Positions 1-64,000 of a stretch of DNA of 64,000 bases are shown here, one piece after another; the stretch's first letter is position 1, and each line of letters starts with the position of its first letter. The stretch comes from Sphingobacteriales bacterium 50-39 (lineage in GTDB: Bacteria > Bacteroidota > Bacteroidia > Chitinophagales > Chitinophagaceae). A program made the translations under genes and the position numbers. The notes under the pieces were generated by a model. It saw only the letters and a program-made list of their open reading frames with translations, had not been told where the DNA came from and ran no database searches. Location: contig MKTZ01000015.1 in the NCBI GenBank assembly GCA_001898505.1, forward strand, positions 558,001 to 622,000, written 5' to 3'.

Positions 1-30
1 TATCAGTGCGGTACTTAATAAGGTCTTCAT
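1..30 (-). CDS. Start of an exported protein, cut by the window edge
   Basis: The reverse strand has an ATG at 28-30 followed by nine codons (MKTLLSTALI) that run off the left edge. A lysine followed by small hydrophobic residues suggests the start of a signal peptide. It is the next gene in the minus-strand run, 35 nt after the stop of the M1 peptidase gene. Nothing can be said about the function of the rest. Confidence 0.5.
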   Translation of the reverse strand, partial: MKTLLSTALI

Positions 31-65
31 TGTTTATACATTCTACCCCCAAGTTACGACATCAT

Positions 66-2003
66 TTACCACTTCAGCTCCAGCTTATTATTGCGTCTGT
101 CTGTATCCGCCATCCGCTGTGTCGGATCGATCTCCACCACTTTGACATCCAGCAGGCGGCGATCGAAGGAGAAAGTGTAGGTAGCGTTCGTCCACTTCCA
201 TGGCTCATATTGTGTCCGGGGGATGGTATGATCTTCTACCGGCTTGGCGCCAAACATAAAATATTGAGGGATATATGCCATCAGCTTTGATCCATCCTTA
301 AAGGTGAGCAGCACATCGATGGGCATCGGCACATCTCCATCCATCCGGAGCCGTATATTGGACTTCCCATTTTCTTCCCACAGACTGTCGATGGCATAGT
401 CGATGGTTTTGGTCGTATTGATCCAGTATTCCTTATACCAGTCCAGCTGCATCCCGCTGACCTTTTCCGCCACCCGCATAAAATCATTGGCATTCGGATG
501 CTTGAACCGCCACTCACGATAATATTCCAGCAGGATCTTGTCCCGCACGGAATCACCGACGATATAACCCAGCTGCTCCATAAAAATACATCCCTGGGAA
601 TAGGCAGCCGTCTGATAAGTTCTGTTGGTGTGGAAATGGTCCGCATGTGTTGTCAGCGGTTCCGCCATACCGTCCTTGACCAGGGAGAAGTAGTCTTCAT
701 ACGCCTTGGGTTGGATCAGGGGTAATTGTGCCCGCCGTTTGTCAACGAGATCTTTCAAACCCGCATTGCCCGGTTGGCGGGTCAGCAGCTGCTCATAATA
801 ATACCCTGATACCCTACCCTCCGCATAGGTGGTAAACCCTTCATCCATCCAGGCATACACGGATTCATTTGTGCCCAGCATGCCCTGGTACCACGAGTGC
901 ATCCACTCGTGAAAGGCGCCTCCGAGACTGGGCCCTACCAGCAGCGTAGCCATGGGATATTCCATGCCTCCGTCTCCGCCATGTATAAAGGAATATTGTT
1001 TATAGGGATAGGGACCGAACGTCCTCTCTATATAAGGGAGCACGATCACCGCCGCATCCGCCAGTGTCGTCCACAGCGTGTCCTGTCTGGGATCATTATC
1101 CTTATTCTTGTACAGCACATTGATAACGGGTCCATTTGGTATACGCCTGACCAGGTGATGATATCCCGGATCAGCCGCCCACATAAAATCATGAACGTTG
1201 GGAGCCACAAAATGCCATTGCAGCTTATCCCCCGCGGGACGCACCACCTTCACACCGGGGCCTTCATATCCATAGCCTATCTGAGCTGCATTCTCCAGGT
1301 AGCCCGTGCCGCCTAAGATATAGCTCTTATCGATCGAGATCTTTACGTCATAGTCGCCCCAGACGCCATAAAATTCCCGCGCCACATACGGTGTAGGATG
1401 CCATCCGGCATAATCATATTCACAGATCTTAGGATACCACTGGCTCATGGAATAACGAACCCCGGTCGTGGGATTATCTCTGCCGCTGCGCCGGATCTGC
1501 AGAGGTACCTGCGCTTCGAACTGCATATCGAACGTGACCGTGGAATGGGGTAATATGGGCTTGGTGAGATTTACTTCCAGGATGGTCTCTTCCGTCTGAA
1601 ATGATTGCACTACGCCATTCATCGTGAGCGAGATCACCTTTTGATAGCCGATCTCCCCGGGACTGAGGTGTTGGATACGATCTTTTACACGGGAGTCCCA
1701 ATCCTGCGCCCGGCGACCTCCCCCAATCGGATAAGTTATCTTACCCAGCTCACGGCTATGTACATCCATCATGCTTCCAGGCTGAAAAGCATTCCAGTAC
1801 AGATGATAGAATACCTTTCTGAGCGTGTCCGGCGAATTATTGGTATAAGTCAGCGTTTGCTTTCCCGTCATCCGGTTGGTGGTCACATCCATACTGATGT
1901 CCATGTTGTATTTTACATGCTGTTGCCACCTGTCAGGTTGTGAAAAGCCGAAGTGAGGCAGGGATAGTGCGACCCATGCCAGAAAGGATATTCTCATGCT
2001 CAT
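66..2003 (-). CDS. M1 family zinc metallopeptidase, exported
   Basis: This 645-residue protein has a signal peptide ending near GFSQ (residue 22), so it acts in the periplasm or at the cell surface. The gluzincin site is complete: HEWMH at 365-369 supplies two zinc-binding histidines and the catalytic Glu, and E388 in DEGF, 19 residues on, is the third ligand. A GGMEYP motif ahead of it matches the substrate-binding GxMEN motif of M1 enzymes. The N-terminal half looks like the M1 beta-saddle domain. It probably trims peptides from their N-termini. Start: ATG at 2003, with a second ATG two codons later that could also serve. A perfect 9-bp hairpin lies just upstream (2024-2044). The gene follows the PepSY-like gene on the same strand. 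Confidence 0.9.
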   Translation of the reverse strand: MSMRISFLAWVALSLPHFGFSQPDRWQQHVKYNMDISMDVTTNRMTGKQTLTYTNNSPDTLRKVFYHLYWNAFQPGSMMDVHSRELGKITYPIGGGRRAQDWDSRVKDRIQHLSPGEIGYQKVISLTMNGVVQSFQTEETILEVNLTKPILPHSTVTFDMQFEAQVPLQIRRSGRDNPTTGVRYSMSQWYPKICEYDYAGWHPTPYVAREFYGVWGDYDVKISIDKSYILGGTGYLENAAQIGYGYEGPGVKVVRPAGDKLQWHFVAPNVHDFMWAADPGYHHLVRRIPNGPVINVLYKNKDNDPRQDTLWTTLADAAVIVLPYIERTFGPYPYKQYSFIHGGDGGMEYPMATLLVGPSLGGAFHEWMHSWYQGMLGTNESVYAWMDEGFTTYAEGRVSGYYYEQLLTRQPGNAGLKDLVDKRRAQLPLIQPKAYEDYFSLVKDGMAEPLTTHADHFHTNRTYQTAAYSQGCIFMEQLGYIVGDSVRDKILLEYYREWRFKHPNANDFMRVAEKVSGMQLDWYKEYWINTTKTIDYAIDSLWEENGKSNIRLRMDGDVPMPIDVLLTFKDGSKLMAYIPQYFMFGAKPVEDHTIPRTQYEPWKWTNATYTFSFDRRLLDVKVVEIDPTQRMADTDRRNNKLELKW

Positions 2004-2023
2004 GCGTGATTTGTTTATTGCAG

Positions 2024-2044
2024 GGAACCGCCTGTGGCGGTTCC
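2024..2044. repeat. Intergenic hairpin resembling H3 of the three-hairpin element
   Basis: Two perfect 9-bp arms (GGAACCGCC / GGCGGTTCC) enclose the loop TGT. It fills the gap between the PepSY-like stop and the M1 peptidase start. The arms and loop closely match hairpin H3 of the element at 5689-5777 (GAACTGCC-TGT-GGCAGTTC), differing by a compensated base pair. The other two hairpins are not visible. No T-tract follows on either strand, so it is not a normal terminator. Confidence 0.55.
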
Positions 2045-2049
2045 TGTGT

Positions 2050-2493
2050 TTACAGTGTCAGGTTGTCCTTCAGCAATTGTCCATCGCTGGCGAAAGTAAG
2101 GTTCTTCCGATTGATATCGCTCTTGCTGACGAAGATGATATAGATGGTCTTGTCGCCGGGCAGATAGCGTTCTGTCACCGTACCTACCCTCCAGTCTGCA
2201 TATTTGCTCTTGGAGAGGCCGTCCTTTACAGCCGACGGTATCGCATCCGACTTAATCTTCTTTTCCGTGCTCTGCCATTCCCCCTTTCTGCTGTACTTGG
2301 CGACATAAGAAGTACTGTCCAGCTTGAAGCTGGCCTGGTAGGAACCTATATTGTCTCTCCAGGTCACTGTCTTGGCGTTGGGATATTTGACCTTGAAGGA
2401 ATCCGTTACGACACCCGGCACGCTGCCGAACTGGGCATGTGCAGTTGTGGCCATCAAAAAGATACTGGCAATAAAGAACATTAGCTTTTGCAT
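2050..2493 (-). CDS. PepSY-like domain periplasmic protein
   Basis: 147 residues with a signal peptide ending at AHAQ (about residue 21). The body resembles the PepSY-like family (PF11396) common in Bacteroidota: a segment of the form FKVKYPNAKTVTW, then short beta-strand-rich repeats ending in a region that starts FASDGQLL. No catalytic motif is visible. Proteins of this kind are periplasmic and often described as putative inhibitors or stress-related binding proteins; the role is unknown here. It sits 19 nt after rsmI on the same strand and 46 nt before the M1 peptidase. Confidence 0.75.
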   Translation of the reverse strand: MQKLMFFIASIFLMATTAHAQFGSVPGVVTDSFKVKYPNAKTVTWRDNIGSYQASFKLDSTSYVAKYSRKGEWQSTEKKIKSDAIPSAVKDGLSKSKYADWRVGTVTERYLPGDKTIYIIFVSKSDINRKNLTFASDGQLLKDNLTL

Positions 2494-2512
2494 AAGTATT
2501 ATTTAAGGTTGT

Positions 2513-3247
2513 TTACTCCTGTCTGTCGTCCTCACCCCCTTCATCCTCCATCTCTTCTATCACATGCCCCTTTTTCCGGACGTCCCCCGCTCCCTCCACC
2601 ACGATGACAATCTCCCCTTTTACGCCCTTCAGCCGAAAATGTTCGCATACCTCCCGTAAGCTCCCCCGCTGGTTCTCCTCATATAGCTTTGTCAATTCCC
2701 GGCTGACCGAGCACGCTCTTTCCTCCCCAAAATAAAGAATAAAATCTTCCAGTGTCTTTACCAATCTCATAGGACTTTCATAAAATACCATTGTCCGGGC
2801 CTCCGCAGCCAGCTGCTTCAGCAAGGTCTGACGCCCTTTTTTCAAAGGCAGGAACCCTTCGAAGCTAAATCGCTGCATGGGCAGTCCGCTATTCACCAGG
2901 GCCGGCACGAATGCTGTTGCACCCGGCAGACATTCTACCTTCACACCCGTCTTGATACATTCTCTCACCAGTAAGAATGCAGGATCAGATACGCCCGGTG
3001 TACCCGCATCCGTCAGCAAGGCCATGGACTTACCTTGCAATAGCTGGTCCACCAGGTGGTGCAGTATCTTGTGCTCGTTGTGCTGATGATAAGGGGACAG
3101 GGGCTTGATGATCTGGTAATGATTCAACAGCCTGGAAGAATTCCGGGTATCTTCCGCCAGGATAAGGTCCACTGACTTCAACACCTCCAGCGCCCTTAAT
3201 GTAATGTCCTGTAGGTTTCCGATGGGAGAAGGAACTATATAGAGCAA
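2513..3247 (-). CDS. rsmI: 16S rRNA (cytidine-1402 2'-O)-methyltransferase RsmI
   Basis: 244 residues, the family's usual length. The protein opens with YIVPSPIGNLQDITLRA, the hallmark of RsmI, followed by LAEDTRNSSRLL and the SAM-binding LLTDAGTPGVSDP stretch near residues 78-90. YESPMRL and RELTKLYEE are also conserved. It methylates the ribose of C1402 in 16S rRNA together with RsmH, tuning decoding. The C-terminus ends in a charged tail (EEMEDEGGEDDRQE) that is probably dispensable. It starts 8 nt after purS, so the two are probably co-transcribed. Confidence 0.95.
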   Translation of the reverse strand: MLYIVPSPIGNLQDITLRALEVLKSVDLILAEDTRNSSRLLNHYQIIKPLSPYHQHNEHKILHHLVDQLLQGKSMALLTDAGTPGVSDPAFLLVRECIKTGVKVECLPGATAFVPALVNSGLPMQRFSFEGFLPLKKGRQTLLKQLAAEARTMVFYESPMRLVKTLEDFILYFGEERACSVSRELTKLYEENQRGSLREVCEHFRLKGVKGEIVIVVEGAGDVRKKGHVIEEMEDEGGEDDRQE

Positions 3248-3255
3248 TGCCGTGA

Positions 3256-3501
3256 TTAGTTTACCGCTATCTCGAAGTATTCCATAACAGGATTGGCCAG
3301 TAACTTCTTACCGGCTTCTTCCGCTATCTTACGGGCCTCGTCAGCCGATCCGGCTTCCACCTGCAAGGCAATGCTTTTGCCGATACGCACATCGCTGACA
3401 CTCTTGATCCCCAGGCTTTGCAAGCCACTCATTACCGCCTTGCCTTGAGGGTCCAACAATTCTTTAAGGGGCATAACTTTTACCTGTACAGAGAAAGTCA
3501 T
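3256..3501 (-). CDS. purS: Phosphoribosylformylglycinamidine synthase subunit PurS
   Basis: 81 residues, typical of PurS. Diagnostic stretches are KELLDPQGKAV near the start, SVSDVRIGKSI in the middle and NPVMEYFEIAV at the end. PurS is the small subunit that joins PurQ and PurL in purine synthesis and carries ammonia between them. PurL and PurQ are not in this window, so the complex is encoded at split loci. The gene lies 46 nt after pssA and 8 nt before rsmI. Confidence 0.95.
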   Translation of the reverse strand: MTFSVQVKVMPLKELLDPQGKAVMSGLQSLGIKSVSDVRIGKSIALQVEAGSADEARKIAEEAGKKLLANPVMEYFEIAVN

Positions 3502-3547
3502 ATGAAATTTTTGGTTTTGGCCGCCGCGTAGTAATAATACCGCCCGG

Positions 3548-4321
3548 CTAGGTCCTGTTAAACGATTTTTTTTCGGATAACAAAGATACGATAATGTAGA
3601 AAATGAACACCACCGGCACCGCCAACCATTTTAAAAAGACGGCGGAAACAATGGCTAAAGCCAACAGGATCAGCTTGGGAAGGTTGGTCTTTATCGTATA
3701 ATCCGTGAACTTCAGGGCCATCAGCGGGAGATTGCTCACCATCAGCCAGGCCAGGACGACGATCACGCCATAAAGCACCCATTTGTTCAATAAAAGAGCG
3801 GTGACGGTCTCGCTCTGCGTGTACCAGTAGATCAGGGGAATGCTTGCCACGACCAGCCCCGCCGCAGGTGTAGGCACACCTTTAAAACCATAGGTCTGGC
3901 TCTCATCCACATTGAATTTCGCCAGCCGGAAAGCCGCTGCACAAGGGATCAGCAGGGCCGGAAGGAACCAGACAGGTGAAATATCAAAACCGTCCTGTTG
4001 TCTTGCAAAGCTTATCCGGAGGAACTGATAAAGGATCATACCAGGCGCTACCCCAAAGCTCACTACATCTGCCAGCGAATCCAGTTGTTTGCCCATGGGG
4101 GATGTAGCCTTGAACATCCGCGCCACCAGCCCGTCCAGAAAATCCACCAGGGCCGCTGCACCAATGAACAGGGATGCAATCCCCATTTTTTCCGGCATAT
4201 CTACATATTGCGTCCCTTCGGGAGTTGACACCAGGGCCAGTCCAGTCTGTAGGGTAAAGATCACGGCAATACACCCAAAAAACAAATTCAGCAAAGTAAA
4301 CAGGTTCGGTATGTTCTTCAT
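3548..4321 (-). CDS. pssA: CDP-diacylglycerol-serine O-phosphatidyltransferase
   Basis: 257 residues with several membrane segments. The CDP-alcohol phosphatidyltransferase signature is intact: DFLDGLVAR followed by G(x)3D(x)3D within GKQLDSLADV (residues about 60-90). It makes phosphatidylserine, the precursor of phosphatidylethanolamine, in the inner membrane. A loop after the first membrane segment carries a Bacteroidota-type insertion. The gene lies 59 nt downstream of the aminopeptidase P gene and upstream of purS on the same strand. Confidence 0.93.
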   Translation of the reverse strand: MKNIPNLFTLLNLFFGCIAVIFTLQTGLALVSTPEGTQYVDMPEKMGIASLFIGAAALVDFLDGLVARMFKATSPMGKQLDSLADVVSFGVAPGMILYQFLRISFARQQDGFDISPVWFLPALLIPCAAAFRLAKFNVDESQTYGFKGVPTPAAGLVVASIPLIYWYTQSETVTALLLNKWVLYGVIVVLAWLMVSNLPLMALKFTDYTIKTNLPKLILLALAIVSAVFLKWLAVPVVFIFYIIVSLLSEKKSFNRT

Positions 4322-4380
4322 CCTATTGGTTTTATCCGCCTGAAAATTAATACATTATTTCTTTACATCCTCGATCTTTT

Positions 4381-5670
4381 CTACCTCCGCATGGCCGCCT
4401 CGATCTCTTCCACGGTCATCGGTACCTTCTCCATCAAGTCCCTGTAACCGCCGGCCGTGATCCATACATCATTCTCTATACGGATCCCTATTTGCTCTTC
4501 CTCTATATATATCCCCGGCTCGATGGTCAGCACCATGCCTTCTAACATAGGCCCCGTACGGGCTCCAAGGTCATGCACATCGATGCCTAAATGATGCGAA
4601 ATCCCGTGATACATGTACTTAGTGTACGCCGGGCTCTCAGGGCTCTGGTTCTTTACATCCTCCTTTGTCAAAAGTCCGATGTTTTCAAAGGATTTGTTAG
4701 CCTCTTCACCAATCTTTTTCTGGTACTCGGCAAAGCCCAGCCCGGGTTTTAACAAGCTCTTAGCGAATTGATGCAGATGCAGGCAGGCATTGTATACTTC
4801 CTTTTGTCGCGCGGTAAACTTTCCATTCACCGGCACCGTTCTAGTGAGATCGGCACAGTACCCTCCATACTCAGCTCCGAAGTCCATTAACACCAATTCT
4901 CCGTCCTTGCACTCCTGGTCATTGGTAATATAGTGCAGCGTGCGGGCCCTGTCTCCGCTGGCGACAATGCTGCTATAGGCCGGACCAGCACTTCTTTGAG
5001 AGATAAAGGAGTGATAGATCTCAGCCTCTATTTCATATTCCATCACACCCGGCCGGATGAATTTCAGGAGTCGGGTGAAAGTATTATGCGTAATATCGAC
5101 GGCCTCCTGCATGAGCTCAACTTCCATGAGGGACTTCACAGCCCGAAGCTTCTTCATGATGGGAGCTACCCGCAAATACTGGTGGAGGGGATAGCGTTGC
5201 CGCATTTCCTGTATATAGCGGTACTCCCTCGTTTGGCCGGGTCCCGACCTCCTGTCATTCTCATTACTGCTGAGATAGATGTTTTCCGCCAGGTGTATCC
5301 ATCCCTGTAGCTGGGAGTCCAACGTATCCAGCCAGACTATTGTTTGTATGCCCGAGATAGCCCTTCCTTCATCTGCCCGAAGCCGACGGCCATCCCATTT
5401 TTCCTTCATTTCATTGGGACGTACCAGGACCAGCACCTCCCGGTAACGGGCGTCCGGATGGTCCGGGAAGAGGATTAACATGCTATCCTCTTGGGTAATG
5501 CCCGACAGCCAAAAAAGATTACTGTTCTGACGAAAGGGGAAATGAGCATCGGCATTGGATGGCATTTCATCATTGCTTACAAAGACGGCTATCGAGCCGG
5601 GTACCATCTCTTTTATAAATCGGGCCCTGTTGGCAGTAAATAGCTCCGGCCGTTGCGGGAAAAATTTCAT
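4381..5670 (-). CDS. pepP: Xaa-Pro aminopeptidase (aminopeptidase P)
   Basis: 429 residues from the ATG at 5670. The open frame continues 57 codons further upstream, but that part lies in the intergenic hairpin element and is low-complexity, while homologues start near MKFFPQRPELF. The N-terminal half is the AMP_N domain (FRQNSNLFWLSGI). The C-terminal pita-bread domain carries metal ligands in LMDFGAEYGGYCADLTRT, the HHLGIDVHD stretch, and glutamates in TIEPGIY and RIENDVW. It removes N-terminal residues preceding proline and is probably cytoplasmic. A full three-hairpin element (5689-5777) ends 18 nt before the start codon. Confidence 0.93.
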   Translation of the reverse strand: MKFFPQRPELFTANRARFIKEMVPGSIAVFVSNDEMPSNADAHFPFRQNSNLFWLSGITQEDSMLILFPDHPDARYREVLVLVRPNEMKEKWDGRRLRADEGRAISGIQTIVWLDTLDSQLQGWIHLAENIYLSSNENDRRSGPGQTREYRYIQEMRQRYPLHQYLRVAPIMKKLRAVKSLMEVELMQEAVDITHNTFTRLLKFIRPGVMEYEIEAEIYHSFISQRSAGPAYSSIVASGDRARTLHYITNDQECKDGELVLMDFGAEYGGYCADLTRTVPVNGKFTARQKEVYNACLHLHQFAKSLLKPGLGFAEYQKKIGEEANKSFENIGLLTKEDVKNQSPESPAYTKYMYHGISHHLGIDVHDLGARTGPMLEGMVLTIEPGIYIEEEQIGIRIENDVWITAGGYRDLMEKVPMTVEEIEAAMRR

Positions 5671-5688
5671 GACGTAATTTCCGGCTTT

Positions 5689-5777
5689 TTTGCGGGAATT
5701 GGCCTGACGAAAAAAAATAGTCCAATTCCGCAAATGTCTCATGTCTGTCCTGGCGGACGAACTGCCTGTGGCAGTTC
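5689..5777 (-). repeat. Three-hairpin element, copy 1 (upstream of pepP)
   Basis: Read on the minus strand it runs H3-H2-H1 towards the pepP start 18 nt away. In plus coordinates H1 pairs TTTGCGG(g)AATTGG (5689-5702) with CCAATTCCGCAAA (5722-5734), with one bulged G. H2 is TGTCC/GGACG-type around 5746-5759. H3 pairs GAACTGCC with GGCAGTTC (5759-5777) around loop TGT. The ATGTCTGTCCT core is shared with the other copies. Confidence 0.75.
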
Positions 5778-5858
5778 CGGTCGGAATTATCCGCTTCCGG
5801 CGGTTCCAAAATCTTCGAATCGATTCAACGCCCCGCGTCATTTAGCAAAAACCCTCAA

Positions 5859-5876
5859 AACTAACAGTTGTTAGTT
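5859..5876. promoter_or_regulatory. Inverted repeat AACTAACA-gt-TGTTAGTT upstream of pckA
   Basis: Two perfect 8-bp arms with a 2-bp spacer lie 65 nt upstream of the pckA -33 box. The half-site AACTAAC recurs five times as AACTAACT downstream of pckA. It looks like a dimeric protein-binding site; which protein binds is unknown. Confidence 0.5.
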
Positions 5877-5940
5877 AGCAATATTTTAACCAATATGCCT
5901 CGTTATTTGATTTTATCAAATTTTAGAACATTTTCAGGCC

Positions 5941-5970
5941 TTGTGTTAGAAAAATTAAAATTTAACTTTG
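5941..5970 (+). promoter_or_regulatory. Bacteroidota-type promoter of pckA
   Basis: A -33 TTG (5941-5943) and a -7 TAACTTTG (5963-5970) are separated by exactly 19 nt, matching the TTG-N19-TAnnTTTG consensus. Transcription would start near 5976-5978, leaving a leader of about 15 nt before the ATG at 5992. This rules out the in-frame TTG at 5968, which lies inside the -7 box. Confidence 0.8.
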
Positions 5971-5991
5971 CTAAAACAAACGATTGCTGCC

Positions 5992-7602
5992 ATGACGGTA
6001 CGTACTATTGCCATCCCCAAAGACAAGCTTGTCCAACTTGGTTTACAAAATCCCAGAAACATTCATTATCAATCATCTCCCGAAGAATTAGTACAGGATT
6101 GCCTCCGCAGGAAGGAAGGCGTGCTCAGCGACACAGGGGCCCTGGTGATCCGTACGGGGGAGTTCACAGGCCGTAGTCCGAAAGACCGTTATATCATAAA
6201 AGACGAGATCACCACCGACACCATCCATTGGAATGACTTCAACCAGCCCATGCAGGAGAAATACTTTACTATCGTCCTCGCATCTATCACCGGATACCTC
6301 AATCGGCAGACCGACCTATGGGTACGCGACGCCCAGGTCTGCGCCGACCCGCGCCACCGGCTGAATATACGTGTCATCACTGAAACCCCAGCCATCAACT
6401 TATTTTCCTACAATATGTTCCTCCGTCCTACGGAAGAGGAGTTGGAAAGCTTCCAGCCGGACTGGCAGATACTCTCTGCCCCCAATCTGCGTCTGGATCC
6501 CACCGTGTGCGACACCCGCAGCCCTAACGCCGTGGTCATTTCCTTCCGTCATAAGATGATCCTGCTGGCCGGAACAGGTTACACAGGCGAGACGAAAAAA
6601 GCCGTTTTCACTATTCTGAACTATCTGCTGCCAAAGGAAAAGAACATACTGAGCATGCATTGCTCGGCCAATAGAGGGAGCAGTGGCGACACCGCTATCT
6701 TTTTCGGGCTCAGCGGCACCGGCAAGACCACGCTTAGCGCCGATCCCGACCGCAAGCTCATCGGGGATGACGAGCACGGCTGGACGGATGACAATGTATT
6801 CAATTTCGAAGGGGGCTGCTATGCCAAATGTATCAATCTGAAAGAGGAAAAAGAGCCCGATATCTATCACGCCATCCGTCCCGGCGCCCTGGTGGAGAAT
6901 GTGAAATTTTATCCCGGCACCGATCAGATCAACTTCGAGGACGGGTCCATCACGGAGAACACCCGGGTGTCCTATCCTTTATCCTATATCGGCAATTCCC
7001 TGGAACCTTCCGTCGGCGATGTGCCAAAAAATATTTTCTTCCTCACCTGCGATGCATATGGCGTACTGCCACCCATTTCCAGGCTTACCCCCGGACAAGC
7101 CATGTATCAGTTCATTTCCGGCTATACCGCGAAGGTCGCCGGTACGGAAACGGGTATTACAGAGCCCAAGCCCACTTTCAGCGCTTGCTTTGGAGCCCCC
7201 TTTTTGCCCCTTCACCCCGGCGATTATGCCGCCATTCTGGGTAAGAAGATGAAAGAGCATGGGGTCAAGGTCTGGATGATCAATACCGGCTGGACCGGCG
7301 GCCCCTATCTCAAAGGCAGCCGAATGAAGCTGGCTTATACAAGAGCCATGGTCACCGCCGCCCTCGAAGGTAAGCTCGATAATGTGGAGTATGAGACCCA
7401 CACCGTATTTGGGGTCAGCATGCCTAAAACCTGTCCTGGCGTACCAGCCGGACTCCTCAACCCCCGCAATGCCTGGCCCGACCAGAAGGCCTATGATCAG
7501 ATGGCGGGTAACCTGGCCGGGTGGTTTTTAAATAATTTTAAAAAGTATGAGGCGGGCGTGACCCCGGAGGTCCTGGCTGCGGCCCCGATGCCGGGAAAAT
7601 AG
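5992..7602 (+). CDS. pckA: Phosphoenolpyruvate carboxykinase (ATP)
   Basis: 536 residues from the ATG at 5992, chosen because the promoter -7 box overlaps the earlier in-frame TTG. It converts oxaloacetate and ATP to phosphoenolpyruvate and CO2, the first committed step of gluconeogenesis. The substrate-binding TGEFTGRSPKDRY stretch is near the N-terminus, the kinase P-loop GLSGTGKTT is at about 239-247, and the metal-binding LIGDDEHGW follows. NTGWTGGPY and RMKLAYTRAM are also typical. It is a single gene flanked by AACTAAC-type motifs on both sides, with a terminator about 165 nt downstream. Confidence 0.97.
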   Translation: MTVRTIAIPKDKLVQLGLQNPRNIHYQSSPEELVQDCLRRKEGVLSDTGALVIRTGEFTGRSPKDRYIIKDEITTDTIHWNDFNQPMQEKYFTIVLASITGYLNRQTDLWVRDAQVCADPRHRLNIRVITETPAINLFSYNMFLRPTEEELESFQPDWQILSAPNLRLDPTVCDTRSPNAVVISFRHKMILLAGTGYTGETKKAVFTILNYLLPKEKNILSMHCSANRGSSGDTAIFFGLSGTGKTTLSADPDRKLIGDDEHGWTDDNVFNFEGGCYAKCINLKEEKEPDIYHAIRPGALVENVKFYPGTDQINFEDGSITENTRVSYPLSYIGNSLEPSVGDVPKNIFFLTCDAYGVLPPISRLTPGQAMYQFISGYTAKVAGTETGITEPKPTFSACFGAPFLPLHPGDYAAILGKKMKEHGVKVWMINTGWTGGPYLKGSRMKLAYTRAMVTAALEGKLDNVEYETHTVFGVSMPKTCPGVPAGLLNPRNAWPDQKAYDQMAGNLAGWFLNNFKKYEAGVTPEVLAAAPMPGK

Positions 7603-7761
7603 CCTTGCGGGGACGGGTGCGTACTCAAAAATGCCTCCTTTTCCCGCAGGAACGTACCCAAAAGTTTTTTTAAAAAATCGTTAAAAAAAATTTCATATTC
7701 CGAAAAAAAAGCAGACCTTGGCGCATCAATTAAAGACGATTTGTCTGCGATTGTTTGCCAA

Positions 7762-7961
7762 AACTAACTCCATCACATCCTGGTGGGGTTTTTTATTTTC
7801 GACCTGGGACCCGTGGTCCATTTTGAGTCTCTTGTCCTTTTGGGGCAACAAAACTAACTGCAGCTCATTAAGTAACCAGAACTAACTGCTACTCGTACAA
7901 GCCATATCCAAAATTCTTTAACCCAAAACTAACTGCTGATTTTTACAGTCCGGAACTAACT
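7762..7961. repeat. Cluster of five AACTAACT direct repeats
   Basis: Copies start at 7762, 7852, 7880, 7927 and 7954. Three extend to AACTAACTGC and one to AACTAACTGT. Start-to-start distances are 90, 28, 47 and 27 nt, so this is not a simple tandem array. All copies face the same way. The motif matches the half-site of the inverted repeat at 5859-5876 on the other side of pckA. Confidence 0.75.
7766..7799 (+). terminator. Rho-independent terminator downstream of pckA
   Basis: AACTCCATCA (7766-7775) pairs with TGGTGGGGTT (7781-7790) over ten positions, two of them G-U, with loop CATCC, followed by TTTTATTTT. The first AACTAACT copy overlaps the 5' arm. It would end the pckA transcript with a 3' tail of about 190 nt. 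Confidence 0.7.
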
Positions 7962-7966
7962 GTTCT

Positions 7967-8602
7967 TTAGAAAAGTCCGTAAAGCTGCGAGTCGATGCGC
8001 GTGATGATCTCCCCCAGGTGCTCCTCATTTTCCGGGAACTTATTCTTGTCGATGTCTACGATCAACAACGGTCCTTCTTTATAACCTTCGATCCATTTGT
8101 TATAAAAATCGTTCAGCCGTTTGAGATAGTCAAGGCGAATATTCTCTTCATATTCCCGTCCTCTTTTTTGTATTTGTGCCACGAGGGTAGGCACAGAGGC
8201 CTGCAGGTAGATCAGCAGGTCGGGGGGTTGCACCATCCTTTTTAAGGTCTGAAAAAACTGGAAGTAGTTATTGTAGTCCCTCTTGCTCATGAGTCCCATC
8301 TCATGCAGGTTGGGCGCGAATATGTGGGCATCCTCATAGATGGTCCTGTCCTGTATCACCGTCTCTGTCCCCGTATGTATCTCAAGCAGCTGGTTCAGGC
8401 GGCTGTTCAGGAAGAATATCTGCAGATTGAAGCTCCAACGGGGCATATCCTCATAAAAATCATTCAGATAGGGGTTGTGGTCCACATCTTCGAATTGAGG
8501 TATCCAACGATAGTGCTTGCTCAACATTTCCGTCAACGTGGTCTTGCCCGCACCGATATTTCCAGCTACAGCAATATGTTTAGGTTTCTTTGTCTTTGCC
8601 AT
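7967..8602 (-). CDS. Deoxynucleoside kinase
   Basis: 211 residues from the ATG at 8602 (MAKTKK...); an upstream in-frame ATG at 8635 would add 11 residues that look unlike the family. The P-loop GNIGAGKTT is at about 13-21. EDVDHNPYLNDFY, the substrate-binding DRTIYEDAHIFA stretch and a lid-type RGREYEENI follow, as in dGK/dCK-type kinases. It phosphorylates deoxynucleosides for nucleotide salvage. The exact base preference cannot be read from the sequence. The gene converges on pckA. Confidence 0.9.
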   Translation of the reverse strand: MAKTKKPKHIAVAGNIGAGKTTLTEMLSKHYRWIPQFEDVDHNPYLNDFYEDMPRWSFNLQIFFLNSRLNQLLEIHTGTETVIQDRTIYEDAHIFAPNLHEMGLMSKRDYNNYFQFFQTLKRMVQPPDLLIYLQASVPTLVAQIQKRGREYEENIRLDYLKRLNDFYNKWIEGYKEGPLLIVDIDKNKFPENEEHLGEIITRIDSQLYGLF

Positions 8603-8726
8603 GGTGTTATATTCTCCATCCGGGCGGACAGCCATCCCTATAAGTCCCGAAAGAATTTTTAAGGTATTAATTCTTTTTTGAATTCAATTATTTTTTTCTG
8701 GTGATCCCCCTCGCTCGCGGCGCCGA

Positions 8727-9731
8727 CTAATAGTAGATCAGCCCTATCGCCTCTTTGGCCAGTTCGACAGTGACGGCAGCGCTGGCCCTTGCCTTGGCAG
8801 CTCCCTGCTCCATCACTTTTTTAAGATAGGAATCATCATTCTGGATCTGTTCGGCCTTCTCCCGTATGGGCGCAATAAAGCTCACCATCCCTTCTGCCAG
8901 CTCGCTTTTCATATCACCATAACGGACAGTGCCCGCCTGGTAATCGGCGTGGAATTTACTCACTACGTCGGGCGTGCATACCAGTTTCAAAAGTTGGAAG
9001 AGGTTCTCTATGGAGGCGGGCATCGGCGCCGCCGGGTCGGCAACGCTCTCGGTCTTTGCTTTTTTGATCTTTTTTCGGATGGTATCGTCATCGTCCGCCA
9101 GGTAGATGGTAGCCATCTGGTTCTCGCTCTTGCTCATTTTCCCTGCTCCATCCAAGCTGGGTACTTTAACCAGCTCCTCGCCAAAATTGAAGGCGAATGG
9201 CTCGGGAAATACCTCACGCTCATAGCGTTTGTTGAACCTACCCGCAAAATCCCGGGCTATCTCGAGGTGCTGTTCCTGGTCCTTGCCGACGGGCACCAGT
9301 GTGGCGCGGTGCAGAAGAATATCAGCAGCCATCAATACGGGGTAGGTCAACAGACCGGCATTTACGTTGTTGGGCTGCAAGCGTACTTTATCCTTAAAGG
9401 TAGGGGTCTTTTCCAGCTCGCCCTTGTAAGCCAGCATATTGAGGAAAAGGTACAGTTCCGACGTCTCGGGTACATGGCTTTGGCAATAAAGGGCTACCTT
9501 ATCCGGGTCCAGTCCGCTGGCGATATTTTCCGCCAATACCCTCCGCACGTGCTGCTTCAGCCCCTTAGTTTCGTTCAATGTAGTCAATGCATGCAAGTCC
9601 GCCACCATGAAATAACAGGTATACGCATCTTGCATCCGAACATAATTCCGCAGCGCCCCGAAATAATTACCCAGGTGCAGAAACCCGGTGGGCCGGATCC
9701 CACTCATGACAATATCTTTCTTTTTCTCCAT
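8727..9731 (-). CDS. trpS: Tryptophan-tRNA ligase
   Basis: 334 residues, normal for bacterial TrpS. The class I signature appears as PTGFLHLGNYFG (residues about 11-22), and KMSKS lies near 196-200. Residues in LMAADILLHRA and the VGKDQEQHLE segment line the active site. It charges tRNA-Trp. The start codon is only 7 nt from hairpin H1 of a three-hairpin element (9739-9820), so the leader of this mRNA is probably structured. It is divergent from gatC. Confidence 0.97.
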   Translation of the reverse strand: MEKKKDIVMSGIRPTGFLHLGNYFGALRNYVRMQDAYTCYFMVADLHALTTLNETKGLKQHVRRVLAENIASGLDPDKVALYCQSHVPETSELYLFLNMLAYKGELEKTPTFKDKVRLQPNNVNAGLLTYPVLMAADILLHRATLVPVGKDQEQHLEIARDFAGRFNKRYEREVFPEPFAFNFGEELVKVPSLDGAGKMSKSENQMATIYLADDDDTIRKKIKKAKTESVADPAAPMPASIENLFQLLKLVCTPDVVSKFHADYQAGTVRYGDMKSELAEGMVSFIAPIREKAEQIQNDDSYLKKVMEQGAAKARASAAVTVELAKEAIGLIYY

Positions 9732-9738
9732 GGTATGT

Positions 9739-9820
9739 GCCGTCGACGCGCTTTTAGGAAAATTATCGCATCGCCGGCAAAAGTCTAATGTCTGTCCTGT
9801 CGGACGAAGTCTCCTTCGTC
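9739..9820 (-). repeat. Three-hairpin element, copy 2 (upstream of trpS)
   Basis: Read on the minus strand towards trpS. H3 pairs GACGAAG with CTTCGTC (9803-9820, loop TCTC). H2 pairs GTCC with GGAC (9794-9805). H1 is imperfect, GCCGTCGACGCGC (9739-9751) with TCGCATCGCCGGC (9766-9778). A 23-nt run at 9783-9805 is identical to 56863-56885 in copy 4. H1 ends 7 nt before the trpS start codon. Confidence 0.7.
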
Positions 9821-9896
9821 GACTTGAAGGCGCGAAGATAACCCCTCTCTGCCGTCCGTCAAAACTTACCAGGCCGGCCCGTCCTCATTCAACCAG

Positions 9897-9982
9897 AACG
9901 AGCCGGAGGCTCGTTATCCGAAGGACAGTCGTTAGATCTTTCCGGAAAACGGGCTACATTTCCCGGAGGCCCGTTTTTCGGA
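9897..9982 (+). repeat. Three-hairpin element, copy 3 (upstream of gatC)
   Basis: Read on the plus strand towards gatC. H3 pairs AACGAGCC with GGCTCGTT (loop GGA, 9897-9915). H2 is at about 9917-9925. H1 is a 14-bp stem, TCCGGAAAACGGGC (9941-9954) with GCCCGTTTTTCGGA (9969-9982), with one G-T pair. The whole unit aligns with the reverse complement of copy 5 (60530-60610) over about 85 nt. H1 ends 35 nt before gatC. Confidence 0.8.
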
Positions 9983-10003
9983 CATTAATAAACAGTATTT
10001 TTG
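9974..10003 (+). promoter_or_regulatory. Probable promoter of gatC
   Basis: The -7 box TATTTTTG (9996-10003) fits TAnnTTTG. At the expected 19-nt distance there is TTT instead of TTG (9974-9976), and this lies inside the 3' arm of hairpin H1. The leader to the ATG at 10018 would be about 8 nt. Confidence 0.55.
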
Positions 10004-10017
10004 TCTAAACACCTTGC

Positions 10018-10311
10018 ATGGAAGTCAACGACGCCCTCATCGACAATCTATCTAACCTGGCCAGGCTGGAATTCAGCGCCGAGGAAAAGGAGGGTATAAA
10101 AAAAGACCTGCGCCGGATGATCGAATTCGTAGAAAAGCTGGGCGAGCTGGATACTACCGGCGTTGAGCCATTATTGCATATGAGCCCCTCTATCAATGTT
10201 TTACGCGATGATATCCCTCAGGGCTCCGTCACAAGGGAACAAGCTCTCTCCAACGCACCCGCTACAGATGGCACTTATTTTAAGGTACCGAAAGTGATCC
10301 GTAAAATATGA
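10018..10311 (+). CDS. gatC: Aspartyl/glutamyl-tRNA amidotransferase subunit C
   Basis: 97 residues, the usual GatC size. It opens with the typical [18 protein letters not shown] stretch, then [23 protein letters not shown] and the C-terminal FKVPKVI. GatC is the small subunit that holds GatA and GatB together in the enzyme converting Glu-tRNA-Gln and Asp-tRNA-Asn to the amide forms. gatA and gatB are not in the window. Its stop overlaps the start of the following ABC ATPase gene (ATGA), so the two are translationally coupled. Confidence 0.95.
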
Positions 10312-11018
10312 CTTCTACCCCAATAATACGTCTGCTGGACATTCGCAAGAGCTACTTTATGGGTCATCAGGCCCTCCCGGTGCTCAAGGGTGTTTCCCTG
10401 GATATAAATAAGAATGAATATGTAGCCCTGATGGGGCCTTCCGGCTCGGGGAAAAGCACCCTTATGAACATCCTTGGCTGCCTGGATACTCCCACGTCCG
10501 GCACTTATATTCTTAATGGACAGAATGTAAGCACCATGCCCGACGACGACCTGGCCGATGTCCGGAATATAGAGATCGGCTTTGTCTTTCAGCAGTTCAA
10601 CCTCCTCCCCCGTCTGACGGCGCTGGAGAACGTGGCCCTCCCCCTTGTCTACGCCGGAACCCCCAAAAAAGAAAGGTTTGAACGGGCCATGCAGGTACTG
10701 GAGAAGGTCAGTCTCACCGACAGAAGCCACCACAAGCCCAATGAGCTATCCGGCGGTCAATGCCAGCGTGTAGCCATCGCCAGGGCCCTCGTCAACAACC
10801 CTTCTATCATACTGGCCGACGAACCCACCGGCAATCTGGATACCAAAACTTCCATTGAGATCATGGATATCTTCACACAGATACAGAACGCCGGCAATAC
10901 CGTCGTGCTGGTCACACATGAAGAGGATATTGCCCATTACGCTCATCGTATCGTGCGATTGCGGGATGGCGTGATAGAATCCGACAAGCGGCAGGTGCCT
11001 GTAGCCATGAGCCACTAA
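10308..11018 (+). CDS. ABC transporter ATP-binding protein, MacB/LolD type
   Basis: 236 residues. Walker A is GPSGSGKST (43-51), the Q-loop is [22 protein letters not shown], Walker B is [12 protein letters not shown] and the H-loop is VLVTHEED. The signature motif reads LSGGQCQR, with Cys at a position that is normally Gln. The family powers FtsX-type permeases for lipoprotein sorting or export of peptides and antibiotics. No permease is adjacent; the nearest one is at 21596-23980. It overlaps gatC by 4 nt and is followed after 11 nt by the corrinoid adenosyltransferase gene. Confidence 0.92.
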
Positions 11019-11029
11019 AAATCATTTCC

Positions 11030-11626
11030 ATGGCATTTAAAATATATACCAGGACGGGCGACAAGGGTAGGACATCCCTGATCGGAGGCACCAAGGTCCC
11101 CAAAAGCCATATCCGTATCGAATCTTATGGTACGGTGGATGAGCTGAACTCGTATATCGGGTTGTTGAGCGATCAGCTGGCGGCCTCGGCTGGGCCTGTC
11201 AGTCATCCGGTGCTCCCTCTGGCCGGGTCCATCGAGACGCTGCGGGATATACAGGACCGTCTCTTTACCATTGGAGCCTCCCTTGCATGTGATCCGGAAA
11301 AAGAGTCGAAAATGAAGATACCCGACCTGAAGGAAGAGGATGTTAAGGCGCTGGAGGAAGATATTGACAGGATGAACGAAGTGTTACCCGAGATGAGATC
11401 GTTTATTTTGCCGGGTGGTCATGTGGCGGTATCCACCGCACATATAGCACGTTGTGTCTGTCGTCGCGCCGAAAGGATCTGTGTAGAGATGCAGGAAAAT
11501 CAGCAGTATATCGAACCAATCGTGCTGATATATCTCAACAGGCTTAGTGATCACCTGTTTACGCTGGCCAGATATGCTGGTCACCTGCTCCAGGTCCCGG
11601 AAATTCCGTGGAAACCACGAGTCTAA
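11030..11626 (+). CDS. Cob(I)alamin adenosyltransferase, PduO type
   Basis: 198 residues. The family starts with YTRTGDKGRTSLIGG (ATP binding), then SYGTVDELNSYIGL, and near the C-terminus ARCVCRRAERICVEM, whose arginine and glutamate residues form the active site. It transfers the adenosyl group of ATP to Co(I) corrinoid to make coenzyme B12. It is the third gene of the gatC-ABC ATPase unit. Its last 4 nt overlap the end of the convergent LolD-like gene. No B12-dependent enzyme or riboswitch was seen nearby. Confidence 0.93.
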   Translation: MAFKIYTRTGDKGRTSLIGGTKVPKSHIRIESYGTVDELNSYIGLLSDQLAASAGPVSHPVLPLAGSIETLRDIQDRLFTIGASLACDPEKESKMKIPDLKEEDVKALEEDIDRMNEVLPEMRSFILPGGHVAVSTAHIARCVCRRAERICVEMQENQQYIEPIVLIYLNRLSDHLFTLARYAGHLLQVPEIPWKPRV

Positions 11627-12282
11627 CCTTCCCGTTCGATCAATCCATCCTTCATATGAAGGACCCGGTCGCTCATTCGGGCGAGGTCTTCGTTATGTGT
11701 GACGATAAGAAAGGTTTGTTGCATTTTGTCCCGAAGATGGAAGAACAGCTCATGCAGCTCCTTTGCATTGGCAGTATCCAGGTTGCCCGTAGGCTCATCC
11801 GCAAATACGATATCGGGATTATTGATCAATGCCCGGGCGACTGCTACCCGCTGCTGTTCCCCTCCCGATAATGCTCCAGGCTTATTGTCGATGCGATGTC
11901 CTACTCCCAGGATATTCAATAGCTCCGTGGCCCGTTCTTCAACATCCGACCTCTTGGTTCCGGCGATCCAACCGGGGATACAGACATTTTCCAGGGCGCT
12001 GAATTCAGGCAGCAGGTGGTGGAACTGGAAAACAAATCCGATATGTTGGTTGCGAAAATCCGCCAGCTGGCGCCCTTTTAATTCGTTGATCTTTTCATTT
12101 TGTAAGGTTACTTGCCCTTTGGCAGGCACATCCAGGGTTCCCAGGATATGGAGCAGCGTACTTTTTCCACATCCCGACGGACCGACGATACTAACGATCT
12201 CCCCTTTTCGGATATGGACATCTACCCCCTTCAAAACCCACAGGTTCCCATAATATTTTTCTATTCCTTTGGCAGTTAACAT
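11623..12282 (-). CDS. ABC transporter ATP-binding protein, LolD-like
   Basis: 219 residues with Walker A GPSGCGKST (34-42), Q-loop FQFHHLLPEFSALENV, signature LSGGEQQRVAVARAL, Walker [13 protein letters not shown] and H-loop IVTHNEDLA. Length and sequence fit LolD, the ATPase that drives release of lipoproteins from the inner membrane towards the outer membrane. No LolC/E permease is adjacent, so the assignment rests on sequence alone. It is convergent with the adenosyltransferase gene (4-nt overlap). Its upstream region (12283-12558) contains a distant inverted repeat and a fragment of the hairpin element. Confidence 0.85.
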   Translation of the reverse strand: MLTAKGIEKYYGNLWVLKGVDVHIRKGEIVSIVGPSGCGKSTLLHILGTLDVPAKGQVTLQNEKINELKGRQLADFRNQHIGFVFQFHHLLPEFSALENVCIPGWIAGTKRSDVEERATELLNILGVGHRIDNKPGALSGGEQQRVAVARALINNPDIVFADEPTGNLDTANAKELHELFFHLRDKMQQTFLIVTHNEDLARMSDRVLHMKDGLIEREG

Positions 12283-12330
12283 ACTAATAATTTAATTCCA
12301 GCGTATTTACGACCGGCACTGGCCCATTTT

Positions 12331-12421
12331 ATATGTCCCTTATCAGGTGCCTCTTGTCATGTGTCCTTTTGTACTTATCGCTTGCAAACGTACACGTTAG
12401 GGTTGATATATAGGGACATAT
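12331..12421. repeat. 91-bp segment bounded by 10-bp inverted repeats
   Basis: ATATGTCCCT (12331-12340) and its exact complement AGGGACATAT (12412-12421) enclose 71 nt with no coding potential. No flanking target duplication is visible. It could be a small non-autonomous element or a long-range hairpin in the lolD leader. Confidence 0.35.
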
Positions 12422-12445
12422 GGGGAAAGAATTTTATGCCGTAAA

Positions 12446-12470
12446 ATGTCCGAGCCTCCGGCCCGTTCTA
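12446..12470 (-). repeat. Truncated three-hairpin element
   Basis: On the minus strand the AGAACGGGCCGGAGGCTCG stretch matches H3 of copy 3 at 18 of 19 positions and is followed by GACATT, as if H2 had been deleted. It points towards the LolD-like gene, whose start is about 165 nt away. Confidence 0.45.
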
Positions 12471-12512
12471 AATAGGAACCCTGAGTTGTAAAGGTTAAAT
12501 TTTAACTGATAT

Positions 12513-12542
12513 TTGGTGGTTCGGTATTAAAAATTACTTTTG
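12513..12542 (+). promoter_or_regulatory. Bacteroidota-type promoter of the DUF2795 gene
   Basis: TTG (12513-12515) and TACTTTTG (12535-12542) are separated by 19 nt. The expected start of transcription is near 12548, about 10 nt before the ATG at 12559. Confidence 0.8.
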
Positions 12543-12558
12543 CGAAAAATTAAGAGTA

Positions 12559-12780
12559 ATGTTTTGGACACTTGAATTAGCCAGCTACCTGGAAGACGCC
12601 CCCTGGCCGGCTACAAAAGACGAATTGATTGATTATGCCATTCGTTCCGGTGCTCCGATCGAAGTGGTGGAAAATCTGCAGGAATTGGAGGACGAAGGGG
12701 AGATTTACGAAGGTATCGACGATATCTGGCCGGATTATCCCAGCCAGGAGGATTTCTTTTTCAACGAGGATGAATACTAA
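12559..12780 (+). CDS. DUF2795 domain protein
   Basis: 73 residues, very acidic, with the conserved opening FWTLELASYLEDAPWPATK and the ending PSQEDFFFNEDEY. It matches the DUF2795 family, found throughout the Bacteroidota, whose members are small and of unknown function. It has its own strong promoter with a very short leader, and a strong terminator directly after the stop, so it is a monocistronic and probably highly expressed gene. No signal peptide or membrane segment is present, so it is cytoplasmic. Confidence 0.9.
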   Translation: MFWTLELASYLEDAPWPATKDELIDYAIRSGAPIEVVENLQELEDEGEIYEGIDDIWPDYPSQEDFFFNEDEY

Positions 12781-12791
12781 ATCACAATAGA

Positions 12792-12820
12792 AAGGGCGCT
12801 CTCGGAGCGCCCTTCTTCTT
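12792..12820 (+). terminator. Rho-independent terminator after the DUF2795 gene
   Basis: A perfect 10-bp stem, AAGGGCGCTC (12792-12801) with GAGCGCCCTT (12805-12814), loop TCG, is followed by CTTCTT. It also lies just after fabI on the other strand, where the A-rich flank could let it work in both directions. Confidence 0.85.
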
Positions 12821-12839
12821 AGCTCTTATGTTGCATTGG

Positions 12840-13655
12840 TTATTTTGTTGCCATGCTGTTGATCACCGGCTCTGTTACCCCAGTGAAAGAGAATCCTCCG
12901 TCATGGAAGAGATTCTGCATGGTCACCATCTTTGTAAGATCACTGAACAAGGTCACACAATATCCCGCACATTCATCCGCGCTGGCGTTGCCCAGCGGAC
13001 TCATCTTCTCGGCATAGTTGATAAACCCGTCAAAACCCTTTACCCCGCTGCCCGCTGTCGTACGCGTCGGAGACTGGCTGACGGTATTGACCCGCACCTT
13101 CTTCTTCACTCCATAATAATAGCCAAAGCTACGTGTCACACTCTCCAGCAATGCCTTCGCATCAGCCATCTCGTTGTAATCGGGGAATACCCGCTGCGCC
13201 GCGATATAGGTTAACGCTACAACGCTGGCCCCTTCATTCAGGGCATCCATATCCCATGCGGTGCGGAGCACCCGGTGCAGCGACATCGCTGAGATATCCA
13301 GTGTTTTTTTATTCCATTCATAATCTATCTCCGTATAGCTCTTGCCCTTACGGACATTCAGGCTCATCCCGATGGAGTGCAGCACAAAATCGATACCCCC
13401 TCCGAAATGTTTCATGGACTCTTCAAACAGTTTTTTCAGATCATCCATATTGGTGACATCCGCTCCGATCACCGGTGCCTTTACGGCCTCGGCCAGCTTA
13501 TTGATCTCACCCATACGCAATGCGACAGGAGCATTCGTCAATACCAGCTGCGCGCCTTCCTCGTGACAACGCAATGCGGTCTTCCAGGCAATGGAATTCT
13601 CGTCCAACGCCCCGAATATGATACCTTTCTTCCCTTTCAACAGGTTATATGCCAT
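12840..13655 (-). CDS. fabI: Enoyl-[acyl-carrier-protein] reductase (NADH) FabI
   Basis: 271 residues. The N-terminal GIIFGALDENSIAWKTA is the FabI form of the cofactor-binding loop. The catalytic pair is in the YNEMADAK stretch (Tyr-x6-Lys), preceded by the second tyrosine in LTYIAAQR. SQSPTRTTAGSGVKGF is the mobile substrate-binding loop. It carries out the last reduction of each fatty-acid elongation cycle and is the triclosan target in other bacteria. It stands alone, divergent from the histidine kinase gene. Confidence 0.96.
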   Translation of the reverse strand: MAYNLLKGKKGIIFGALDENSIAWKTALRCHEEGAQLVLTNAPVALRMGEINKLAEAVKAPVIGADVTNMDDLKKLFEESMKHFGGGIDFVLHSIGMSLNVRKGKSYTEIDYEWNKKTLDISAMSLHRVLRTAWDMDALNEGASVVALTYIAAQRVFPDYNEMADAKALLESVTRSFGYYYGVKKKVRVNTVSQSPTRTTAGSGVKGFDGFINYAEKMSPLGNASADECAGYCVTLFSDLTKMVTMQNLFHDGGFSFTGVTEPVINSMATK

Positions 13656-13805
13656 AGATTGAATTTTTCAGGGCACAATGTTACCCCTTTTTTGGCATCT
13701 TTACTCATCCGGCCTGGACGAATTCCCCCTTAATCCGACCGGATACTCGATTTTACCTTCCGGCGCTCCCAAAATCGATACCTTAGCACATATATACCGG
13801 CATTC

Positions 13806-16800
13806 GTGTTCTCCACCCGCATTGCCATATTAACCCTTGGAATTTTAGCCGGGCGGTCCGGCCTTGCTCAACATGCGCAAGAAGGTTTCGAACATCTCAC
13901 CATGGAACAGGGACTTCAATCCAATTCGGTGCTGGATATATTATTCGACAGGACGGGCTATCTATGGGCTGCCACTGGCAATGGTCTTGCCCGTTACGAC
14001 GGCTACAGGTTCGTTACCTATAAATTTGATCCGCGCGATTCTCTCTCTCTCAACCAAAACCTGGTTTTCTCTTTGTTCGAGGATGACAAGGGCATTCTTT
14101 GGGTAGGCACTGTCGAGGGCGGCATTACTAAATTTGACCGCAATTCTGAAAAGTTCATCAGTTACCGTGCACCCCAGCCTGCCCATCGCTACGAGACGGT
14201 ACTCAGGGCTATTTCTGCGATCAACCAGGACCGGGAGGGAATGCTTTGGATCGGCTCTTTCTCGGGCGAGCTCAGAAGATTTGACGGGCGCACGGGGCAA
14301 TTCTCATCTTTTGACTACGACCTGGGTTATCGTCCGCGGCAAGACGATCTGCGCTCCTTCGACCGGATCAACTGTATTTACAAGGACAGCCATGACGATA
14401 TCTGGATCGGGAACAGATCCGGGCTGCATAAGCTGGTCCTGACACCCGGCAGCCCATTTGATCCGCAGACCGCTCATTTTTCACATTATTTGAACGATGC
14501 CGCCGATAGCAATTCACTGATGGGAACGGAAGTGTCGTCTGTATTCGAAGACCATAACGGGGATTTGTGGATAAGTACAGACAGCGCACTGAATCTGTTG
14601 GATAGGAAAAAAGATCGTTTTATTCACTACCGGCATGATCCGGGCAATCCCAACAGTTTTTCAGGTTCCTGGCTTGGGAACATGGCGGAAGACTTCGATC
14701 ACTATCTCTGGATCGCCACGAATAGTGGGGTCGACAGGCTGGATCCTCAGCGGCGACGATTCGAGCATTTCAGACATATCGATGGCGATGTCAGCAGCCT
14801 TGCAGAGGGAGGCAAGCAGGACCTTCATAAAATTGTAGTGGATAAGTCTGGCAATGTCTGGATCAGCAGCTCCGCCGGGATCAATAAACAGGATCACAAC
14901 CTGATCACCGCCGTCCGGTACAAACATAATGAACGTGACCCGCATTCGCTGGGAGATGATGTTGTTTTTAGCGCCATCGAAGACAGGAACGGGATATTGT
15001 GGGCGACCACCATGAAGGGCCTGGATGCATTCGACAGGCGATCCGGCAGGTGGCGGCACTATCGGCATGATCCGGCTGACCCGGCCAGTCTCAGCAATGA
15101 CCTCACGGCTGCGGTCCTTCAGGACAACGAAGGGATGATCTGGGTTTGTTCCTGGATGGGTACGCTCGACAGGCTGGATGTCCGTACCGGCAAGTTTACT
15201 CATTTTATCGGCGCCCATGGAAAGTTTGAAAATCCACACCGGGCCTTTTACAATCTATTGTACCAGGATCACAACGGTGTCATCTGGATCGGCGAGTCCA
15301 GTAGCGGTGTTAATGCGTTGGATTATAAAAAGGGAACACTCCAGCATTATGGACATGACCCGGCCGACCCGGAAGGCATGAGTGACTACCAGGCCAACTG
15401 CATATGCGAGGACAGCCAGGGATACATCTGGATCGGTCATGGCAGCGTCGCTACGGACAGACTCGATCCGCGAACGGGGCGCTTTGAACATTACCGCTAC
15501 CGCTTCGGCGACAGCAGCGGCATCAGCTCGAACTATGTCAACACCATTGTCAACGATAAGAAAGGCGATCTATGGCTGGGAACACTGGCCGGCGGTCTCT
15601 GCTGCTACGAGGTCTCCAAAGGAAAATTTACGACATATACGGAAAAAGACGGATTACTGGATAATAACATTAATTCCATTGTAGAGGACAACGAAGGCAA
15701 TCTCTGGCTCGGTACGGGTAAGGGGATCTCTCGATGGTCCCCGGCCAGGCGACAATTCAGCAATTTCGACTTTACCAACAGCCCAAGGTCAGACAGGACG
15801 GTGACATTTCTTTGCAAAGCCAAAAATGGAATGCTTTTTTTCAAATCCGGCGACAACGGTCTGATGGAGATGGATCCTGCGTTATTGCGTCCGAATAATT
15901 ATATACCTCCCGTTGTCATCACAACGTTCAAGCTGTTCAATAAACGAGTGCCCGTGCATAGCAGCGATGGTGAAAATGGCGGACTACCAACCTTTGAGCT
16001 CGCACATAACCAGAATTTCTTTTCTTTCGAGTTTTCGGCGCTGAATTATACGGACGCCGGTAAAAACCAGTACGCCTATAAACTGGAGGGGGTCGACAAG
16101 AACTGGGTGTACAGCATCAATTCCCGGTGGGCCGAGTACACGGATGTGTCGCCGGGGACGTATATCTTCCGCGTGAGAGGTAGCAACAACGAAGGCCTTT
16201 GGAATAATGAAGGTGCTGCCATGAAGCTGATCGTCCGTCCACCCTGGTGGCGAACCTGGTGGGCCTGGTCGCTGTATATCCTTTCCATAGGCGTTATTTT
16301 ATGGATCATCGAGCGCCGGCGCCGGGGATGGCTTATTGAAAAAATACAGCAACGGAACTTTGCAAGGGAGCTGGAGATGCAGGTCCTGCGGGCCCAGATG
16401 AACCCGCACTTCATTTTCAACAGCCTTACCTCCATCAACAAATTCGTACTAAAGAATGAAACGGACGCGGCTTCGAACTACCTGACCAAATTCTCCCGGC
16501 TGATCCGCATGGTGCTGACCAATTCCAAGAAGTCGCTGATCTCGCTTTCAGACGAGTTGGAAATGCTGCGGCTCTACCTCGAAATGGAAAAATTACGATT
16601 TAAAGAGGCGTTCATATACTGTCTGGATATGGATGGAACTATCGATGCGGAAAGCATATTTATTCCACCACTGCTTTTTCAACCTTTTGTAGAGAATGCC
16701 ATCTGGCACGGGCTGATGCACAAAGAGGGTCAGGGCAGGATCGATATTGGGCTACGAATGGATAACGGCATCCTGGTATGCACCATTCGTGACAATGGCG

Positions 16801-17015
16801 TAGGCAGATCGTTTGCCAAGGCGTCGACCAGCAAGTCGGCGCAAAAACAAAAGTCCATGGGCATCGATATTACGCGGCAAAGATTGACGCTAATCGATGG
16901 CAGGATGGAAGACGAGGCGGACAACCTTTACATCGAAGACCTGTATCTGGATGGGATACCGGCAGGTACGCAGGTGACCCTGAAAATCCGGATCGCGGAG
17001 GACGAGAACCTTTAA
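13806..17015 (+). CDS. Propeller sensor histidine kinase, LytS type
   Basis: 1069 residues from a GTG at 13806; a signal peptide ending near GLAQ supports this start. Thirteen blade motifs of the form (D/N)xxGxLWxG run through residues about 35-620, consistent with a pair of periplasmic seven-bladed propellers. A Y_Y_Y domain (about 690-810) and one membrane segment (WAWSLYILSIGVILWII) follow. In the cytoplasm is a LytS-type His_kinase domain with H868 in QMNPHFIFNSL, then an HATPase with VENAIWHG and RDNGVG. Unlike the common hybrid systems it lacks fused receiver and AraC domains. Its partner is the LytTR regulator 9 nt downstream. Confidence 0.92.
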   Translation: MFSTRIAILTLGILAGRSGLAQHAQEGFEHLTMEQGLQSNSVLDILFDRTGYLWAATGNGLARYDGYRFVTYKFDPRDSLSLNQNLVFSLFEDDKGILWVGTVEGGITKFDRNSEKFISYRAPQPAHRYETVLRAISAINQDREGMLWIGSFSGELRRFDGRTGQFSSFDYDLGYRPRQDDLRSFDRINCIYKDSHDDIWIGNRSGLHKLVLTPGSPFDPQTAHFSHYLNDAADSNSLMGTEVSSVFEDHNGDLWISTDSALNLLDRKKDRFIHYRHDPGNPNSFSGSWLGNMAEDFDHYLWIATNSGVDRLDPQRRRFEHFRHIDGDVSSLAEGGKQDLHKIVVDKSGNVWISSSAGINKQDHNLITAVRYKHNERDPHSLGDDVVFSAIEDRNGILWATTMKGLDAFDRRSGRWRHYRHDPADPASLSNDLTAAVLQDNEGMIWVCSWMGTLDRLDVRTGKFTHFIGAHGKFENPHRAFYNLLYQDHNGVIWIGESSSGVNALDYKKGTLQHYGHDPADPEGMSDYQANCICEDSQGYIWIGHGSVATDRLDPRTGRFEHYRYRFGDSSGISSNYVNTIVNDKKGDLWLGTLAGGLCCYEVSKGKFTTYTEKDGLLDNNINSIVEDNEGNLWLGTGKGISRWSPARRQFSNFDFTNSPRSDRTVTFLCKAKNGMLFFKSGDNGLMEMDPALLRPNNYIPPVVITTFKLFNKRVPVHSSDGENGGLPTFELAHNQNFFSFEFSALNYTDAGKNQYAYKLEGVDKNWVYSINSRWAEYTDVSPGTYIFRVRGSNNEGLWNNEGAAMKLIVRPPWWRTWWAWSLYILSIGVILWIIERRRRGWLIEKIQQRNFARELEMQVLRAQMNPHFIFNSLTSINKFVLKNETDAASNYLTKFSRLIRMVLTNSKKSLISLSDELEMLRLYLEMEKLRFKEAFIYCLDMDGTIDAESIFIPPLLFQPFVENAIWHGLMHKEGQGRIDIGLRMDNGILVCTIRDNGVGRSFAKASTSKSAQKQKSMGIDITRQRLTLIDGRMEDEADNLYIEDLYLDGIPAGTQVTLKIRIAEDENL

Positions 17016-17024
17016 TGTTACCAT

Positions 17025-17768
17025 ATGATAAAAGCTATCATTGTAGATGATGAGCCCGACTGTTCCGAGACACTGGACATATTATTGCAAAAATGCTGTC
17101 CCGAGGTGCAAATAGCGGCTATCTGTAATTCAGGTGCGTCGGCATTGAAGGAAATAGCTTCCCATAATCCCGATCTCGTCTTCCTGGACATCGAGATGCC
17201 GCATATGAACGGGTTCCAGTTGCTGGAAAAACTCCCATCCATAGCATTCGACATCGTCTTTACCACCAGCTATGACCAGTATGCGATAAAAGCCATCCGG
17301 TTTAGCGCGATGGATTATTTATTGAAGCCGGTGGATGGGGAAGAGTTAAAGAATGCCATTGAGAAAACAGCCCGGAAGCATCAGCCGCCCTTGCCGCAAC
17401 AATTGGAAATACTCTTTCAGCGTTTGCATCAGCCCATGGTTTCGAAAATAGCCATACCCACCATGGCGGGTCTGGAGATGATACACGTGGATTCCATCAT
17501 TTCCTGTGCTTCAAGCAGCAATTACACAACGTTGCACCTCAAAGGCCGGCAAAAGATCACTGCTTCACGCACCTTGAAAGAAATAGAGGAAATACTGGAC
17601 GGGCTTTCCTTTTTTCGCGTGCATCAATCGTTCCTCGTCAATCTCAACGAAATAACAAAGTATGTCAAAGGGGAGGGTGGCTACCTTGTGATGAGCGACG
17701 GCACCTCCATCGATGTCGCCCGCAGCCGCAAAGAATCGCTACTTACAAAACTCCAGCCCAGAAAATAA
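17025..17768 (+). CDS. LytTR family response regulator
   Basis: 247 residues. The receiver domain (1-120) has the acidic pair DDE (8-10), phospho-acceptor D55 in LVFLDIEMP, TTS and KP (LLKPVDGEE). The LytTR DNA-binding domain (about 140-245) follows, with ITASRTLKEIEE and FFRVHQSFLVNL. It is the output partner of the kinase encoded 9 nt upstream. LytTR regulators bind paired direct repeats; no target was identified here. The downstream marR gene has its own promoter 23 nt after this stop. Confidence 0.95.
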   Translation: MIKAIIVDDEPDCSETLDILLQKCCPEVQIAAICNSGASALKEIASHNPDLVFLDIEMPHMNGFQLLEKLPSIAFDIVFTTSYDQYAIKAIRFSAMDYLLKPVDGEELKNAIEKTARKHQPPLPQQLEILFQRLHQPMVSKIAIPTMAGLEMIHVDSIISCASSSNYTTLHLKGRQKITASRTLKEIEEILDGLSFFRVHQSFLVNLNEITKYVKGEGGYLVMSDGTSIDVARSRKESLLTKLQPRK

Positions 17769-17771
17769 TTG

Positions 17772-17785
17772 GTTGATATATCAAC
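17772..17785. promoter_or_regulatory. Perfect 14-bp palindrome, likely MarR operator
   Basis: GTTGATATATCAAC is self-complementary and lies 6 nt upstream of the -7 box of the marR gene, overlapping the -33 area. Its size, AT-rich centre and position fit a MarR-type operator used for autoregulation. Confidence 0.65.
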
Positions 17786-17791
17786 TAATAC

Positions 17792-17799
17792 TATCTTTG
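17792..17799 (+). promoter_or_regulatory. -7 box of the marR promoter
   Basis: TATCTTTG matches TAnnTTTG exactly and sits 4 nt before the ATG, so the transcript would be nearly leaderless or start inside the ATG region. A TTG lies 16 nt upstream within the palindrome, closer than the usual 19 nt. Confidence 0.5.
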
Positions 17800-17803
17800 T
17801 CTT

Positions 17804-18265
17804 ATGAAAGGCAGCCAATCTCCGCCTGTTCCACCATTATTGTTGCGACAGATCGGTGGATTACACAAACAGGTCTATAAAGAATGCGACCGGATATTCC
17901 GTGAGCTGGATTTTCCGCTGGAGATGGATCAGATACCCGTCCTGATGCTATTATATTATCATGGAAGCGCCTCCCAGCAGGAGATATGCGTATCGCTGCA
18001 CCGGGACAAAGCTTCCGTCAATCGGACCGTAGCGTTCCTGGCGCGGGAGGATATGGCGGTGGTGATCCAGGATGCTGTCGACAAACGTAAGACCAGGGTC
18101 GAGTTGACGGCAACAGGGAAAAATCTTGCCAAACAAGCCAACAATGTTATTACAGCGTTTGACGAAGGCTTGGTCAAGACCTTGTCCCCTGAAGAAAGAC
18201 AACAACTTCATACCTTATTGAATAAGCTTATCGAGACTGTCAATATTACCCACGTAAATTTTTAA
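17804..18265 (+). CDS. MarR family transcriptional regulator
   Basis: 153 residues with a winged-helix domain: GSASQQEICVSLHRDKASVNRTVAFLARE is the helix-turn-helix, and VVIQDAVDKRKTRVELTATGK is the wing with the conserved DxRxxxxxLT pattern (here DKRKTRVELT). Flanking helices form the dimer interface. It probably represses its own gene through the palindrome at 17772-17785, and perhaps the outer-membrane barrel gene 92 nt downstream. The inducing ligand is unknown. Confidence 0.9.
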   Translation: MKGSQSPPVPPLLLRQIGGLHKQVYKECDRIFRELDFPLEMDQIPVLMLLYYHGSASQQEICVSLHRDKASVNRTVAFLAREDMAVVIQDAVDKRKTRVELTATGKNLAKQANNVITAFDEGLVKTLSPEERQQLHTLLNKLIETVNITHVNF

Positions 18266-18292
18266 TACCAGCATCCCAGCCATATGGATGAA

Positions 18293-18315
18293 GCAGGTTC
18301 AGCAATTGAGCCTGC
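18293..18315 (+). terminator. Hairpin between marR and the barrel gene
   Basis: GCAGGTTCA pairs with TGAGCCTGC over nine positions (one G-T pair) around loop GCAAT. The T-tract behind it is weak (AAAGCTTTTC), so termination after marR is possible but not certain. Confidence 0.35.
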
Positions 18316-18357
18316 CATAGAAAGCTTTTCCCATTTTTTATCATAAACCGGCCAAAA

Positions 18358-19278
18358 ATGAAAAAAGGTCTCATTTTAGGAGGCATTCTATTGCCTTGCC
18401 TTATCCATGCCCAACACCCCGACAGCGCCAGATCCCCCTTTGTCACTACTGCGCCACGACTGGGCGGCGTCACCATCACCAATCTTGTCGCTCCTATCAA
18501 GACTGGTGGAAATACCTTTCTTATGCAGCTACCCACTGTCGACATCGGTGTCCCCCTTTACAAGAATTTCTCAACAGTCCACACAGTGCTCATCAAGACA
18601 GGCGTTCGTTATGATGGGATAGTTCTTAACGACGAAAAGAACATCGGCGGCAGCGACTTTCACAGCCTAACGGTACCCCTGCTGGCAAGCTATTCCTTCT
18701 CCCGTACAACCAATCTAAGCCTTATCGGTCTGGCGACTATTGCTTCGGACTTTAAACAGGACATTGTGGCGGATGACATCCTTTATACGGCCGGCGTACG
18801 GATCGGCTTCCAGCCGAAAAGCACGTTGCGTTATGGTATCACGCTCACCTATATCCACAATTATTCCGGAAATTTCCTCCTCCCCCTGCCGGACATAGAC
18901 TGGATGATCAGTAAAAAATGGAACCTCGCTGGAGTTTTGCCGGCCCGACTGTCATTGAAATATAAATTCGTTCCGTCCCAATCCATCGGTATTACCTCCT
19001 GGTACCTGGGCAGCATGTACCGGCTCAACGATGGGACGGAGAAACAATATCTCAATCTGCAACAGTACAGCGCCGGACTGATATATGATCTGAACCTGGG
19101 CGGGCGATGGAGGGTGACGCTTAGCGCGGGGCATACCATGCTGCAAAGGCTGGAGACCTTTGGCATGGATCAAAAGGTGTCCTTTAACAACTTTGGGAAA
19201 CTATACCACCGGAAGCCAAACATTTCCTACAGGGAAAACTCTTTCGTTGCCCAGGGCGGGATCAGCTATCGGTTTTAA
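18358..19278 (+). CDS. DUF6268-like outer-membrane beta-barrel protein
   Basis: 306 residues with a signal peptide ending at IHAQ (about residue 19). The rest consists of alternating hydrophobic strands ending in an aromatic residue (GGISYRF), the signature of an outer-membrane barrel. Overall it resembles DUF6268 proteins of Bacteroidota, whose function is unknown. Stretches such as LSLIGLATIASDFKQDI and GIGITSWYLG-like strands support 10-14 beta strands. It follows marR and lies 9 nt ahead of a small protein gene, probably in one transcript. Confidence 0.75.
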   Translation: MKKGLILGGILLPCLIHAQHPDSARSPFVTTAPRLGGVTITNLVAPIKTGGNTFLMQLPTVDIGVPLYKNFSTVHTVLIKTGVRYDGIVLNDEKNIGGSDFHSLTVPLLASYSFSRTTNLSLIGLATIASDFKQDIVADDILYTAGVRIGFQPKSTLRYGITLTYIHNYSGNFLLPLPDIDWMISKKWNLAGVLPARLSLKYKFVPSQSIGITSWYLGSMYRLNDGTEKQYLNLQQYSAGLIYDLNLGGRWRVTLSAGHTMLQRLETFGMDQKVSFNNFGKLYHRKPNISYRENSFVAQGGISYRF

Positions 19279-19287
19279 ATCATCCAT

Positions 19288-19497
19288 ATGATCGAAATAT
19301 TCAAAACAAATATTGTATACGCGGGCCAGGAGACACCGATACTAAAAAAGCTCGGGAGGCTCCTGCCCCATCATAAAATAAATTTTGACCTGGAGGACTG
19401 TGATAAGATACTAAGGATAGAAGGCGAGGGTTTCGATCCGCAGGCTGTTATGGAGCTGTTGAGAGAAAATAACCTGGTGTGTGTGCGATTGGAGTGA
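19288..19497 (+). CDS. Small HMA-like protein without metal motif
   Basis: 69 residues. The layout beta-helix-beta with NIVYAGQETPILKKLGRLLP, HHKINFDLEDCDKILRIEGE and a final helix-strand resembles small ferredoxin-fold proteins of the heavy-metal-associated type. The CxxC metal site is absent; the only cysteines are single ones in LEDCDK and LVCVRLE. Similar small proteins occur in Chitinophagaceae next to unrelated genes. Function unknown. It starts 9 nt after the barrel gene. Confidence 0.65.
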   Translation: MIEIFKTNIVYAGQETPILKKLGRLLPHHKINFDLEDCDKILRIEGEGFDPQAVMELLRENNLVCVRLE

Positions 19498-19515
19498 TCT
19501 GCTTACAGCTGGATC

Positions 19516-19728
19516 TCACTTCGCCGGGAACAGCCTGACTACAATCGCCACCACGGTCATGGTATACACCACAACAAGGAAAAAATTCGCAAATATAAAA
19601 AGGAAAAAACGTTCGGTACTCTCCCTGGGGCGTATGGTCCTCTTCAACACCCGATTGATATAATAAATGGGGATCAGCGCAAGCACTATTATAAAAAGTA
19701 TCAGCAATGCCTTTAGCTTCGGTTTCAT
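19516..19728 (-). CDS. Small two-helix membrane protein
   Basis: 70 residues with two clear membrane helices (ALLILFIIVLALIPIYYI and FFLFIFANFFLVVVYTMTVV) joined by a positively charged loop (VLKRTIRPRESTER). Its start overlaps the recN stop by 4 nt (ATGA), so it is translationally coupled to recN, which argues that it is a real gene. Function unknown. Confidence 0.65.
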   Translation of the reverse strand: MKPKLKALLILFIIVLALIPIYYINRVLKRTIRPRESTERFFLFIFANFFLVVVYTMTVVAIVVRLFPAK

Positions 19729-21386
19729 ACCTCTCCTCCTACCATCTCCCTCGCATTCTCCAACGCTGCTGCGGTCGGCTTTTCCCCACCCAGCATCTGG
19801 GCAATGGCATTGATACGCTCATCCTTCGAGAGCAGCCGCACCCCGCTCTTGATATGCTTCCCCTTCACCTCCTTAAAGACAAAATAATGCGCATCTGCCT
19901 TACCGGCTATCTGCGGCTGATGCGTGATACAAATGACCTGCCGCCGCCGGGAAAGGCCCTTTAAAATGATCCCTACCTGTCGGGCCGCCTCACCTGATAT
20001 ACCAGTATCGATCTCGTCGAAAATTAACGTAGGCAGGTCGATGGATTCGGCCACCAGCGACTTGATGCACAACATCAGCCGGCTCAGCTCACCACCCGAA
20101 GCCACTTTCCGTATGGGTTCGAAACGGCCACTCTTATTCGCATCAAAGAGGAATTCAATTGCATCCATACCGGACGCCTGCAATTCAGCAGGCTGCACCT
20201 GCACCTTCAGTCTTGCATTGGGCATACCCACCTGTCTGAGCAGCTTATTGACTTGTTCCTCGAAAGGCCCTATTTGGGCTTGTCGATGCCTTGATAGTCC
20301 AGCGGCCAGCTTCTTTGCCTCCTCCAGTAATTTAGCCACTTCCTTCTCACGGGCAGCAATAAGCTCATCCACGTTCATTGACGTCCGCAGTTTTTCCTCC
20401 AACGCATTTCGCAACGCCAGCAATTCGGCCGTCGTCTGCACTCCATGCTTCTTCAACAGCTTATACCCCGTAGATATCCGCTCATTCACTTCCTCGATCC
20501 GCTGAGGATCATAATTGATATGATCACTGACCCGCTCCACCTCGCCGGCAATATCCTGCAGCTCTATCTGTACGGATTGCATACGTTCCGCCAGGATGGG
20601 CAGTTCGGGATGATAAGAAGAAAAGGTATGCAAGGAATGCTGCAGGGATTTCAGCTGCTGCACCATGGGATGCTCTCCCTCCCGCAGCTCATAATAGATC
20701 TTTCCAAGGGCGGTCTTGATACCTTCGGCATTGTTCAACAATTTCAGCTCCTGGTCCAGTTCCTCCAGCTCATTCTCTTTCAATCCGGCATCATTGAGCT
20801 CGTCAAAAAGGAATTTATTATAATCTACCTCTTTATTGAACTGCGCCTTCTGCTCCTGCAGTTTGGCAAGCTCCCTGCCAGCCGCCGCCCATTGTCTGTA
20901 TACGGTCTGATATTTTTCCAACGCTGCCATCTGGCCGGCCAGTGCATCCAATACCTCCCGCTGGAAGTCGGACTCGCCCAGCTCCAGGGTGTCGAACTGT
21001 CGATGCAGGTCCACCAGCTCGGAGCTCAATTTACGCAGCTGCTCCAGGTTCACGGGAGTATCATTGACAAATGCCCTGGACTTCCCGCTAACGGCGATCT
21101 CACGGCGAATGACGATCTCCTCCTCCACATCCAGGTCATTCTCTTTAAAGAAACGCACGACCTCCTTCTTGCCCGCCAGCGTAAACACACCTTCCACAAA
21201 ACATTTCTTGTCCTTTTCCATCAATACGGCGCTGTCTGCACGATCCCCCAGGATCAACGACAATGCCCCCATGAGTATGGACTTACCCGCACCTGTCTCA
21301 CCCGTAATGACATTCATCCCGCCCGAAAAGTCGATGGTAAGGGCATCGATGATCGCATAATTCTGTATATGAAGCTTTTGTATCAT
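19725..21386 (-). CDS. recN: DNA repair ATPase RecN
   Basis: 553 residues from the ATG at 21386. The frame is open 19 codons further, but IQKLHIQNYAIIDALTIDF is the family's N-terminus. Walker A is GETGAGKS (29-36). Long coiled coils fill the middle (about 150-350). The C-terminal signature SGGELSRLMLCIK, Walker B LIFDEIDTGISG and the Q/H region ICITHQPQIAGKADAHYFV complete the SMC-like ATPase. It helps align broken DNA ends for recombination repair. It is followed by the overlapping membrane-protein gene and is divergent from the permease gene. Confidence 0.96.
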   Translation of the reverse strand: MIQKLHIQNYAIIDALTIDFSGGMNVITGETGAGKSILMGALSLILGDRADSAVLMEKDKKCFVEGVFTLAGKKEVVRFFKENDLDVEEEIVIRREIAVSGKSRAFVNDTPVNLEQLRKLSSELVDLHRQFDTLELGESDFQREVLDALAGQMAALEKYQTVYRQWAAAGRELAKLQEQKAQFNKEVDYNKFLFDELNDAGLKENELEELDQELKLLNNAEGIKTALGKIYYELREGEHPMVQQLKSLQHSLHTFSSYHPELPILAERMQSVQIELQDIAGEVERVSDHINYDPQRIEEVNERISTGYKLLKKHGVQTTAELLALRNALEEKLRTSMNVDELIAAREKEVAKLLEEAKKLAAGLSRHRQAQIGPFEEQVNKLLRQVGMPNARLKVQVQPAELQASGMDAIEFLFDANKSGRFEPIRKVASGGELSRLMLCIKSLVAESIDLPTLIFDEIDTGISGEAARQVGIILKGLSRRRQVICITHQPQIAGKADAHYFVFKEVKGKHIKSGVRLLSKDERINAIAQMLGGEKPTAAALENAREMVGGEV

Positions 21387-21595
21387 GGCTCGCCGTACTA
21401 TTTCTTTCACCCGGCAAATTAAGAGAAACCCTTCGAAGGACAATGCAGAATATTTTCACACCATGCTCTGGGAGAGAGGGCCGACGGCGTACACCTACTG
21501 TTTCAAAACCGAACGCCGGGACGGCAGGGGGCAGATACAATCTATTGATTTCTAACAGCCTCGTATTCTGGCAATTCTTTTGGAGCAAAACATGC

Positions 21596-23980
21596 ATGCT
21601 TATAAACTATTTCAGGACAGCCCTGCGCTACCTTCAAAAGAATAAAGCCCACTCGTTCATCAATATCGCCGGCCTGTCAGTAGGCATGTCGGTAGCCCTG
21701 CTCATCGGGCTCTGGATATGGGACGAACTCTCTTTCGACAAGAACCATCGTAATTACGACCATATTGCGGAGGTCATGCAACGTCAGAAGATACACGGCG
21801 GCATCGCTACCGGCCGGGTGATCTCGGCGCCGGTAGAGGCAGAGCTTCGTAAGAACTATAGCGATAATTTCCGGCACATCGCATTGACATCGCATACGGA
21901 AGCACATGTCATGACGGCAGGCGATAAGGTAATCTCCTACCCGGGCATCTTCATGGGCGCCGAAGGACCGCAGATCTTCACCCTCCCCATGCTCAAAGGA
22001 TCATCGGACGGACTAAGGGACCCTTCCTCTATGCTGATATCCGGATCGCTGGCACAGGCCTTGTTCGGCAATGCGGAGCCCATAGGAAAACTGATAAAGC
22101 TGGACAATGACGCCAGCTTCAGGGTGACGGGCGTCTATGAAGATATGCCGTTGAATAGCAGCCTGCGCGATATAGCTTTTATCTGTCCCTGGGATTTTTA
22201 TGCCTCTCATAGCCTGGCGGCGAGGACTCTTACGGACTGGAGCGATAACTCCTTTTTCCTCTACGTGCAGATGGCGGACAATGCAGACATGGACGAGGTT
22301 TCGGAAAAGATCCGGGACGCAAAGTTGAACAATATCAGCAAGGACGACGCTAAAAAATTCTCCCCTACTCTTTTTCTACAGCCCATGCACAAATGGCATC
22401 TGTACGCGCAGTTCAGAAATGGCGTCAACACGGGAGGCGCCATCGAATACGTATGGATGTTTGGTATCATTGGGGGCTTTGTGCTCCTGCTGGCCTGTAT
22501 CAATTTTATGAACCTCTCCACGGCCCGCAGCGAAAAAAGAGCCAAAGAAGTAGGCATACGCAAGGCGGTGGGTTCGGTCCGGGGTCAATTGATCGCCCAG
22601 TTCTTTTGCGAATCGCTGCTGGTAGCGTTGCTGGCCTTTGCCCTTGCCCTGCTGCTGGTACAGCTGGCCCTGCCTTTTTTCAACGAGCTCTCGGGAAAGA
22701 AAATGCTGATCCCCTGGAGCAATCCCCTTTTCTGGCTCATCAGCCTGGGCTTTACATTTTTTACGGGGCTCATCGCGGGCAGCTACCCGGCCCTGTACCT
22801 CTCCTCCTTCCGGCCCGTGAAAGTGCTGAAAGGTGTTTTCAAGGCGGGACGATTGGCGGCAATTCCAAGACAGGCGCTGGTCATCATACAGTTCACGGTT
22901 TCAGTGGTGCTCATCATCGGCACCATCATAGTCTTCCGGCAAATACAATTCGCCCGGAACAGGCCGGTGGGATATACTCGCGACGGGCTGGTAAATATCA
23001 CGACAGCCACGAACGATCTCCATAAACACTTCAATGCGTTGAGGACGGACCTGCTGCGGTCAGGCCTGGTGACAGAGGCGGCGGAATCCTCCAGCCCGGC
23101 CACAGGCGTTAATAACAACCGGAGTGATGTTTCCTGGGAAGGTAAGGACCCGGCCCTGACCACGGACTTTGCCAATATCCGTATCACGACGGGCTATAGC
23201 AGGACGGTGGGTTGGGAGTTCGTACAGGGAAGGGACTTCGACAGCCGGCTGCTCACGGACTCCTCCTCGGTGGTAGTTAACGAGGCAGCGGTAAAATATA
23301 TGGGGTTCAAAGATCCTATTGGAAGAATTATCCGATTTCGCGAGAAGGACCACCGGATCATCGGCGTGATAAAGGACATGGTCATGTCTTCGCCCTATGA
23401 CCCAGTGAAGCAAACCATCTTTTATCTCACCCCGGACGGTTTCGGATACCTTAACATAAGGATCCACCCGGATGTCAGCCCGCACGAGGCCATCGGGAAG
23501 ATCGAAGCAGTGTGTAAGACCTATTCCCCCGCGGTGCCCTTCTCCTATAAATTTGTCGATGAAGAATATGCGATGAAGTTCAACAATGAGGCGCGCATCG
23601 GCCGGCTGGCGGGATTCTTTGCTACGCTGGCGGTCTTTATCAGCTGTCTCGGTCTCTTCGGTATGGCCTCCTTTATGGCGGAACAACGGATCAGGGAAAT
23701 AGGGGTCCGTAAAGTGATGGGCGCCTCGGTATTCAATTTATGGGGGCTGCTGAGCAAGGACTTTGTCATACTGGTGGCTGTCGCCATCCTCCTGGCGGTG
23801 CCGCTGGCCCGCTACCTCATGAACGGCTGGCTGGATAAATATCAGTATCGCGTGGATATGTCGTGGTGGATCTTTGTACTTACGGCCCTGGGAGCGTTAC
23901 TGATCACCCTGCTGACGGTGAGCTATCAAAGCATACGGGCGGCGACGACGAACCCGGTAAAGAGCCTGCGGTCGGAGTGA
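21596..23980 (+). CDS. FtsX/MacB-type ABC transporter permease
   Basis: 794 residues from the ATG at 21596 (MLINYFRTALRYLQKNKAHS, the usual Bacteroidota start). The frame is open 51 codons upstream, but that part looks non-coding. Two MacB periplasmic-core and FtsX modules are present: membrane segments near 20-45, 285-310, 345-370, 390-410 and 430-455, then the second core and three C-terminal segments (about 680-780). REIGVRKVMGAS and KEVGIRKAVGSV are the paired conserved motifs of FtsX domains. Such permeases work with LolD/MacB-type ATPases in export or in sensing antimicrobial peptides. No ATPase gene is adjacent. Confidence 0.92.
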   Translation: MLINYFRTALRYLQKNKAHSFINIAGLSVGMSVALLIGLWIWDELSFDKNHRNYDHIAEVMQRQKIHGGIATGRVISAPVEAELRKNYSDNFRHIALTSHTEAHVMTAGDKVISYPGIFMGAEGPQIFTLPMLKGSSDGLRDPSSMLISGSLAQALFGNAEPIGKLIKLDNDASFRVTGVYEDMPLNSSLRDIAFICPWDFYASHSLAARTLTDWSDNSFFLYVQMADNADMDEVSEKIRDAKLNNISKDDAKKFSPTLFLQPMHKWHLYAQFRNGVNTGGAIEYVWMFGIIGGFVLLLACINFMNLSTARSEKRAKEVGIRKAVGSVRGQLIAQFFCESLLVALLAFALALLLVQLALPFFNELSGKKMLIPWSNPLFWLISLGFTFFTGLIAGSYPALYLSSFRPVKVLKGVFKAGRLAAIPRQALVIIQFTVSVVLIIGTIIVFRQIQFARNRPVGYTRDGLVNITTATNDLHKHFNALRTDLLRSGLVTEAAESSSPATGVNNNRSDVSWEGKDPALTTDFANIRITTGYSRTVGWEFVQGRDFDSRLLTDSSSVVVNEAAVKYMGFKDPIGRIIRFREKDHRIIGVIKDMVMSSPYDPVKQTIFYLTPDGFGYLNIRIHPDVSPHEAIGKIEAVCKTYSPAVPFSYKFVDEEYAMKFNNEARIGRLAGFFATLAVFISCLGLFGMASFMAEQRIREIGVRKVMGASVFNLWGLLSKDFVILVAVAILLAVPLARYLMNGWLDKYQYRVDMSWWIFVLTALGALLITLLTVSYQSIRAATTNPVKSLRSE

Positions 23981-23986
23981 GGAGTG

Positions 23987-25507
23987 TCACTTGCACCTTT
24001 CAATCCCGGCCTTGGCCTTTTGATCAAGCGAATTCTTATAATCGTGATCCTTCAGTGAAAGACATTTCTGAAAATAAGCGAGAGCGGAACTCTTGTCCCC
24101 CTGCTGCTCATAGATATACCCGGCCTGCAAGGCAGCCCTGGCGGCAAAATATTCTTTCAAGCGCTCACCTGTCTTGATAGCGGTCAAATACGCAGTGATG
24201 GCCTCATTCCCCCTGCCCAGCCCATCATAGATCCTCCCCAGCCGGTAGGCAAACTCACACTTATCCTCGGGCGTATTGAAATCCCCGGACCCTTTGCCCT
24301 GCAAGGATTGTAACGCCTCTCCATAATACCCGCCATCACAAAGCAATCGCGCCTTCAACAAAACCCTGTCAGGCCATTTTCCACTCTTTGCCTCCTTCAA
24401 TGCCTGCTTGTCGGCGTCAGACGCTGCCCCACCCTTCGTCGATATCTGCGTACGACACTGCGTCGCCCGGGCCATATCCCCATTGAGATAATAATACCAG
24501 CTCAGCTTCTGCAACGCATCCTTCACATAGAAACTTCCTTTGAATGTATTGACAAATTTCTCGAGATATACATGTGCATCGGGCGCCTGATGACACAAAA
24601 GCACATACCCCATTTCCAGGTCCCACACGGGCATCGCCAGATATCCCGCGTCCCTGCTTCGCTGATGCATGACCTGTTCGGCATAGGCAGCCCGCTGATC
24701 GTTGATAGCCAGATTCGCCGCCAGGTAAGAAAAAAGATAGTTGTTCTTTATATCCAGGTTATGCGCCCGTATATACGCAAAGACATCCTCATGCTTGTTC
24801 TCGATATAGAATTTCAGATAGAGGTAATAAAAGGTAGCCTCTTTCCGGAACCAGTGAGATGTATTATCATCGGATGTCAATACCTTGTCGAGCATATCCA
24901 TCCCTTCTTTGATATTGCCTTTGATACCCAACAGTCCGCTGAGCCACTTGTACCCATCGGGAATGGTACCAGCCACCACCTTCATGGCGCCGCTAAGCAT
25001 CCGGGCAGGCACAAAGTTTGGGAACTTCTTTTCCGACTCCTTACTTTGCAGGAAACTCCGTCTGAACTCCCATCCAGCGTCCCAGTTATCGCCAAACTTG
25101 ATCTTGATGGCAGCCCATTGAAAATGAATGACGCTATGGGTAAAAAGATAAAAAGGCGAGGACTCCGGCCCCTCGTTCATCCACTTGATCCGCTGGTCCA
25201 GCATCCCCTTCCGGACCTGGTATTCGGCGGGATCCTCGTTAAAAAAAAGAATGAAAAAGTCGATATAGTTCTCCAGGAAGAGGGGTATCAGGTTGTCGGG
25301 ATCCCTCATCTTCTCTGCATCCAGTATCTTCTGCCCGGCATCGAGCCTTAACCGGATGATGTCCTGGTAAGCTTCCTGGCACTGCGCATTGAAGTCGAAA
25401 CGTTTTTCGCCGGAGCTAGTTTCCCCCATTGCGCAGGCGGGCAACAAAAAAGGCAGTAATAATAATATTACTGCCCCAGTTCTTTTTATCGCTGTCCGGT
25501 ACCTCAC
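23987..25507 (-). CDS. TPR-repeat lipoprotein
   Basis: 506 residues from a GTG at 25507. The N-terminus has a hydrophobic stretch ending LLPAC, a plausible lipobox with Cys25. The middle is helical and rich in aromatic residues (YLYLKFYIENKHEDVFAYI). C-terminal segments with EFAYRLGRIYDGLGRGNEAITAYLTAI-like spacing are tetratricopeptide repeats (about 400-490). It is probably a periplasmic-side protein-interaction scaffold. It converges on the permease gene (6-nt gap) and lies 15 nt downstream of the zinc-ribbon gene in the same direction. Confidence 0.8.
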   Translation of the reverse strand: MRYRTAIKRTGAVILLLLPFLLPACAMGETSSGEKRFDFNAQCQEAYQDIIRLRLDAGQKILDAEKMRDPDNLIPLFLENYIDFFILFFNEDPAEYQVRKGMLDQRIKWMNEGPESSPFYLFTHSVIHFQWAAIKIKFGDNWDAGWEFRRSFLQSKESEKKFPNFVPARMLSGAMKVVAGTIPDGYKWLSGLLGIKGNIKEGMDMLDKVLTSDDNTSHWFRKEATFYYLYLKFYIENKHEDVFAYIRAHNLDIKNNYLFSYLAANLAINDQRAAYAEQVMHQRSRDAGYLAMPVWDLEMGYVLLCHQAPDAHVYLEKFVNTFKGSFYVKDALQKLSWYYYLNGDMARATQCRTQISTKGGAASDADKQALKEAKSGKWPDRVLLKARLLCDGGYYGEALQSLQGKGSGDFNTPEDKCEFAYRLGRIYDGLGRGNEAITAYLTAIKTGERLKEYFAARAALQAGYIYEQQGDKSSALAYFQKCLSLKDHDYKNSLDQKAKAGIERCK

Positions 25508-25522
25508 AGTCTCCGGTCGGCG

Positions 25523-26278
25523 TTATTTTACTTCGATCTGGTCATTCAGCTCATTATCGACCAGGATACGTCCGCAGTTCTCGCAGACGATGATCTTCTT
25601 ACGCTGACGGATCTCGCTCTGACGTTGAGGAGGGATAGCATTGAAACAGCCACCACAAGCATCACGCAACACGGGTACAACGGCCAATCCATTCCGGTAG
25701 TTGCTGCGGATGCGATCATAAGAATGTAGCAACCGGGGCTCTACCTTCTCACGGGCTTCAACAGACAATTTATTAAAATGCTTTTCTTCCTTTTCTGTAG
25801 TGGCAATGATCTTGTCCAGCTCATCCTTCTTGTTCTTCAGGACAGACTCCTTGGTGGCGATGTTCTTCTTTGCCTTTTCCAGCAGTTGCACCTTCTCGGC
25901 TATCTCTTCGTTGGCATCCTTGATATGCTTTTCAGCCAGTTTCACTTCCAGCTGCTGCATCTCGATCTCCTTGTTAATAGCTTCGAACTCACGACTGTTC
26001 TTTACGTTCTGACTCTGCTTGTCATATTTCTTGATCAGCGTATCAGCTTCCTTGATGGTCTCTTTCTTGGAGTTGATGAATTCCTGAATGCCGTTGATCT
26101 CCTCTTCCACACGGGTCTGACGGGAATGCAGACCCTGGATCTCGTCCTCCAGGTCGCTAACCTCCATCGGCAGCTCCCCCTTCAATATTTTGTACTCGTC
26201 TAACTTCGATTCAATTTTTTGGAGGGTCACCAGGGAGGTGAGCTTTTCCTCAACAGAGAATTCTTTTACGTTTGACAT
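25523..26278 (-). CDS. Coiled-coil protein with C-terminal C4 zinc ribbon
   Basis: 251 residues. The first 190 form a long coiled coil rich in E, K and Q. The C-terminus has CGGC and CENC (about 200-235), the four cysteines of a C4 zinc ribbon. This is the widespread DUF164/zf-RING_7 family, proposed to act with nucleic acids or the ribosome; its role is not settled. It lies 9 nt after the NIF3-like gene. That pairing recurs in many bacteria, which supports a shared though unknown role. Confidence 0.92.
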   Translation of the reverse strand: MSNVKEFSVEEKLTSLVTLQKIESKLDEYKILKGELPMEVSDLEDEIQGLHSRQTRVEEEINGIQEFINSKKETIKEADTLIKKYDKQSQNVKNSREFEAINKEIEMQQLEVKLAEKHIKDANEEIAEKVQLLEKAKKNIATKESVLKNKKDELDKIIATTEKEEKHFNKLSVEAREKVEPRLLHSYDRIRSNYRNGLAVVPVLRDACGGCFNAIPPQRQSEIRQRKKIIVCENCGRILVDNELNDQIEVK

Positions 26279-26287
26279 AGTGTTTAT

Positions 26288-27412
26288 TTACATTGATCCG
26301 GCTCCGTAGTAGTGGATCGGATTTGTTGTTGTTTCCGATTTAAGGACCGCGAAGTTACGAAATTTTTCATGCAAAACCTCAAAAAGCAGGTCCACGGTGT
26401 ATTGTTCGCTCTCAAAATGCCCCACATCGGCCACCACCATCCGGTCGTTGGCATCAAAAAACTCGTGATATTTCACGTCGGCGGTGATATAAAAATCGGC
26501 CCTCTCTGCTAAAGCCCTGAAAATGAGGAAACTACCAGCACCCCCGCAAACAGCGACCCGCTGTACGGGGCGACCGGTCAGCCGGGTATGACGCGCCACA
26601 GGCACCCGGAAAACCTCGAGAATGATGTCCAAAAAGGTTTTTTCATCCACCGCCGCGGGCAATTCCCCCACCAGTCCGGCCCCTACGCCGGGATGGCTAT
26701 TGGCCAGGTTCACCAGGTCGTACGCCACCTCCTCATAAGGGTGGGCAGCTGTCATCGCCCGGATCACGGCTCCGCTCAAATGAGCGGGTAAGACCATTTC
26801 CACTCTCACCTCCTTCTCCGAATGTCGCAAACCTGGTTGACCTACAAAAGGATCGGTGCCCTCTCCACCTTTAAAAGTTCCGGCGCCCTCGGTGGAAAAG
26901 CTGCATTCGCTGTAATTCCCGATGTGGCCGGCTCCAGCTGAAAAGATGGCATTCCGTACAGACTCGAGATGGGCGACGGGAACAAAGCAGTATAATTTTC
27001 GCAGAGTCCCTTCTTTTGGTAGCAAGGGCCGGCTCCGCACAAGTCCGAGCTTGGCGGCTATCTTCCCATTCACACCCTGAGCTACGACATTGTCCAGGTT
27101 AGTGTGAATGGCGTAAATGGCAATATCCTTCTTGATAGCCGCAATAACGGCCTTCTCTACGTAATTACGTCCATTGATCTTCTTCAGTCCCGAAAAGACG
27201 ATGGGATGATGGGCAACGATCAGGTTGCAGCCACGCCGGGCAGCTTCTTCTATTACAGCCTCGGTGGCATCGAGGGTAACCAGCACACCGCTGCAGACCC
27301 ATTCCCGGCTGCCGGTAATAAGCCCTGCATTGTCATAGCTCTCCTGGTAAGAAGGGGGCGCCATCTGTTCGAGCCATGCCATCACGGCATCGATGGTTAT
27401 CGCGGTATCCAT
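26288..27412 (-). CDS. NIF3-like dinuclear metal centre protein
   Basis: 374 residues. The N-terminal and C-terminal halves form the NIF3 fold, with metal-binding residues in VAHHPIVFSG, the HTNLDNV stretch and, near the C-terminus, DVGHFESEQY. An inserted domain of about 110 residues (LYCFVPVAHLESVRNAIFSAGAG onwards, YqfO/CutA-like) sits in between, as in the longer members of the family. The family forms hexameric rings with two metal ions per subunit; the substrate is not established. It shares an operon with the zinc-ribbon gene. Confidence 0.93.
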   Translation of the reverse strand: MDTAITIDAVMAWLEQMAPPSYQESYDNAGLITGSREWVCSGVLVTLDATEAVIEEAARRGCNLIVAHHPIVFSGLKKINGRNYVEKAVIAAIKKDIAIYAIHTNLDNVVAQGVNGKIAAKLGLVRSRPLLPKEGTLRKLYCFVPVAHLESVRNAIFSAGAGHIGNYSECSFSTEGAGTFKGGEGTDPFVGQPGLRHSEKEVRVEMVLPAHLSGAVIRAMTAAHPYEEVAYDLVNLANSHPGVGAGLVGELPAAVDEKTFLDIILEVFRVPVARHTRLTGRPVQRVAVCGGAGSFLIFRALAERADFYITADVKYHEFFDANDRMVVADVGHFESEQYTVDLLFEVLHEKFRNFAVLKSETTTNPIHYYGAGSM

Positions 27413-27414
27413 AC

Positions 27415-29847
27415 TTATTGAATGATCTTCTCGATATGCGTTAGCTTGCCATCTTCACTCACACCTTCCAGCACAACCCTGAGTTTTTTGGTAATGTCGT
27501 TATTGAAGAATTTGATGCTGACCTTACGGTTGTCCTTGTCGGTGAGCAAAAACGGCTTCCAGTACAAAGTGGTGCGGATATCTTCCTTTTCATTCTCCGG
27601 ATTGTTCTCCAGGTAGTTGGGCACATAGAACTCTTTCATGACGGCATAACCTACGAGCGTGGCGCGGGGCAGCCCCTTGAAATTGGCGTCATTCCTCTTC
27701 TCATCTCCGCCCTTACGGGTATATACGGCGATGACACCACCGGCGCCGCCACCAAAACCTACCCCCGATCCGGGACGGAAGACCTTGACCATGGCGACAT
27801 CGGACACGGGTGTGGATTGCAGCTGCTGCGGGTCCACCTGCATCTCATTCAGGTACAAGGTGGGGGTCGATCCCCGCCAGCTGAGAGAGGGAGAGCCGCC
27901 GGGGCCATTGGCAGTAGTGATCTGCAGACCGGCTACCTTGCCTTGCAAGTATTGAAAGATATCCATCATGGATACAGCATAGGGGTCATTGACGAGGTCG
28001 AAAGTATAGGCATCCCCGCCACTGAACATACCCGATGTGTATTTTTCATCCAGTTTTTCCGCATCGGACTTTACCCGTCCCTTGACGGTGACGGATTCCA
28101 GGGTCTTCACCTTCTGATCGGTGATGGGCTGGATACGGGCAGCCTCCTGGGCGACAAATTTGTTCCTTCGCAGGTACATGGAATCCTCGGCAGTCCACCC
28201 ATCATAGGTTTGGGACAGCGCCCGGGCCATCCGGCCTCCCCTGACCAGGCCATTGTTGAATGTAATAGCCGCCTCATCAGACAGCCGGCGATTGGTATTG
28301 AATTGATAATAGACCTTGGCAGTGTCGAAGAAGACAAGTCCCGTCAGTCCGAATTTGATCCCTGATTGATGCGGCACCTGCAGCATCTGGGTACTGGAAT
28401 CTTTTTTAGACATGATCACATTCAGGGATTCATCCTTTGCGATCTTATACGGGTCGATGCCGAGCACCTCCACTTTCAAAGAAAGATAGTCTTGTTCAGG
28501 GTTCCTGATAACAGGCAGCTTGCCCTTTGCCACCTGGTCCCATTTGAACCTCCGCCAGCCATGCGTCATCATCACCAGGTCCAGGTACCCGGACGTACTG
28601 TCGGAGATATTGGAAAAATAGTAATAGGGATTGTGCACATATCCTCTGATATCCCCTAACAGCAGGAGATGGGAAATGATATTATCATCACTGGGGAACT
28701 CGCCATCGGCGGTAGCGTCGGTAACGGCAATGGACAGGTTGGTCTTCAATGTATCGGGCACCTCTATCTGCAGGGCATTGTTCCCCCGCTTGTTGACATT
28801 CTTGTTGAGGATCGCCATTTCAGGAAAGAAGCTGTATTCATTGTTATTGACAAACACCACCCTTTCGGCCAGTGGAATCTCCTGATCGTTAAAGACGGTG
28901 ATCTGTAATACCCCGGTGGGCAGCTGCGCGGTAGGAATGGTCCCGCCACTCATGAAGTTCTCATCCAGATTGATCTTTGCCTTGTACACGAGGTGCTGGT
29001 GCATATGTCCGATAATGATCAGATGCTTGAATTCTGCGCCCTCAGCCGAACGGGCCACCGAAAAAAGTACTTTCTGATTGCCGCTGATGGTCCTTAGTAT
29101 GACCCCCTGGGGCCTTACCCCGGGCAATCCGGTTTTTCTCTCCACTCCGTGTTCATCCTTCCATACAGCGATGAGACTGTCACCCTTTTCGGGAGTTATG
29201 GTAAACTTCCCCATCCCATCGTGAACGGAGCCGAAGGATAAAAGTTCCTTGCCCTTTCCATCCTGTAAAACTCCTTTTACCGACACGGGCAGGCCATATT
29301 GGTCGTTGGCCTTGAAAGCTACGGCACTCTCCACGCCAGCTACCATGTCCCCACCCTCGGGGAAGAATTGGATACGGGCGCCCTGCGGAGGAGGAACGGC
29401 TGCCACTGTCGCAGAGTCCAGCTTTTTATCATAGATCTTGATATCCCTTTCGAAATAAAAGGCGGTATCGAAATTGGTCATCCAGGTAGTGTAAGCCCTG
29501 AAATGGAGATGTCTGCTTTTTACGGTCTTTGGCAGATCATAGTTACCAGCCGAAGTGGCTTCCATAATAGGAGATACTTTTCTTTCTATGATGTTGCCAT
29601 CGGCATCCGACAGCTCGGTATAAAAGTTCTTGCTGAACAGCGAAGGATCGGCGCCGGTGAAAATATATGCTTTGAACCAGAGGGTCTCGCCAGGACTGTA
29701 TATTTTCTTATCAAACTGTACATATGCTTTCTCCTGCGGATAATTATTCGCATAGATATTCATGATGGAATCCAGCTGTTGGGAGAAGGTCAGTATGGGC
29801 AATAAGAATATAAAAGCAATTAGTAAGACGCTGCGGTAGTTACTCAT
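27415..29847 (-). CDS. MG2-like exported protein with a TonB-receptor plug domain
   Basis: 810 residues with a signal peptide ending at TFSQ. The N-terminal half resembles alpha-2-macroglobulin MG-type domains (KAYVQFDKKIYSPGETLWFKAY). The C-terminal part (about 620-720) is a TonB-dependent receptor plug: VTVKGRVKSDAEK, PYAVSMMDIFQYLQGKVAGLQI, LYLNEMQ and GGVIAVYTRKGG. No 22-strand barrel follows; the protein ends about 80 residues later. Such proteins are frequent in Bacteroidota and are likely periplasmic or outer-membrane linked, with unknown function. It lies 2 nt upstream of the NIF3-like gene and is divergent from the carboxypeptidase gene. Confidence 0.85.
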   Translation of the reverse strand: MSNYRSVLLIAFIFLLPILTFSQQLDSIMNIYANNYPQEKAYVQFDKKIYSPGETLWFKAYIFTGADPSLFSKNFYTELSDADGNIIERKVSPIMEATSAGNYDLPKTVKSRHLHFRAYTTWMTNFDTAFYFERDIKIYDKKLDSATVAAVPPPQGARIQFFPEGGDMVAGVESAVAFKANDQYGLPVSVKGVLQDGKGKELLSFGSVHDGMGKFTITPEKGDSLIAVWKDEHGVERKTGLPGVRPQGVILRTISGNQKVLFSVARSAEGAEFKHLIIIGHMHQHLVYKAKINLDENFMSGGTIPTAQLPTGVLQITVFNDQEIPLAERVVFVNNNEYSFFPEMAILNKNVNKRGNNALQIEVPDTLKTNLSIAVTDATADGEFPSDDNIISHLLLLGDIRGYVHNPYYYFSNISDSTSGYLDLVMMTHGWRRFKWDQVAKGKLPVIRNPEQDYLSLKVEVLGIDPYKIAKDESLNVIMSKKDSSTQMLQVPHQSGIKFGLTGLVFFDTAKVYYQFNTNRRLSDEAAITFNNGLVRGGRMARALSQTYDGWTAEDSMYLRRNKFVAQEAARIQPITDQKVKTLESVTVKGRVKSDAEKLDEKYTSGMFSGGDAYTFDLVNDPYAVSMMDIFQYLQGKVAGLQITTANGPGGSPSLSWRGSTPTLYLNEMQVDPQQLQSTPVSDVAMVKVFRPGSGVGFGGGAGGVIAVYTRKGGDEKRNDANFKGLPRATLVGYAVMKEFYVPNYLENNPENEKEDIRTTLYWKPFLLTDKDNRKVSIKFFNNDITKKLRVVLEGVSEDGKLTHIEKIIQ

Positions 29848-29909
29848 AGAAAATAAAATTACTCTCTTCGGCTCAAATGAAAGTACCTTCGGGCCGAAAA
29901 TTTGTTAAA

Positions 29910-31421
29910 ATGGTCTTAACAAGGTCCACAAAAGAGCTCTACGAAGAATATACCAGTCATATGAAGAAGATTGCCGATGTCAGACATGCGGCAGCCGTAC
30001 TCCAATGGGATGAAGAAACCTATCTGCCGCCCAAAGGGGCATCCTTCAGGGGTCAGCAGATGGCCACTTTGTCGGAAATAGCGCATGAATGGTCCATCGA
30101 TCCCAAACTGGGCGATCTGATGACGGAACTGAAAGGCAGGGGCGACCTGGATGAACCCGGGGGAAAAAACATTTCTTTGAGCCTGGAAGATTATACCAGG
30201 CAAAAGAAATTCACTCCTGCCTTTATACGCCTGCTCAGTGAGACGACCTCCCGATGTTTCCATACCTGGATAAAGGCGCGCAAGGACAACTCATTTACCA
30301 TTTTCAGGGACGATCTGGATAAAATGATACAGCTAAAAAAGCAGGAGGCGGAGATGGCGGGCTATGAACAGCATCCTTACAACGCCCTGCTGGACCAATA
30401 TGAACGAGGCTGTACGGTCACGCTTCTGGATAATGTCTTCAACCTCGTACGCGAACCTCTCAAGGACCTTCTGCATCGCATACAGGCACGTCCATCCATA
30501 GACGACAGTTTCCTGCACCGCACCTATCCGAAACAAAAGCAATGGGACTTTGGCATGGAAGTGATCCGTCACTTGGGTTTCGACTTCGAAGCAGGACGAC
30601 AGGATATTTCCGAACATCCCTTTACCACGAGTTTCAATAAGTTCGATGTGCGGATCACGACCCGTATCGATGAACAGGATTTCAGCAATATGGCCTGGAG
30701 CTGTATCCACGAGACGGGGCATGCCTTGTACGAACAGGGTTTGCCGGACCAATACTACGGACTGCCGCTGGGCGAATATGCCTCTCTCAGCATTCACGAG
30801 TCCCAGTCCCGTCTGTGGGAGAACAATGTAGGGAGGAGCCTCGACTGGTGGAGACACTGGTATCCCATTCTGCTCACCTACTTCCCCGGTCAGCTGGAAG
30901 GCGTATCTGTCGAACAGTTCTATCAGGGTATCAATAAGGTAAAGGCCTCTCTTATCCGTACCGAGGCGGACGAAGTCTCCTACCACTTCCATGTCATGAT
31001 TCGCTATGAATTGGAAAAGAGCCTGATAGAAGGCTCCCTCTCCGTAAACGACATCCCTTCGTACTGGAATCAGCGTTATGCGGACTATCTGGGAGTTCGG
31101 GTGCCGGATGACAAGCAGGGTTGTCTGCAGGATGTCCACTGGAGCCATGGCAGCCTGGGGTATTTTCCCACCTATAGCCTGGGCAGCTTCTATGCGGCCC
31201 AGCTCTTTGCGACGGCCGGGGAACAGGCCCCCTCTATCCAATCTGCTGTACAACAGGGGGATACGGCGCCCCTACTACATTGGCTGCGGGAGCACGTCCA
31301 CCAGCATGGCCGCAGATACACCAGCGAGGAGCTTTGCCGCCACGCAACGGGACAAACGCTGGATATTCAATATTTTCTGCATTATTTACTTGACAAATAC
31401 AAGAAAATTTACAAATTTTGA
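29910..31421 (+). CDS. Carboxypeptidase Taq, M32 family
   Basis: 503 residues from the ATG at 29910; an earlier in-frame ATG at 29877 would add 11 residues, but a -7-like TACCTTCG (29883-29890) favours the later start. The zinc site HETGH is at 267-271, followed by the ESQSRLWEN stretch that supplies the next ligand. IRYELEK and the QDVHWSHG-SLGYFPTYSLG region are M32 signatures. No signal peptide, so it is a cytoplasmic carboxypeptidase with broad specificity. It is divergent from the MG2/plug gene and followed by a small lipoprotein gene. Confidence 0.95.
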   Translation: MVLTRSTKELYEEYTSHMKKIADVRHAAAVLQWDEETYLPPKGASFRGQQMATLSEIAHEWSIDPKLGDLMTELKGRGDLDEPGGKNISLSLEDYTRQKKFTPAFIRLLSETTSRCFHTWIKARKDNSFTIFRDDLDKMIQLKKQEAEMAGYEQHPYNALLDQYERGCTVTLLDNVFNLVREPLKDLLHRIQARPSIDDSFLHRTYPKQKQWDFGMEVIRHLGFDFEAGRQDISEHPFTTSFNKFDVRITTRIDEQDFSNMAWSCIHETGHALYEQGLPDQYYGLPLGEYASLSIHESQSRLWENNVGRSLDWWRHWYPILLTYFPGQLEGVSVEQFYQGINKVKASLIRTEADEVSYHFHVMIRYELEKSLIEGSLSVNDIPSYWNQRYADYLGVRVPDDKQGCLQDVHWSHGSLGYFPTYSLGSFYAAQLFATAGEQAPSIQSAVQQGDTAPLLHWLREHVHQHGRRYTSEELCRHATGQTLDIQYFLHYLLDKYKKIYKF

Positions 31422-31441
31422 GGGTACAAAATCCACATTCT

Positions 31442-31861
31442 ATGAAGAGGCTTTCTCCCTTTGGCCTTTTACTGATTGTCGCACTCTCTTTTTCCTGCAA
31501 AAAGCTCATCCAACAGCAGGAACAACAGGCTGTTTTAAATATTATTACCAATGGCAACTGGTATGTTTATCAATACCTTCAGGGCGACAGCAACATCACG
31601 GCCAATTTTTCTGGTTACCTCTTTAAATTTACGACCTATGGCACAGTCACAGGTACAAAGGGCGGCGTTTCCAGTACAGGTACCTGGTCCGCGGATATAA
31701 ATGCAAGGACTATCACTTCAAACTTCCCGTCGGCAGGTCCTCCCGTGAGTCTTTTGAACGGAATATGGAAGATCAAAGACAGTGGTACGGACTTTGTACT
31801 TGCTACCTATACCGATACGACCACTCATATTCCCGATACCCTACGATTGCAAAAACAATAG
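31442..31861 (+). CDS. Small lipoprotein, possibly lipocalin-like
   Basis: 139 residues from the ATG at 31442. The signal peptide ends LSFSC, a good lipobox with Cys at about 19. The rest is beta-rich (NGNWYVYQYLQ, FTTYGTVTGTKGG, GTWSADINARTITSNF), with a final LRLQKQ, a pattern shared with lipocalin-like Bacteroidota lipoproteins. No ligand can be inferred. It starts 20 nt after the carboxypeptidase gene, whose 3' end contains a weak promoter-like TTG-N20-AAATTTTG. Confidence 0.65.
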   Translation: MKRLSPFGLLLIVALSFSCKKLIQQQEQQAVLNIITNGNWYVYQYLQGDSNITANFSGYLFKFTTYGTVTGTKGGVSSTGTWSADINARTITSNFPSAGPPVSLLNGIWKIKDSGTDFVLATYTDTTTHIPDTLRLQKQ

Positions 31862-31968
31862 CTGCGTCAAGGAGCCGCGCACGAGGCGGCCCGGGAACAG
31901 GCATTCAAATCCGGTGAAAACCCCTATTTGCCCGACGTCCGGCCCTGCCGGATGAAGGTCTTTAACTA

Positions 31969-34900
31969 ATGTTTTACCAAAATTGGCCATTTTTGATCCG
32001 GATACAATTCGTTATCGTTTGTTGCTTACTGGGAATCATCAACGTCCGTGCTCAGCTGACCGCCGACTTTTCCGCGAGTGTCGTCTCCGGCTGTGCGCCT
32101 CTTGGAGTAACTTTTACAGATAGATCCACCGGCAGTCCTAATTACTGGTCATGGGGTACCAGTGACGGACAGATATCCCGGCAGCAAAATCCAAGCTTCA
32201 CTTTTAGCAAACCAGGTACCTATTCCATCAGCCTGTTGGTAAAAGACGCCAATGGCAACTTCGGCTCGGCCAGCAAGACGGACTATATCACCGTATACCC
32301 ATCGCCAAATGCCAGCTTCAGCGCCAACCTGCAGGTTTCATGTGTTCCCGCCAATATCCAGTTCACCGACAATTCCGTACCCGGCGCCGGCTCTATTACG
32401 TCGAGGCAATGGACCTTTGGGGACGGCAGCAATTCCACCGATCAGAATCCCTTTCATCAGTACACGGGGGAAGGTTATTACAACGTGATACTGACTGTTA
32501 CCAATACGGGAGGCTGTACTGCCACAGCCGTCAAGGGAAGGTATATCCGAGTCATACCTGGCGTGAAGCCCGACTTCTCCTGGACACAGACTTCTGCCTC
32601 CTGTTCCGCCCCCTTTGACATTACGTTTGTAAATCAGACCTCGGGGCCGGGTCATCTATCCTATAACTGGGATTTTGGGAATGGCGCACCCGGCTCGACG
32701 GCCGTCAATCCTTCCACATCCTACGCCACCAATACCTCCACGGTGACGTTATCCGCGCTCAGCGATCTTGGCTGTAGTGGGTCCATTACCAAGCCGGTGA
32801 GTTTTCAGGGACCTACGCCCGTCATTAATGCTCCGGACAGCGCCTGTCTCAATACCCCCGTCAGCTTTTCTCCCGGCGGTAACCCGGTCCCCCTCAGCTC
32901 CAGCTGGGATTTCGGGGATGGCAATACCTCGAATCAATCCAACCCGGATAATACCTATACGGTATCCGGCGTCTACAAAGTAACGCTCACCAATAACTAC
33001 GGCACCTGCAGCTCGAGCTCGACAAAATCCATCAAAGTAATCGCCAATCCGATCGTCTTCCTTATTGCGACGACCCCCACCGGCGGCTGTCAGGCGCCTT
33101 TCACCGTTGGCTTTAAAGACCAGACAGCTGGAGCAACGGACTGGACATGGGATTTTGGTGACGGCTCACCTGCAGGTCATGGGCAGTCGCCCAGTCATCA
33201 ATACACCAGCCCCGGGCAATTCACGGTGTCCGAATTCGTCATCACTGCCGCGGGTTGCCGTACGCCAGTAGCCGCCGCCCCAAACTATGTAAAGATCGTA
33301 TCACCCTCCGCCACGCTCGTGACGGACTCCCTGAAAGGTTGTGCCGGCATACCCCTGCATCCAATGGCCAATATATCCGCGCCGGATGGTGTTGCGACAT
33401 ATTCCTGGTCGGCGCCGGGGGCAACACCTTCCTCGTCAGCATCCGCGACACCTGCCTTTACCTATAGCGCGCAAGGCAACTATGATATTACGCTTAGCTT
33501 CACCACCAACGGAGGCTGCACCTTCTCACAGACCTTCCCACAGGCGGTCACCATCGGCGATCAGGTTGATCCTACATTCAACCCTCACGGTGTAGTTGTC
33601 TGCGCATCCCCGCCGGTCACGTTCACCTCCACCAACTCACCTGTGGACAAATGGATCTGGAATTTCGGCGACGGGGACACAAGCCAGATCGGCCCTATCA
33701 CCATGCATAGATTCCGCGATACAGGCTACTTTGATGTCACACTCAAAGTCACCAATCATGGCTGTACGCTTAGCTATACTGATAAAAAGACAGTCTTTGT
33801 CAACGGACCGGTGGCAGGATTTTCCTTTAAGATAGATTGCAACAACCGAACAAATGTTTCGTTTTACGATACGTCCAAATATTATCCTGCCAAGCCTCCC
33901 CTATCCTATAAATGGATCTTTGGGGATGGCGCCACCTTCACAAGCAGTGCGCCTACCAATCCTGTACACGACTATTCCGCAAGCGGAGTCGGCACATACA
34001 CCGTCCAGTATATTGTCTCCAACGGGGATTGTACCGACACCGCCACCACCGTCCTCGACCTTACGCCTCTTGTACCTACCTTCAAGGTCACACCCACGGA
34101 CACCTGCCGCTACAGGCCCTTCAAGATCCAGTCCACAACGGACTCTACGAATCTTGTCCAATACTCCTGGCAGATTGGTACGGCCACCTATATCACTGAC
34201 ACGTCCTCCATCAGGGTCAGCGTCCCGGATACGGGCAATCACGCCATTATACTGACAGTAAAAGATGTCAGCGGGTGCTACTACTCCTCCGCCCCCGGCA
34301 ATATCCTGATCACGGGCCCCACGGCAAAATTCGCCGCCAACCCCACAGGGGCCTGCCGGAACAGCCCGATCACCATGACCGATCAGTCGGTCCCCTTCCG
34401 GAACAACAGTATATCCTCATGGACATTTAGATATGGAGACTTCAGCGCCCAACAGTATACCGCTCCGCCCTTTGTCCACCAATATACGGACACCGGTACC
34501 TATGACGTCACTCTTATCATCCGGGACAATAAAGGATGTACAGACACGGCAACAAACCGGGCTGCGGTGAAGATCACATCGCCCAGGGCGGGCTTTCGCA
34601 CGACGGACACGCTCTATTGCCCGAATGCAGTTCTGAACTTTATCGACACCTCAAAAGGCAATGGACTCGTCTATAGCTGGGATTTTGGCGACGGCAATAC
34701 CTCCACAGCTTCAAACCCATCCCATACTTACACGGCCAATGACCAATACCACGATGTCAAATTAAAGATCACCGACGCTACTGGCTGCGTCGACTCGGTG
34801 GTCATGCCCAAATATATCCATATCGAAAAGCCGATAGCCTCCTTTACGTTGCAGGACAGCACAGCTATTTGCTTTCCGCTTGAGGCTATGTTCACGCCGA

Positions 34901-36396
34901 CGGGTAAATACTACGACAGCCTGTACTGGGACTTCGGCGACGGCATTACGTCCACATTGGATACGACATTCCATTTTTATAATGCCTTTGGCCCTGCGCC
35001 CACCTATGCATACACGGCAAAGCTGGTGCTGCAGAATGCAGGAGGCTGTCGCGATTCCGCCACGCGGAATGTATATGTCTATGACCCAAATGCCGTCACC
35101 AAGCTTTTATACAGCCCTATTTCGAATTGCGACTCTGTAAGAGCTTCTTTTCAACTGACGCCAGCGCCCTATACGAAGTTCGCCCTCTATTTCGGAGACG
35201 GCATAGTGGATTCTTCGGGCATGACGACCCTTACCCATTTATACAATCTTCCCGCTACCTATAATCCCGCGATCGGCATGCAGGACAGTACGGGCTGTAT
35301 CGTGGGCTATGCCAACGGCGCCATAAAGGTGCTTGGAGCGACGCCTTTCTTCAGCAGGACCCCTAAAGCGTTCTGCGATACGGCCACGGTCGAATTCCAC
35401 AGCATCTACCCCATACCCAGCAACGATGGCATCAAGAGCCTGACCTGGGACTTTGGCGACGGCAGCCCCACGGTGACGGGTACGCCTACCGGCGCGCCGG
35501 ACGACCCGCTACTGGACCAGCAACATTATTATAGCAAGCTGGGGTTACTCACCGCCAGCATACAGGTCACTACGAACAGCTGTGTGGAGGCCTATACTGA
35601 CACGATCCATGTCTGGCAGACACCTCATCCCCAGATCACGTCCGACGGACCTTACTGCACAGGGCCTATTCAATTCCACGGCAGCCTGACGACACCCAAC
35701 CCGGACAGCATCATCTGGTCATGGAACTTTACCAGCGGCGCCACATCACTGGATCAAAACCCGCGTCTGAACTTCCCTCCGGACCCCCTTACCGCCCATC
35801 TGAAGACGGCTGTCGCCTTTGGCTGTTCGGATACCATCTCCCAGCCGGTGCTGATCAATCCGCTGCCGGAGATAAAAGGCCCCAAGGTCCTTACCACACC
35901 GGTAGGCATCCCCGTTACCCTTCCCTTTACGTACAGCCCCAACATCACCACCTATGCGTGGTCACCGGGCAGTTACCTGGACTGCACGGATTGCCCTAAC
36001 CCGGTGGCTAACCCGACCTTCAATACGACCTATATCGTGCGGGTGACGGACGCCAACAATTGTGTCAATACGGACACTATACTGGTAAAGCCTATTTGTT
36101 CAGATCAAAGCTATTTCATCCCCAATACCTTCTCCCCCAACAACGATGGCGTCAACGACGTCTTCTATCCGAGAGGGAAAGGGCTGTACAACATACAGTC
36201 CATGCGTATATTCAATCGCTGGGGACAGCTGATATTCGAAAGAAAGGATTTTCCGCCCAATACGGCATCCAATGGATGGGATGGGACTACGAGCGGCAGA
36301 CCCGCCCCGGCTGATGTGTATGTATATATCATCGAGGTCGTTTGTAACAATGCACAGGTCATAGCATTGCATGGAGATGTTACTTTGATACGTTAA
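31969..36396 (+). CDS. Giant multi-PKD adhesin with T9SS type B sorting domain
   Basis: 1475 residues with a signal peptide ending NVRAQ (about residue 29). About 15 PKD-like repeats fill residues 30-1370, most marked by WxFGDG motifs spaced 75-100 residues apart. The last 95 residues are a gliding-motility-associated C-terminal domain: NTFSPNNDGVNDVF, RIFNRWGQLIFER, GWDGTTSGRPAPADVYVY, ending HGDVTLIR. This is the T9SS type B sorting signal, so the protein is exported across the outer membrane and held at the cell surface. It is probably an adhesin or matrix protein. The PorP/SprF gene 13 nt downstream is its likely outer-membrane partner. Confidence 0.95.
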   Translation: MFYQNWPFLIRIQFVIVCCLLGIINVRAQLTADFSASVVSGCAPLGVTFTDRSTGSPNYWSWGTSDGQISRQQNPSFTFSKPGTYSISLLVKDANGNFGSASKTDYITVYPSPNASFSANLQVSCVPANIQFTDNSVPGAGSITSRQWTFGDGSNSTDQNPFHQYTGEGYYNVILTVTNTGGCTATAVKGRYIRVIPGVKPDFSWTQTSASCSAPFDITFVNQTSGPGHLSYNWDFGNGAPGSTAVNPSTSYATNTSTVTLSALSDLGCSGSITKPVSFQGPTPVINAPDSACLNTPVSFSPGGNPVPLSSSWDFGDGNTSNQSNPDNTYTVSGVYKVTLTNNYGTCSSSSTKSIKVIANPIVFLIATTPTGGCQAPFTVGFKDQTAGATDWTWDFGDGSPAGHGQSPSHQYTSPGQFTVSEFVITAAGCRTPVAAAPNYVKIVSPSATLVTDSLKGCAGIPLHPMANISAPDGVATYSWSAPGATPSSSASATPAFTYSAQGNYDITLSFTTNGGCTFSQTFPQAVTIGDQVDPTFNPHGVVVCASPPVTFTSTNSPVDKWIWNFGDGDTSQIGPITMHRFRDTGYFDVTLKVTNHGCTLSYTDKKTVFVNGPVAGFSFKIDCNNRTNVSFYDTSKYYPAKPPLSYKWIFGDGATFTSSAPTNPVHDYSASGVGTYTVQYIVSNGDCTDTATTVLDLTPLVPTFKVTPTDTCRYRPFKIQSTTDSTNLVQYSWQIGTATYITDTSSIRVSVPDTGNHAIILTVKDVSGCYYSSAPGNILITGPTAKFAANPTGACRNSPITMTDQSVPFRNNSISSWTFRYGDFSAQQYTAPPFVHQYTDTGTYDVTLIIRDNKGCTDTATNRAAVKITSPRAGFRTTDTLYCPNAVLNFIDTSKGNGLVYSWDFGDGNTSTASNPSHTYTANDQYHDVKLKITDATGCVDSVVMPKYIHIEKPIASFTLQDSTAICFPLEAMFTPTGKYYDSLYWDFGDGITSTLDTTFHFYNAFGPAPTYAYTAKLVLQNAGGCRDSATRNVYVYDPNAVTKLLYSPISNCDSVRASFQLTPAPYTKFALYFGDGIVDSSGMTTLTHLYNLPATYNPAIGMQDSTGCIVGYANGAIKVLGATPFFSRTPKAFCDTATVEFHSIYPIPSNDGIKSLTWDFGDGSPTVTGTPTGAPDDPLLDQQHYYSKLGLLTASIQVTTNSCVEAYTDTIHVWQTPHPQITSDGPYCTGPIQFHGSLTTPNPDSIIWSWNFTSGATSLDQNPRLNFPPDPLTAHLKTAVAFGCSDTISQPVLINPLPEIKGPKVLTTPVGIPVTLPFTYSPNITTYAWSPGSYLDCTDCPNPVANPTFNTTYIVRVTDANNCVNTDTILVKPICSDQSYFIPNTFSPNNDGVNDVFYPRGKGLYNIQSMRIFNRWGQLIFERKDFPPNTASNGWDGTTSGRPAPADVYVYIIEVVCNNAQVIALHGDVTLIR

Positions 36397-36409
36397 ACAC
36401 CCGAACAAT

Positions 36410-37453
36410 TTGAAAAACTACCTATATACGAAGATCTTCATCCTGAGCATGGCGGCATCCACCCTGTGTCTCCAAAAGACGACCGCACAGGATATCCATT
36501 TCTCCCAGTTCTTCGAAGCGCCCCTTCTGCGGAACCCTTCGCTGGCCGGTATTTTCACGGGAGACTATAGGATACAGGCCGTATTCCACGACCAGTGGAA
36601 CAGCTTCACCAACGCCTATCGCACCGGATCGCTCAACGGAGAATATAAAATGCCTATCGGCAAGGGTGATGACTTCCTCACGGTGGGTCTGCAAATGCTC
36701 GTTGATAAGGCCGGCTCCGCCGCCCTGACTACCACGGAACTGCTGCCGGCGCTGAACTATCACAAATCTCTCAGCAATGATCACCCGATGTACCTTTCCC
36801 TTGGATTCTTGGGAGGCATCGTACAAAAGACGATCGACCGGTCCAAGATCACCACCAACAGTCAATATAATGGTACGGCCTATGATCCGGCCCTGCCCGA
36901 TGGGGAAACGATCTTTACCCCCACGATCCGGTACCTGGACGGCAGCCTGGGGCTAAGTTTCAACACCACCTTTGGAGAGAACAACAGCAATACTCTCTTC
37001 TTCGGCGCGGCCCTGCACCATGTCAATCGACCGAAAAATTCCTTTTACAAGAATCCCTCCATCGAGCTGGACCCTAAGTATGTCTTCTCCGGAGGAATGA
37101 AACTTACCATCAACGAATTCTCCTACTTCAATATCCAGGCAGACTACAGTCATCAGGGGCCTTCACATGAAACCATCGGCGGCGCACTCTTTTCCTACAA
37201 GTTGGGCGACGATCCCGAAAACTCCTACAACACCTTCAGCGTGGGCAGCTTCCTTCGCTGGAAGGACGCACTCATCCCGGTGATCAAACTGGAGACACAC
37301 TCCCTGGCCATCGCCCTCAGCTATGACGTCAATGTCTCGGAGCTCAAGACAGTAAGCCAGGGCCGGGGTGGCTTCGAGCTATCGATATCGTATATAGGAT
37401 TTCTCGACAGGGAAAATTCCAACAAGTACCGTGTACTATGCCCGAAATTTTAA
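36410..37453 (+). CDS. PorP/SprF-type outer-membrane protein
   Basis: 347 residues from a TTG at 36410, which gives a full signal peptide (MKNYLYTKIF...TTAQ); the first ATG (36449) would cut it. The mature protein opens DIHFSQFFEAPLLRNPSLAGIF, the hallmark of PorP/SprF, and continues as about 14 beta strands. Family members act with type B-sorted proteins, as SprF does for SprB, in secretion or surface anchoring. It lies 13 nt after the giant PKD gene, and the same pairing recurs at the right end of the window. Confidence 0.92.
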   Translation: MKNYLYTKIFILSMAASTLCLQKTTAQDIHFSQFFEAPLLRNPSLAGIFTGDYRIQAVFHDQWNSFTNAYRTGSLNGEYKMPIGKGDDFLTVGLQMLVDKAGSAALTTTELLPALNYHKSLSNDHPMYLSLGFLGGIVQKTIDRSKITTNSQYNGTAYDPALPDGETIFTPTIRYLDGSLGLSFNTTFGENNSNTLFFGAALHHVNRPKNSFYKNPSIELDPKYVFSGGMKLTINEFSYFNIQADYSHQGPSHETIGGALFSYKLGDDPENSYNTFSVGSFLRWKDALIPVIKLETHSLAIALSYDVNVSELKTVSQGRGGFELSISYIGFLDRENSNKYRVLCPKF

Positions 37454-37509
37454 CGTAGATTCGCAGAACATCCTGAAAAAAAAGCATCACCTGAAAAAAT
37501 TTTATCGCT

Positions 37510-37983
37510 ATGTCAGCAGTTCAAGTCGGAAAGCCAGCACCCAAATTCAGCCTCTATGATTCCGAAAAGAAAAAGGTGAGTTTGGACGATTTCAAAGGCA
37601 AAAATGTTCTCATCCTCTTCTTCCCCCAGGCCTTCACTGGCACCTGCACCAAGGAACTTTGCAGCATGCGCGACAATATCGCCCTCTATGACCAGGTCAA
37701 CGCCCAGGTGCTCGGTATCAGCGTAGACTCCCTCTTCACCCTGGCCCGGTATAAGGACGACCAACAGCTGAATTTCCCCCTGCTCAGCGATTTCAACAAG
37801 GAAGTCTCCAAAGAATATGACTGCCTCTACGATACTTTTGTATTCGACATGCATGGGGTGTCTAAAAGATCTGCCTTTATCGTCGATGCAATGGGGATTA
37901 TTCGCTACGCAGAGGTCCTCGAAGCTGCCACAGATCTCCCCAACTTCAGTCAGATCCAAAAGACCCTGTCGGAGCTTAAGTAA
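37510..37983 (+). CDS. Peroxiredoxin (AhpC/TSA family)
   Basis: 157 residues. The thioredoxin-fold core has KNVLILFFPQAFTGTCTKELC, where the first Cys (about 48) is the peroxidatic cysteine in the TxxC motif and the second follows four residues later. FPLLSDFNKEVSKEYDC and KRSAFIVDAMGIIRY complete the family pattern, close to the AhpE/BCP group. It reduces peroxides in the cytoplasm. It stands alone between the PorP/SprF gene and the small T9SS protein gene. Confidence 0.92.
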   Translation: MSAVQVGKPAPKFSLYDSEKKKVSLDDFKGKNVLILFFPQAFTGTCTKELCSMRDNIALYDQVNAQVLGISVDSLFTLARYKDDQQLNFPLLSDFNKEVSKEYDCLYDTFVFDMHGVSKRSAFIVDAMGIIRYAEVLEAATDLPNFSQIQKTLSELK

Positions 37984-38051
37984 TTGAAAATCAATAGACA
38001 CATAACCCATTCAATAACAAAAATTTAGCAAATTTTCTGGCCGGCAATTTG

Positions 38052-38059
38052 TATCTTTG
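38052..38059 (+). promoter_or_regulatory. -7-like box upstream of the small T9SS protein
   Basis: TATCTTTG matches TAnnTTTG. No TTG is found at the expected distance. A perfect inverted repeat AAAATTT-agc-AAATTTT (38020-38036) occupies the upstream region instead. The leader to the ATG at 38105 would be about 40 nt. Confidence 0.4.
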
Positions 38060-38104
38060 AATGAAAAGGATTATTTTGTCACCATATGTAAAACAGGCTA
38101 GTGA

Positions 38105-38443
38105 ATGAGGATTTTTTACATCTTTTTATCCATTATTCTACTGACTTCCACCCAGGCAAATAGCCAGGCCAGAGGTCCTATGCCTGACCCGGAGCCAAAA
38201 ATTGTCAAGTTCTATCCCAACCCGGCCGTCTCTTTTATCACTTTCGAGGTCACCAGAGAAACAAGTAAGACCTATACTCTCCAAATATTCAATTTCCTCG
38301 GTAGAAAAGTAAAGGACGTAGCAGACGTCTCCCCCAAGACAGTAGTCAACCTCAGCGATTTTGTACGGGGTCTTTATATCTTCCAGCTAAAGGATGCCAA
38401 CGGCAGAGTCACCGAATCCGGTACCTTCCAGGTCAATAAATAA
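38105..38443 (+). CDS. Small protein consisting mainly of a T9SS type A sorting domain
   Basis: 112 residues with a signal peptide ending NSQA (about residue 21). Nearly all the rest is a Por_Secre_tail domain: KFYPNPAVSFITFEV, LQIFNFLGRKV, LSDFVRGLYIFQLKDANG, ending GTFQVNK. The piece between signal peptide and sorting domain is only about a dozen residues. So this T9SS client carries almost no cargo. It may be a remnant, a decoy or occupant of the sortase pathway, or a tiny surface protein. It is a single gene convergent with the RlmI-like gene. Confidence 0.85.
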   Translation: MRIFYIFLSIILLTSTQANSQARGPMPDPEPKIVKFYPNPAVSFITFEVTRETSKTYTLQIFNFLGRKVKDVADVSPKTVVNLSDFVRGLYIFQLKDANGRVTESGTFQVNK

Positions 38444-38478
38444 TCTCCTTTCCACCAATCGCGCGGCTCCCGGGTAAT

Positions 38479-39651
38479 CTACAATACCTGCACAATGAGG
38501 AATTTAAGATAATTCGTATTCTCCCATCCTTCGATGATAGGATGATCGCTGGCCTGCGCCTGGAAGGTCACCTGGCGCAGCTTTCTGCGTGCATCTTTGG
38601 CCGCCATTTGTATCGTCTCCAGGAAAAGCTCGGGCTGTACGAGATTGGTACAAGAGGAGGTTACCAGGAATCCCCCTTTCTTCACCAGCTTCATACCCCT
38701 CAAATTGATCTCTTTATAGCCGGTGATGGCTTTTTGGATCGTCTCGCGGCTTTTGGTAAATGCCGGCGGGTCCAGCATCACTACATCGTACTGCCTCCCG
38801 TCCTTACTCCATTGCTTTAAGACATCAAAGGCATTCACAGCCTGGTAGGTGCAGATATTCTCCAGCCCATTGAGCGCCGCATTGCGACGTGCCTGCGCCA
38901 CGGCATTCTCTGAGATATCCAACCCAAGCACGGACTTGGCGCCATACCAGCCGGCATGTGTCTCGAAGCTGCCGGTATAGCAAAAGGCGCCCAACACATC
39001 CGCCCCTTTGACAATATGCTGAATAGCGCGGCGGTTGTCATGCTGGTCCAGGAAATAGCCTGTCTTTTGTCCACTCTCCAGATCCACATGCATCCGGAGG
39101 CCATTCTCATTGATGATGATCTGCGTGTCGAAAGGAGCTGACAAAAAACCCTTTTGCTGTGGCATGCCCTCCAGTTCGCGTACGGGCACATCGTTCCGCT
39201 CATAGATACCCTTCGGGCTGAACAGCTTTTCCAATGCCTGCACTATGGCGGGCTTCCACTTGTCCATACCCAATGCCAGGGTCTGCAATACAAAGTAATC
39301 GGAAAACTTGTCGATGATCAGGGCGGGAAGATAATCCGCCTCGCCAAATACAAGACGGCAGTTCTCGGTATAACCCAGCCGCTGTCTGTATTCCCATGCT
39401 TCTTTCAGCTTATTGAAGAAAAATGCATCGTCGATGGTCTCGGACTTATCCCGGGTGAGCAGTCGCACCAATATCTGGGATTGAGGATTGATATAGCCTC
39501 TGCCCATAAATTTCTTGTCATGCGTATACACGTCCACAGTCTCGCCGCCGGCTACATCGCCTTCTACGGCATGCACTTCATTGGCAAATATCCACGGGTG
39601 ACCGCTCTCAATCCTACGGCTGATCTTTTTCTTCAGAATAACTTTTGTCAT
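38479..39651 (-). CDS. RlmI-like 23S rRNA cytosine methyltransferase
   Basis: 390 residues from the ATG at 39651 (an ATG three codons earlier is possible). The N-terminal PUA domain has RRIESGHPWIFANEV. The middle carries YFLDQHDNRRAI, the SAM-binding VLGAFCYTGSFETHAG and the catalytic-loop LDPPAFTKS. TSSCTN near the C-terminus holds the cysteine typical of m5C enzymes of this group. It most probably methylates a cytosine in 23S rRNA (the E. coli relative RlmI acts on C1962). It faces the small T9SS gene. Confidence 0.9.
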   Translation of the reverse strand: MTKVILKKKISRRIESGHPWIFANEVHAVEGDVAGGETVDVYTHDKKFMGRGYINPQSQILVRLLTRDKSETIDDAFFFNKLKEAWEYRQRLGYTENCRLVFGEADYLPALIIDKFSDYFVLQTLALGMDKWKPAIVQALEKLFSPKGIYERNDVPVRELEGMPQQKGFLSAPFDTQIIINENGLRMHVDLESGQKTGYFLDQHDNRRAIQHIVKGADVLGAFCYTGSFETHAGWYGAKSVLGLDISENAVAQARRNAALNGLENICTYQAVNAFDVLKQWSKDGRQYDVVMLDPPAFTKSRETIQKAITGYKEINLRGMKLVKKGGFLVTSSCTNLVQPELFLETIQMAAKDARRKLRQVTFQAQASDHPIIEGWENTNYLKFLIVQVL

Positions 39652-39693
39652 GGGGTGCAAATATACGACATCGGCCCCACAGGGGCGGGCGGC

Positions 39694-41145
39694 CTACCAG
39701 ACAAAGGTCCCTACATCGCCGGCGCCTAGCGCCAGCTGGACATACCAGGATTTATAAGCGATGTTGAAGGTCTGTGGGGAGCCGCTGTCATTCATCGCAA
39801 TGAGCACTTTCTTTCCGTCGGGAGTGAGGAAGGCCACATTTCTCATGGTGCCCGGTACATTCGAATCAATCCGCAGGCTGCCGGGCCGCACGAATTTGCT
39901 AGCGTGTGCAATAATATAGTAGGCAGTGTTGCGGCTCACCAGCGTCCCTGTCGATGCAATGGTCAGGGCTCCCAGACAATTGCTGCAGCCTCCGGGGGTA
40001 TGGGGGTTGTAGTTCGGATCGGCGGCCAGGTTCCATTCCAGCACATTACGGCTCCAGTTACGGGACGCGCCGATGATCAGGTTCCGGACATGCCAGTCGA
40101 AGTCCCCTCCGAAATTGCTGGGTCCTCCCACATACTGCTCAGTGAAGTAGATATTCTTATTGGGGTAGTCATTGTGTACGGTGCTCAGGGCGCTGATATC
40201 ACCGGCATAAAGATGGAAGGCAGAACCATCCACAAACGCGGCCGCTGCGGCATCTTTCAATATGTCCTCCGGATAGCTATACTGATCGCAGTTGTGATCC
40301 CAGCAAATGATCTTGGTGGAAAGGCCCGCGGTCTGCAAGGCGGGTCCGAGCGAATTTTTTATAAAATCCGCCTCTTGTGCCGAGGACAGCACCATGCTGG
40401 GATTGTTATAGGGGTTCTGCGGCTCATTCTGCGGCGTGATGGCATCGATGGTAATACCCAGCGCCTTCATGGCCTGTATATACTTTACAAAATACTGCGC
40501 ATAGACCTTGTAGTATTGGGGTTGCAGGGTCCCTGCGACGCTGGTGTCATTATCCTTCATCCAGACGGGTGCTGACCAGGGCGAGGCCAGGATCTTTATA
40601 TTGGGCGCCAGCGTAAGTATCTGCTGCAGCACGGGGATGAGATCTGTCTTGTCCTCACCAAGGTCGAAATGAACGAGGTTGGTGTCGGGGTTGGCGGCGG
40701 TGCCGCTGTCGTCATAGGAAAAAACTCTGTCGCTGAGGTCGGATGCGCCGATGCTCACACGGAGATAGCTCACGCCAAGGTGAGCACCGTCAGTGCCAAA
40801 AAGCTCGGAGAGCAGGGACTGTCTGTCCCCGGCGGACATATGGTTGATCAGAGTGGCGCTACCCCCGGTGAGACAATATCCAAAGCCATCGATGGTCTGA
40901 TAGGTCTTTGTGCTGTCCACGGTGATGATGGGTCCGGTGGGTGAGGCGGTCTTGAAGGTCAGACTGGCCTGTTGCTGGAAAAGAACGCTCCCATCGGCCT
41001 TGGTAAGATAGAAGCCGATGTCAGGGCCGTTTTGCACGGGGGGCGGTGGTGTAACGGGCGTGGACGAGTCCCCTTTTTTGCTGCAGCTATATAAAATGAC
41101 TGTCGAAAAAACAAAGGCTGGTAATATCTTCACAAAAGCTCTCAT
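39694..41145 (-). CDS. Glycoside hydrolase family 30 lipoprotein
   Basis: 483 residues. Lipobox LYSC (Cys21) predicts an outer-membrane or periplasmic lipoprotein. YQTIDGFGYCLTGGSA is the typical GH30 start of the barrel. The acid/base is E241 in TPQNEPQNPYN and the nucleophile is E336 in YFTEQYVGG. GH30 enzymes include beta-1,6-glucanases and glucosylceramidases. With GH16 and a SusC/D pair upstream, a beta-1,6-glucanase acting on branched beta-1,3/1,6-glucan is the best inference. It is the last gene of the operon, 9 nt after GH16. Confidence 0.93.
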   Translation of the reverse strand: MRAFVKILPAFVFSTVILYSCSKKGDSSTPVTPPPPVQNGPDIGFYLTKADGSVLFQQQASLTFKTASPTGPIITVDSTKTYQTIDGFGYCLTGGSATLINHMSAGDRQSLLSELFGTDGAHLGVSYLRVSIGASDLSDRVFSYDDSGTAANPDTNLVHFDLGEDKTDLIPVLQQILTLAPNIKILASPWSAPVWMKDNDTSVAGTLQPQYYKVYAQYFVKYIQAMKALGITIDAITPQNEPQNPYNNPSMVLSSAQEADFIKNSLGPALQTAGLSTKIICWDHNCDQYSYPEDILKDAAAAAFVDGSAFHLYAGDISALSTVHNDYPNKNIYFTEQYVGGPSNFGGDFDWHVRNLIIGASRNWSRNVLEWNLAADPNYNPHTPGGCSNCLGALTIASTGTLVSRNTAYYIIAHASKFVRPGSLRIDSNVPGTMRNVAFLTPDGKKVLIAMNDSGSPQTFNIAYKSWYVQLALGAGDVGTFVW

Positions 41146-41154
41146 GCAGGTAAT

Positions 41155-42351
41155 TTATTGAAACACCCTCACATAATCCACAAACATCCGCTGAGGGAAC
41201 ACGGTCGTACCGTCCGGGGAGCCGGGCCAATCCCCTCCCACCGCCACGTTAAATATAAAGAAAAAAGGGCTATTGAAAGGATAAGTACCGGAAGTGACAT
41301 TGCCGGTGCTCCCATTTACATACACATTATCGTCCACCAGGAATTGCAGGCTGTCCTGCTTCCAGATAATACTAAAGACATGAAACTGCTGGGAAAAATC
41401 CTGGCTGGACAGATTGTACGCATTGTTAAATGTGCCTGTCGATCCATCCTGCTGTTTCCAGTGCATCGAACCCACGACCCGGCTGGGATAGGTACCGATA
41501 AGCTCCATGATATCCGTCTCGCCGCAGGCGGGCCAGGGTACCGTGGAAATATTCGAGCCCAGCATCCACAAGGCGGGCCACATTCCCTTCGACACGGGGA
41601 GCTTAGCCCTGATATCGATACGGCCATAGGTGAATTGCTGCTTGCCATAGGTGGTCAGCCGTCCAGATGTATAATTGCTGCCGCCAAAGGATTCTTGCCG
41701 GGCTTCGATGATCAGGTTACCGGCGGAGACGAACACATTCTGCTGTCTGTTGGTATAATTCTCCAATTCATGATTGCCCCAGCCGCTGCCGCCCTGCTCG
41801 TAATTCCAATCCGATGTGTTCAGGGCACTGCCGTCGAACTCGTCATGCCATACGAGGTTATAACCGGGATAGGCCAGCGGAGTCGAATATCCAGCCCCAT
41901 CGGTGGGTAGATAGGTACCGTCCGCATTGCCCAATGTGCCGGTGGCTTTAGCGACGCCCAGTGTACAGTTTACCGGATTGTTGAGCTGAACATAGAATTG
42001 CTGGTCGGCCTTCCGCAGGCTGTCCCCTGTCACCGGAACATCGATGTATAATTCCGTCTGCCCGGCCTGGAAAGTCAGCGTGCCGCTGACGGCGGTGTAG
42101 TCAGTGGTTTCTTTGGCGGTGCCGGCCACGGTGGAATAATTCACCGTGACGGACTGGGTGGATGCAGCGCTGAGGTCTACATAAAAGCGGAAGGCGGATG
42201 CGGTGTGCTGCCGCGCCTGGCTTACATCACTGATCCTCGCACTCGGCAACGGGCCCGCGCTCTTGTTGCCGCTGCTCTTCGAACAGGCCGTACCACCGAT
42301 GAATACCATTAGTAAAAGGAGAAAGTCGGTTACGGATAAATTGGTCTTCAT
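41155..42351 (-). CDS. Glycoside hydrolase family 16 lipoprotein with Calx-beta domain
   Basis: 398 residues from the ATG at 42351; the open frame upstream belongs to the end of the previous gene. Lipobox GGTAC is near residue 24. A Calx-beta domain (about 40-140; SARISDVSQARQ, VNYSTVAGTAKETTDY) precedes the GH16 domain, which starts NLVWHDEFDGS. The catalytic motif is E278-T-D280-I-M-E283: nucleophile, helper Asp and acid/base. The form fits laminarinase-type endo-beta-1,3-glucanases. It starts 3 nt before the stop of the PKD lipoprotein gene ends upstream and is followed by GH30, so it is part of the same transcript. Confidence 0.93.
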   Translation of the reverse strand: MKTNLSVTDFLLLLMVFIGGTACSKSSGNKSAGPLPSARISDVSQARQHTASAFRFYVDLSAASTQSVTVNYSTVAGTAKETTDYTAVSGTLTFQAGQTELYIDVPVTGDSLRKADQQFYVQLNNPVNCTLGVAKATGTLGNADGTYLPTDGAGYSTPLAYPGYNLVWHDEFDGSALNTSDWNYEQGGSGWGNHELENYTNRQQNVFVSAGNLIIEARQESFGGSNYTSGRLTTYGKQQFTYGRIDIRAKLPVSKGMWPALWMLGSNISTVPWPACGETDIMELIGTYPSRVVGSMHWKQQDGSTGTFNNAYNLSSQDFSQQFHVFSIIWKQDSLQFLVDDNVYVNGSTGNVTSGTYPFNSPFFFIFNVAVGGDWPGSPDGTTVFPQRMFVDYVRVFQ

Positions 42352-42353
42352 GA

Positions 42354-43238
42354 TTAATTTTTTGCTACAAAGGTAAATTGCCATCCCCCCCAGCTGTACT
42401 GTTTCTGGATCACCAGGCGGGAATCCGTGATCGAAGTTATCGTATAGGTGACCTGGTTGTCCGGCACAGGCGTGGTGCCCGCATCGCCAACCTTATAGAG
42501 TCCCATGAATGCGCCCTTGCCTATCACCGTCAGCGTACTGCCGGTAACGGTAAACGTGTGGCTGCCGGAGCCCCAGGCGGCATAGTTGGGATTGATAAGG
42601 GACCAGGCGTAGCAGCCGGATTTGGCGCCGGTGTTGTTGAGAATATCGGACGGATAGGGATCGATGCCGCTGTCATTGTCCACCCACATATCGCCTTTAT
42701 TGTCGAAGGTAAAGGTCCCGTCCTTGGAAAAACTGTATTCATCGTTGAACTGGCAGGCCCTGGCCGTAACATCCGATGCCGAATTGGCCCACCAGGTGGC
42801 GCTATGGTCGTTGGGTCCCACCCACAAGGCGCCTGCATTCGGATCCAGGATCCAGGTCCTCGTTGCGCAGCCTGTCAGAAAAGCCTTATTGCCAAAACAG
42901 CCATTGGGATCGTCACTGGCCACCTGGATGGTCTGGGAGGTGCTGTCATAGCCGCCTTTGGTCACCACGATCAACCTCACCGTATAAGAGCCCTTCGAAG
43001 GATAATAGGCTGTATCTGTCTGGGCGCCGATCACCGGATTCGAACCATCCCCTACATCCCACTTGAATACAAAGGAGCCGGATGTAGTGGCCGTCAACAG
43101 GTACATGTTGGTCTTACCCGCAATGGGGGTTACGGTAAAAGCTGCCTTGGGCTTCTGTCCCTGATCGGGTACGGCATTATCCGGCTTGCAGCCTACCATG
43201 CACCAGATGGCTAAAAATATTATTACTCTATTATTCAT
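42354..43238 (-). CDS. PKD-domain surface lipoprotein of the glucan locus
   Basis: 294 residues. Lipobox CMVGC (Cys17). A PKD domain (about 35-110; FKWDVGDGSNPV, GSYTVRLIVVTKGG) is followed by a beta-rich C-terminal domain with many Trp residues (RTWILDPNAGALWVGP, DMWVDNDSG, SWGGWQFTFVAKN) typical of carbohydrate-binding surfaces. It takes the place of a SusE/F-type glycan-binding lipoprotein between SusD and GH16. It probably captures glucan at the cell surface; this is an inference from position and composition. Confidence 0.8.
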   Translation of the reverse strand: MNNRVIIFLAIWCMVGCKPDNAVPDQGQKPKAAFTVTPIAGKTNMYLLTATTSGSFVFKWDVGDGSNPVIGAQTDTAYYPSKGSYTVRLIVVTKGGYDSTSQTIQVASDDPNGCFGNKAFLTGCATRTWILDPNAGALWVGPNDHSATWWANSASDVTARACQFNDEYSFSKDGTFTFDNKGDMWVDNDSGIDPYPSDILNNTGAKSGCYAWSLINPNYAAWGSGSHTFTVTGSTLTVIGKGAFMGLYKVGDAGTTPVPDNQVTYTITSITDSRLVIQKQYSWGGWQFTFVAKN

Positions 43239-43255
43239 ATGGCGTTGTTTAAAGA

Positions 43256-44764
43256 TTAATTGTATCCGGGGTTCTGTACCAATTTGGTGCCCTTGAGCTC
43301 GTTAAGGGGAATGGGCAGGAGTTCGTTCTTGCCAGCCTGAAAGCCTTTGAAGGCCAGGACCGTCGCCGCCTTCCCCGTCCGCACCAGATCAAACCACCGG
43401 TGTCCCTCGGTGGCCAGCTCCAATCTCCGCTCGTTATAAATATTATCCAGCGTGGCGGGCACAGAAGGCAGCCCTACTCTTGCCCGTACCTGATCGAGAT
43501 AAGATTGTGCCTTGGAAGCATCACCCCCACCCCGCACCAGGGCCTCGGACTCCATCAGGTAGGTGTCGGCCAGGCGTATCTCGATGTCATCATTCGGCCA
43601 GTTCAGGGGGATGTCCCCAATCTTACCTTCGAACTGAGCTAAAGGCGCAAACTTTTGTATGAAATACCCTGTATTCTGGTAGCCGGTAGTGTCATACTTT
43701 GCTGCTCCCGCCCTCCGCATGCTATCGATGTTCGCAGCAGTAAAAGGGTAACGAGGGTCCCCTTGCAGGGCCGTCACCAGCTGCGTCGTAATAGGGTTAA
43801 AGCCCCAACCCGAGTTATTGGATTCATAGATCGGTCCGCTGTACCCGCGGGGGCCGACCATCTGTACTCCCACATTCCCGTCGAAGTTCGGCCAGTTGCC
43901 CCATCCCTTGCCCGCGGCGGAGGTATGATAGATCTCGAAGATGGATTCGGCATTGAACTTATTATCCGGACGGAAGATGTCCCCGAAATTAGTCAGAAGA
44001 TGATAGCTGGGATTGCTGTTGACCTGTTCGAAATAGCCTGCAGCCTCCTGCATACGCGAATTGTTGTTCTGATAAAGGATCACTTTACCTAACAAGGCCT
44101 GCCCTGCCGCCTTTGTCACGCGGCCATTCTCCGTAGACGGTACAGTGCCGGGCAGGTTGGGAATAGCATCCTTCAGGTCCTTCTCGATCTGCGCATAGAC
44201 ATCCGCCGGCTTGGCCTGTACCTGGGTATAGATCTCGGCTGCGGACAGCGACTTTAATATCAACGGCACATTGCCGAACAGCCGCACGAGGTCGAAGTAA
44301 TAATAGGCTCGGAGAAATTTCATTTCGGCGATGTACCTGGCCTTATCGGCGTCACTGAGTCCCGGCACGCCCGGCACCTTCTCCAGCATCACATTCGTTC
44401 TGTAGACGCCTGTAAAGTTCCTGCTCCACATGTCGGCCGGGAGATTGGGCGTAGCCGGTGAGATCTTATAGTCGTTCCAGTCCTGGAAGCCTTGTACGTC
44501 GGAGGAGCTGCCGCCGCCCGCGTAACAATCGTCCGAAGCCAGGTTCATGACCACCGTCTTCGCGCAATACGTGCCCGCCACGGTCCATCCCAGGGGGTTG
44601 TACGCCGCTACCATTCCGGCAAATGCCTGGTCGGGGCTCTGATAATAGTTGTCCTCCAGGCTCGTTCCCTTGGGTTTTACGTCCAGGAAACTTTTCTTAC
44701 AGGCGGTGTTCGAGAGCAACACCACCGAAAAAGCCGCTGTATAGAAAAATATCTTTGTCTTCAT
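43256..44764 (-). CDS. SusD/RagB-family nutrient-binding lipoprotein
   Basis: 502 residues with lipobox SNTAC (Cys22). SusD hallmarks are KSFLDVKPKG after the cysteine, the TPR-like helices around EMKFLRAYYYFDLVRLFGNVPLI, and the C-terminal IYNERRLELATEGHRWFDLVRTGK. It forms the lid over the SusC-type transporter encoded 19 nt upstream and binds the oligosaccharide at the outer surface. Gene order SusC-SusD-PKD-GH16-GH30 points to a beta-glucan ligand. Confidence 0.96.
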   Translation of the reverse strand: MKTKIFFYTAAFSVVLLSNTACKKSFLDVKPKGTSLEDNYYQSPDQAFAGMVAAYNPLGWTVAGTYCAKTVVMNLASDDCYAGGGSSSDVQGFQDWNDYKISPATPNLPADMWSRNFTGVYRTNVMLEKVPGVPGLSDADKARYIAEMKFLRAYYYFDLVRLFGNVPLILKSLSAAEIYTQVQAKPADVYAQIEKDLKDAIPNLPGTVPSTENGRVTKAAGQALLGKVILYQNNNSRMQEAAGYFEQVNSNPSYHLLTNFGDIFRPDNKFNAESIFEIYHTSAAGKGWGNWPNFDGNVGVQMVGPRGYSGPIYESNNSGWGFNPITTQLVTALQGDPRYPFTAANIDSMRRAGAAKYDTTGYQNTGYFIQKFAPLAQFEGKIGDIPLNWPNDDIEIRLADTYLMESEALVRGGGDASKAQSYLDQVRARVGLPSVPATLDNIYNERRLELATEGHRWFDLVRTGKAATVLAFKGFQAGKNELLPIPLNELKGTKLVQNPGYN

Positions 44765-44783
44765 ATTAAATGCTTTTTAATCG

Positions 44784-47700
44784 TTAGAGTCCAACATTTA
44801 ATCCCACTGTGAATGACCGCGCCTGAGGATAGATGCCCCTGTCGATGCCATAGCTGCTGCCCCCGATCTCAGGGTCAAAACCAGTATATTTCGTAAAGGT
44901 CACCAGGTTATTCCCGCTGACATATACGCGGACTTTCTGCAAGCCGGCCCTGTCCGTCACATTGTGCGGCAGGTTATATCCTATCTGCAGGGTCTTGATC
45001 CGCATATACGAGCCGTTGGAAAGATAGAAAGGAGATGGCCTGCTGAAATTGCCATTCGGGTCGCCGTCTATCAGCCGGGGAAAATTGTTAGAGGTCCCGG
45101 GTCCTGTCCACCTGTCCAGGGCTGCCGTGGTGTAATTGGCCTTTGGAATGTCCAGGCGGCGGAGTCCCTGGTAGATCTGGTTGCCGGCAGCACCCTGCCC
45201 GAAAACGAGGATATCGAAACCCTTCCAGGCGGCCGAGACTGTGAAACCAAAAGCCCATTTGGGAGTAGGGTCCCCGATAAAGGTCCGGTCGTCATTGGTG
45301 ATCTGTCCGTCGCCTGTGATATCGGCCCATTTGAAATCGCCGGGCTTCGCGTTGGGCTGTATCATCTTGCCATCCTTATTGAGATAATTGTTGATTTCGG
45401 CCTGTGTCTGGAAGATGCCAAGCGTCTTAAATCCATAGAAGGAGCCAATAGCATAGCCTGGCATGGTACGGCTCAGCTCCAGCGCAGTCGACGCCAGGTG
45501 TGCTCCGTCCAGGTAGGGCTGGGGTCCGATGTTCGTTACCCTGTTCTGCAGGTAAGAGACATTTCCTCTCGCGCTGACATTCACTTCCCCGAACTTCCTC
45601 GTATATCCCAGCTCCAGCTCGATGCCCTTATTGGACATGTCGGCCACATTACCCCAGGGCGACCCTGTAGCGCCCACATAGCCCGGCAGCTGGATAGTCT
45701 GCAATATACCCTTCGTCTTCTTATTGTACACATCGAAACCAACCGTGATGTCTTTGAACAGCACGGCGTCAAAGCCGACATTGGCCTGTGAGGTCTGCTC
45801 CCATTTCAGGGCAGGATTGGCCGGCGCATCGGGGCTGTAACCAATGTTGTAGCTGTTGTTGCCGAAGGTATAGTTGCGGCCGCCGCTGACGGTGGAGACG
45901 TATTTGAAATCCCCAATATTATCGTTGCCTGTCACCCCATAAGACCCCCGGATCTTTAAAAAAGTCACGGCAGTGTTCACCGGCCAGAAATCTTCCCGTG
46001 AAGCTACCCAGCCCACACTGGCGGAAGGGAAATAACCATACTTGTGATCGCTGCCAAACCGGGAGGAGCCATCGCGGCGTACTATGCCGGTGAACAGGTA
46101 TTTTTCAGAGAAATTATAGGTCAGCCGCGCAAACATCGAACTGATGGTGTGATCAGGATCGTCAAAGCCTCCGGCGATCTTATTCGTATTAGCCAGGCTA
46201 TAGGAGAGAGAAGCATCATTCAAATTGTTCACCGGCATATTCTTGTACGTGCCGTTGAGCCCGTTGGCCATCGCCTTGTAAGCGCTGGTGCCCACCAGTA
46301 CCGTGAAATTATGCTCCCCGAAACTACGGGTATACGAGGCCGTATTTTCCCAGTTGTAGGTAAACCCTTTGTTGTTCTCCCGGTAAAAAGAGGTTATAGG
46401 ATTGCCGGACGATCCATTGAGATAGTAAATGGGGGTAAAGCTCTCACTGCCCCAAAAAGCCAGCTTTGTACCGATGTCGCTCCGGACTTTCAGCCCCTTG
46501 ATGGGCTCAACTTCCAAATACGCATCACCCACGATATTATCCGACCAGCCATACCCCTGCTGCGTCTTTATATAAGCCAGTGGATTCGTTTCTTCCTGCC
46601 CTACATAATCGGAAATGGCATAAGGGCGGCCCTGGCCATCTCTGATCACCGGCTTGGAACTATAAGGTTTTGTAGGGTCCGCCAGGACTGCCGGGTCTGT
46701 GATGACAAAAGGCGTCAGCGGGTCTAAGTTGATAGCCGAGCTCAGTGGGCCGCCATACTCGCCATTGGTGTTACCCAGGCCCTGGGCCTTGATATGGGAA
46801 TACCCGATGTTCTGCCCGAAAGTGAGCCAGCTCTTCATTTTATGCGTCGCGTTAAAACGGGCTGTCAGCCGTTTGTAATAAGAAATGGGTGAAGCAACGA
46901 TACCTGTCTGGTCAAAATATCCGAATGATCCATAATAAGTCGATTTATCACCGCCTCCGCTCAGGCTCAGCTCGTGATCCTGGATCTTCGCGCTGTTAGA
47001 AAAGATGGCGTCCTGCCAGTTCGTGCCCTTACCCAAAGACGCAGGATCAGGGAACAGAATGCCCCCGCCCCCTGCAATGGAAGATTCATTCCGCAGCGTA
47101 GCATATTGAGTGGCGTTGAGCAGGTGCAATTTTCTGGCCGGGGCCTGTGTTCCATAGTAGCCATTATAATTCAGCCGCATGGTCCCTGCCTTGCCTTTCT
47201 TGGTGGTGACCAGGATAACGCCGCTGGCGGCGCGCGTTCCATAAATGGCGGCGGAAGCCGCATCCTTCAATACTTCTATGCTCTCGATATCGGACTGGTT
47301 CAGGTAATCGATACCGCCCACATCGACAGGTACTCCATCCACCACATACAACGGATCGCTGTTGCCGATAGAGGTTGTACCCCGTATCCTCACAGTGGAG
47401 CTGGAACCGGGCTGCCCTGAGCTGGCGGCGATCGTCAATCCGGATGTGCGCCCCTGCAGCGACTGCTCGAGCCTGTATACAGGCATATTCTCCAGGTCGC
47501 TGGATTTTACGCTGGAGATAGCGCCGGTGACTACGCTTTTCTTTTGTGTGCCATAACCCACCACCACGACATCATTCAGGGATTGGGACTGGGATACCAG
47601 CGCCAGCTGGAAATTTGTCTGGCTGCCCACCGTCACCTCCCTGGTCTGATACCCTATGAGTGAAATGAGAAGAACCGATCTTTCATCCGGCACTTCCAGG

Positions 47701-48263
47701 CGAAAATTGCCGGCCTTGTCCGTGACAGTGCCCCTGTTGGCGCCTCTTATGACAACGCTCACTCCTTCAAGCGGCGTGGCCTTCTCGTCCATGATACGTC
47801 CGGTGATGACGATGGGGGGAATTTCCTTTGCGCCCCTTGCGTGCAATATCTCATCGGGGATACTTTCTCCGTGACCAACGATGGTCATCAGTCGCTTGAG
47901 CTCTGTGTTGTTGGAATAGATCACATAGGCCCTGGTAAACATCTTCCTGAACTTAAGGTTATAAGGCCTCAGCAGCTCGGTAAGAAAATCCTCGACGTGT
48001 TTGAACCTGTCGATGTCCATCACCAGCTTCACATCGGGCAGGATCTTCGACTCATAGATAAAATCCACGTCGAATGTCTTTCTTGCGTCCGACAGGATGC
48101 TGGAAATAGCGCGGGCCTGGTCGGGGTCTGCCGGCGGAGCAGCGACCTGTGCATAGGACACCAGCCATGTACCCGTCTGCGAACGGGCATTCATGAAATT
48201 GCTGCATCCCATGAACAGCAGGATAAAGAAAACGAATTTACATGTGTAGTCATGATTTCTCAT
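44784..48263 (-). CDS. SusC/RagA TonB-dependent transporter with STN signalling domain
   Basis: 1159 residues. After the signal peptide comes an STN domain (about 45-120; KTFDVDFIYESKILPDVKL). A carboxypeptidase-regulatory-like domain (about 150-220; ITGRIMDEKATPLEGVSV) follows, then the plug (VVVVGYGTQKKSVVTGAIS, SDPLYVVDGVPVD, IESIEVLKDAASAAIYG), then the 22-strand barrel ending in a hydrophobic strand. It imports oligosaccharides across the outer membrane. The STN domain allows it to signal to the FecR protein encoded upstream, so substrate binding can switch on the ECF sigma factor. Confidence 0.97.
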   Translation of the reverse strand: MRNHDYTCKFVFFILLFMGCSNFMNARSQTGTWLVSYAQVAAPPADPDQARAISSILSDARKTFDVDFIYESKILPDVKLVMDIDRFKHVEDFLTELLRPYNLKFRKMFTRAYVIYSNNTELKRLMTIVGHGESIPDEILHARGAKEIPPIVITGRIMDEKATPLEGVSVVIRGANRGTVTDKAGNFRLEVPDERSVLLISLIGYQTREVTVGSQTNFQLALVSQSQSLNDVVVVGYGTQKKSVVTGAISSVKSSDLENMPVYRLEQSLQGRTSGLTIAASSGQPGSSSTVRIRGTTSIGNSDPLYVVDGVPVDVGGIDYLNQSDIESIEVLKDAASAAIYGTRAASGVILVTTKKGKAGTMRLNYNGYYGTQAPARKLHLLNATQYATLRNESSIAGGGGILFPDPASLGKGTNWQDAIFSNSAKIQDHELSLSGGGDKSTYYGSFGYFDQTGIVASPISYYKRLTARFNATHKMKSWLTFGQNIGYSHIKAQGLGNTNGEYGGPLSSAINLDPLTPFVITDPAVLADPTKPYSSKPVIRDGQGRPYAISDYVGQEETNPLAYIKTQQGYGWSDNIVGDAYLEVEPIKGLKVRSDIGTKLAFWGSESFTPIYYLNGSSGNPITSFYRENNKGFTYNWENTASYTRSFGEHNFTVLVGTSAYKAMANGLNGTYKNMPVNNLNDASLSYSLANTNKIAGGFDDPDHTISSMFARLTYNFSEKYLFTGIVRRDGSSRFGSDHKYGYFPSASVGWVASREDFWPVNTAVTFLKIRGSYGVTGNDNIGDFKYVSTVSGGRNYTFGNNSYNIGYSPDAPANPALKWEQTSQANVGFDAVLFKDITVGFDVYNKKTKGILQTIQLPGYVGATGSPWGNVADMSNKGIELELGYTRKFGEVNVSARGNVSYLQNRVTNIGPQPYLDGAHLASTALELSRTMPGYAIGSFYGFKTLGIFQTQAEINNYLNKDGKMIQPNAKPGDFKWADITGDGQITNDDRTFIGDPTPKWAFGFTVSAAWKGFDILVFGQGAAGNQIYQGLRRLDIPKANYTTAALDRWTGPGTSNNFPRLIDGDPNGNFSRPSPFYLSNGSYMRIKTLQIGYNLPHNVTDRAGLQKVRVYVSGNNLVTFTKYTGFDPEIGGSSYGIDRGIYPQARSFTVGLNVGL

Positions 48264-48328
48264 ATAGCATGTTTTAGCTTTGAATCGTCACAACGTCTTA
48301 CGACGCGTATATAAAAAGTTTATTCTGG

Positions 48329-49234
48329 TCAGGGTCTCGTCACATAAATGGTCTTTCTTTCTCTGTCGATGCGCATGGTGGTCTTCAATGTCACTTCCAG
48401 CACTTTTATCAATTCCTGTATATTGGAAGCCCGCAGATCGCCGGAGATGGACAGTCGCCATAAGGAGGTATCCGCTACTGTCATCTTGTAACCATAAGTA
48501 TCTTCCATGAGCCGTGCGATCTCGGCCAGGGAGGTGTTGTCGAAATGAAATTCATTTTTGGTCCATCCGGAATGCGCCGTGACATTCCTTTCTTCGTTGA
48601 CTTTCGGCATGCTGGATGCATCCACCACCACTGTCTGGCCGGGGCGCATTACGATGGATGAGTCTTTGTTCACCATGGATACTTCACCATGTACAGACAG
48701 CCGCACTTTTCCCTCCTCCAGCGATACGATGGATTGCAGTCTTCGTGTATTGACGTTGAATTTGGTGCCCAGCACCTCTACATCCACCTGTTTGGTATGC
48801 ACGACAAATCCTTTTCTTGCGGCATGCTGTTTCTGCACCTGGAAATAAGCCTCGCCGTCCAGCCAGACTTCACGGTTGTCACCCGCCCCCCATTGCTGCA
48901 ACATCCGGAGGGAGGAATTGCCATTCAGCATCACCACGGAGCTATCTGGTAACAGAATAGTCTTTATTTCGCCATAACTCGTCTTTTCCATGCTCATCAG
49001 GGGTGTTCCGGTGCGGGTTTCCACCCACCATATCCCGACAACGACCAGTATCAATGAGGCCGCCGCCAAAGATGCAGGTAACCAGGAAAGTCGTCTTACC
49101 TGGACTTCTTCCGGCTGGCGGATAGCTTCTTCTACCCCCCTCCAGTTGTCCTGTTGTAATTGTTCGTCCACGGGCTTGTGCCGGAATTCAAATGGAAGTT
49201 CTTCGTCGCCAAAGGGATGCTGCTGTTGGTCCAT
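48329..49234 (-). CDS. FecR-family anti-sigma factor
   Basis: 301 residues from the ATG at 49234 (MDQQQHPFGDEEL); the longer frame would need a TTG. A cytoplasmic N-terminus of about 85 residues is followed by one membrane helix (SLAAASLILVVVGIWWV), then the FecR domain (ILLPDSSVVMLNGNSSLRM, VWLDGEAYFQV, VVHTKQVDVEVLGTKFNVN) and a C-terminal STN-like DUF4974 domain. It holds the sigma factor inactive and relays the signal from the STN domain of the SusC protein. The sigma gene is 125 nt upstream, separated by a hairpin. Confidence 0.94.
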   Translation of the reverse strand: MDQQQHPFGDEELPFEFRHKPVDEQLQQDNWRGVEEAIRQPEEVQVRRLSWLPASLAAASLILVVVGIWWVETRTGTPLMSMEKTSYGEIKTILLPDSSVVMLNGNSSLRMLQQWGAGDNREVWLDGEAYFQVQKQHAARKGFVVHTKQVDVEVLGTKFNVNTRRLQSIVSLEEGKVRLSVHGEVSMVNKDSSIVMRPGQTVVVDASSMPKVNEERNVTAHSGWTKNEFHFDNTSLAEIARLMEDTYGYKMTVADTSLWRLSISGDLRASNIQELIKVLEVTLKTTMRIDRERKTIYVTRP

Positions 49235-49288
49235 GAAGCCTTTTTCTGGAAAAGACACATGAACTTTACTTTCATACTCTCTCTTTTT

Positions 49289-49324
49289 AAAAAAATTCAA
49301 AGGGGGCTAAAAAAATTTGAGGGG
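49289..49324 (-). repeat. Direct repeat ahead of fecR
   Basis: On the minus strand two units of the form CCCCT-(3-4 nt)-ATTTTTTT follow each other about 19 nt apart (49308-49324 and 49289-49306). They lie between the sigma-gene hairpin and the fecR start. Confidence 0.4.
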
Positions 49325-49356
49325 CCATCCTTTTGAAGGGGCGACCCAGGGGATGG
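49309..49356 (-). terminator. Hairpin with T-tract between the sigma gene and fecR
   Basis: On the minus strand CCATCC and GGATGG (49351-49356 and 49325-49330) bracket a 20-nt loop, and a run of seven T follows 9-16 nt later. It begins 3 nt after the sigma-gene stop. The stem is short, so it may only partly stop transcription, lowering the level of fecR and the transport genes relative to the sigma factor. Confidence 0.35.
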
Positions 49357-49359
49357 AGT

Positions 49360-49956
49360 CTATCTGGTCTTTTCCAGCAGCAACAGCAGAAAGATCGTCA
49401 GCAGATTGGCAGACCGCAGCTTTTGCAGGGCCTTTTGAGTGAGATTTAAAACGGATTGATAACGAATACCCATAACTTCCGCGATCTGGGTATAATCCAT
49501 ATTTTCGAAATAATGGAGGTAGATCACCTCTTTCTGACGCTGTGGCAACTCATTCAACAACTCGACGATCCTGCCTTGCAACGACCCATATTCTTCTTTG
49601 CGGATCACGATCTCCTCCGGTGAAAAATCGATGTCCGGCTGGGGGATATCGCCTATTTTCAGCTCCCGGAGCCGCAGGTTACGCAACTGGTTGAGGATCT
49701 GACGACGAAGGGCTGTAAAAAAATAGGATTTCACATTTCTAAGTCCACCGATCGAGGACCTTTTTATCCATATTTTAATAAAAAGCTCCTGTACCGCGTC
49801 CCCTGCGAGCGCATTGTCCTCCAATAACTTCAGGGAATAATTGAACAAACCCTGGAATAGTTCCCGGTGGATACGGTGGAAGGCCTCCGTGTCCCCTTCC
49901 AGGGACTTCTGCCAGGATTCTTCCAGTTGGTCTGTGTTTAAGGAACTAATACCCAT
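49360..49956 (-). CDS. ECF-type RNA polymerase sigma factor (FecI-like)
   Basis: 198 residues. Region 2 has FHRIHRELFQGLFNYSLKLLEDNALAGDAVQELFIKIW, with KSYFFTALRRQILNQLR. Region 4 has LNELPQRQKEVIYLHYFENMDYTQIAEVMGIRYQSVLNLTQKALQKLR in pieces. This is the Bacteroidota FecI-like group linked to FecR and TonB receptors. It is the first gene of the glucan locus and is divergent from grpE. It probably directs transcription of the SusC gene, whose upstream gap (48264-48328) is the likely target. Confidence 0.95.
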   Translation of the reverse strand: MGISSLNTDQLEESWQKSLEGDTEAFHRIHRELFQGLFNYSLKLLEDNALAGDAVQELFIKIWIKRSSIGGLRNVKSYFFTALRRQILNQLRNLRLRELKIGDIPQPDIDFSPEEIVIRKEEYGSLQGRIVELLNELPQRQKEVIYLHYFENMDYTQIAEVMGIRYQSVLNLTQKALQKLRSANLLTIFLLLLLEKTR

Positions 49957-50083
49957 TCGATTAAATAAAGCAAGGTCTATCGGACCACTTTGCCCGATTA
50001 AAACCTATTGCAACAAATTTAGCTTTTACGCCGATGCTGTCAGTAAAAAAGAAATTACCAGACAATTTGTCTCTGATCATTGC

Positions 50084-50113
50084 TTGGCAAAACTTTTGAC
50101 TACCTTACCTTTG
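50084..50113 (+). promoter_or_regulatory. Bacteroidota-type promoter of grpE-dnaJ
   Basis: TTG (50084-50086) and TACCTTTG (50106-50113) are separated by 19 nt, a perfect match. The start of transcription falls near 50119-50121, leaving 6-8 nt before the ATG. No CIRCE-type repeat was seen. Confidence 0.82.
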
Positions 50114-50126
50114 TGCCAATTTTTAC

Positions 50127-50678
50127 ATGAGTATGAATATAGAAGACATCAACAACGATATGGAAGACATGAATACGGACGAAAATGTCGCAGGTACCAC
50201 CCATCTCAACGACAGTGTGGGATTGGAGGATGAAGTGGAAAAACTAAAGCAGGAAGTTCAGGATCAGAAAGATAAGTATCTCCGCCTGTTCGCCGAGTTC
50301 GACAATTTCAGAAAACGCAGCGCCCGGGAGAACCTGGAAATACGCCAAACGGCCGGCAAGGAGGTCATTACTTCCCTCCTGGACGTATTGGATGACTGCG
50401 AAAGGGCTGAAAAACAATTACAAAGCGCCGAAAACATCGATCAGATCAAGGAAGGGGTCCAGCTGGTATTCAACAAGCTGCGGGCTACCCTTCAGGCCAA
50501 AGGTCTAAAACCCATGAAGAGCATTCATACAGACTTCGACGTGGAAAAGCATGAAGCCATCACGGAAATACCCGTGCAGGACTCGACGTTAAAAGGCAAG
50601 GTCATCGACGAAGTACAGAAAGGCTATTATCTCAACGATAAGATCATACGATTTGCCAAAGTGGTGGTTGGCAAATAA
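50127..50678 (+). CDS. grpE: Nucleotide exchange factor GrpE
   Basis: 183 residues. An acidic, flexible N-terminus of about 40 residues leads into a long coiled coil ([31 protein letters not shown]). The C-terminal beta domain has [34 protein letters not shown]. It releases ADP from DnaK. It starts at 50127; an ATG two codons later is equally possible. dnaJ follows 38 nt downstream; dnaK is not in the window. Confidence 0.96.
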
Positions 50679-50716
50679 AATGCCGTTCCCGGCACACTAA
50701 AATAGAGTTTCTACTT

Positions 50717-51874
50717 ATGTCTACAAAGAGAGATTATTATGAAATACTCGGCGTCACAAAAAGTTCATCCGCCGACGAGATCAAAAAGGCATACCGTAAG
50801 GTAGCCATGCAATACCACCCTGACCGCAACCCTGGTGACAAAGCCGCAGAAGAAAAATTCAAGGAGGCAGCCGAAGCATACGAGGTATTGAGCGATGCGG
50901 ACAAAAAGGGGCAGTACGACCGCTATGGCCATGCGGGCGTATCCGGCAATGGTCGCGGATTTAACGGCAACCCCAACATGGAGGATATATTCAGCCAGTT
51001 TGGGGACATCTTCGGGGACGATCTCTTCGGCAGCTTCTTCGGAGGCGGCCGGCGTGGTGGAGGCGGCTCCCGCGCACGCGGTGTGAGAGGCAGCAATCTC
51101 CGGGTAAAGATCAAGCTCAATTATGAAGAGATAGCCAAGGGCGTCACCAAGAATATCAAGGTAAAAAAATACGTTACTTGCAATACCTGCACGGGCAGCG
51201 GCGCCAAGGACAAGAGCAGCATACAGACATGCTCCACCTGCGGCGGCAGCGGCCAGGTACGAAAAGTCACCAGCACCTTCCTCGGCCAGATGCAAACGGT
51301 CACCACCTGCCCAACCTGTAATGGCGAGGGTTCCACCATCACTTCCAAATGTACGGTGTGCAAGGGCGAAGGACGGGTGTATGGCGAAGAAACGGTCACC
51401 ATCGACATCCCCGCAGGCGTACAGGAAGGTATGCAGCTCAGCGTAGGTGGACGAGGCAATGCGGGAGAAAGAGGCGGCATGCCGGGCGACCTCATCATCC
51501 TCATCGAAGAAGAATCACATCCCGAGCTGCACCGCGATGGTCTCAACGTCGCCTATGAGCTCCATATATCTTTCTCGGACGCAGTCTTTGGCATGAATGC
51601 AGAAGTTCCTACCATCGATGGCAAGGCCAAGATCAAAATACCACCCGGCACGCAAAGTGGAAAGATATTCCGTCTGAAAGGCAAGGGCTTCCCGGGCGTC
51701 AATTCTTACGAAAAAGGCGACCAGCTGATACATGTCAATGTCTGGACACCGCAGCATGTCTCCCCGGAAGAAAAGGCGATCCTGGAAAAGCTCAGTGATT
51801 CACCCAACTTCCAGCCCAAGCCGGATAAGAATGAACGCAGCTTCTTCGACAAGGTAAGGGAGATGTTCAGTTAA
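50717..51874 (+). CDS. dnaJ: Chaperone protein DnaJ
   Basis: 385 residues. The J domain (1-70) has HPD in [11 protein letters not shown] Gly/Phe-rich linker ([14 protein letters not shown]) follows. The zinc-binding domain has four CxxCxGxG-type repeats: [24 protein letters not shown] and CTVCKGEG. C-terminal substrate-binding domains end in FDKVREMF. This is a type I DnaJ, the co-chaperone that delivers substrates to DnaK. It forms a two-gene unit with grpE and converges on the VWA gene. Confidence 0.97.
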
Positions 51875-51894
51875 GGCGGGGGGTGACGACCTGT

Positions 51895-53652
51895 TTACTC
51901 TTCGACCTTCCGCTTTTTCTCGCGCCCATAAATTTTACGGGCCTTTTCGATGAGACCGATAAATTCCTGCTGTATCCCATCCTCGGGGTCGCTGGATTTT
52001 TCCGCCAGTCCAATCACAGACTTCCAGCCGGACTTGGGGATAAACTTCGAGCGCTTCAGGAGCCCTCCGAACAAGGCGATGGAGGAAGCAAATCTATAGC
52101 AGGGCTGCAATTCATTAAAAGGTGTCACTTCGGAAGAGCAGGTATAAGCAGTAGACTTCACTACGGAATCATGGGGCAGCTTGTAATTCAATACAACCCT
52201 TGCCAGCCTGTCCTTATCCGTGATATCGACGCTGTCGGCATCGGTTGGAGTGATCTCGAACAAGGCCAGCAATGAATGTCCCGATCCTACTTCCCCACCC
52301 TGCACTTCATTCATGCTGTCGGAGAGGACCTTTACCTTATTATCGAACCCTATCAGCCTGTAGTCCTTTACGAGCGTGGAATTAAATGCTATGTTCAGAT
52401 AGGCGTCATCTGCCACGGCATATACGGTCTGTGTAAATTCACGTACCAGCACCTTCTCGGCCTCCCGCTCGTCATCGAGGTATGCAAAATTCCCATTCCC
52501 CTTCTTGGCCAGGACCTCCAGCTTCGAATCCTTGTAGTTACCCATACCTACCCCGAGACAGGTAAGATAGATACCCCATTGCTTATGCAGGGCCACCAGC
52601 TTTTCCAGCTCGTCCTCCGAAGTCTCTCCCACGTTGAAGTCCCCATCCGTGGCCAGGATCACCCTGTTGTTTCCTCCTGTGATGAACTGTGATTTGGCCA
52701 CCCGGTAGGCGGCCCTGATACCAGCCTCCCCAGGCGTCGGTCCTCCGGGAGAAAGATCCTCGATGGCCTTTTGTATCTTTTTCTTTTCCGCGCCTGAAGT
52801 AGGAGGCAGCCAGACTCCTACGGTACTGCCATACACGACAATGGAGACGGTATCGATGTCCCGCAGGTTGTTCACCAGCAGGGTAAAGGCGGACTTCAAC
52901 AGGGGTAGCTTATTGGGCAGGTCCATGGACCCGGATACGTCGATAAGGAACACGAGATTGGCGGGTGGTATCTTGGCAGGGTCCAGCTTCCGGGCGCAAA
53001 CCTTTACGAACAGCAGCTGGTCTTCCGGGTTCCAGGGACATTCCGACAGGCTGCTCCAGATGGAAAAACAGCTGTCCCTGGGTGGCTCGCTATAGCCAAA
53101 ATTGAAATAGTTCAACAGCTCCTCGATACGCACGGCATCGGGCGGTATGGTGCTGCCCATGTTCAGGAATCGCCGGACATTGCTGTAGCTGGCCTTGTCG
53201 ATATTGAGGGCAAAACCCGTCTCGGGAAATCTTGACGCTGGAACGAATGCATTTTCCACCAGCGAGCTGTAGGTCTCGCTACCTACGGTCCAGCCCTTCC
53301 AATCACCTCCCTTCAAGTCCTTTGTCAGGGACAGCAGCCTTTTCTTCGGCGCCGGCGGCGGGTGATACAACAGTTTTAGTATAAGGTGCTGATATTCGGT
53401 GGCGTCTACATGTATGGTGGAGGTCTGGTATCCATCTGCTGTCAGCGTGAGCGAATCGCCGGGTTGTGACACAGGTATCCCGAACTCTCCGGAACTCCCG
53501 GAATGATATAAATACCCGCTGGAATGAAGCAGTATTCTCACATTTGGCAAGTAGCTATTGTTCTCATCCTTTATCTCACCCCGCAAATAGTACTGTCCCA
53601 GGGAGGATTGAAACAAAAGACAGCCAATAACAAAAATGGCTACATTTTTCAA
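51895..53652 (-). CDS. Exported von Willebrand factor A protein (YfbK type)
   Basis: 585 residues with a signal peptide ending LGQ. A carboxypeptidase-regulatory-like domain (about 22-95; YYLRGEIKDENNSYLPNVRILL) precedes the N-terminal VWA-associated segment (FALNIDKASYSNVRRFLN, PPDAVRIEELLNYFNF). The VWA domain has an intact MIDAS motif D238VSGS, with later Thr and Asp in the family's order (ILATDGDFNVG). A DUF3520-type C-terminal domain follows. It probably binds protein partners through a metal ion at the cell envelope. It lies downstream of hpt with a 106-nt gap that holds a GC-rich palindrome. Confidence 0.88.
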   Translation of the reverse strand: MKNVAIFVIGCLLFQSSLGQYYLRGEIKDENNSYLPNVRILLHSSGYLYHSGSSGEFGIPVSQPGDSLTLTADGYQTSTIHVDATEYQHLILKLLYHPPPAPKKRLLSLTKDLKGGDWKGWTVGSETYSSLVENAFVPASRFPETGFALNIDKASYSNVRRFLNMGSTIPPDAVRIEELLNYFNFGYSEPPRDSCFSIWSSLSECPWNPEDQLLFVKVCARKLDPAKIPPANLVFLIDVSGSMDLPNKLPLLKSAFTLLVNNLRDIDTVSIVVYGSTVGVWLPPTSGAEKKKIQKAIEDLSPGGPTPGEAGIRAAYRVAKSQFITGGNNRVILATDGDFNVGETSEDELEKLVALHKQWGIYLTCLGVGMGNYKDSKLEVLAKKGNGNFAYLDDEREAEKVLVREFTQTVYAVADDAYLNIAFNSTLVKDYRLIGFDNKVKVLSDSMNEVQGGEVGSGHSLLALFEITPTDADSVDITDKDRLARVVLNYKLPHDSVVKSTAYTCSSEVTPFNELQPCYRFASSIALFGGLLKRSKFIPKSGWKSVIGLAEKSSDPEDGIQQEFIGLIEKARKIYGREKKRKVEE

Positions 53653-53736
53653 TGGGATATTTTGATTCTTAAATTACTACGAATTGCAGGCTTTGTCAAG
53701 CATCACTTTGTTAAAGTACACTCCTCCCCGCCATGG

Positions 53737-53751
53737 CCGGCCGCCGGCCAA
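53737..53751. other. GC-rich palindrome between hpt and the VWA gene
   Basis: Arms of 7 nt (GGCCGGC and GCCGGCC) flank a single C. It lies 8 nt after the hpt stop. No T-tract follows on the minus strand, so a role in ending transcription is uncertain. Confidence 0.4.
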
Positions 53752-53758
53752 TCCTGCC

Positions 53759-54295
53759 CTACTCTATCAGCTTATAGATGGAGGGGATATTCCGCCCCAA
53801 CCCATCATAATCCAGCCCATACCCCAACAGAAACTTATTCGGCACTGCAAAACCCAGATAATCCACGCTTATGGGATACACTGTCGCCTCCGGCTTGTGC
53901 AGCAGGGCTGCAATACGCAGGCTGGCCGGCTGCATATGCTCCAACTGCGGTAAGAACTCACTCAAGGTCTTGCCAGTGTCCACGATATCCTCGATGATCA
54001 CCACATGCCTTCCAATCAGGTCTGTATCCAGTCCAATAGCAGTGATCACATGCCCGGATGACTTTGTTCCCTTATAAGAAGCCAGTTTGATAAAACAAAT
54101 TTCAGCCTCGATGGAAATAGCCTTGAACAGATCCGACGCAAACATAAAGCTCCCGTTCAGAATGGCGACAAACAAAGGCATCTTCCCGGCATAATCCTGG
54201 TTGATACTCTCTGCAATCTCCCGTATCTTACTCTTTATCAACTCCTCGCTTAAATAAGGTTCGAACTCCTTATCGTGTACCCGGACAATGGACAT
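53759..54295 (-). CDS. hpt: Hypoxanthine phosphoribosyltransferase
   Basis: 178 residues. The PRPP-binding loop is VVIIEDIVDTGKTLS. FVAILNGSFMFASDLFKAI and FIKLASYKGTKSSG form the flexible loop and the pyrophosphate loop. PISVDYLGFAVPNKFLLGYGLDYDG is the purine-binding C-terminal hood, in pieces. It salvages hypoxanthine and guanine to IMP and GMP. It is the third gene of a minus-strand run, 13 nt after the glucosaminidase gene. Confidence 0.95.
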   Translation of the reverse strand: MSIVRVHDKEFEPYLSEELIKSKIREIAESINQDYAGKMPLFVAILNGSFMFASDLFKAISIEAEICFIKLASYKGTKSSGHVITAIGLDTDLIGRHVVIIEDIVDTGKTLSEFLPQLEHMQPASLRIAALLHKPEATVYPISVDYLGFAVPNKFLLGYGLDYDGLGRNIPSIYKLIE

Positions 54296-54308
54296 CCTCT
54301 TTGATTTA

Positions 54309-55355
54309 TCAGTTAACAGTTTTGGTTATCACCGGACGGGTGGGCGCGGACGACTGCAGATAGATCTTTTCTCCCGCGGCCGGCTGCGCATCTGGCGTCA
54401 GCTGATTCATTTCCAACAGGTCCTGGAACCGCATCCCTTCAGCCTGGCATATGTCATATAGTGTCTCCCCTTCTCGTACAATGTGGAACTCCATCGTTCC
54501 CGTCCTGCGCTTACGTGCCAGGAAGAGCAGTTGGTCTCTCACTACAACATCCTCTTCCTTCAGGTCGTTGAACTCCAACAGCCGTGCAAGTTGCAGCTCA
54601 TATTGGTTGGCAACGGCCAGCAGCGAGGTTCCCGCCCTGACAAAAACGACCCGGGTGCGGTTGATCTGGAACTCCCCCTCGGGGTAGATCTTCTGATTAC
54701 CTGTTCCTGCCGGCTGCACTACGGCCCCTCCGGCGCCGGGGGTCACTACCACAGCAGGCCCCTGGTTCAGGGCAGTCAGCGGTTGTGAAGGACTTCCTGG
54801 TACCGTGAGCACTACCTCGTCGGAAGGCTTCATCTTCCCCATGGCAATGAGCGAATACTGGTTCAGATTGTAATCCTGTATATATTTTATAAGTATCTGG
54901 GAATAACGGACATTCGTTGCATATCCGGCCTTGCGGAGCCCAGTGGCCCAGGCTTCATAATCCGCAGGGTCAAGGTTGAAAAGAAAAGCATACCGGCTGC
55001 CCTTTTTTAAAAAGTCGGAATGGTCCCTGTATGACCCGGCAGCGGTGGGATAGCTGCGAAAACATTCTCCCCGCGCATCGTCATCGTGGTATACCCTTTC
55101 CCCGGTCCAGTCGTCCTTGCACTTGATCCCAAAATGATTATTTGACCTTTTTACGAGGTCGCTGTTGCCGGCCTCGCTCTCGTGGATACCCTGGGCCAAT
55201 GTGATGGAAGCCGGCACCCCCGTCCGCTGCATTTCACTGATTGCCAGCGATTTGTATGCATTAATATAGTTGATGACGTCAGGATTGTTCTGGGCGTAAA
55301 GTCTCCCTCCGCTGAGGATGATCCATGCTCCGAATAGAATTTGTTTTCCCTTCAT
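54309..55355 (-). CDS. Glucosaminidase (GH73-like) with two LysM domains
   Basis: 348 residues with a signal peptide ending LYAQ. The mannosyl-glycoprotein endo-beta-N-acetylglucosaminidase-like domain (about 25-170) has ITLAQGIHESEAGNSDLVKRSNNHFGIK, with the catalytic Glu in HESEAG. RSYPTAAGSYRDHSDFL and GLRKAGYATNVRYSQ are also typical. A proline-rich linker leads to two LysM modules (about 230-275 and 290-335) that bind peptidoglycan. It cuts cell-wall glycan during growth or separation. It overlaps the O-methyltransferase gene by 4 nt. Confidence 0.92.
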   Translation of the reverse strand: MKGKQILFGAWIILSGGRLYAQNNPDVINYINAYKSLAISEMQRTGVPASITLAQGIHESEAGNSDLVKRSNNHFGIKCKDDWTGERVYHDDDARGECFRSYPTAAGSYRDHSDFLKKGSRYAFLFNLDPADYEAWATGLRKAGYATNVRYSQILIKYIQDYNLNQYSLIAMGKMKPSDEVVLTVPGSPSQPLTALNQGPAVVVTPGAGGAVVQPAGTGNQKIYPEGEFQINRTRVVFVRAGTSLLAVANQYELQLARLLEFNDLKEEDVVVRDQLLFLARKRRTGTMEFHIVREGETLYDICQAEGMRFQDLLEMNQLTPDAQPAAGEKIYLQSSAPTRPVITKTVN

Positions 55356-56008
55356 GAAAGCCCCACATTGATTTTTTTCCGGATGAACAGCAAGCCATCC
55401 CGAATGGTGAGCATTAGTTTTTCAACAGTATCGTCCTTTTCCACATACGCATTAAAAGCGTGTATTGCCTTGGCATTCTTGTCGTTAACTGGTGATTCCA
55501 GCACCTTCCCATGAAACAGCACGTTGTCGGCTATGATCAGTCCCCCGGGTGTCAATCGCGGCAATACTAATTTATAGTATTCCGTATAATTGACCTTGTC
55601 CGCGTCTATAAAAACCAAATCCCAGTCTTCTTGTAAGGCCGGGATGATCTCTAACGCAATACCCCGGTGCAGTATTATCCGGCCATTCATATTACTCCGG
55701 CGAAAATACCCCTCGGCGACATCTGCATCCTCGTCCCTTAGCTCGATGGTATGGAGCACTCCGCCTTCCCTTAGTCCTGCGGCCAGGCATATAGCGCTAT
55801 ATCCCATAAACGTGCCTATTTCCAGTATCCGGCGGGGGCGCTGCAGACGGCTGATCATTTCCAGGAACCTGCCCTGCAAATGACCGCTCAGCATATGCGC
55901 ATGAGCATGATGTTGATAGGTATGATCCGCGATCTCTTTGAGCAGACCGTTCTCGGGAGAAGTGAACCGCTCTGCATAGGCCTGTGCCAATGGGTTGATT
56001 ATATCCAC
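55352..56008 (-). CDS. SAM-dependent O-methyltransferase
   Basis: 218 residues from a GTG at 56008, giving MDIINPLAQAYAERFTSPE, where homologues start. A longer open frame runs to 56143, but it overlaps the end of the LOG gene and has no homology-like features. A -7 box (56023-56030) 14 nt upstream supports the GTG. The SAM site is ILEIGTFMGYSAICLA, and the metal/catalytic motif is LVFIDADKVNYTEYY with IADNVLFHG. It resembles catechol/caffeoyl-CoA-type O-methyltransferases; the substrate is unknown. It overlaps the glucosaminidase gene by 4 nt. Confidence 0.88.
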   Translation of the reverse strand: MDIINPLAQAYAERFTSPENGLLKEIADHTYQHHAHAHMLSGHLQGRFLEMISRLQRPRRILEIGTFMGYSAICLAAGLREGGVLHTIELRDEDADVAEGYFRRSNMNGRIILHRGIALEIIPALQEDWDLVFIDADKVNYTEYYKLVLPRLTPGGLIIADNVLFHGKVLESPVNDKNAKAIHAFNAYVEKDDTVEKLMLTIRDGLLFIRKKINVGLS

Positions 56009-56022
56009 GCCGAACGTTTCGG

Positions 56023-56030
56023 CAAAGATA
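56023..56030 (-). promoter_or_regulatory. -7 box of the O-methyltransferase promoter
   Basis: On the minus strand it reads TATCTTTG, an exact TAnnTTTG. No TTG is found 19 nt upstream. The leader to the GTG at 56008 would be about 8 nt, like other leaders in this window. Confidence 0.5.
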
Positions 56031-56096
56031 CGTCGAATGTCCGACACCACGGGATCCGGAAGATGCTCCGGCCCGGCCGTGGTACAGGCGGTACCC

Positions 56097-56795
56097 CTAA
56101 AAGTTAGGCTGGAGTGAATGCTGCTGATAAAAGGCCAGCACATGCTGCGCTACCTCATCGGCCGTATCAGCCACTTTCAGCAGGTCCATATTGTGCGGAG
56201 AGATATTTCCATGCTGGTGCAGCATGACCTCTTTCATCCAGCTCAACAGGCCGCCCCAATAGGATGATCCAACAAGGATCAGGGGCACAGTTTCCATCTT
56301 ACCTGTCTGGATAAGTGTTGCCACTTCAAAAAATTCATCCATGGTGCCGAATCCACCCGGCATCATAATGAACCCCTGGGAATATTTGGTGAACATGACC
56401 TTGCGGACAAAGAAGTAGTCGAAATTCAGGTTGGCGTCCCGGTCGATATGCGGATTGCAGTGTTGCTCAAATGGCAACTCTATATTCAACCCCACTGACT
56501 TGCCTCCACCCAGTTGCGCCCCTTTGTTGGCGGCCTCCATAATACCCGGTCCTCCGCCGGAGATGATCCCAAAACCTTCTTCGGCCAACCGCTGTGCGAT
56601 CTCGGTAGACAGCTCATAATACTCTGTCCCGGGTTTGGTACGGGCCGATCCGAAGATGGATATGCAAGGCCCCAGCTTGGCCAATGCCTCGAAACCATCC
56701 ACAAACTCAGCCATTATTTTAAAGATCTGCCAACTACTGTGTGCTTTTGATTCTGCCCATCTGCGCTGCTTGGACATACGGATCGTGTCATTCAT
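56097..56795 (-). CDS. LOG-family nucleotide hydrolase (long form)
   Basis: 232 residues. The TIGR00730/LOG signature is complete: GGGPGIMEAANKGA and PGGFGTMDEFFE, where the glycines and Glu bind the nucleotide. The N-terminal 50 residues are an extension not found in the second LOG protein of the window. Characterised relatives hydrolyse the N-glycosidic bond of nucleotide 5'-monophosphates, including cytokinin precursors. The natural substrate here is unknown. A three-hairpin element ends 20 nt upstream of the start. Confidence 0.92.
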   Translation of the reverse strand: MNDTIRMSKQRRWAESKAHSSWQIFKIMAEFVDGFEALAKLGPCISIFGSARTKPGTEYYELSTEIAQRLAEEGFGIISGGGPGIMEAANKGAQLGGGKSVGLNIELPFEQHCNPHIDRDANLNFDYFFVRKVMFTKYSQGFIMMPGGFGTMDEFFEVATLIQTGKMETVPLILVGSSYWGGLLSWMKEVMLHQHGNISPHNMDLLKVADTADEVAQHVLAFYQQHSLQPNF

Positions 56796-56815
56796 ACTGC
56801 TCGCGTTGTGTTAGA

Positions 56816-56904
56816 TTCGAAAAACGCGTTCCCAGCAAAATATAACGCGCTTTTCCGAATGGGTCTAATGTCTGTCCTGTCGGACAACGAACCCGTGGTT
56901 CGTT
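56816..56904 (-). repeat. Three-hairpin element, copy 4 (upstream of the LOG gene)
   Basis: Read on the minus strand towards the LOG gene. H3 pairs AACGAACC with GGTTCGTT (loop CGT, 56886-56904). H2 pairs TGTCC with GGACA (56873-56886). H1 pairs TTCGAAAAACGCGTT (56816-56830) with AACGCGCTTTTCCGAA (56844-56859), one nucleotide bulged. H1 ends 20 nt before the start codon. A 23-nt run is identical to copy 2. Confidence 0.8.
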
Positions 56905-56940
56905 CTGGGATCTAATCCCTATAACGTACAGTCCGTCAAT

Positions 56941-58473
56941 TTAGTTTGTGGAGACCGGCCTTTTAGTATCAGCTGACCCGCCCCGGGAGACAAGCCATAG
57001 TCCCAGGTACGTGAGTATCCCATTGATCAGCAGCAGTTCTATCCCTATCTGGAATCCACCCAGCCACTGTGAGGAGTACTTGCTGAGAAAATAACACAGC
57101 ACGGGCGCCACCAGACAAATGACGGTGATCACACCCGTGTCGGGCAAATGCCGGCGGGTGAAAATGCCAAAGGCAAACAGCCCCAGCAATGGCCCATAGG
57201 TATAACCGGCCAGCTCGAGGATGACGCCAATGATGGATTTATTATCGATCCATTTAAATACGAGTATACATAACAGAAATATAATGGCGAAGGTCCCGTG
57301 TACGGTCATGCGGGTCTTTTTCTTCTGCTGCTCGCTAAGCCCGGTGCGCTCGCGAAGCCCCAGTATATCGATACAAAAGCTGGAGGTCAGCGCGGTCAAT
57401 GCCCCATCGGCGCTGGGGAAGAGCGCGGATATAAGCCCGATGATAAAGAAGATGGAGACGGCCTTTGGCATGGCGTGCAAGGCCAGCGTGGGAAAGAGAT
57501 CATCCCCTATCACATTGTGCCCATTCAGCAGCAGCTCATGTCCCTGGTAGGTGGCCCCATTGTGCAGGACAAACAAGTATAACAATCCGCCCAACAGCAG
57601 AAAAAGAAAATTCACGAACACGAGTATCAGGCTGAACGTGACCATATTCTTCTGCGAGTCCTTTAAATTCTTTACGCTGATATTTTTCTGCATCATCTCC
57701 TGATCCAGGCCTGTCATGGCGATGGTGATGAACATGCCCCCTACTATCTGCTTCAGGAAAAAGCCCTTGCTGTTGATGTCCCAATTAAATATTCCTGTAA
57801 AGCTTTTTTCGTCCAGGGCCTGCATGGCGCCGCCAAAAGAAAGGTCCATATGCTTCAGCATATAGACGATGCATACAACAAGCCCGATCAGCATGAAAGT
57901 GGTCTGTAGCGTGTCGGTATATACAATGGTCTTTACACCGCCTTCGAAGGTGTAAAGCAGTATCATCAGCAAGATGACAAATGTGGTCACGCCAAAGGGC
58001 ACACCCATATCCTTCAGAATAAAGAAATGCAGCACATTGATCACGAGATAAAGCCTTGCCGTAGCGCCTACGGTGCGGGAGATAATAAAAAACAGGGCTC
58101 CGGTGCGGTAGGCCACCTTGCCAAACCTTGTCTGGAGATAGTTATAGATGGAGGTAAGATGCAACCGGTAGTATAGGGGCAGCAGCACATAGGCGATGAT
58201 GAAATATCCCAAAAAATACCCGATGACCACCTGGAAATAACCAAACCCCTTGTGGACATTCCCCGCAAAATCTCCCACTGTACCGGGTACGGAGACAAAG
58301 GTCACCCCGGATAATGAGGTGCCGATCATGCCAAAGGCGACGAGCATCCAGTTGGAGCTGCGATTGCCTATAAAGAATGAGTCGTTGTTGGAATGCCGGG
58401 AAGTACGCCAGGCCACTCCTAATAAGAGTAAAAAATATCCGATGACAAAGGAGAACAGCAACAATGAGGACAT
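56941..58473 (-). CDS. Sodium:solute symporter
   Basis: 510 residues with about 13 membrane helices. SSS-family features include the unwound first helix region (FGMIGTSLSGVTFVSVPGTVG), GYFLGYFIIAYVLLPLYYRLHLTSIYNYLQTRFG in pieces, and FPSADGALTALTSSFCIDI near helix 8, which carries sodium-site residues. It takes up a small solute with Na+; the substrate cannot be read from the sequence. It is divergent from the second LOG gene and lies upstream of the first one. Confidence 0.93.
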   Translation of the reverse strand: MSSLLLFSFVIGYFLLLLGVAWRTSRHSNNDSFFIGNRSSNWMLVAFGMIGTSLSGVTFVSVPGTVGDFAGNVHKGFGYFQVVIGYFLGYFIIAYVLLPLYYRLHLTSIYNYLQTRFGKVAYRTGALFFIISRTVGATARLYLVINVLHFFILKDMGVPFGVTTFVILLMILLYTFEGGVKTIVYTDTLQTTFMLIGLVVCIVYMLKHMDLSFGGAMQALDEKSFTGIFNWDINSKGFFLKQIVGGMFITIAMTGLDQEMMQKNISVKNLKDSQKNMVTFSLILVFVNFLFLLLGGLLYLFVLHNGATYQGHELLLNGHNVIGDDLFPTLALHAMPKAVSIFFIIGLISALFPSADGALTALTSSFCIDILGLRERTGLSEQQKKKTRMTVHGTFAIIFLLCILVFKWIDNKSIIGVILELAGYTYGPLLGLFAFGIFTRRHLPDTGVITVICLVAPVLCYFLSKYSSQWLGGFQIGIELLLINGILTYLGLWLVSRGGSADTKRPVSTN

Positions 58474-58527
58474 GGGCAGTAATATTCAGGCCGGAAATTA
58501 GGAAATACAGGGGTAATATATCAATTT

Positions 58528-58535
58528 TAATTTTG
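58528..58535 (+). promoter_or_regulatory. -7 box of the second LOG gene
   Basis: TAATTTTG fits TAnnTTTG, 14 nt before the ATG at 58550. There is no TTG at the usual distance. Confidence 0.5.
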
Positions 58536-58549
58536 AATAAACCCTACTT

Positions 58550-59092
58550 ATGCGCATTTCATCCGTTGCTGTTTTTTGTGGATCACAAAATGGAAGGGAC
58601 CCGCTGTACGCTCAACATACAGCCCAGCTGGGCAGATTGCTGGCCCTTGCAGGACTAAAGATCATCTATGGTGGAGGCAATGCCGGGTTGATGGGAGTGG
58701 TAGCCAACGCGGCCCTGGCAGAAGGCGGCAAGGTCATAGGCATCATCCCGGAAAGATTAAAGGAATGGGAACGTCACCACAGCGGATTGACGGAGTTGGT
58801 GGTGGTCCCCGATATGCATACCCGTAAAAAGATGATGTACCAGGGCTGCGATGCAGCTATCATTCTTCCGGGCGGCTTTGGCACCCTGGACGAGCTCTTC
58901 GAAATGCTGACCTGGAATCAGCTGAAGATACACGATAAGAAGATTTATATGCTCAATACGTCGGGCTTCTACGACCCGCTGCGACTACACCTCCAACACC
59001 TGGAAAAAGAGGGGTTCCTCTATGACAGCCTGGAAGAAAGGATCGGTTTCTGTCCCACGCCCTCCCAGGTCCTCGAAAAACTGGCCGGGTAG
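58550..59092 (+). CDS. LOG-family nucleotide hydrolase (short form)
   Basis: 180 residues, close to the classical LOG length. IYGGGNAGLMGVVANAAL and LPGGFGTLDELFEMLTW are the nucleotide-binding motifs; SVAVFCGSQNG is the N-terminal strand. It probably releases the base from a nucleotide 5'-monophosphate. It is paralogous to the protein encoded at 56097-56795 but lacks its N-terminal extension. The symporter gene lies between the two. Confidence 0.93.
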   Translation: MRISSVAVFCGSQNGRDPLYAQHTAQLGRLLALAGLKIIYGGGNAGLMGVVANAALAEGGKVIGIIPERLKEWERHHSGLTELVVVPDMHTRKKMMYQGCDAAIILPGGFGTLDELFEMLTWNQLKIHDKKIYMLNTSGFYDPLRLHLQHLEKEGFLYDSLEERIGFCPTPSQVLEKLAG

Positions 59093-59107
59093 GTTCTCGA
59101 AAAAAAA

Positions 59108-59139
59108 TTTGCGTAGCCAAATAACTACGCATATATTTG
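59108..59139 (+). promoter_or_regulatory. Promoter of the arsR-type gene
   Basis: TTTG (59108-59111) and TATATTTG (59132-59139) are 20 nt apart. The expected start of transcription is near 59145, about 13 nt before the ATG. The first operator fills the spacer. Confidence 0.75.
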
Positions 59140-59155
59140 TAGTCAAATAGCTACA
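59110..59155. promoter_or_regulatory. Tandem inverted-repeat operators in the arsR promoter
   Basis: Operator 1 is TGCGTAG (59110-59116), 8 nt, CTACGCA (59125-59131). Operator 2 is TGTAG (59138-59142), 8 nt, CTACA (59151-59155). Both share GTAG-Y-CAAATA-R-CTAC, and their centres are 26 bp apart. One lies between the promoter boxes and the other over the start of transcription, an arrangement suited to tight repression by the adjacent ArsR-type protein. Confidence 0.75.
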
Positions 59156-59157
59156 CA

Positions 59158-59472
59158 ATGAACCTAAGACGAGACGTATTCCAGGCCATAGCGGACCCTA
59201 CAAGAAGGGCCATATTGCTGCTGGTGGCTTCGCAATCCCTGACGGCTGGGGCCATCGCCTCGAACTTCGACACCGCCCGACCCACGATCTCAAAACATCT
59301 GTCAATACTCACGGAATGCGAATTGCTTGTCCAGCACCAACAGGGCAGGGAAATTTACTATCACATCAACGCAAAAAATATGAAAGAAGTAGCCGATTTT
59401 ATCGAACCATTCCGCAAAATGTGGGATGAGAGATTTAACAAATTAGAGGCTATCATGAAAAAATACAAATAA
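59158..59472 (+). CDS. ArsR-family transcriptional repressor
   Basis: 104 residues with a single winged helix: [30 protein letters not shown], then the recognition helix [19 protein letters not shown] and the wing [14 protein letters not shown]. There is no metal-binding CxCxxC. It belongs to the group that controls SRPBCC genes, and the SRPBCC gene starts 1 nt after its stop. It should bind the tandem repeats in its own promoter. Confidence 0.94.
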
Positions 59473-59473
59473 C

Positions 59474-59941
59474 ATGGAACAAAAAACAAAGATCAATGCC
59501 GAACCGCACCGGCAGGAATATGTCATCACAAGGGAATTCGATCTGCCGGTGGAATTGCTTTTCAGAGCGCATGTAGAGGCGGACATCATCGAGCAATGGA
59601 TGGGAACGAAAGTGCTGAAGCTCGAAAGCAGGAAGTTCGGTGGCTATCAATTTGAAACGGCCGATGCCAAGGGTAATGTAGCATTTAAGGCGAGTGGAGT
59701 GATCCATGAACTTCGCCCGAGCCAGAAGATCATACGTACCTTTGAAATGGAGAATACACCTTTCGGCGTCCAGCTGGAGGTCTATGACTTTGAGAAGCTC
59801 ACCGACGATACCAGCAGGCTCCACATGCACGTAATATACGAGTCGGTGGCGAAAAGGGACCAGGTGCTGAAAATGCCGTTCGCGCAGGGCCTCAACTGGG
59901 CGCACAACAGGCTTCAGGACGTTGCAAGTAAATTAAAATAA
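59474..59941 (+). CDS. SRPBCC (AHSA1-like) ligand-binding protein
   Basis: 155 residues. EYVITREFDLPVELLFRAHVEADIIEQWMG is the N-terminal part of the START-like fold, followed by the typical GGYQFETADAKGNVAF, EVYDFEKL and a long C-terminal helix. These proteins form a cavity for small hydrophobic molecules. It is co-transcribed with arsR (1-nt gap) and YdeI (7-nt gap). The ligand is unknown. Confidence 0.93.
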   Translation: MEQKTKINAEPHRQEYVITREFDLPVELLFRAHVEADIIEQWMGTKVLKLESRKFGGYQFETADAKGNVAFKASGVIHELRPSQKIIRTFEMENTPFGVQLEVYDFEKLTDDTSRLHMHVIYESVAKRDQVLKMPFAQGLNWAHNRLQDVASKLK

Positions 59942-59948
59942 TAGGCGT

Positions 59949-60530
59949 ATGAACCCCAAAGCGGATTTCTTTTTTGATAAAGACACCCAGTGGCAGAAAG
60001 AATATGGGAAATTGAGAACGATCGTTCTCGACTGCGGGCTCACCGAAGAGCTGAAGTGGGGATGTCCCTGTTATCAATTCGAGGGAAGGAACATCGTTCT
60101 TATACATGGATTTAAAGAATACTGCGCACTCCTGTTCTTCAAAGGCGCCCTTCTAAATGATCCCGACGGTATTCTGATCCAACAAACAGAGAACGTGCAG
60201 GCGGCGCGCCAGATACGACTGACCAGCGTCCAGCAGATAGCTAAGATGGAGCGCACGTTGAAAACCTATATTTATGAGGCCATCGAAGTGGAGCGGGCGG
60301 GACTGCAGGTGAAAATGAAAAAGACCACCCAATTCGCAATGCCCGAAGAATTCCAAAACAAATTAGACAAGTCCGCCACCTTGAAGAAGGCCTTTGAAGC
60401 ACTAACGCCGGGCCGGCAAAGAGGATACCTTCTTTACTTCGCCGCTGCCAAACAACCCAAGACCAGGGAGTCGAGGATTGAAAAATACAGGCAGCATATC
60501 CTGAATGGCAAAGGGCTGGAAGATGTCTGA
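59949..60530 (+). CDS. DUF1801/YdeI-family protein
   Basis: 193 residues. The N-terminal DUF1801 domain has WQKEYGKLRTIVLDCGLTEELKWGCPCYQF and LLFFKGALLNDPDGIL. The C-terminal part has FQNKLDKSATLKKAFEALTPGRQRGYLLYFAAAKQPKTRESRIEKY in pieces, the YdeI/OmpD-associated (bacteriocin-protection type) helix bundle. The two-domain form is common in Bacteroidota, and its exact role is unclear. It is the last gene of the arsR cassette. Its stop codon touches hairpin H1 of a three-hairpin element. Confidence 0.92.
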   Translation: MNPKADFFFDKDTQWQKEYGKLRTIVLDCGLTEELKWGCPCYQFEGRNIVLIHGFKEYCALLFFKGALLNDPDGILIQQTENVQAARQIRLTSVQQIAKMERTLKTYIYEAIEVERAGLQVKMKKTTQFAMPEEFQNKLDKSATLKKAFEALTPGRQRGYLLYFAAAKQPKTRESRIEKYRQHILNGKGLEDV

Positions 60531-60610
60531 AAACGGGCCTCTGGAAAATTTAGCCCGTTTTCCAGAAATATCTTATGTCTGTCCTTCGGACAACGGACCT
60601 CCGGCCCGTT
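60530..60610 (-). repeat. Three-hairpin element, copy 5 (between convergent genes)
   Basis: In plus coordinates H1 pairs AAAACGGGC (60530-60538) with GCCCGTTTT (60553-60561). H2 pairs TGTCC with GGACA (60580-60592, loop TTC). H3 pairs AACGGACC with GGCCCGTT (60592-60610, one mismatch). A second hairpin, TCTGGAAAA (60540-60548) with TTTTCCAGA (60558-60566), excludes H1. On the minus strand it aligns with copy 3. Read on the plus strand, H1 plus TTTT could end the arsR-YdeI transcript. Confidence 0.8.
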
Positions 60611-60628
60611 TTTGTGAATAATCCGTTG

Positions 60629-61261
60629 TTACCGCTTGTGCAGGTACACGTTGAACCCAGCCTTGATCACGGGCAGCGGATGGCCATTGAAGTCATTATA
60701 CGGAGAGTTCTTATCCCCCAGCACATCGAACATAAGGGAAATATAAAAGCCGCCCTCCCCGATGACCCGTTGTCCATAACCCACGCCCAACAGCAGGCTG
60801 GCGGCGCTGGTATTGAACGTATACGATGCACCACCTGACCCTGGATTCATATCTTTTTGATTCTGGCTGATCCAATTGTATTCCGGCTGTGCCGCAAAAA
60901 AGAGGAAAGGCAGCGGATAAGCCCTTCCAAATACCCCACCGCCATAATTGAAGGTCCTGTACCGGATATTGTTATCATAATACGGATCGGCCCGTACGGA
61001 ATTGTAGTTGAAGTTGACGACGACGCCGGCATCCAGCCAGTTGTTGAGCGAATATCCCATCTCGGGGCTTACCCCCACATTGAATTGATAGGAGCCCAGA
61101 CCCAATGCCAGGCTACCTCCCAAAAAAAGATTCTCTTTCTGCAATCCGCCTCCGTTGGCGGCATCCGAATAGGTATATACACGTTGTGGCATACGTTCCT
61201 GCGCCCCGGCGCCCAGTGCTGCGATCAGGCAACATCCTGCGAATAAGATCTTTTTTAACAT
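60629..61261 (-). CDS. Outer-membrane beta-barrel protein
   Basis: 210 residues with a signal peptide ending GAGAQ (about residue 20). Alternating strands (NLFLGGSLALGLGSYQFNVGVSPEMGYSLNN, AGVVVNFNYNSV) and a C-terminus ending in a strand (VIKAGFNVYLHKR) suggest an 8-strand barrel. It resembles small Bacteroidota barrels of unknown function, some of which carry misleading enzyme names in databases. The frameshifted oxidase gene lies 9 nt upstream. Confidence 0.75.
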   Translation of the reverse strand: MLKKILFAGCCLIAALGAGAQERMPQRVYTYSDAANGGGLQKENLFLGGSLALGLGSYQFNVGVSPEMGYSLNNWLDAGVVVNFNYNSVRADPYYDNNIRYRTFNYGGGVFGRAYPLPFLFFAAQPEYNWISQNQKDMNPGSGGASYTFNTSAASLLLGVGYGQRVIGEGGFYISLMFDVLGDKNSPYNDFNGHPLPVIKAGFNVYLHKR

Positions 61262-61270
61262 GACTGGCTT

Positions 61271-62571
61271 TTAATTTCTTTGATCGAATATTTTTCCGGC
61301 ATTTAATATATTATTGGGATCAAAAACCTTTTTGATGCCTCGCATCAGCTCCAGCTGAACATCCTGAAATACGATGTCCATATACCCCTTCTGTACCAGC
61401 CCGATGCCATGCTCCCCGCTAATAGTGCCACCCAGCTCCTTCACGAGCACGAAGAGGGCACGCAGGCTCTCCACGATCTTCGGGTCTTCCTGGCTGTTGG
61501 CGCTGCCCTCCTTCTTTATCCGGATATGCAGATTGCCATCCCCCGCATGTCCATAACAAACAGCATAGAACCCATACTGCCTGCCCAGTTCCTTTACTCC
61601 CCTGATCAATGCGGGCAGGGCCGCCCGGGGCACCACGGTGTCCTCCTCGATGGTATACCCGTCGATCTTCACGGCCTCGGCTACCCTCCGCCGGATCTTC
61701 CATAGCTCTGCCTTCTGTACGGCATCATCTGCAAAAAGGATGTCTTCCCCAGCACCATATTCTTCCAAATAAGATGGGCGTCTATCTCCACCAGTTCGAG
61801 GGCGCTGGGCGTAAATCCGGCCCGGAAAATAGCCGATACGGCCTCGCCGGCCTTCTCCAGGCTCTTGAATGGCACCAGCATCAATAGGTCGTATCTGGGT
61901 AAAGGCAGCAGCTTCAGGACAATCTTAGTGACAATTCCCAGGGTCCCTTCGCTGCCTACCACGAGCTGCGTGAGGTTATAGCCGGTGGAATTCTTTAATA
62001 CGTTGGCGCCGGTCCAGATGATATCGCCTGTAGGCAATACCAGCTGCAAGTTCAGGACATAATCCTTTACCACGCCATATTTCACGGCCTTGGGCCCTCC
62101 GCTGTTCTCCGCGATGTTCCCTCCAATGAAGCAGGACCCTCGGCTGCTGGGGTCGGGCGGATAGAACAACCCTTTCTCCTTGACGGCATTCTGGAGCACT
62201 TCGGTGATGACGCCCGGCTCGGTGGTCACCTGGCCATTCCGCTCGTCAATTTCGACAATAGAATTCATTCTTTCAGTGGAGATCAGCACTCCGCCAAATT
62301 GCGGCAAGGCGCCTCCGCTGAGTCCGGTGCCGGCCCCACGAGGTGTGACTGGGATACGATATTGATCGCAGATACGCATTATGGCGCTGATCTCCTCCGC
62401 TGTACGGGGTTTCAGCACTATCTCAGGTAAATAGATCAGGTGCTCGGTCTCATCATGCCCATAGTTCCGGAGCGACTCTTCATCCATAGCCATATGCTTT
62501 TCTCCCACGATGTGTCTGAACATTTCTATCCGTTCGACTGTGATAAGCCCTTCTTTTCCAGCAGTGGACAT
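61271..62571 (-). pseudogene. FAD-linked oxidase (GlcD-like), disrupted by deletion and frameshift
   Basis: Two frames together make one gene. The N-terminal part (62571 to about 61770) has the FAD-binding PCMH domain: PVTPRGAGTGLSGGALP, PPDPSSRGSCFIGGNIAENSGG, VGSEGTLGIVTKI. It reads to LELVEIDAHLI and then runs out of frame. The C-terminal part (about 61768 to 61271) starts LEEYGAGEDILFADDA and has GHAGDGNLHIR and ISGEHGIG, the FAD-oxidase C-terminal domain. Compared with E. coli GlcD, about 40 residues are missing between the two, so this is a loss of about 120 nt that also shifts the frame. The enzyme would have oxidised glycolate or D-lactate. Either it is a recent pseudogene or the assembly is wrong here. 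Confidence 0.8.
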
Positions 62572-62601
62572 TCCTTAAAATTTGCCGTAAAATTAATGTT
62601 T

Positions 62602-63645
62602 TTAAGGCTTGAAAGAGGGACACAGCGACTGCCTTCTGTTGCCGTTGTATTCATTGTAAAAGCCCTGACTGGTGAGTGCAAATTCGAATGCCCCAAATCC
62701 ACCGTCGTAATGCTTGAGGGTAGAAGTGGTGACGTCGTATGTGAAGGTTAGCTTTATGTTCTTATAAATGAACCCGATCATGGGAATAATGGCATCGCCA
62801 GCCCTGTAGTAGAGACCGCCAATCACCTGCTGGTCGCCATCATCCTTGAGATTGTACTGCGCATTCATGCCCAGGACGGCCTCAGAAGAATTGGCCATGC
62901 TGGTATAATACCCCATGGGGTTGATGATCACCTGGTCGCTGGCCTTGATGCTGGCATTGATGAACCCAATATAGCGCCGGGGGATCCTGGAGTCGAACCC
63001 CGCGGGGTCGGTGCTGAAGAAGGATTCCCGGGCCCGGTTGATATGCTGTACGGAAAATCCTGCGTTCAGGTACATTTTATTGGTGGGGAAATAGGCGTAG
63101 TTCAACCCTATCTGCATATCGAAATACGTCACATTCGGCTGATCGATGACGACGCTGGTAGGCAACTGGGCGTCAAAGAAATGTCCGTCGAACTGATCGG
63201 GGAATTTCAGCTGGCTGGTATTGATCCGCTTGTTGATAAATCCTGCGTTAAATCCGGCGGTGAGCAGGCTGGAATAACCCAGCATCTGGTGATAGGCCAC
63301 GGAGCCATAGGCCTCGGTAGAGGTCAGCGTGCCGGCGCCGGCATCATCCCGAAGAATGACACCCCCAACCCCCATCCATCCATTCTCGATCCTGTTACGA
63401 AATACCTGCGCGTCCCCCCAGATACTCATGGTCCGATACGGCACGGCCATCACGGGAGACCATTGATCCCGATAGTTCGCGCCCAGTCTGAAATCTGCGT
63501 CGGGAATAAATCCGGTGTTGGCGGGATTGGTAGTAAGCGGGGAATTGAACCATTGGGAGAAATGGAGGTCCTGGGCATGCCCTTGCAGCAATGCCAGCAC
63601 CATGCAGCAACCCATGAATGATATTTTTTTCGCACTACGCCGCAT
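62602..63645 (-). CDS. PorP/SprF-type outer-membrane protein
   Basis: 347 residues with a signal peptide ending GHAQ. The mature N-terminus is DLHFSQWFNSPLTTNPANTGF, as in PorP/SprF, followed by about 14 beta strands and ending in LCPSFKP. It has the same length and layout as the protein encoded at 36410-37453. The type B-sorted protein gene lies 93 nt upstream on the same strand, so this is a second adhesin-partner pair. Confidence 0.92.
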   Translation of the reverse strand: MRRSAKKISFMGCCMVLALLQGHAQDLHFSQWFNSPLTTNPANTGFIPDADFRLGANYRDQWSPVMAVPYRTMSIWGDAQVFRNRIENGWMGVGGVILRDDAGAGTLTSTEAYGSVAYHQMLGYSSLLTAGFNAGFINKRINTSQLKFPDQFDGHFFDAQLPTSVVIDQPNVTYFDMQIGLNYAYFPTNKMYLNAGFSVQHINRARESFFSTDPAGFDSRIPRRYIGFINASIKASDQVIINPMGYYTSMANSSEAVLGMNAQYNLKDDGDQQVIGGLYYRAGDAIIPMIGFIYKNIKLTFTYDVTTSTLKHYDGGFGAFEFALTSQGFYNEYNGNRRQSLCPSFKP

Positions 63646-63738
63646 AATCCCTCTTATTTTAAGTAACGTTATGAACGTCTTTTTGGTTGTCTTTCTCCCT
63701 TGTTAATTGCATGGGAATTACCGTGAATCACCGGGAGA

Positions 63739-64000
63739 TCATCGTATCAGCGTCACATCTCCTTTTTTGCTCACATGTTTGCCATTCGAGAACTGCGCCT
63801 CCAGGGTATATGCGTATACGCCCATCGGCTGTAAAATGCCCTGGTAAGTCCCATCCCAACCGGTGTCCTGGTCCGTCGACTGGAACACCAGCTGCCCCCA
63901 GCGGTTGTATATCCTGAGCAACATCTTGTCAATGCCAAAACCTGCTACTTTAAAGATACTATTCTGCCCAAATCTGCCGGGCGTAAAGGCATTCGGCATG
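63739..64000 (-). CDS. C-terminal end of a T9SS type B-sorted surface protein, cut by the window edge
   Basis: The last 87 codons of a gene that starts beyond the right edge. NAFTPGRFGQNSIFKV, LRIYNRWGQLVFQS, GWDGTYQGILQPMGVYAYTL and the final KKGDVTLIR form the gliding-motility-associated C-terminal domain, the type B sorting signal for T9SS. The N-terminal parts are not visible. The PorP/SprF gene follows 93 nt downstream. Confidence 0.9.
   Translation of the reverse strand, partial: MPNAFTPGRFGQNSIFKVAGFGIDKMLLRIYNRWGQLVFQSTDQDTGWDGTYQGILQPMGVYAYTLEAQFSNGKHVSKKGDVTLIR

Follow-up and report, generated by a model that had tools for sequence, protein, structure and literature searches.

What are the short hairpin-rich units that recur between the genes of this locus, and are they mobile DNA or leaders of the genes beside them? 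The stretch of DNA analysed, 64,000 nucleotides long and here called the window (G000:C15:558001-622000), belongs to a genome related to Puia (G000, the source genome; 7.9 Mb in 27 contigs). According to the original prediction, five intergenic units of the window share one plan of three hairpins (H1, H2 and H3) with compensated changes in the arms, and they could be either a REP/MITE-like mobile repeat or a structured leader used by many genes.

Five units in the window

All five units proved to be real. A covariance model, R1, was built from 43 copies, namely copy 3 of the window and 42 of the 73 matches to a core pattern in the source genome (TGTCTGTCCN{2,5}GGAC; 6 matches for the reversed control), chosen for their H1 stem. 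With filters off, R1 gave the five units 61-89 bits in the window and the next best place 16.7 bits; the five scores are not independent, since these units are among, or close to, the training copies. The units, with the parts of the most decayed one, are as follows.

5690-5782, plus strand: copy 1, R1 score 77 bits
9737-9822, plus strand: copy 2, 61 bits, the most decayed of the five, with a weak H3
9738-9779, plus strand: H1 of copy 2, arms 9738-9750 and 9767-9779
9794-9805, plus strand: H2 of copy 2, GTCC-TGTC-GGAC
9892-9983, minus strand: copy 3, 89 bits, a full element, convergent with copy 2
56815-56909, plus strand: copy 4, 73 bits
60525-60615, plus strand: copy 5, 86 bits

The predicted 23-nt identity between 9783-9805 and 56863-56885 was seen directly in the sequence, and copy 3 is indeed in the opposite orientation, on the minus strand. 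The plan given for H2 was correct only in part: the hairpin is present, but it has the form GTCC-loop-GGAC and the last A of the predicted GGACA is not constant. Rfam 15 had no match in the window at the gathering threshold.

Copy 1 lies directly upstream of, and antisense to, an M24 aminopeptidase-type gene (minus strand, 4381 to approximately 5670; PF00557/PF05195), the start of which was put where similarity to relatives ends. Copy 2 and the start codon of a tRNA synthetase gene of class I, W/Y type (8727-9731, minus strand; PF00579), are 5 nt apart, and the H1 end of copy 3 faces gatC (10018-10311, plus strand; GatC PF02686). Copy 4 sits between two minus-strand genes, of the lysine-decarboxylase-like family and for an SSF symporter, and copy 5, between convergent genes, begins at the stop codon of 59949-60530 (plus strand).

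Conservation of the fold

Among the 43 aligned copies, standard pairs made up 93.1% of the 1031 pair cells (H1 12 bp, H2 4 bp, H3 8 bp) and double changes were present in 18 of the 24 pairs; neither figure was reached by any of 500 shuffles. The covariation score was 0.492, against 0.162 in shuffled alignments, and again none of 500 shuffles was as high. Structures slid along the same alignment, used as a control, were 25-52% paired. H1 and H3 covaried strongly, bearing out the compensated arm changes, and an absence of covariation is excluded; the choice of copies by their H1 stem favours H1 in this test. H2 hardly varied among these copies of the source genome. In an alignment of 34 matches from relatives together with G030, G096, G175 and G262, which was aligned by the model and hence leans to the structure, 22 of the 24 pairs had double changes (covariation as high in 0/500 shuffles), and there H2 covaried as well, as GTCC/GCCC/GGCC around a TTC loop. 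The family is a real one of structure-conserved DNA repeats of the REP/MITE kind, with an unusual three-hairpin, partly nested form. Its description was not recognised in the literature searched, which was mostly that outside subscription.

Anatomy and variants

The unit is approximately 92 nt long and has a fixed order on the element strand: GT-H1-(CTAATGTCT)-H2-H3-CTGR. The left junction, directly before GT[GC]C and H1, favours an A/T-rich WAAT, and the 33 copies of the source genome that passed a length and stem filter had no C at -4 to -2 of the left flank; the right flank of these 33 showed no consensus. Most aligned copies have GTGC or GTCC at the foot of H1; the REP foot GT[AG]G was not encountered. 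The H1 stem has 12-13 bp and a loop that ends in a AAATTTAGC- or AAAATAGC-like sequence, and the linker from its second arm to H2 ends in CTAATGTCT. H2 consists of 4 bp (GTCC-TTC-GGAC) and is directly joined by H3, which has 8 bp and a 3-nt loop and is followed by the CTGR end. The two ends, GT[GC]C... and ...CTGR, do not complement each other, so that the terminal inverted repeats of a classical MITE are lacking.

Several variants were found. Some family copies have H2 and H3 without a convincing H1; locus L019 is an H1 deletion, the full copy being present at the same locus in G028 (L465). In about 20 copies the H2 domain is longer and nested, approximately 55-125 nt being added on a recurring CC-TTCG-[hairpin]-CTC-GG pattern. 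The start of this domain, GGCCTTCGTCGGA, occurred at 22 distinct places in the loci examined, 21 of them beside an H2/H3 part (the exception is L011). In most copies the long domain replaces H2; in five (L021, L036, L042, L305 and L331) it stands before a short H2-like core that was retained. At L301, L302, L312, L315, L319 and L331 of the source genome the H2 domain was very long, with hairpins inside hairpin loops and the CC-TTCG-...-CTC-GG pattern repeated. Head-to-tail arrays with a spacing of 91-92 nt were found in the MAG LS_FP_2_bin.143 (L097 1-300 and L080 6660-6929).

Two further forms were observed. Loci L034 and L067 of the source genome have another upstream palindrome (GTGCCTGCGGCAC / CGGACCTGGCGGTCCG) followed by CTTTTAC-CGGAC and may represent another subfamily. 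Loci L166-L178 of genome G096 (g65), which has no Y1_Tnp match at E<=0.1, form a GC-rich subfamily with GTTGCGGCGGCGG arms.

Copy number and distribution

A search of the source genome with R1, in which 150 of 2722 first-look candidates were scored, gave at least 151 matches (E<=0.01). In a few cases two matches are pieces of one long copy. Further copies thus exist beyond those predicted. R1 matches were present in 15 of 33 congeneric genomes, including Puia dinghuensis; the 18 without any served as a negative control. The run on the wider family used stricter filters and few candidates per genome, and found matches in 5 of 294 genomes: the source genome, G030 of the same genus, G096 and G175 of genus g65, and G262 with a weak single match (28 bits). 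The exact core was found in 37 stretches of GTDB genomes, their sources being Puia dinghuensis and MAGs that carry the label Chitinophagaceae, Chitinophagales, Bacteroidetes or Puia dinghuensis. The element-bearing genomes were compatible with one clade (weak support, 42/45) in a tree built on a 222-aa protein, for which 25 of the 33 genomes supplied sequences. Exact searches with two core patterns gave no match in viral contigs, and blastn with one unit gave none in plasmids; no phage or plasmid carrier was therefore found there.

Turnover of insertion sites

Orthologous loci were read for copies 1-4. At the site of copy 1, none of 11 orthologous loci with both flanks had an R1 match, and the gap was longer in G022 and G001 than in the source genome; at the site of copy 3, none of 14 had a match (two loci in each set came from element-less genomes). 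The site of copy 2 holds, in G022, a matching copy placed and oriented alike and, in G028, a remnant of H3, which shows that copy 2 is old. Four loci kept both flanks of copy 4: those of G028, G030 and G031 were without an element, and that of G017 held one on the opposite strand. At this empty site, the one clear case, no target duplication was seen by eye. For copy 5 no fetched locus kept both flanks together; the flanks (window 60515-60635) lie at different places in G017, G028 and G001, so that synteny is broken at the element.

Among the 49 distinct matches in G017 and G028, four share both flanks with a match in the source genome (L465; L445, which is on the opposite strand; L450, whose H1 differs; and L461). 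The elements of L021 and L445 share a locus; they are on opposite strands and show no alignment. No two dispersed full-length copies of the source genome were identical, the closest pair of the 85 compared having 94.6% identity; insertion is therefore not very recent, and recent jumps are not supported. That insertion sites turn over between congeneric species, on an evolutionary scale, is well supported. Some of the absences at orthologous sites could be losses, given the age of copy 2 and the deleted H1 of L019.

Gene context and orientation

The context of 142 matches in the source genome was determined with our own ORF scoring, after 12 opposite-strand matches on the same palindromes had been dropped (one overlapping match was likewise dropped from the G017/G028 set). 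Intergenic matches numbered 108, while 33 overlapped an ORF by more than 30% and one lay at an edge; 108 of the 141 placed matches were thus intergenic, as predicted, and some of the overlaps arise from starts called too far upstream, as with copy 1. Random 92-mers from the same loci were intergenic in 586 of 4000 cases and overlapped in 3414.

The 108 intergenic copies lay between divergent genes (38), in tandem pairs as antisense (44) or sense (16), and between convergent genes (10). The antisense to sense ratio in tandem pairs was 44:16 in the source genome (p 0.0004), 15:9 in G017/G028 and 23:8 elsewhere, 82 to 33 when pooled. H1 faced a start codon in 82/108 copies of the source genome (p 6e-8), 23/34 in G017/G028 (p 0.06) and 37/54 in the others (p 0.009), at median distances of 40, 54 and 27 nt, respectively, and often within 50 nt. 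The H3 side of the 108 copies had no start-codon bias (54:54). This orientation bias may reflect a target preference or a leader function; orientation to genes in the source genome was biased, not fixed as in a cis-regulatory RNA leader. Left flanks contained 19 matches to a TAnnTTTG promoter in 210 flanks, against 5.5 expected from shuffles, 10 of the 19 within 10 nt of the element; promoters next to H1 are suggestive only. A terminator role was rejected: H3 is not followed by a constant T run, and only 10 of the 108 copies lie between convergent genes.

How the arms change

For a census of base pairs, 214 distinct model-aligned rows were kept by a pairing filter from five alignments (58/78, 53/78, 46/49, 29/30 and 28/35). 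Their 5034 pair cells, read on the element strand, comprised 4706 Watson-Crick, 61 G-U, 115 A-C and 152 other combinations. G-U was rarer than A-C (p 6e-5, a figure that is only a guide, the rows being related), and a hand-built set, A1, pointed in the same direction (17 G-U and 24 A-C). An RNA folded from the sense strand would be expected to show the opposite, G-U above A-C, so nothing here points to a sense-strand RNA.

One locus, L287 in the source genome and L461 in G028, has flanks that can be aligned on both sides of the element. Between the two copies, three pairs of H1, one of H2 and one of H3 were changed on both sides and were still paired, and two pairs of H3 were changed on one side. 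The double changes indicate that both arms of a stem are altered jointly in situ, whether through selection or through template switching; less probably, an independent insertion hit the same spot. These repeats are a clean natural case of a fold that is kept under changing stem sequence, as seen within a genome, between genera and at one locus. Through them one can test what lies behind compensatory change in DNA hairpins, selection by an enzyme that reads structure or mutation by template switching.

A pair of RAYT-like genes

A search of the source genome with PF01797 gave two places with Y1_Tnp.

L069 779-2040 (G000:C11): RAYT-like pair of adjacent genes, of 178 aa (without HUH) and 198 aa (with HUH)
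L068 1477-1905 (G000:C25): second Y1_Tnp gene, by eye between DAHP synthase and 3-dehydroquinate synthase-like genes

At E<=1e-80 the congeners with the 178-aa protein are exactly the 15 element-bearing ones among the 33; two others have distant matches only (best 5e-27). The 198-aa gene adjoins that of the 178-aa protein in all 15. Both proteins match NCBIfam NF047646, the REP-associated tyrosine transposase, with 53 and 65 bits, short of its cut-off of 80. In all 15 bearing congeners the 198-aa protein has kept both HUH histidines, and its catalytic tyrosine is replaced (by His in 12, Ser in two and Glu in one); HUH and a catalytic tyrosine were thus united in neither protein of the pair in any of the 15 bearing genomes of the Puia genus. 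Nine homologues from g71 have kept the tyrosine, and six from g3 have His; R1 matched none of the searched genomes of the latter six. Matches to the 198-aa protein were found in 243 of 394 family genomes, against 5 of 294 for R1. In the element-bearing G096 and G175, searches with PF01797 and with profile A6 were negative at E<=0.1. A single element was found in 17 loci, 57.6 kb in all, around RAYT-type genes (the pair in 15 genomes, with one genome represented twice, and L068 of the source genome), so elements do not flank the pair. Similar sequence downstream of the pair in g71, seen by eye, suggests an old, vertically kept locus.

As an active mobiliser the pair was rejected: the tyrosine is missing, flanking elements are lacking, and G096 and G175 are without it. 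The pair, apparently without nuclease chemistry, is retained as a candidate partner of the elements. The second gene, L068, has by eye an F where the Y motif of subclass 1.2 is expected; it was rejected as mobiliser on this ground and because the element-less G023 and G032 contain full-length Y1_Tnp matches over the same profile range. R1 found nothing convincing (best 15 bits) in 28 further RAYT-type loci, 26 from other genera and two from element-less congeners. No transposase was found linked to the elements. From this analysis the two conserved but diverged RAYT proteins emerge as a candidate host system of Chitinophagaceae that would bind DNA structures.

Possible explanations

We favour, with a probability of about 0.52, the explanation that the units are a non-autonomous mobile DNA repeat of approximately 92 nt, defined by its structure and acting as single-stranded DNA. 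When the DNA is single-stranded, as in the lagging-strand template, the hairpins would fold, and an enzyme acting in trans, of the HUH/Y1 type or similar, would recognise their shape and a few constant unpaired bases (the AAATTTAGC-like sequence in the H1 loop, CTAATG and the TTC loop). Its cuts would fall at the H1 foot and at the CTGR end, and the strand would be inserted beside an A/T-rich tetranucleotide. The arms would stay complementary in that only good folds are propagated, in that template switching copies one arm onto the other, or both. Of the predicted REP/MITE-like mobile repeat, the kind is retained: the copies are many, mostly intergenic and patchy, with fixed ends and sites that turn over. 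It is not the usual REP, there being no GT[AG]G foot and no flanked RAYT gene, nor a classical MITE, as its ends are not complementary; at the one empty site examined by eye no duplication was seen. The orientation bias counts against mobility, for simple insertion need not produce it, and the in-place changes of the arms could reflect selection on a function instead.

The predicted leader for many genes, read from the element strand, is not supported: orientation to genes is mixed, and G-U is rarer than A-C. Read from the reverse complement, a structured 5' leader, or an upstream terminator or insulator RNA, of many genes agrees with the antisense excess in all three sets of tandem pairs, with the start codons faced by H1 and with wobble pairs that outnumber A-C mismatches on that strand (115 to 61), and is nevertheless unlikely. 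The start-codon effect comes partly from the excess of divergent over convergent gaps (38 to 10), with 54:54 on the H3 side; wobble pairs fill only 1.2% of the cells on one strand and 2.3% on the other, which we regard as low for structured RNA; and the sites turn over between species, next to genes that are unrelated in a window devoid of Rfam matches. It is most improbable that the repeat moves through an RNA intermediate, retro-copied by a reverse transcriptase in trans, and not as single-stranded DNA. Small structure-conserved units are compatible with a copied RNA and the empty site of copy 4 showed no target duplication, but the element strand has no G-U excess, and neither poly-A nor another mark of RNA copying was noticed in the flanks.

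The elements may instead be binding sites for the RAYT-like pair, domesticated and nuclease-dead, in chromosome structure, replication or regulation, their spread being old and now inactive. The exact coincidence of the pair with elements in the congeners, its resemblance to REP-associated tyrosine transposases below the cut-off and the kept histidines beside the lost tyrosine all point that way. We doubt this explanation, because the bearing genomes fit a single clade, weakly supported (42/45), so that the coincidence may be shared ancestry; G096 and G175 bear elements without a match to the pair; the 198-aa protein is far more widespread than R1 matches; the tyrosine is also lost, to His, in the six g3 homologues whose searched genomes R1 did not match; and the 17 loci held a single element. 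Covariation of the arms might also be purely mutational, template switching perfecting imperfect palindromes with no selection on the fold. The matched changes of L287/L461 and the low wobble content are in line with this, and in PMC8794818 template switching in replication is proposed as a mechanism for RNA genes. It leaves the fixed order of three hairpins, the constant loops and linker and the copy number unexplained, would act only beside another process, and as the explanation is very unlikely. Equally little credence is given to the most far-reaching reading, a class of shape-defined mobile DNA with a nesting middle hairpin that is read by a heterodimer of two diverged RAYTs turned host system: the arms would drift while paired, H2 would grow by the nesting of hairpins in its CC-TTC-GG loop, and the two RAYTs, one without HUH and the other without the tyrosine, would together form a DNA-structure-binding host system.

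Comparison with known systems

The repeats resemble REP/REPIN sequences and their RAYT (TnpA_REP) in being short, palindromic, intergenic, non-autonomous, of high copy number and patchy between species, in forming inverted pairs (here copies 2 and 3) and in the RAYT-like pair of the bearing congeners. They differ in having three ordered hairpins in 92 nt instead of one palindrome of 20-40 nt, in lacking the GT[AG]G foot and in arms that vary freely. Furthermore, the RAYT genes here are not flanked by elements, the pair is without the catalytic tyrosine, and, unlike in a REPtron, elements also occur where a RAYT is absent (G096 and G175).

Elements of the IS200/IS605 type have hairpins at their ends and insert beside a short flank motif without target duplication. 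The hairpins, the WAAT left flank of 33 copies and the lack of a visible duplication at the single site of copy 4 may correspond to these features; the repeats differ in having no internal gene, no linked tnpA that could be found, and three adjacent hairpins where those elements have two separated ends. BOX elements of Streptococcus pneumoniae (boxA-boxB-boxC) are modular structured intergenic repeats with a variable middle module. The present repeats share this modular build, but their variable middle is the H2 domain, short or nested, and their arms covary.

CGTC-tagged repeats (PMC3733652) are likewise abundant and palindromic, and were reported as apparently without a dedicated transposase, as here; they are palindromes tagged by CGTC and have not the three-hairpin architecture. 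Multi-hairpin units thought to be mobile are described in mitochondria, the DHE of Allomyces (as cited there, without flanking duplications) and the RHE of sponges, one sponge also having triple-hairpin regions (PMC2800124). These are organellar, and in the sponge RHE the helices are conserved and the loops vary, whereas here the loops and linker are conserved and the helices vary.

The nearest described kind, compared by description and not by sequence, are the 'atypical secondary structures' of TnpA_Y1 subclass 2.6 (Bertels group 5) in Bacteroidetes (PMC6006769). Those structures flank the gene and are described as weaker, unlike the present repeats. The same paper gives the subclass the motifs NH[LIV]H, WQ, YIH[QN]NP and SS, which the family of the 198-aa protein resembles, and the two systems further share their occurrence in Bacteroidetes, the lack of GT[AG]G and the presence of copies elsewhere in the genome.
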